A DNA stretch of 20,326 bases, from the IMG/VR virus record IMGVR_UViG_3300008219_000145, positions 1 to 20,326 of that record; one strand, given 5' to 3'. Of the stretch, positions 1-20,326 are shown piece after piece. How positions within the stretch are numbered: the first letter of the stretch is position 1; every line of letters begins with the position of its first letter. The notes beneath the pieces were generated by a model that saw only the letters and a program-made list of their open reading frames with translations, was not told where the DNA came from and made no database searches. Made by a program: the position numbers and the translations under genes. The stretch is from a virus.

Positions 1-147
1 GGAGAGCAGTTTTACGAGATTGTCAAGCTAAGAGAACCGAAAGAGATATATGGTCAAATTGATCACAAAATGGAAGTCTCGGCTGAGTGTGTGAGGGCCA
101 GAAAGGGAACGTTCACTGTCGAGACCCACAGAAGGAATGAAATCTAA
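1..147 (+). CDS. 3' end of an unrecognised phage gene
   Basis: The reading frame is open from the first base to a TAA at 145-147 and gives the last 48 residues of a protein, beginning GEQFYEIVKL and ending VETHRRNEI. The piece is charged and soluble with no membrane segment or motif I recognise. Its stop codon overlaps the next start codon in a TAATG arrangement, so the two are probably translationally coupled. Because the next gene looks like a T4 gp15 tail terminator, a neck or tail-completion protein such as gp14 is a reasonable guess from T4 gene order, but the residues seen do not prove this. Confidence 0.7.
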   Translation, partial: GEQFYEIVKLREPKEIYGQIDHKMEVSAECVRARKGTFTVETHRRNEI

Positions 148-989
148 TGCCAAATTACGATATCGATAATGACATTAATAAGAAGGAGATCTTGCTAGAA
201 CCCTCCACCCTAGAAACCATTGATTTTGCGATGTACGAATGGGTAGATGAGGTGCTGGACATCCATACGGAGAACAATGAAGGGTGGCGCAAGGTCCCCG
301 TTAAATTCGTTTCTCCAGAGAGGGCGTTTTTATCGAAGCATGATCAAAACATCCGGGACGACGAGGGTACCCTGATATTTCCGCTAATTTCAATCGAAAG
401 GAAATCGGTTATAAAGGATCTGTCTGAAAGGGCAGGCTATGGAGCCTATCTATTCCCACCGTCAATAAATAGCCCGTATGACGCCAAGAGGGGATCTATT
501 ACGATAGCACGCCAGGTACAACACGAAAAGACCGCAGATCGCGCAAATGCGGCCTCTCTGCAAATAACGTCGGGCACACAACCGTATCACCCGGTAGGAA
601 ATCAAAAGGTCGTCTACGAGACAGTAACGGTACCGTTTCCAGTTCACCTAACCATAATGTACGCAGTTAACATAAGAACAGAGTACGCGCAACAGATGAA
701 TGATGCGATCAGCGTATTTGCAACCAAGACAGGCGCACTAGACTCATTCCTCTTGCACAAGGATGGCCACACCTATGAATCCTTTATTCAAGGTGATTAT
801 TCTTTCGTAAATAACATAGATATGATGCAATTGGATGATAGAAAGTATGAGACCCAGGTAATGATCAAGGTAGTGGGATATATAATCGGCGCGGATCGAA
901 ATCAAGAAACACCGAAAATTATTGTCAGGGAAGGCCGCCCAGATATACGATTCGTGCAAGAAACTGTACTTAAAGGTGAAATACCATAA
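147..989 (+). CDS. Tail terminator / sheath stabiliser, T4 gp15-like
   Basis: This 280-aa protein has the layout of T4 gp15 (272 aa), the hexameric protein that caps the tail tube and sheath and joins the tail to the neck. Visible matches in order are a segment around residues 47-62 (WRKVPVKFVSPERAF, comparable to gp15 IRVPITYASKEHF), a P-I/L block at 77-84, a proline-rich strand pair at 160-192 (PFPVHLTIMYAVNIRTEY then QMNDAISVF, comparable to gp15 PIKMIYELSIFTRYEDD), and a final YETQVMIKVVGYIIG strand. The order and spacing agree but identity is low. It starts at an ATG overlapping the preceding stop and lies directly upstream of the sheath gene. A related tail-completion protein of the gp3 type is the main alternative. 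Confidence 0.72.
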   Translation: MPNYDIDNDINKKEILLEPSTLETIDFAMYEWVDEVLDIHTENNEGWRKVPVKFVSPERAFLSKHDQNIRDDEGTLIFPLISIERKSVIKDLSERAGYGAYLFPPSINSPYDAKRGSITIARQVQHEKTADRANAASLQITSGTQPYHPVGNQKVVYETVTVPFPVHLTIMYAVNIRTEYAQQMNDAISVFATKTGALDSFLLHKDGHTYESFIQGDYSFVNNIDMMQLDDRKYETQVMIKVVGYIIGADRNQETPKIIVREGRPDIRFVQETVLKGEIP

Positions 990-1013
990 TAAATGCATTT
1001 TGCTGCGCCCTTA

Positions 1014-1026
1014 TACTAATTATAAA
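1014..1026 (+). promoter_or_regulatory. TACTAATTA motif upstream of the sheath gene (candidate promoter)
   Basis: The 70-base gap 990-1059 contains TACTAATTATAAA, starting 46 bases before the sheath ATG. The same nine bases TACTAATTA recur in the other two sizeable gaps (4285 and 6028). The element is AT-rich like a -10 region; a TATAAATG close to the T4 late promoter (TATAAATA) lies just downstream at 1030-1037 but is not shared by the other gaps. A ribosome binding site GGGAG at 1046-1050 precedes the start codon. Promoter function is inferred from position and recurrence only. Confidence 0.4.
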
Positions 1027-1059
1027 GAATATAAATGCTGAAAATGGGAGACCTTTGTA

Positions 1060-4000
1060 ATGGCAGAAAAAAGCTTTAAATTTATTTCACCTGGGGTGTT
1101 TGTTAATGAGATTGATCAGTCCCAATTACCTGCGGAAAATCTCGCCCTGGGGCCGATTGTTATTGGCCGCTCCCTAAGAGGACCAGCGATGGTCCCTGTG
1201 ACTGTTCGCTCCTTTGACGAATTCGTTCAAAAGTTTGGTGAGCCTGTCGCTGGCATTAGTACTGATGATGTATGGCGCGATGGTAACTTAATGGGTCCAA
1301 CTTACGGCTCATATGCTATGCAAGCATGGCTTAAAAATGGTGAAACTGCCACATATGTCCGTCTTTTAGGCACTGAACACACTGAGCGCGCCACTGCTGG
1401 CCGTGCTGGCTGGCATGCAAATGCGCTGAGCGTTAATGCCACGTCTTCTGCTGTTGGTGGCGCATATGGCCTCTTTGTATGGCCGTCCTCAAGTTGCAGA
1501 ACCACCACGGGCGTCCCCGCAGCGGGTGATGGCCACCTGCCGATAACTGGCACCTTGGCTGCCGTTTGGTATCTTCCTGCGGGCGGCAAAGTTGTTCTCT
1601 CGGGCACGCTGAGAACCTTTGGACCCGGCGCGAATTCCACCTTCGCTAATGCTGCTGCCGGTAAGACATCTGTAACTGGAACAAACGCACTGTTCACATC
1701 CGAAGGTGGCTCTGGTCTCGGTAATGAATTTCGAGTGGAAATTTACGACGATTCGGGAGCCCTTAGCAAGGGGACGAGATTTAACTTTAATAAGACTTCT
1801 GATTTGTTTATTAGAAAGGTGTTTAATACAAATCCTGCGAAGACTAATACTGATTTGTATTCTGCGGATACCACTGAAACATACTGGTTAGGAGAATCAT
1901 ATGAAGAATGGCTTAGAGAGGATGAGTGGGTAATACCCTCCCTTAGAAGCTCTACGACTTGGCATGGCGCGATTTTTGGAATGGGCAATACGAACGTCAA
2001 TCACGCAGAGAATAGAAAGGCGTTCCAAAGAGCAGCCACCGGCTGGTTTATTGCTCAGGACATGAGCGATAATAATACTGCGTATCGGGCAGCGAACATG
2101 CCCAGGTTGTTCCGCTTGCATGGCAGAAACGGAGGCGAGTACGATCAGGCACGGTATAAGGTGTCAATTAGTGATATTAGCTATTCATCGAACCCCGATG
2201 CAGACCCCTATGGCTCGTTCACCGTAAGAGTGAGACGCATGCAAGACTCAGACGTAAACATTCAAGACGTTGAGGTATTCACTAATTGTAATTTGAATCC
2301 AAATTCCGATAACTATATTGCCAAGAGAATTGGTGATAGATATGCTGATTGGGATGAGGCGTCAAGAAGAAATATTGAGTATGGGCAGTTTGTAAACCAA
2401 TCTGATTATATTCGTGTTGAAATGAACGAGTCTCTTGAAGACAATGGCGAGCCGGAGTGGCTACCATTTGGTGCCTTCGGTCCTCAAAGATATCTAAAAT
2501 GGGGCCTCATTGGAGATGGGCATGGGTATAACCTAGGCGAAGCCGCAGGGGCCGCAGGGGCCTCTAATTTTAAGAGTGTAACAAATACGACAGTTGGCAC
2601 AAGCGAAACTGCTATTTCTGTCGCAACCACCCCTGGAGGCGTCGCTGGCGGTCGTGGAGGCGGATGGCTCTCGTCCACGGATGTCACATACGTTGTAGAC
2701 TCACAATCTGATAGTACTCTTGCAGTCGGGACTGTTCCTGTGCAAGGTTTCAATGACATTGCGGCCTTCTTGGGAGAAACCGCTCAGCCCCTTACGGGCG
2801 GGTGCCTCTTCACTGGCACGGTTGTATACCCAAGATTGCAATTAAGAAAGAGTACGCTGGACGTCAGCGGGGCGCTGGCCAATTCGACCGACGCCTATTT
2901 CGGTGTATATACCGATGATGAAAACGGACTATTCGATAAATCTGTTAAAGACTTGCTTCGTGCATTCCCTGACACACTGGATTCCACTACGACAAATACA
3001 CAGACTGAGAATTCTTTTATATTCTCACTTGATGATATTGGCCCGTACAGTGGCTCTGCGGAGGGGACGGCCCCGCATGTTGCCGGCTATACAGGTGAGC
3101 ATGCTAGGTACCAGGAGTTCCTGCGCGTCGAGGGAAGATCATTTACTGCTGGTGCTGTAAATGCTGGCATTGTCACCAATGGGGCGGGGGCAAAGGTCCT
3201 CTCTCCAACGAGTGGCTCATCTTATAAAAACGTATTGGATGCTGGCTATGATCAATTCACCACTGTTATGTTTGGTGGTTATGATGGCTTCGACATTACA
3301 GAAAAAGAGCCGATCTTAAGAACGCTGAATGGCGGGACTGTTTTTGGTGAATTAAATAGTGCAAATTACTACACTGTTAGAAGAGCCGTTGACGCAATTC
3401 GTAAGCCGGAAGATGCCGAGTTCAATTTGGCTTCTGTTCCGGGTCTTAAGAATCCGAGTCTTACACAATATCTCATTGAGATGTGCGAAGAGAGAGGCGA
3501 TGCGCTTGCCGTCATTGACCTTGAGAATGATTATATTCCCAAGGCAGAGTCTGCACTCGCTGAGGCGGTTCGTAAGCCGGTTGTATCAACCGCTATTACG
3601 ACTCTTCGAAATAGGTTTATTAATAACAGCTATGGTGCAACGTATTTCCCGTGGGTGCAGATTAGAGACACGATCAGCAATGCCCTGGTTTGGGTACCAC
3701 CGTCTGTTGTTGCTCTTGGAGCCATGTCCTTTACGGATCTCGTCGAGGCACCCTGGTTTGCGCCTGCTGGCTTTAACCGTGGTGGGCTAACTGCCGGTAA
3801 CGCTGGTGTGACTGTTGTAAACATTTCGCACAAGCTATCGGCCAAGGAAAGAGACGACCTGTATGCTGACAATATTAATCCGATTGCATCATTCCCGTCT
3901 GAAGGCATTGTGATCTTCGGTCAAAAGACGATGCAAACAAAGGCATCGGCCCTTGATAGAATTAATGTAAGAAGAATGCTTGTCTTCGCCAAGAAGGCCA

Positions 4001-4272
4001 TTTCCCAAGTCGCAGCGCAGCTTCTGTTTGAGCCTAATGTGCCTGCAACGTGGTCAAGATTCACCAATAACGTAACTCCGATTCTAAACGATATGAGATC
4101 TAGATTCGGCATTGATGATTACAAGCTGGTGTTGGACGAAACCACGACGACGCCGGATTTGATTGACCAGAATACAATTTATGCGAAGCTATTCCTTAAG
4201 CCCACCAAGGCGGTTGAATTCTTCCTGATTGACTTCATTATAACGAATTCAGGGGCATCATTTAGCGATTAA
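1060..4272 (+). CDS. Contractile tail sheath protein, T4 gp18-like, oversized
   Basis: Main protein of the contractile sheath that surrounds the tail tube and shortens to drive it into the host. The N-terminus (residues 5-60, SPGVFVNEIDQSQ) is the classic sheath start, and the last ~335 residues carry the conserved core: GGYDGFD near residue 738, WVPPSVVALG near 877, APWFAPAGFNRGG near 898, a helix-rich block with NVRRMLVFAKKAI, and a closing strand ending FLKPTKAVEFFLIDFII, the interlocking C-terminal arm. At 1070 aa it is far longer than T4 gp18 (659 aa). The extra length lies between about residues 100 and 720, a region rich in Gly, Ala, Ser and Thr with glycine stretches near 530, probably added surface domains. 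The start has GGGAG nine bases upstream. The tube gene follows, as in T4. Confidence 0.95.
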   Translation: MAEKSFKFISPGVFVNEIDQSQLPAENLALGPIVIGRSLRGPAMVPVTVRSFDEFVQKFGEPVAGISTDDVWRDGNLMGPTYGSYAMQAWLKNGETATYVRLLGTEHTERATAGRAGWHANALSVNATSSAVGGAYGLFVWPSSSCRTTTGVPAAGDGHLPITGTLAAVWYLPAGGKVVLSGTLRTFGPGANSTFANAAAGKTSVTGTNALFTSEGGSGLGNEFRVEIYDDSGALSKGTRFNFNKTSDLFIRKVFNTNPAKTNTDLYSADTTETYWLGESYEEWLREDEWVIPSLRSSTTWHGAIFGMGNTNVNHAENRKAFQRAATGWFIAQDMSDNNTAYRAANMPRLFRLHGRNGGEYDQARYKVSISDISYSSNPDADPYGSFTVRVRRMQDSDVNIQDVEVFTNCNLNPNSDNYIAKRIGDRYADWDEASRRNIEYGQFVNQSDYIRVEMNESLEDNGEPEWLPFGAFGPQRYLKWGLIGDGHGYNLGEAAGAAGASNFKSVTNTTVGTSETAISVATTPGGVAGGRGGGWLSSTDVTYVVDSQSDSTLAVGTVPVQGFNDIAAFLGETAQPLTGGCLFTGTVVYPRLQLRKSTLDVSGALANSTDAYFGVYTDDENGLFDKSVKDLLRAFPDTLDSTTTNTQTENSFIFSLDDIGPYSGSAEGTAPHVAGYTGEHARYQEFLRVEGRSFTAGAVNAGIVTNGAGAKVLSPTSGSSYKNVLDAGYDQFTTVMFGGYDGFDITEKEPILRTLNGGTVFGELNSANYYTVRRAVDAIRKPEDAEFNLASVPGLKNPSLTQYLIEMCEERGDALAVIDLENDYIPKAESALAEAVRKPVVSTAITTLRNRFINNSYGATYFPWVQIRDTISNALVWVPPSVVALGAMSFTDLVEAPWFAPAGFNRGGLTAGNAGVTVVNISHKLSAKERDDLYADNINPIASFPSEGIVIFGQKTMQTKASALDRINVRRMLVFAKKAISQVAAQLLFEPNVPATWSRFTNNVTPILNDMRSRFGIDDYKLVLDETTTTPDLIDQNTIYAKLFLKPTKAVEFFLIDFIITNSGASFSD
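2542..2559 (+). repeat. Tandem 9-base repeat inside the sheath gene
   Basis: GCCGCAGGG occurs twice in direct succession and is followed by GGCC; in frame it encodes an Ala-Ala-Gly-Ala-Ala-Gly-Ala run. It sits in the variable middle part of the sheath and probably forms a flexible linker in a surface domain. It may mark local slippage growth of this region. Confidence 0.5.
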
Positions 4273-4284
4273 AAATATAGCTAC

Positions 4285-4297
4285 TACTAATTAAAAG
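4285..4297 (+). promoter_or_regulatory. TACTAATTA motif upstream of the tail tube gene (candidate promoter)
   Basis: The 54-base gap after the sheath stop holds TACTAATTAAAAG starting 42 bases before the tube ATG. It is the second of three copies of the same motif. An AGGAG at 4313-4317 is the tube ribosome binding site; another AGGAG at 4296-4300 directly follows the motif and is too far from the ATG to serve it. A separate promoter here would let the very abundant tube protein be made at its own level. Confidence 0.4.
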
Positions 4298-4326
4298 GAG
4301 TATGCATAGCATAGGAGAATTTAAGG

Positions 4327-4866
4327 ATGGCATCAACGTTTTGGACAAGCCCTGATTTACAACCGAAAAGAAAGTATAGATTCTTGATTGAGTTTGGACT
4401 TCTAACTGGTAAAGTATTAGATAGTTACTTCTGTAGATCAGTAACGAAGCCCTCCTACTCCATTGGCATCCAAGAACACGCTCTTCTTGATTACAATTTC
4501 CGGTTCCCGGGACGAGTTTCCTGGGATCCGATTAGTGCCACCTTCGTTGACACCGTTCAAGAGAACGCTGCAAATAGATTGTATGAGCTTCTGCTCTCAT
4601 TCGGATACGTTGATCCATCTGAGACGACTGATAAGCTATCAAAAACTATTTCAAAGAAAGCGGTATCCGAGAATATTGGTAGTGTTATTACTCTTAAAGA
4701 ACTACATGCGAATGGAACTACTGTTGGTACGTGGGTTCTAAATAATCCTATTATTTCAAGAGCGACCTTCGGTGACCTTAGCTATGCGGACGATACGCTG
4801 GTTGATTGCACGGTCGATATCACGTATGACTGGGCGAGATACGAGAGAAGCGTCCTAGGCGTTTAA
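4327..4866 (+). CDS. Tail tube protein, T4 gp19-like
   Basis: Protein of the inner tail tube, stacked as hexamer rings through which DNA passes. At 179 aa it is close to T4 gp19 (163 aa). It shows the family layout: an N-terminal segment (RKYRFLIEFGLL) forming the first strand, a C/K-P segment near residues 38-44 (CRSVTKPSY), a DYNFRFPGRVSWDPISATFVD strand pair, and a final D-C-T-V-D-I-T-Y-D-W-ARYE strand like the gp19 end (VTLALDYWE). It directly follows the sheath gene, the standard order in T4-like phages. AGGAG nine bases upstream supports the ATG start. Confidence 0.85.
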   Translation: MASTFWTSPDLQPKRKYRFLIEFGLLTGKVLDSYFCRSVTKPSYSIGIQEHALLDYNFRFPGRVSWDPISATFVDTVQENAANRLYELLLSFGYVDPSETTDKLSKTISKKAVSENIGSVITLKELHANGTTVGTWVLNNPIISRATFGDLSYADDTLVDCTVDITYDWARYERSVLGV

Positions 4867-4885
4867 TAACAAGTAGAGGATTTTA

Positions 4886-5746
4886 ATGAGTGTAGATAGG
4901 AATTCTGGACGAATCGGTGTCCATGGTTCTTCTAGCGATTCTCCTGTTGTTGAGGCAATGGAGAATTTGCTTAATTTCCCAAAACCGACTGAATATGTTG
5001 ATTTGCCGTCGGCGGGAAGCTTTTATCCAGAGGGGCATCCTCTAGAGGGTGCTAATACGGTTGAAATAAACTTTATGACTGGAAAAGAAGAAGATATGTT
5101 GACCAATGTCGAATATATCAGAAGAGGCGTCGCGATTGACAAAGTGTTGCAAAGCCTTGTCCCGTCGGAGATTAATGTTAATCAATTGTTATCTGCCGAC
5201 AAGAGCGCACTTGTGATTGCGGCTCGTGCAACGGCATATACGAATGAATATAAAACGCAAGTAACATGTCCTAGTTGTGGCGATGCGACAACATTTGCAT
5301 TTGACCTGGAAAAGACCAATGTATACCAGGGATATACGGAAGACGACCCTACGGAACTAAATGTGGCAAGACTAGAGGGGTCTCAATTTTCGATTACGCT
5401 GCCTCTAACGGAAGTAGTAGTTAAAGTAAAGCTTTTAACCGGGGAAGATGAAAAGAGGATGTTCGATATCGTTACGTCCGATAAGAAGAAGAATAAAAGC
5501 CTTAATTCCGTATCGTCAGACACGCTAAAACAGATTGTTGTCAGCGTTAACGATATAGATGATACAGAGACCATAAAGTTCTTCCTAGAGAGCGCCCCAG
5601 CGGCCGATTTGGCCTTCCTCAGGGAAAAGTATAAGATGCTGAACCCAAGCATTGATCTGAAACAGGATTACGCTTGTGGGGCTTGTGGATACGAGGAAGA
5701 GGTGGAGCCTCCTATCGGTATCGATTTTTTATACCCAAGGAGCTAA
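4886..5746 (+). CDS. Baseplate/tail assembly protein, T4 gp26-like (T4_baseplate family), zero-frame product
   Basis: This 286-aa protein carries the signature of the T4 gp26 family: DLPSAGSFYPEG at residues 39-50 followed by VEINFMTGKEEDML, typical of these proteins (LPS-G-YP then a methionine-threonine-acidic block). Two CxxC pairs, C128/C131 and C264/C267, probably bind one zinc ion as a split ribbon. gp26 is needed for baseplate hub assembly in T4. Its place here, between tube and tape measure, is where other tailed phages keep the tail assembly chaperones, so a chaperone role for the tape measure is plausible (inference). Start ATG has AGAGGA five bases upstream. The last codons contain a T TTT TTA slippery site that would shift ribosomes into the overlapping -1 frame (see next entries). 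Confidence 0.85.
   Translation: MSVDRNSGRIGVHGSSSDSPVVEAMENLLNFPKPTEYVDLPSAGSFYPEGHPLEGANTVEINFMTGKEEDMLTNVEYIRRGVAIDKVLQSLVPSEINVNQLLSADKSALVIAARATAYTNEYKTQVTCPSCGDATTFAFDLEKTNVYQGYTEDDPTELNVARLEGSQFSITLPLTEVVVKVKLLTGEDEKRMFDIVTSDKKKNKSLNSVSSDTLKQIVVSVNDIDDTETIKFFLESAPAADLAFLREKYKMLNPSIDLKQDYACGACGYEEEVEPPIGIDFLYPRS
5725..5731 (+). other. Candidate programmed -1 ribosomal frameshift site, T TTT TTA
   Basis: The heptamer TTTTTTA is placed exactly in the X XXY YYZ register of the gp26-like frame (GAT TTT TTA, residues 280-282), the form that permits both tRNAs to slip back one base. A -1 slip moves translation from the zero frame, which stops at 5744-5746, into the frame that stays open until 6004. 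That second frame codes for a protein-like sequence but has no convincing start codon of its own. The rule and its use between tail tube and tape measure genes are well known from lambda-type phages (G and G-T); use in this gp26-like gene is inferred. Confidence 0.7.
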
Positions 5747-6006
5747 TTGAGTGGCTCAACGAGATTGTCAAGATTAGCCTTAGGAGCGACTTATTCTTCC
5801 CGGAGGAATACGCTCTTGAGTATGGCGTTGACATGCACACTCAGATAGACCAGATGAAATATTATGGTGGGTGGAGCTTTATCGAGGCGTATTCTCTGCC
5901 TGTTGGACTAAGAAACTGGTACTACAAGCAGCTTGTTGAGCGCAAGAAAGATGAGCAAAAAGAGTACGAGAAGGCATCTGGATCCGAAAAAGTAACACTT
6001 GAATAG
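5731..6006 (+). CDS. -1 frame extension of the gp26-like protein (tail assembly chaperone-like C-terminal part)
   Basis: Read from 5731 after a -1 slip, this gives 91 residues beginning IPKELIEWLNEIVK and containing DLFFPEEYALEYGVDM, YGGWSFIEAYSLPVGLRNWYYKQLVERKK and a charged tail. The fusion product would be 373 aa (282 from the gp26-like frame plus 91). The residues look like true coding sequence: amphipathic, with an aromatic-rich core and a basic/acidic helical end, and the pattern of an aromatic block, then L-P-V-x-L-R-x-W, is familiar from small genes that follow gp26-like genes. No ATG occurs before 5833, and TTG codons at 5674 and 5683 lie inside the upstream gene without a good ribosome binding site. 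An AAGGAG at 5737-5742 has no correctly spaced in-frame start. Independent translation from a rare ATT at 5746 cannot be excluded. Confidence 0.7.
   Translation: MPKELIEWLNEIVKISLRSDLFFPEEYALEYGVDMHTQIDQMKYYGGWSFIEAYSLPVGLRNWYYKQLVERKKDEQKEYEKASGSEKVTLE
5737..5781 (+). other. Possible frameshift-stimulating RNA structure
   Basis: Five bases after the slippery site, AAG 5737-5739 and GCTAAT 5742-5747 can pair with ATTAGC 5773-5778 and CTT 5779-5781, leaving a two-base bulge. Inside the enclosed loop TGAG 5748-5751 pairs with CTCA 5755-5758. The spacing is typical for stimulators of -1 frameshifting. This was folded by eye without energies, so it is only a candidate. Confidence 0.35.
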
Positions 6007-6017
6007 CTAGAGCTATT
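6002..6017 (+). terminator. Weak hairpin at the gene end (possible terminator)
   Basis: AATAGC 6002-6007 and GCTATT 6012-6017 can form a 6-bp stem with a 4-base loop, followed by TT and then a G and more T-rich sequence. It overlaps the stop codon and lies just before the third TACTAATTA motif. The stem is short and AT-rich and the T-run is poor, so termination, if any, is weak. Confidence 0.2.
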
Positions 6018-6027
6018 TTGTGTTTCT

Positions 6028-6043
6028 TACTAATTATTTATAG
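6028..6043 (+). promoter_or_regulatory. TACTAATTA motif upstream of the 103-aa gene and tape measure (candidate promoter)
   Basis: The 57-base gap 6007-6063 holds TACTAATTATTTATAG, 36 bases before the TTG start. It is the third copy of the motif and the last intergenic gap of useful size in the window, so it may drive the long run of genes that follows. Confidence 0.4.
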
Positions 6044-6063
6044 ACCGGTGTAAGGAGCACACT

Positions 6064-6375
6064 TTGGACATAGCGACTCATAAAATCTATCTAGGGGTCA
6101 ACAGAACGGGTCGGCTCGATGAGTCCTGGCTTGCTATGTTTGGCGGATGGCTTGAATGGGTCCTAAAAGGTGCAGGTGTCGGCAAGTTTGATGTTACTGG
6201 TACGAGGGCCGAAGTTGACTCATTTCTAGGTGCCCTAGGGGGTGAAAGAAGGTATCTAGACGCAGCAGCAAAGTTTGGACTTAACGACCCTCGTACCTTT
6301 CAAAATAAATTAAACCTCATGGATGCGATAAAGAAATTTGAAGGCGAGACAGGCATCAGATGGCCTATTAAGTGA
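6064..6375 (+). CDS. Small unrecognised protein between tail chaperone and tape measure, TTG start
   Basis: A 103-aa protein without a motif I recognise. It is compact, rich in Gly and aromatic residues, with a W-rich segment near residues 21-34 (SWLAMFGGWLEWVLKGAGVG) that could form a hydrophobic hairpin or short membrane-active helix, and a charged C-terminal half ending IRWPIK. The start is well supported as TTG: AAGGAG at 6052-6057 is six bases upstream and no in-frame ATG follows until residue 25. The stop overlaps the ribosome binding site of the tape measure gene, so the two are coupled. Position suggests a tail assembly or minor tail role; function unknown. Confidence 0.8.
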   Translation: MDIATHKIYLGVNRTGRLDESWLAMFGGWLEWVLKGAGVGKFDVTGTRAEVDSFLGALGGERRYLDAAAKFGLNDPRTFQNKLNLMDAIKKFEGETGIRWPIK

Positions 6376-6386
6376 GGAGCATTTGA

Positions 6387-8885
6387 ATGGCCAATGGACA
6401 AGACCTAAGACAGCTTCAAACTTCTATTATATCCGCGATTGAGTCTGGCTTTAAGCGTGCAGCCGCAGCGGGATCTGGCGTTAATGTAGATATAACGGGA
6501 GACTTTGATCTCGAAAAAGCTAAGATTGACGCAAACTATCTTGCGGATGCGATGAACCAAGTTAATCATCTTAGCGAAGAGATTAATAATAAGTTATATA
6601 GCAGAGTTTCGATTAGCCAAGAACAACTCTCGGTCTCACAGAAGGAAGTGGACAATGCACGAGAAGCCTTGGCTCAAGAGCTAAAAAAGCTCAATATGCA
6701 TGAAAACGGTGTCCGCCTTTCAAAGGAGGACCTGACAGCGGTAAAGCAGAGTGTCTCCCTTGAACGCCAACGCCTCATGAATGCCGAGAGGCGCTTAGCG
6801 GTGGAAAATGCCATTGTGGGTGCCCAAACGCAAGCAGTCGGCGCTGCTGACTCGCTACTACGGCGATTTGCGGGAATTACGGACCATTCACAAAAATTCC
6901 TAGGAAACATATTAACCGCTTCTACACAAGGAGGTCGAGGAATATCTGCATTAACGCAGAGTGTGTCGGCCTTTGGCAGGACGATCACCAGCAGGGTGCT
7001 CAATCCTGCAAATATGCTGGGTTCTGTCTTAGATAAAATAATATTCTCAACCATGAAAATGGCAATGGAATATAGCAATGTTATCTCGCAGTTTCAGCAG
7101 AGCACAGGCCTAGTTGGAATGTATAATATGGAAATCGAACGCGTCTGGAGAAATAACGGACAAGTTGCGATGACCATGGGACAAGTTACGGGCTCTATAT
7201 CGGCACTATTAAACAACTTTAGAAGTTTTGGACTTTTAACCAAAAGCTCTAGAATGGAGTTGGCCGAGTTCAACGCTGTATTGGCTAAACTAGGAATCTC
7301 GACACAGCAGGCAGCCAGGGCGCAAGATTATCTCATGGGAACACTTGGAAATACTGTTGCCCAGTCCAAAGCATACCTTCTTGAGCTTCGTGGCCTAGCA
7401 GAACAGCTTGGGATGCCCGCTGGAGCCCTTGTAGACGAATTTAACCGTGCCATGCCTGTTCTTGTTCGATACGGGCAGTCTGCGAGGGGGATGTTTGCTC
7501 AGATGGCCAAGCAGGCCCAATCCCTACGCATTTCAATTGGTGATTTGATGCAGATTGCGTCTAGGTATGATACGTTTGATACTGCGGCTCGTCACGTTGG
7601 ACGCTTAAATGCCCTTTTGGGCGGCCCGTATTTGAACAGTGTTAGAATGTTAAATGCAACGGAAGGCGAGAGAGTCGAACATATCATTCAATCGATGAAG
7701 GCGTCAGGGCTACAGTTCAATCAGCTTAATAAGCATATGCAACTTGCAATCCAGACAGCAGCGGGGATTAGAGATTTAGATACGGCACAGCGTATCTTCA
7801 ATATGACGACTAGGCAGTATACGGCATATAAACAACATCAAGCTGAGACAGAAGACGCGGCCCGCAAGAAGGCAGCGCTAACGGTAAGCATTATGGAGCA
7901 GCTTACCGCTATATTTAACCAATATGGAGAACAAATTACAAGAGTGGCTAGTGCGACTGGGCGGTTCTTAAGCTGGATTTTAGAATTAAATGATAGCATC
8001 ATAAAAGCGACTGGTTCTTCGTGGAATTTAGCCTCCGTAATGGCTACTTTGGCCGGTGGTATGTATATTGGAAAAATGATTCTTGGTGTAGGTAGCCTGA
8101 TTGGCATGTTTAGGGGGCTCTCCGGAGGAGCAGGGGCAGCCGGGGGTGTTTTAACGAAGCTTACCGGCACGTTTGGAGGCCTGGCAAGTAACACCGGGGC
8201 CGCAGCGTCTATGGGGACCAGATATGTTGACACCTTAGTGATGATGCCCAGGCCCGCTGCCGCTGCGTCAACGGCGATGAGTGGTCTTGCGATTAAAATA
8301 GCTGCTGTGTCTGCCGGGGTTGGCGTTGCCGCCTTTGGTATAGGGAAGCTGGTTAGCGCAATACGCGGCGTTCCAGAAGAGATAACGTTCAAGGGAAGCC
8401 AAGATGTGGCCCAGTTGTCTATGGCGGTAAACGCCATGGATGAAAGCAAGGTTTCCTTGGTTAGCCAGTTGAGCAGTAACCTTTCCGGGTTGCAGTCTAG
8501 CATTAATAACATTAAAGTAGGGCCCCTTAGGGAAATGGGGGGCTTATTAGCTCAGTTCTCTGCCATTGGCGGAATTAATTTTAATTTCAATGCGGACAAC
8601 ATTATGAAGTTAAAGGGCGTTATTTCTGAGCTTAAAAGTTTGGATGTTGATAAGCCTGCTGCCATGGCTGGCTTTTTTGCTCAGGCGGCCAGACATGCAG
8701 AAATAGCGCAGTCAAAAATATCCCCCATTGGAGCACCACAAGGAGGTGTCCAACTTACGAACCTGGCGATACCTCCAATCCAAATTGAGGCTATATTAAA
8801 TGGCCAGAGAGTGGCTTCGATCTTGGCAGAACAGATAACACCAGTGGTAGCAAGTCACGTAGCAAAGGCACTTAGTAAAGCCTAG
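6387..8885 (+). CDS. Tail tape measure protein
   Basis: An 832-aa protein with the build of a tape measure, the extended protein that fills the tube during assembly and sets tail length. Residues 55-145 are strongly heptad-like and charged (coiled coil). Residues 210-540 are mostly helical with many Gln and Ala. Two hydrophobic glycine-rich stretches, about 547-590 and 632-655, could insert in the host membrane during DNA entry. The end is again helical (IPPIQIEAILNGQRVASILAEQI). It follows the tube and chaperone-like genes as expected. By the usual rule of about 0.15 nm per residue the tail would be about 125 nm long (inference). GAGGAG overlapping the preceding stop is the ribosome binding site. 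No lysozyme or peptidase motif is seen. Confidence 0.85.
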   Translation: MANGQDLRQLQTSIISAIESGFKRAAAAGSGVNVDITGDFDLEKAKIDANYLADAMNQVNHLSEEINNKLYSRVSISQEQLSVSQKEVDNAREALAQELKKLNMHENGVRLSKEDLTAVKQSVSLERQRLMNAERRLAVENAIVGAQTQAVGAADSLLRRFAGITDHSQKFLGNILTASTQGGRGISALTQSVSAFGRTITSRVLNPANMLGSVLDKIIFSTMKMAMEYSNVISQFQQSTGLVGMYNMEIERVWRNNGQVAMTMGQVTGSISALLNNFRSFGLLTKSSRMELAEFNAVLAKLGISTQQAARAQDYLMGTLGNTVAQSKAYLLELRGLAEQLGMPAGALVDEFNRAMPVLVRYGQSARGMFAQMAKQAQSLRISIGDLMQIASRYDTFDTAARHVGRLNALLGGPYLNSVRMLNATEGERVEHIIQSMKASGLQFNQLNKHMQLAIQTAAGIRDLDTAQRIFNMTTRQYTAYKQHQAETEDAARKKAALTVSIMEQLTAIFNQYGEQITRVASATGRFLSWILELNDSIIKATGSSWNLASVMATLAGGMYIGKMILGVGSLIGMFRGLSGGAGAAGGVLTKLTGTFGGLASNTGAAASMGTRYVDTLVMMPRPAAAASTAMSGLAIKIAAVSAGVGVAAFGIGKLVSAIRGVPEEITFKGSQDVAQLSMAVNAMDESKVSLVSQLSSNLSGLQSSINNIKVGPLREMGGLLAQFSAIGGINFNFNADNIMKLKGVISELKSLDVDKPAAMAGFFAQAARHAEIAQSKISPIGAPQGGVQLTNLAIPPIQIEAILNGQRVASILAEQITPVVASHVAKALSKA

Positions 8886-8896
8886 GAACGATTAGA

Positions 8897-9748
8897 ATGC
8901 CTGAAGTAAATGAAAATGTAAAAAAGCTAAATAAGTTAACTACCAAAACGCCTAAGGCTGCCAATTTTGGTGAGAGGAATATAGTTGAAGATCATCTTTT
9001 AAAGCTTGAATTCTTTCATGTACCGACAGGCAGGGAAGTGGCCTTTTCGGCGTATCTTCAGGGCTTCTCAGAAACATTCACTTCGGACTGGCGTTCACAA
9101 AGTGTTTATGGTAGAATGGACCCTATTGTTAACTTTAGAAGCACAACGAGAATATTTACCCTGGGGTGGAATGTTCCTGCTCATGGTCTTAAACATGCGG
9201 AGATCAATCATGCTAAAATTGACTTGTTACTTTCCATGCTTTATCCGAGATATGAGTTTGAGGGAGAATTTAGTGAGGGGAAAGCGATTACGGCGGGACC
9301 TGTAATAGGAATCAAGTTTGGTAATTTAATTCAGAATCAAGTTGACGCCGGGTATTTATACGGATTTTTAAGCGGACTATCGTATACACCGGACTTTAGC
9401 ATGGGGGCGTTTAAGGTTGTTAGAAAAGGAATAAAGACCAGGGACGCAAGTGGAGAAACCGAGGGATCGTTAACAAACTCCAAGTATAAAGGGGTCAACA
9501 TTTATCCGAAATCTGTTGCCCTAGCCGGAACGTTTACGGTGTTACACACGCATACGCCGGGATGGCATCAAGATACGCCAGACAAGAATGTTCAGACGTT
9601 CCCACACGGAGGGGGCGTTCTCAATGGCGTTTCTGGTTTCGCCGTGGATCCGAATGAACAGATTGCTTCTATTTCAATGGATAAAGAACTGAGCGCAACA
9701 ATTATTGATGCGGTAGATGCGAGGCTTACAAAGGATATTCTTAAATAA
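8897..9748 (+). CDS. Probable tail tube initiator / tube cap of the baseplate (gp48/gp54-like position)
   Basis: This 283-aa protein lies immediately after the tape measure, the place of gp48 and gp54 in T4, which start tube growth on the baseplate. Seen in the sequence: a DW65-(x)5-YGR(71-73)MDP block followed by a T-x-R-I-F-T-L-G-W-N-V-P-A strand, a helix with MLYPRYEFEG near 114-122, GPVIGIKFGNLI at 134-145, GFLSGLSYTPDF at 157-167, and a strand AGTFTVLHTHTPGW. The W...YGR...R...VPA...LYP-Y pattern is one I associate with tube-joining baseplate proteins of T4-like phages, but I cannot assign gp48 or gp54. Stop and next start overlap (TAATG). Confidence 0.6.
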   Translation: MPEVNENVKKLNKLTTKTPKAANFGERNIVEDHLLKLEFFHVPTGREVAFSAYLQGFSETFTSDWRSQSVYGRMDPIVNFRSTTRIFTLGWNVPAHGLKHAEINHAKIDLLLSMLYPRYEFEGEFSEGKAITAGPVIGIKFGNLIQNQVDAGYLYGFLSGLSYTPDFSMGAFKVVRKGIKTRDASGETEGSLTNSKYKGVNIYPKSVALAGTFTVLHTHTPGWHQDTPDKNVQTFPHGGGVLNGVSGFAVDPNEQIASISMDKELSATIIDAVDARLTKDILK

Positions 9749-10083
9749 TGGATAGGTATAAAAACAGAGATATCGTCGTAAATAAAAGAAGCGAGTACCA
9801 AAGCTTTTTTGACAAGAGGGATGTTAAATACATTCGGCATTTCACAACGCCTGATTTAAACTACCCTGACGAAAAACAGATGGAGAGATTACAATTAACA
9901 CCTTATGTTTGGAAAGTAGGTGACAAGCTCTATAATGTGGCAAATCAATCTTATGGCTTTCCCGAATTATGGTGGATAATTGCATTCTTTAATAAGAAGT
10001 CTTCGGAACACGAGATTAAGATTGGAGAGACTATCTTTATCCCTAATCCATTAGAAGAAATTCTTGCTATTTTTGGAGTTTAG
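9748..10083 (+). CDS. LysM-domain baseplate wedge protein, T4 gp53-like
   Basis: A 111-aa protein whose residues 53-100 are a LysM domain: YVWKVGDKLYNVANQSYGFPELWWIIAFFN followed by KIGETIFIPNP. The double-Trp LWWIIAFFN form with a short N-terminal arm is typical of gp53-type wedge proteins of T4-like phages, where the LysM domain holds baseplate parts together and does not bind cell wall. T4 gp53 is longer (196 aa), so this is a reduced version. It is coupled to the upstream gene by a TAATG overlap and sits three bases before the next gene. Confidence 0.85.
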   Translation: MDRYKNRDIVVNKRSEYQSFFDKRDVKYIRHFTTPDLNYPDEKQMERLQLTPYVWKVGDKLYNVANQSYGFPELWWIIAFFNKKSSEHEIKIGETIFIPNPLEEILAIFGV

Positions 10084-10086
10084 TCC

Positions 10087-13050
10087 ATGGCTGAGAGGAA
10101 TATAAGTGTAAGTGCTTTTAGGAAGGGCACTGAAAGATTTCAGGATATCTTACTGGAAGTTATGCCTGAGCTTTTGAACGAACCAGGGTATAGGGTTGTT
10201 CCTTATAAATATATTGGATTATTAAATCCGAGTGAGCCCCGAAATTTCAAAAGCGAGTTTCTTGTAACAAAGAACAAGGATCGAAGTATATTTACTTCGT
10301 TTAGAAATGAACAACTGGCTATTTTAATGCCGTATATAAGGCTTTATAAGATCGGAACAAAAAAAGCGATTGGATCCGTATCTCCCGTAGGAAAAAGAGA
10401 AGAAAAGCAGATTCTTATGAAGACTGCGTATGAAGTAGAGGACTTTGATCCCTATAGTGCAACGTTGGTCACGAACGACGCTGCAAGTGATGTAGGCGCG
10501 GGTGGGGTCGAAAGAATAACATACGTTATTCGTAACGAGAGACCCTCCGATCAAGATATCACACTGACGATCGATTTAGCTTTTGACAATCTGTATTCTT
10601 TCTTGAATAGTGATCTGACGGAACTCATTACGTTTCCGTTTCAAACGATAGCGAGCGATAAGCAGCACATTGAGGAAAAAACGCTCAAGATTGAGGTTGG
10701 GTGGTCGGAACCGGATGACCCAACCGAAGTGCTTCTAACGAGAGAGGAAAAAAGCATCTTTCTTGGTATGAAAGAGGTGTTCGACTTGTACATTGTAGAC
10801 CACACCATCAACTTTGATCATGACGGGTCGGTAAGAGTCTCTGTTGTATACCAGGCAGCCAGGGAAGGCATCATGGGGCGGCCCAGCAATAATGTATTTT
10901 CACTTGAAAGATTGAGTGTTTTTAAAGAGGTGCGTGGGGATATTTTTAGCAGGTTTGAATCCTCTGATCGTCCGGTGGCGGTTGATAAGCTGTTTCTTTT
11001 TGCAGAGACTGTCTCTAAAATTGTTAGATACTTAGAAATAGTTGAAGGCGATGCGATTAAAAGTCTTGAAGTCGCCCATGAACAAGATCGAATGTCGGCA
11101 TCGGATAAAAAAGATGTCGTGAGGATCTTGAATGACACTTATAAGCAGGGAACGTATAAGACGATAATCGCGAAACAAATTGATGATAGGCTCGCGAATC
11201 TATTGGATGGCAATATAATTAATACAGACATCCCAGTTCGTGTTCTTAGGGGTATGAATGAGGAAGTAGTCACAATCAATATCAAGAGTCCTCTCTCTAA
11301 GGAAATCAGGAGACAGGCAAAACAAAATCAGATACAGGCGATTTTGGTGGTGTTTTTGCATGATATGTTATTCGGCTCAAATAGCACTCTACAAAAAGAT
11401 GGCCTTTCCGCTGCGATAGAACACATTAATGCCGTCTTGGATACTACGGCAAAGAAGTTGTTTGTAAATTATTTATTTTTTGGTATTCGCCCTCATTTGG
11501 GGTATGTACAGGTTAACGCCTTTAGCTATACACCGTCTATTATCGGTGGTATTGGTGATATGGCAAGTACTGCCCAGTTCAAATACGATGGCGCTTTTGC
11601 TGAAAAAGTTTATGGAACTGAAGAATTTTTTGAAAAAATGGCAGTAAGCATGGAGAGCTTAAAATTTAAGCATGTTAACTCTCTCTATCTTGGGCCATCT
11701 ATTTTGTCATCTGTTGATTTTAATAAAGAAAATTTTATAAACGCGGTATTAAACAGCGCACAGACCGATATTGATAATGCGGCTAGCCTGTCACCAAGGG
11801 ATTCTCTTCCGATAACCTCTCCTGCGGCGATTGTTTTAGACGGCGATCCGAAGAGTCTTGTTGTCGCCTCCGACCCGACGACCGGACTGGGGGGTTTCGA
11901 GACCGAGGAAGAACTTGAGGTGTGGACGGAGCAACATGCGGGAGACTCTCCGGACTCGCAGTATTTTCCGATATTTTTTACTAAGCTAGGAGATATAGTA
12001 GATTGCTTGTTTTCGTTTGATGAAAGCATTGTGTCAGAGCGGGTTTTTCCTGTTTTAGGAACGGCTAGGATTAGAACGAGAGGTGGCAAAGTCATAGAGA
12101 GCTTTAACCTGGCTGATTTGCCTATTGAAATGGACTCTTTCAGAGCATTTCTAGTAAACTATATGATTCGAACAGAGCGTAAAAAAATATCGGCCCAGGA
12201 GCTTATAGACGCAATTTTTGAAAAGTACGTTGAACCGTTAATGGACTTTGACAGGGACAATATTAACAAGGACAATTTAACGAGCGCAATTGTTCCTAGG
12301 AGAATAATACCAAGACGTAGAAATTTTATTGGAAAAAAGAATGGCCATAAAAAGTTTCTATCCGGAGAAGAGGCTAGGCTCTTTAAGCTCGGTTCAGACC
12401 AGGAGGTCTTATTTGATACAAGCGCCGCTGGTGATATCTTAAGCGAGCTTAACGGAACGGGTGCTGGAGCTTCGGGCCCGGATAAGTATTATATGAGCAG
12501 CAAATTGGTTGGCGATGATATGGGCGACCAGTTTATGTTGTCTAGAAAAAGAAGAGATAGGCCGGATGATATAGGGAGCTTTCTTTTATACTATGTAGAC
12601 TTTTACGAGTTTGAAAAGCTAGATGGAACGCAGAAGTCGAATGAAGAAAATGGCATACCTCATTTTAGGGTCGGATTAGATCGGGGGCTTTTAATCTCGG
12701 CGGATTTTTCAAAAATTGACGATCCGAAACTAAGAGATGCAAGGATCTCGGCGGTGACATCTGGAGCGAGCACATTCGTTCTTTGGAATCCATACAATGT
12801 GCAACTGACCTTGTATGGGAATAACTTAATTGACAAGGGCCAACTATTTTATATTGATGGTAACTACCTGGGGTTGAATTCGTATAGAAAAATGGATCAA
12901 ATTGGCATAGGCGGTTATTATATTGCCATGGATATTCGTGGCGAAATAACTACATCGGAATATATAACAAAGATAGCAGGCATTTGGCAGTATAACCCTC
13001 ATATCCAGGGCTTGGCCAGGCTATCGGTAGCGACGGAAATTGGAGAATAA
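10087..13050 (+). CDS. Large unrecognised protein, probable virion/baseplate component
   Basis: A 987-aa soluble protein without membrane segments or a motif I can name. The first ~270 residues alternate strands and short helices (ILMPYIRLYKIG, ERITYVIRNE, LTIDLAFDNLYSFL, KIEVGWSEPDD, GSVRVSVVYQAAREG), a pattern resembling hub- or wedge-type structural domains. The region around residues 575-625 is acidic, Ser- and Gly-rich, and 735-762 is very basic (VPRRIIPRRRNFIGKKNG). It lies between the gp53-like gene and another probable structural gene, and GGAG eight bases upstream supports the start. T4 gp6 or gp27 functions would fit the position, but I see no convincing similarity to either. The structural role is inferred from context only. 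Confidence 0.8.
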   Translation: MAERNISVSAFRKGTERFQDILLEVMPELLNEPGYRVVPYKYIGLLNPSEPRNFKSEFLVTKNKDRSIFTSFRNEQLAILMPYIRLYKIGTKKAIGSVSPVGKREEKQILMKTAYEVEDFDPYSATLVTNDAASDVGAGGVERITYVIRNERPSDQDITLTIDLAFDNLYSFLNSDLTELITFPFQTIASDKQHIEEKTLKIEVGWSEPDDPTEVLLTREEKSIFLGMKEVFDLYIVDHTINFDHDGSVRVSVVYQAAREGIMGRPSNNVFSLERLSVFKEVRGDIFSRFESSDRPVAVDKLFLFAETVSKIVRYLEIVEGDAIKSLEVAHEQDRMSASDKKDVVRILNDTYKQGTYKTIIAKQIDDRLANLLDGNIINTDIPVRVLRGMNEEVVTINIKSPLSKEIRRQAKQNQIQAILVVFLHDMLFGSNSTLQKDGLSAAIEHINAVLDTTAKKLFVNYLFFGIRPHLGYVQVNAFSYTPSIIGGIGDMASTAQFKYDGAFAEKVYGTEEFFEKMAVSMESLKFKHVNSLYLGPSILSSVDFNKENFINAVLNSAQTDIDNAASLSPRDSLPITSPAAIVLDGDPKSLVVASDPTTGLGGFETEEELEVWTEQHAGDSPDSQYFPIFFTKLGDIVDCLFSFDESIVSERVFPVLGTARIRTRGGKVIESFNLADLPIEMDSFRAFLVNYMIRTERKKISAQELIDAIFEKYVEPLMDFDRDNINKDNLTSAIVPRRIIPRRRNFIGKKNGHKKFLSGEEARLFKLGSDQEVLFDTSAAGDILSELNGTGAGASGPDKYYMSSKLVGDDMGDQFMLSRKRRDRPDDIGSFLLYYVDFYEFEKLDGTQKSNEENGIPHFRVGLDRGLLISADFSKIDDPKLRDARISAVTSGASTFVLWNPYNVQLTLYGNNLIDKGQLFYIDGNYLGLNSYRKMDQIGIGGYYIAMDIRGEITTSEYITKIAGIWQYNPHIQGLARLSVATEIGE

Positions 13051-13053
13051 ATA

Positions 13054-14175
13054 ATGTCCATTAGAAATGCCATTGATAGTTCCGTATACGAAATTATAGC
13101 GGATTTTAGTAATTCGATTGATCTGACGGAAAACAGCAAATATGGCAAGGTTAATAACAACGGAGAATACGTTATACCAGACTATGAAAAAATGTTATTT
13201 TTTAAAAATAAGCGATTTAAAGTTTTTAACTTTGTACACGACGCGTTTTTTAAATTTCAAGAAGATATGAATTTTAGACCAATAGAGGGCAAGGGGGCGG
13301 TTGGTAGCCGCTTGTTTACGTCAGATGCGACTCTGGCAGCGCCGGATGCTAGAAAGGTATACGAAAATTATTTAAACACAGCCCATAAGTCTTATGCTAG
13401 AGGGTTGTTTGGCACTGAAGATGAGAGAAAAATAGTAAGAGTAGAAAATTTAATAGACCACTACATTGAAACCCTGAGGCATGACGATAGAAACCTACCT
13501 ATTACGCTTACAAAATTTATTAAGTCTAACTTAAGCTTTGTAAATCCGTGTATAAGCGGGCTCATGATAGAGTTGCTGTCGGATCAAAAGAGTCTTTTTA
13601 TAAAAAATGCAAATTTTATTAAAGAGGTCTGGTTTAGTAACTACGTTAATAGTGCAGCGAAGGCCGGTTTTTTAGTTGATAGGCGCGTCCCATGGCGTCT
13701 TGTGGCGAATTTGAACTCAGAAAACTTGCACGTTTATATGAATAAGTATAATATTACAAAAGATAACTTTTTTGACTCTTTTTATATTAAGACAGCATCG
13801 CTAGACATACAATATCTCAAAGACTTCTTCCTGTTTTCATATAAGAGTTTAATTGGGCAAACGGATTTAGCTGAAGCCTCAAATTTGTATTTTACATATC
13901 CTGCTCGCATTGAAGAATGTGATAAGACTATTAGCCGCGTTATAAAAAGAGAAACTATAGACGAAGAAAGTTATTATAAAATACTCTTTGACGATTTTTT
14001 TTGGATCAGAAAATACATTGACATAAGGATACTTGAAGAGGAGATATCCCTTAATAAGAGCTTGAGAGAAAAGCTAATTTTTGATATATATTCGATATAT
14101 AACCAGGCCTCCGGAGGCAATCCCTTGGTTGAGGCCAGTCGGTACGTTAATTTATTTTTGGAACAGCAAAAATAA
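13054..14175 (+). CDS. Unrecognised protein at the tail/replication boundary, probably structural
   Basis: A 373-aa protein, rich in Phe, Tyr, Asn and Lys, with no catalytic motif I recognise. Features seen are FNFVHDAFFKFQEDM near residues 58-72, a helix-rich middle with SFVNPCISGLMIELLSDQKSLF, a VDRRVPWRLVANLNSENL segment near 208-226 and a long helical end. It is tightly coupled to the 987-aa gene (three-base gap, GGAGA as ribosome binding site), which argues for a shared structural role. It is followed nine bases later by the DNA polymerase gene, but I find no exonuclease motif that would make it the missing proofreading domain. Confidence 0.8.
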   Translation: MSIRNAIDSSVYEIIADFSNSIDLTENSKYGKVNNNGEYVIPDYEKMLFFKNKRFKVFNFVHDAFFKFQEDMNFRPIEGKGAVGSRLFTSDATLAAPDARKVYENYLNTAHKSYARGLFGTEDERKIVRVENLIDHYIETLRHDDRNLPITLTKFIKSNLSFVNPCISGLMIELLSDQKSLFIKNANFIKEVWFSNYVNSAAKAGFLVDRRVPWRLVANLNSENLHVYMNKYNITKDNFFDSFYIKTASLDIQYLKDFFLFSYKSLIGQTDLAEASNLYFTYPARIEECDKTISRVIKRETIDEESYYKILFDDFFWIRKYIDIRILEEEISLNKSLREKLIFDIYSIYNQASGGNPLVEASRYVNLFLEQQK

Positions 14176-14184
14176 AGAGGTCGA

Positions 14185-15174
14185 ATGAGTAGTAGAGAGT
14201 TAATTAAAAGAGCCTCAATTTATTGCCGTGAGGGCGATTTAATCAAGAAATGCCCCCTTTTTTTAAAAGAGAGGATGCTTGAGATTGAAGGAGTGTTGAG
14301 ATCATATGAGAGATCTTTTAAGGCGCTGGGGTTAGATGAGGATGAGAAATTATACGCCGGATGGGTTGCTCAAGAGCGTCGGGAAGTCCTTGAGGCTATT
14401 GCTGAACACATATTAAACACTGTCGGAAAGCCGGATAATTATGAGAGTCTCTCTAAGATTTATGATGTGGTGAAAGAGATAGAGGGGAATTTTGATTGCT
14501 CGAATAAAAGAATCAAATACGATATGTTTCGTGCTAAAACTGGAAGACTGGCTACAAAAAGCAATAGTTTTCCAATTTTAAATCTGCCAAAAGAAAGGCG
14601 AGTTTGTATAACACCAAAAAAGGACCTGTTGGTTGAATTTGATTATAATGCAATGGATTTACGAGTACTGCTGGGGCTGAGTAATGCGAGGCAGCCCGCC
14701 GTAGATATCCACGACTGGATAAGGAAAGAGGTGTTTTTAGACACTATTTCGAGAGAAGAGAGCAAGAAAAAGGCTTTTAGCTGGCTATATGGAAAGCGGA
14801 TTCCCGAAGCGGCAAAATTTGAAAAGATATTCAATAAAGATAAAATTTGTGAGGAATTTTATGAGGATGGGCAAATTAAAAACTTGTATGATAGAGTTAT
14901 TCAATGCGATTCGGATTTTTTTGCATTAAACTACGTAGTACAGTCCACGGCGAATGACCTATTTTTTGAACAAGTGTATAAGGTGAAAGAAAGGTTGGGC
15001 TTGCATAGCTCGAAAATCTTATTTTGTATTCATGACTGTCTTGTTCTAGACGTTGATAAAACCGAACTCCACCTTTTAAAAGAAGTAAGAGAAATTCTTG
15101 AGAATACAAGACTTGGAAAGTTTAAAATCAATATCAAAGCGGGAAAAAATTACGGAGACATGAGGGCGCAATGA
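14185..15174 (+). CDS. Minimal family A DNA polymerase (palm and fingers only)
   Basis: Only 329 aa, yet all family A polymerase motifs are present in order. Numbers of E. coli Pol I in brackets: R121 in TGRL (668); motif A FDYNAMDLR with metal-binding D153 (705); motif B R190, K194, F198, Y202-G at the exact 4-residue spacing (754, 758, 762, 766); N249 and Q253 (845, 849); motif C IHDC with H283 and metal-binding D284 (881, 882). Two conserved acidic residues differ: the steric-gate Glu 710 is Asp158 and Glu 883 is Cys285. About 110 residues precede TGRL, enough for only a reduced thumb; the 3'-5' exonuclease domain is absent. Motif A-B and B-C distances (37 and 94) are shorter than in Pol I (49 and 128), so fingers are trimmed. 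AGAGG lies four bases upstream; the TGA overlaps the next ATG. Confidence 0.9.
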   Translation: MSSRELIKRASIYCREGDLIKKCPLFLKERMLEIEGVLRSYERSFKALGLDEDEKLYAGWVAQERREVLEAIAEHILNTVGKPDNYESLSKIYDVVKEIEGNFDCSNKRIKYDMFRAKTGRLATKSNSFPILNLPKERRVCITPKKDLLVEFDYNAMDLRVLLGLSNARQPAVDIHDWIRKEVFLDTISREESKKKAFSWLYGKRIPEAAKFEKIFNKDKICEEFYEDGQIKNLYDRVIQCDSDFFALNYVVQSTANDLFFEQVYKVKERLGLHSSKILFCIHDCLVLDVDKTELHLLKEVREILENTRLGKFKINIKAGKNYGDMRAQ

Positions 15175-16010
15175 AGACTGTAATAGGGCTAGGCGGCGCG
15201 GGCTGCAAAATCGCAGAGAAGTTCTCGGATCGAGAAGGCTATAAAGTCTATAAAATAGATGTTGGCATCAAAGGGACGAGGTGTTTTTCTTTTCCCAAGA
15301 TTGCCTCTATGGAAGAGGCAGAAGAGTCAGTACCGAGACTGAAGACTTTTTTTAGAGGCATCACTAAGAATGTCGTTTTCATAATGGCCGGTAGCGGCAA
15401 AATATCAGGTGCGGCGCTAGCAATCCTAGAGCAAATAAAAGACAAGAATATAGAGGTGCTTTATGTGCAGCCAGATACGGACACCTTGAATGGCATTAGC
15501 AGGACGGGAGAAAATATTGTACGCCAGGTCCTACAGAACATGGCAAGGTCTGGGATCTTTCGAAAGCTGTACCTTTTCAACAATCAGAAGATACATGAGA
15601 TATTAGAAGAAGTCCCGCTGTTAAAATTAAATGACTCAATTAATGAAGTCATAGCGCGCTCGTATGATTTGTGCAATTTTTATGAAAAGGAAGATAGCGT
15701 ATTTGAGCAAAATGGAGAAGTAGACGATATTAGTAGGATATCCACATTAGGCTTTATTTCCTTTAATGATAATGAGAGCAAGATGTGCTTTGATTTGCAC
15801 AATATAAGGAACACGGAGATTTTTTACGTGGTAAACGAAAAGATCCTTGACGAGGATTCGAATCTTCTTTATAAGATCAAACAACAAGTAAAAAGCATGT
15901 CCGGTGAAGACATGAAAAGCTTGAGCTATTCTGTGCATCCCTCAGAGTATGAGGGTGTTCAGGTGTACTGTAGGTTGCACACACATTTTATTCAACAAGA
16001 GGAGATTTAA
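15171..16010 (+). CDS. FtsZ/tubulin-like GTPase (divergent), candidate phage cytoskeletal protein
   Basis: The 279-aa product has the layout of the tubulin/FtsZ fold. It opens with TVIGLGGAGCKIAEKF (residues 3-18), like the FtsZ start KVIGVGGAG-N-V-RM, and then YKVYKID like the FINTD strand. VVFIMAGSGKISGAALAILEQI (68-89) matches the position and shape of the FtsZ glycine box (VFITAGMGGGTGTGAAP), but the glycine run is shortened. Next come a strand-loop-R block (IEVLYVQPDTDTLNGISR, like VVTKPFxFEGxxR), a long helix, LYLFNNQKI (like LIVIPNDRL), and a helix NDSINEVIARSYDL (like ADEVLxxAVxGI). The last strand QVYCRLHTHF fits the C-terminal domain. Phage relatives (PhuZ, TubZ) form filaments that position or segregate DNA; that role here is inference. 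It overlaps the polymerase stop (ATGA). A different Rossmann-like protein is the alternative. Confidence 0.6.
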   Translation: MKTVIGLGGAGCKIAEKFSDREGYKVYKIDVGIKGTRCFSFPKIASMEEAEESVPRLKTFFRGITKNVVFIMAGSGKISGAALAILEQIKDKNIEVLYVQPDTDTLNGISRTGENIVRQVLQNMARSGIFRKLYLFNNQKIHEILEEVPLLKLNDSINEVIARSYDLCNFYEKEDSVFEQNGEVDDISRISTLGFISFNDNESKMCFDLHNIRNTEIFYVVNEKILDEDSNLLYKIKQQVKSMSGEDMKSLSYSVHPSEYEGVQVYCRLHTHFIQQEEI

Positions 16011-16011
16011 A

Positions 16012-16758
16012 ATGTTAGACATGGAAAAAATGAAAGCGAAGTATCGCGCCCTTAAAGAGGGCGGAGAAAAGAGGGTTGATCCTCTCAATTGGAAGCCAGA
16101 AGACGGCTCCCAGGAAATTCGGATCCTGTGCCCCGAGGATGGAGATCCCTTTAAGGAGTTCCATGTACATTATAGAATTGGCGAAGAGGCACCATTCCTA
16201 TGCCCGAAGAAGAACTATGGAGAATCATGTGCTATTTGTGAGTTCGCATGGGGCCTCTATGAGGAGGGCGATACAAAGAGTGCGAAGGAGTTGCTGCCAT
16301 CGGCGCGATACGTATCTCCTATTGTTGTTCGTGGTGATGAAGCGGGGACCGTTAAGCTTTGGAATTATTCTCGAACGATTTATCGGGATCTGATCGGCTA
16401 TGTTAACAATCCCGAGTACGAGGACATCACCAATGTCAAAGACGGCCTTGATCTAACTCTTACTTATGATTCTGAAGCGGCCAAGAATCGCCAACTGGCA
16501 ACGAAGGTTGTTCCAAAGCGGCATAATAGTCCACTAGCGGGGACCAAAAAGGAAATTGACGCAATTTTCGCTACGATGCCGGATGTAAATGAAAAATATA
16601 ATAAGAAGACTTCTGTAGACGTAGCGGGGGTGCTAGACAAGTTTTTGTCTGCTGACCCAACGGGAGGAGAGTCCGGAGGGGTACAGAAGTACGGCACCGG
16701 AGGGTCTGAGGAATCAGAGATTGATGCCGTATTTAAGCAACTAGAAGAAGGTAGCTAA
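16012..16758 (+). CDS. Single-stranded DNA-binding protein, T4 gp32-like
   Basis: Coats single-stranded DNA during replication and recombination and helps load UvsX and the helicase. The start chosen, ATG at 16012, has AAGAGGAG seven bases upstream and gives 248 aa (T4 gp32 is 301 aa); a longer frame from 15949 would overlap the previous gene by 60 bases without benefit. A zinc site matches gp32 in spacing: H51-x12-C64-x8-C73-x2-C76 (T4 H64, C77, C87, C90). After it come ARYVSPIVVRG and TVKLWNYSRTIYRDLIGYVNNPEY, the OB-fold part. A long linker ends in an acidic C-terminal tail (SEESEIDAVFKQLEEGS), which in gp32 recruits partners. The gene is coupled to uvsX by TAATG. Confidence 0.88.
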   Translation: MLDMEKMKAKYRALKEGGEKRVDPLNWKPEDGSQEIRILCPEDGDPFKEFHVHYRIGEEAPFLCPKKNYGESCAICEFAWGLYEEGDTKSAKELLPSARYVSPIVVRGDEAGTVKLWNYSRTIYRDLIGYVNNPEYEDITNVKDGLDLTLTYDSEAAKNRQLATKVVPKRHNSPLAGTKKEIDAIFATMPDVNEKYNKKTSVDVAGVLDKFLSADPTGGESGGVQKYGTGGSEESEIDAVFKQLEEGS

Positions 16759-17870
16759 TGGGGGCCTCGATGGCAAGTAAAGAAGAAACATCCGGCTTTG
16801 ATCGAATTAGGAATATTCTAAATAAAAAGGCAGGCATGACAGTTGCCTATAATTTAGAAAAAGAAAATCCTACTGACGTTGAAGAATGGATCTCTACGGG
16901 CTCCCGCTGGCTGGATGGCATTATATGCAAAGGCCAGCTAGCGGGGGTGCCGGTAGGAAAGGTGACAGAAGTTGCAGGTTTGGAGTCGTCTGGCAAATCG
17001 TACTTGGCTGCACAAGTGGCTGCCAATGCACAAAAGATGGGGATTCAAGTTGTATATTTTGACTCTGAATCAGCCCTGGATTCTTCGTTTTTGAACAGAG
17101 CAGGTTGCGACTTAAATGGGTTAATTTATACCCAGGCTAAGTCGGTGGAGTTTGTTTTTGATGCTATTGAAACCTTACTAAAGGATACGGATGATAAGTA
17201 TCTGTTTATATGGGACTCATACGCATTTACTCCTTGTGAGGCAGAGCTTGAAGGCGGATACAATCCAAGAAGCGATATTGCATTAAAGGCTCGTATATCT
17301 AGTCTTGCATTATCCAAGCTAACTCAAGTAATCGCCAATAGGGATGCGACTCTGGTTGTTTTAAATCAACTTAAGACGAACATAACTACGAGTATAGCTG
17401 AAAAATATACCGATCCCTGGGTGACTTCTGGTGGCAAAGCCTTCCATTATTCGTTTTCTTTGCGAATATGGTTGACCGGTAGAAAAGGCAAAGCATCTTT
17501 TGTATATGACGATAAAGGATTCCGAATCGGGTCAGAGACGGGAGTTAAAATCAAGAAGTCTAGATTCGGTACGATGGGCAGGACTTGCCAGTTTAAGATT
17601 CTTTGGGGGGAGGATGTCAAGATCAGAGACGAAGAGTCGTGGTTGGATGCCCTCAAGGGCTCGGAGAACCTGAAGTCCGCAGGCGCGTGGTATACGCTGG
17701 TGCACGAAGATGGTACCGAAGCGAAATTTCAGAAGACGACCTGGGTTGAGAAATTGCAAGATGCCACCTTCAAGGGACGCGTTTTGCAACTAATGGATCT
17801 CGAAGTGATTCAAAAATTCGAATCCCGAGAGGGAGAGGCGGCACGCTTTTATGAAGAGGACGCCGAATAA
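16758..17870 (+). CDS. uvsX: RecA/UvsX-like recombinase
   Basis: ATP-dependent strand-exchange protein that, with the gp32-like protein, drives recombination-dependent replication and repair. In 370 aa (T4 UvsX 391) it shows Walker A GLESSGKS at 74-81, the catalytic acid in FDSESALD (E104), Walker B YLFIWDS with D153, the DNA-linked LNQLKTNI segment with Q204 (RecA Q194 position), and SGGKAFHYSFSLRIWL at 224-239. The C-terminal part around residue 285 onward carries WGEDVKIRDEESWLDAL, usual in UvsX. ATG at 16758 has AAGAAGG six bases upstream; a second ATG at 16770 is possible but less well placed. It lies directly behind the SSB gene. Confidence 0.95.
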   Translation: MGASMASKEETSGFDRIRNILNKKAGMTVAYNLEKENPTDVEEWISTGSRWLDGIICKGQLAGVPVGKVTEVAGLESSGKSYLAAQVAANAQKMGIQVVYFDSESALDSSFLNRAGCDLNGLIYTQAKSVEFVFDAIETLLKDTDDKYLFIWDSYAFTPCEAELEGGYNPRSDIALKARISSLALSKLTQVIANRDATLVVLNQLKTNITTSIAEKYTDPWVTSGGKAFHYSFSLRIWLTGRKGKASFVYDDKGFRIGSETGVKIKKSRFGTMGRTCQFKILWGEDVKIRDEESWLDALKGSENLKSAGAWYTLVHEDGTEAKFQKTTWVEKLQDATFKGRVLQLMDLEVIQKFESREGEAARFYEEDAE

Positions 17871-18033
17871 GAGATTTAAACGAGGAGCCGCTGTTAAGAT
17901 AAAGTGTTCTCCGGGTTGCGGTCTAGTTGTTAAGTACATGAAGAACAAGGGGGCTATTCCCCTGACCGTTCAGGTCTACTATAATAACAAACTGGTTGTT
18001 TTCCCTGAGCACCTTCTTGAAGAGGTAGGATGA
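17851..18033 (+). CDS. Small unrecognised basic protein, possible SH3/KOW-like barrel
   Basis: A 60-aa protein whose start overlaps the uvsX end by 20 bases. The N-terminus is very basic (MKRTPNKRFKRGAAVKIK); then C19-x3-C23 and short strands (GLVVKYM, LTVQVYY, KLVVFPEHLLEEV) suggest a small beta barrel as in KOW or SH3-like nucleic-acid binders. Such a fold is judged only from the strand pattern. GGGAGAGG lies 12 bases before the ATG, a rather long spacing, so translation may rely on coupling. Position between uvsX and the exonuclease suggests a replication or recombination accessory role. Confidence 0.7.
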   Translation: MKRTPNKRFKRGAAVKIKCSPGCGLVVKYMKNKGAIPLTVQVYYNNKLVVFPEHLLEEVG

Positions 18034-18037
18034 TGGG

Positions 18038-19033
18038 ATGGATGGATACAATAGGATACTGATTGTTGATGGCTTAAATACTTACATGCGTGCTTATGCC
18101 GCAAACCCCTCTATGTCGACGAACGGTATACATATTGGCGGAATTGTGGGGACTCTGAAGATTTTACAAAAAGTATTTAGAGAAGTAAAGCCCACAAGAG
18201 TTGTTATAGCTTGGGACGGAGCAGGCGGATCAAAAAAAAGAAAGCAAATCAATAAAGATTATAAGAGTGGACGAAAACCAATTCGGCTAAATAGGAGTCA
18301 CAACCTATGCTCGGAAGACCAAGAAAAAGAGGGTAGAATCCGGCAACACCTTAGATTAGTTGAGTATTTCAATTACATGCCGTTTAAACAAATTATTGCT
18401 GACGGTGTTGAGGCTGATGACTTGATTTCCTGGGTGTGTCAAAGCCATCTTTGTGAAGAATGGCAAAAAGTAATTTTATCTAATGATAAAGACTTTTTTC
18501 AGATTTTAGATCATTGTACGGTACTAATTAGACCAAGTAGTGACAAGCCTTTGACTGCTAGGAGTGTGATTGATGAATATGGAATCCACCCAAACAACTT
18601 TGCCCTTGCGAGAGCCATTTCAGGCGATAGAAGCGACAATCTCAAGGGTATCAAAGGCGTTGGTCTAAAGACCGTCGCAAATAAGTTTCCTTTTTTAAAG
18701 GAAGATACCTTGCATCCAATAGAATATATTGTGCAATATTGCAAGGACAATTATCAAGGCTATAAAGCTCTGGAGAGAGTTGCAGAAGGCAAGAAAATAA
18801 TAAAAAACAACTACGACATAATGCAATTGTACTCTCCAAGCATAAGCTTCCAAACAACACAAACCCTAAAAGAAGAATTGAAAAGCAAGCGACTGATGAA
18901 TAACCAGTCGGGCATCAAAAAAATGCTTGTGCAAGATGGCATTTTTGGTGTAAATTTCGATGAACTCTTTGCTTCACTAAACAGGATAGAAAGAAATGAA
19001 AGATACCTCAGCGAACTTCGCAAAGTACGGTAA
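18038..19033 (+). CDS. 5'-3' exonuclease / RNase H of the FEN family
   Basis: Structure-specific nuclease that removes RNA primers and 5' flaps, as T4 RNase H or the N-terminal domain of Pol I. In 331 aa (T4 RNase H 305) the metal-binding residues are seen in order: ILIVDGLN (D11), VVIAWDG (D60), EADDLI (E125, D127, D128), LSNDKDFFQI (D150, D152), and SGDRSDNLKGIKGVGLKTV (D197, D200 and the helix-three-turn-helix DNA grip). KKRKQINKDYKSGRKP at 66-81 is the usual basic clamp stretch. In Pol I this domain is fused to the polymerase; here it is a separate gene about 3 kb from the minimal polymerase. The start has AGGTAGGA upstream. Its end overlaps the helicase start by 38 bases. Confidence 0.93.
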   Translation: MDGYNRILIVDGLNTYMRAYAANPSMSTNGIHIGGIVGTLKILQKVFREVKPTRVVIAWDGAGGSKKRKQINKDYKSGRKPIRLNRSHNLCSEDQEKEGRIRQHLRLVEYFNYMPFKQIIADGVEADDLISWVCQSHLCEEWQKVILSNDKDFFQILDHCTVLIRPSSDKPLTARSVIDEYGIHPNNFALARAISGDRSDNLKGIKGVGLKTVANKFPFLKEDTLHPIEYIVQYCKDNYQGYKALERVAEGKKIIKNNYDIMQLYSPSISFQTTQTLKEELKSKRLMNNQSGIKKMLVQDGIFGVNFDELFASLNRIERNERYLSELRKVR

Positions 19034-20326
19034 AAGCTTCCAAGAGAAGCTGGCCCAACTTATTTTATTTGATCGAACTTTTTCAAACCAGATACAAGAA
19101 GTATTAGACCTACAATTTTTGGAGTTTAAATACTTACAAAGTTTTGTAGAGATCATTTATGACTACAAGAAAAAGTATAAAGTGCATCCCACTTTAGATA
19201 TTCTAAAGACCGTCATAGGGACGCAGTTCTCAGAAGGCAAAGACCCGGCGACAAAGCAACTTGCTGGTTTTGTTGAGATGATGGGTATCGACTTTAATAA
19301 GATTGAAGAAAAAGAATATATTAAAGAGCAGGCGCTGAATTTCTGTAGAAAACAAAGAGTCCAAGAGACCATATTGAAGGTTGTGCCCTTGTTAAAGTCG
19401 TCTTCTTTCGAAGAGATTCAAAGCCTTTTAGGGGCGGCACTGAAGCTTGGCACCGATGTGGATCAAGGCCATGATTATATCGAGGACTTTGAAAAAAGAT
19501 ATTCTCATAACATAAGGAAGCCGGTTCCGTCTGGCTGGGAAGAAATTGACAAGATCACCAAGGGTGGTTTCGGAAGGAAGGAATTGCATGTGTTGATTGC
19601 CATCACTGGTGGCGGCAAGAGCATGGCCTTGGTTAATATCGCTAGTGCGGCTCTCAAAGAAGGCAAGAACGTTGTATATTACACGCTAGAGCTATCTGAG
19701 GAGATCGTAGGGAATAGGTTCGATTCTTGTATCACGGATATCCCTTTGGACGATTTGCACAAGGAGAAGGGAGATATTCTAACTAAAATTAAGTCTGTCC
19801 CTGGCAAACTTGTCATCAAAGAATATCCATCTAAGAGGGCAACTCCGAAGACGATTGAAAACCACATTAATCGCCTTACGCAGAATGGGTTCAAGCCGGA
19901 TGTTGTAATCGTTGATTACGCCGATTTGCTTAGAGCAGGATCTTCTGGAAAGGATTTCAGGCCGAAGGCCCTTGAAGAGATGTATGAAGAATTGCGCGCT
20001 ATCGGCCAGATTAACGAGTGCGTGATGGTGACTGCAAGCCAAACGAACAGGACTGGTGTAAATGCCGACGTGGTTAGCATGGATTCTATCGCGGACGCTT
20101 TTGCAAAATGTTTTCCGGCGGACTTTATTTGTACTATAAGCGGAAAGGGAAAGATGTTTATTGCCAAGAATAGAAACGGTATTGACGGCCTGATCTTTAG
20201 TGTGGACACTGACTTTAGCAGGTGCAAGATCAATGTTAGCCGGCCGAAGGACAACAGTCTCGATCTGGAGGACATGTTGCAGGCGAATAGAGATGGGACC
20301 AATAACCTAGCCGAGAAGTACCAGAA
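18996..20326 (+). CDS. Replicative DNA helicase, DnaB/T4 gp41-like (3' end outside the window)
   Basis: Hexameric helicase that opens the replication fork. The frame from ATG 18996 (AGGA nine bases upstream) is open to the last base, giving 443 residues so far. The first ~170 residues are the helical N-terminal domain, which binds primase. The motor domain follows: Walker A IAITGGGKS at 201-209, YTLELSEE (like DnaB FSLEM) soon after, Walker B DVVIVDYADLL at 302-312 and the sensor segment TASQTNR with Q349 and R352, then FIAKNRNGIDG near the end of the fold. All are standard for the DnaB/gp41 family. T4 gp41 is 475 aa, so only a short tail is probably missing. The start lies inside the exonuclease gene, which suggests coupled translation. 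Confidence 0.93.
   Translation, partial: MKDTSANFAKYGKSFQEKLAQLILFDRTFSNQIQEVLDLQFLEFKYLQSFVEIIYDYKKKYKVHPTLDILKTVIGTQFSEGKDPATKQLAGFVEMMGIDFNKIEEKEYIKEQALNFCRKQRVQETILKVVPLLKSSSFEEIQSLLGAALKLGTDVDQGHDYIEDFEKRYSHNIRKPVPSGWEEIDKITKGGFGRKELHVLIAITGGGKSMALVNIASAALKEGKNVVYYTLELSEEIVGNRFDSCITDIPLDDLHKEKGDILTKIKSVPGKLVIKEYPSKRATPKTIENHINRLTQNGFKPDVVIVDYADLLRAGSSGKDFRPKALEEMYEELRAIGQINECVMVTASQTNRTGVNADVVSMDSIADAFAKCFPADFICTISGKGKMFIAKNRNGIDGLIFSVDTDFSRCKINVSRPKDNSLDLEDMLQANRDGTNNLAEKYQ

Follow-up and report, generated by a model that had tools for sequence, protein, structure and literature searches.

A Probable Programmed -1 Frameshift in the gp26-like Tail Assembly Chaperone Gene of a Marine T4-like Phage with +1 Relatives

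In phage lambda, a gene located between the tail tube and tape measure genes gives rise to a short tail assembly chaperone, gpG, and through a -1 frameshift to a long form, gpGT (PMC5009743). According to the same review, T4 is the exception to G/GT frameshifting in long-tailed phages (PMC5009743). T4-like tail assembly chaperones with poly-T frameshift sites have been reported by Vladimirov, Gautam and Davidson (Virology 2022); as cited in PMC12846349, that work describes a common protein family with short and long forms and with poly-T -1 sites in the TAC-N genes. The two-gene arrangement of T4 itself, with a separate short and a fused long chaperone, has likewise been described before (Vladimirov et al. 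2022, cited in PMC10274946). An earlier note on the locus analysed here, which knew of no frameshift in the T4 gp26 family, is corrected on this point by the same work, as cited in PMC10274946 and PMC12846349, and the idea of a frameshifted T4-like chaperone is not new in kind. The TAC locus of Vandenendeviridae is also comparable in that its TAC-N ends in a poly-T motif where a -1 shift is conserved (PMC12846349). However, it belongs to other phage families and has a GTTTTT motif, and it is likened to the present locus by motif and position rather than by gp26 homology.

The window, by which we mean the whole stretch of DNA analysed, is a 20.3 kb record of an uncultured virus and covers part of a T4-like tail module. 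Its source is a marine T4-like phage. The gp26-like protein (Table 1) belongs to family PF12322 (T4_baseplate, gp26/gp51) with an E-value of 2e-14 and a score of 54.0 bits against the gathering cut-off of 24.5, and matches phrog_150 with an E-value of 5e-18. Its locus is flanked by tail tube and tape measure genes, as is found for TAC-N/TAC-NC pairs. We propose that the locus very probably makes its tail assembly chaperone in two forms by a programmed -1 shift, like lambda G and GT. This equivalence had been suggested in the earlier note, and a -1 shift into the extension is by a wide margin the best explanation in light of the relatives, T4 gp51 and the neighbouring genes. The gp26 proteins differ from gpG and gpGT in being roughly twice their length and in having CxxC motifs, and the likeness is one of gene position and of short and frameshifted long forms. 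Directly after the tail genes, the region 14185-19033 contains replication genes, with translations that by reading resemble a family A DNA polymerase fragment, a single-strand binding protein, a RecA/UvsX-like protein and a 5'-3' exonuclease.

Table 1. Features of the tail module around the gp26-like gene, in window coordinates.
Feature	Position	Strand	Details
Tail sheath gene	1060-4272		1070 residues; match to known sheath families confined to the C-terminal part
Tail tube gene, upstream neighbour	4327-4866	+	phrog_4542, E 1e-16
gp26-like gene, putative short tail assembly chaperone (TAC-N)	4886-5746	+	286 aa, two CxxC pairs; PF12322, phrog_150
Candidate slippery heptamer T TTT TTA	5725-5731	+	codons GAT TTT TTA, in register
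Zero-frame stop TAA, predicted end of short form	5744-5746	+	13 bases after heptamer
-1 frame extension, predicted C-terminal domain of long form (TAC-NC, about 373 aa)	5731-6006	+	91 codons + stop
25-residue stretch opening the extension, absent from relatives	5731-5805	+	alignment
Conserved core of extension (...MKYYGGWSFIEAYSLPVGLRNWYYKQL...), predicted helical	5806-5991	+	alignment with 31 relatives; model pLDDT 77; hhalign
103-codon ORF	between extension and tape-measure-like gene
Tape-measure-like gene, downstream	6387-8885	+	phrog_167, E 5e-7

The gp26-like gene ends with the codons GAT TTT TTA TAC CCA AGG AGC TAA. As claimed in the earlier note, the heptamer T TTT TTA conforms to X XXY YYZ in the correct codon register, and a -1 shift resumes at 5731 (ATA CCC AAG...) and enters a frame that stays open for 91 codons before a stop at 6004-6006. 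The +1 frame closes 4 nt after the gp26 stop, and the extension is reachable by a -1 shift only. T TTT TTA is also the slippery sequence of HIV-1 gag-pol. The same junction is present in two longer contigs, with zero differences over 1600 bases, and in a third contig that is identical up to 5976. Past that position this third contig, L002, diverges sharply from the window within the final codons of the extension. The extension of the window on its own has no family match in PHROGs or Pfam; its core matches the profile of the marine extensions with an hhalign probability of 99.5.

In the proposed mechanism, most ribosomes would stop at the zero-frame TAA and release a TAC-N of 286 residues. A minority would slip by -1 at T TTT TTA, with the P-site TTT and the A-site TTA re-pairing one base back on TTT TTT, and would resume at ATA to complete a TAC-NC of about 373 residues with a helical C-terminal domain. 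By analogy, TAC-N and TAC-NC would each bind the tape measure protein, and TAC-NC would use its additional domain to recruit subunits of the tail tube. The register, the frame, the conservation of the site, the family membership and the identity of the neighbouring genes are as given by sequence comparison; we infer the slippage itself, its efficiency and the binding of the tape measure protein.

The heptamer alone is weak evidence because it is expected by chance in 7-20% of cases, and its significance comes from the relatives. In-register X XXY YYZ heptamers occur in the genes of the window at a rate of 0.0077 per codon, corresponding to 7% per 10 codons and 21% per 30, and synonymous resampling of the last 30 codons of the gp26-like gene yields T TTT TTN in 18%. 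The earlier note had also reported a foldable stem at a distance of five bases from the heptamer. The closest hairpin (5740-5757, 6 bp) begins nine bases after the heptamer, with a z of -1.0 against shuffled sequences, and longer pieces have z values of -0.4 and +0.2, none folding better than shuffled sequence. The window also has no Shine-Dalgarno (SD)-like element at the spacing of 8-9 bases seen at cyanophage-type sites. A downstream stimulatory structure is often present at canonical -1 sites and is not obligatory. Stimulators have been described as unnecessary for low-level frameshift sites of tailed phages (PMC5009743).

The gp26-like protein and the extension were modelled separately, resulting in a pLDDT of 89 for the former and of 77 for the latter (model mf5d8953d1987). 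In comparison of the gp26 model to the PDB, the first rank is taken by the HK97 tail assembly chaperone 2ob9 (residues 21-118, Z 5.9, rmsd 5.3, 85 aligned) and the second by YqbN 3klu (residues 164-252, Z 5.5, rmsd 3.4, 82 aligned), a prophage tail chaperone. Both of these Z values are below 8, and the third-ranked row has a Z of 3.6. The matches of the predicted gp26 fold to tail assembly chaperones are weak but specific.

Searches of IMG/VR with the extension and with the gp26 alignment found 486 and at least 599 encoding stretches, respectively, and the fetched loci provided 138 distinct usable junctions, the window included. All 137 distinct marine relatives have TTY YTT TGG followed by the extension in the +1 frame. 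This site at the end of the gp26 gene is present as TTT TTT TGG (123), TTC TTT TGG (10) or TTT CTT TGG (4) and is absent from none of them. Its second codon is never TTC, even though TTC accounts for a quarter of the Phe codons elsewhere in the same genes. The codon after TGG is always NCT and the two are read as GGN CTN (Gly-Leu) in the +1 frame. When variability is followed base by base, zero-frame wobble is seen upstream and +1-frame wobble downstream, with the changeover at TTT T. TTT TTT TGG or its upstream remainder is also found at 14 of 15 further junctions from metagenome bins, the remaining one (L364) reading TTT TTT TTC CCT.

Known +1 frameshift sites include CUU UGA C of prfB and CUU AGG C of Ty1. 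The YUU UGG of the relatives resembles them in its shift-prone P-site codon ending in UU and in an A-site first base that permits +1 re-pairing. It differs from them in the lack of an A-site stop codon and in upstream SD-like sequences, which at the marine +1 sites are scarcer than in control windows; the comparison applies to the relatives and excludes the window. The +1 group also carries a bias in the codon before the T run. Asp, Asn and Ser codons preceding TTT TTT end in C rather than T at 98:0, compared to 1859:3403 elsewhere (Fisher 3e-44, a value uncorrected for relatedness), and GAT is found only where TTC follows. Read most simply, these codon counts point to selection in the +1 group against the -1 heptamer T TTT TTT.

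In the phylogenetic tree, the window is placed inside a set of phages otherwise using +1, with Mel-JY01, immuto and LR756508 outside (support 97-98). A first tree had the window nested in the marine +1 group beside L116 (0.96), but a better-modelled tree allows a position as sister to the whole marine group (AU p 0.80). Since this sister position is not rejected, we keep only the placement of the window, together with Mel-JY01 and immuto, in the wider set that uses +1. Nested or sister, the simplest history for the window is a change from +1 to -1, and we infer that its site originated from an ancestral +1 shift. Compared to its +1 relatives, the window has lost the TGG, has a T before the run (GAT) and has gained 25 residues where the extension begins. 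It also differs from the T4-like chaperones of Vladimirov et al. 2022 in that its clade is otherwise +1, its heptamer ends in A and its extension is 25 residues longer. We lean toward the view that a very large uncultured clade of marine T4-like phages frameshifts +1 at YUU UGG and avoids codons that permit -1, the window being a descendant that changed to -1. If this is true, the direction of frameshifting would be reversible within one gene with the fused product kept.

Two other groups of gp26 genes, with 76 cyanophage-type and 62 jumbo-phage-type distinct junctions, have the -1 arrangement. An in-register heptamer is located at the same place in all 138 of these junctions, being T TTT TTC in 132, A AAT TTT in five and T TTT TTT in one; in the five, a Phe-to-Ser change erased T TTT TTC and left A AAT TTT. 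The -1 arrangement is represented among named phages by S-PM2, P-SSM2, a KVP40-like Vibrio phage, Cr30, Mendera, Ci1, Aeromonas 65, RL38J1, Phosso, Munch, Serratia BF, PA5oct, Atu_ph07 and RAS14, and the +1 arrangement by Mel-JY01, immuto, RM378, SP-15, LIS04 and GXN1. In cyanophage-type genes, an SD-like sequence precedes the heptamer by 8-9 bases in 72/76 junctions, against 12.5% in the control; an SD-like upstream stimulator is of a kind known from dnaX. The earlier note had looked to an alignment of homologues for conservation of the heptamer and the frame relation. Site and frame relation are kept (137/137 in +1 and 138/138 in -1), but the direction differs between clades. The site of the window is unique in its clade, so that conservation backs the strategy more than the exact heptamer.

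The lack of a convincing start codon for the extension, pointed out in the earlier note, holds on inspection, as the first ATG in its frame is at 5833, within the conserved part. TTG codons are available in the extension frame at 5674 and 5683, the former with AGGA six bases upstream, and the extension could be a separate gene translated from TTG 5674 as an independent start, or by translational coupling or reinitiation close to the end of gp26. In some phages, an ATG is located at the gp26 stop or immediately after it, and a separate gp51 is annotated there in S-PM2 and P-SSM2. In Ackermannviridae (L187, L192, L102) a small downstream ORF is in the -1 frame with no canonical heptamer and with a TAATG overlap in 2/3, and translational coupling may there take the place of frameshifting. 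We nevertheless consider a separate gene in the window very unlikely. In 38 of the 138 marine junctions, the window included, there is no ATG, GTG or TTG between the site and the conserved core, and a start codon with an SD-like tetramer is found at only one of the 138, compared to 82 of 121 gp26 starts. The heptamer, or its avoidance, tracks the frame relation, and the SD-like element of the cyanophage-type genes, 8-9 bases before the heptamer, is too distant from the later ATG. The three main groups surveyed contain no homologue that combines the absence of a slippery site with a clear start codon and ribosome binding site; Ackermannviridae come nearest to this.

Two further explanations would dispense with ribosomal slippage. 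RNA polymerase could slip on the T run, which is T6 in the window and T7 in most relatives, to yield the long form. However, the runs are only three or four T long in the TTC TTT TGG and TTT CTT TGG variants, which argues against transcript slippage, the TTC variants arguing also against a -2 slip. Nor do the A AAT TTT sites form long runs, and there are constraints on both the codon register and the codon ahead of the run that transcript slippage would not require. We find transcript slippage scarcely credible. An assembly error that lost one T from a single in-frame fusion deserves next to no weight. One added T would indeed join the frames, but the identical T6 is present in three other contigs (L002, L003, L004), a single fused ORF would give no short form, and a fused ORF is found at the junction in 0/137 marine relatives.

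The programmed -1 shift that we favour can be compared to the situation in T4, in which gp26 and gp51 both match PF12322 over their full length (gp51 with an E-value of 4e-52), gp51 being 48 residues longer. The C terminus of T4 gp51 matches the cyanophage extensions (phrog_634, E 1e-23; hhalign probability 95.4, shuffled controls at most 1.5). Thus gp51 is a gp26 homologue with the extension fused in frame, and T4 has one gene for the short chaperone and another for the long one. The gp51 annotated at the extension of S-PM2 and P-SSM2 (L185, L186) carries the label 'baseplate hub assembly catalyst'. Such cyanophage genes most likely represent the part of gp26 that is read after the -1 frameshift and not separate genes. 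Cyanophage gp51 has been described as being without the first ~200 residues of T4 gp51 (Sullivan et al. 2010, PMC3037559). T4 gp51 is needed for assembly and absent from the particle (PMC3004832), as expected of a tail assembly chaperone. In the annotation of phage AM101, gp26 and gp51 are already called tape measure assembly chaperones.

The literature searched, in which Vladimirov et al. 2022 is represented by the papers citing it, contained no prior report naming +1 in the gp26 family. Novelty seems to lie in the large +1 clade, in its avoidance signature and in the likely switch of the window from +1 to -1. In contrast to the earlier listing of T4 as an exception, our survey indicates that the gp26 family frameshifts widely. 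The direction, +1 or -1, varies between clades with a measurable footprint of codon avoidance, and these clades offer natural material on what sets frameshift direction. A correction is also offered to the annotation of many T4-like genomes.

A few phages depart from these arrangements. LR756508 has no obvious +1 site. In Synechococcus phage S-SCSM1 (L100:5687), the T TTT TTC heptamer is present with the extension in the +1 frame, a mismatch explained either by an insertion or deletion in the record or by an ATG at which translation starts independently. The marine +1 extension (for example, L085 from 2583) has a weak match to DUF6760 (PF20546, E 0.003, below the cut-off). DUF6760 is found in contractile injection system loci, and those loci may have a similar chaperone pair.
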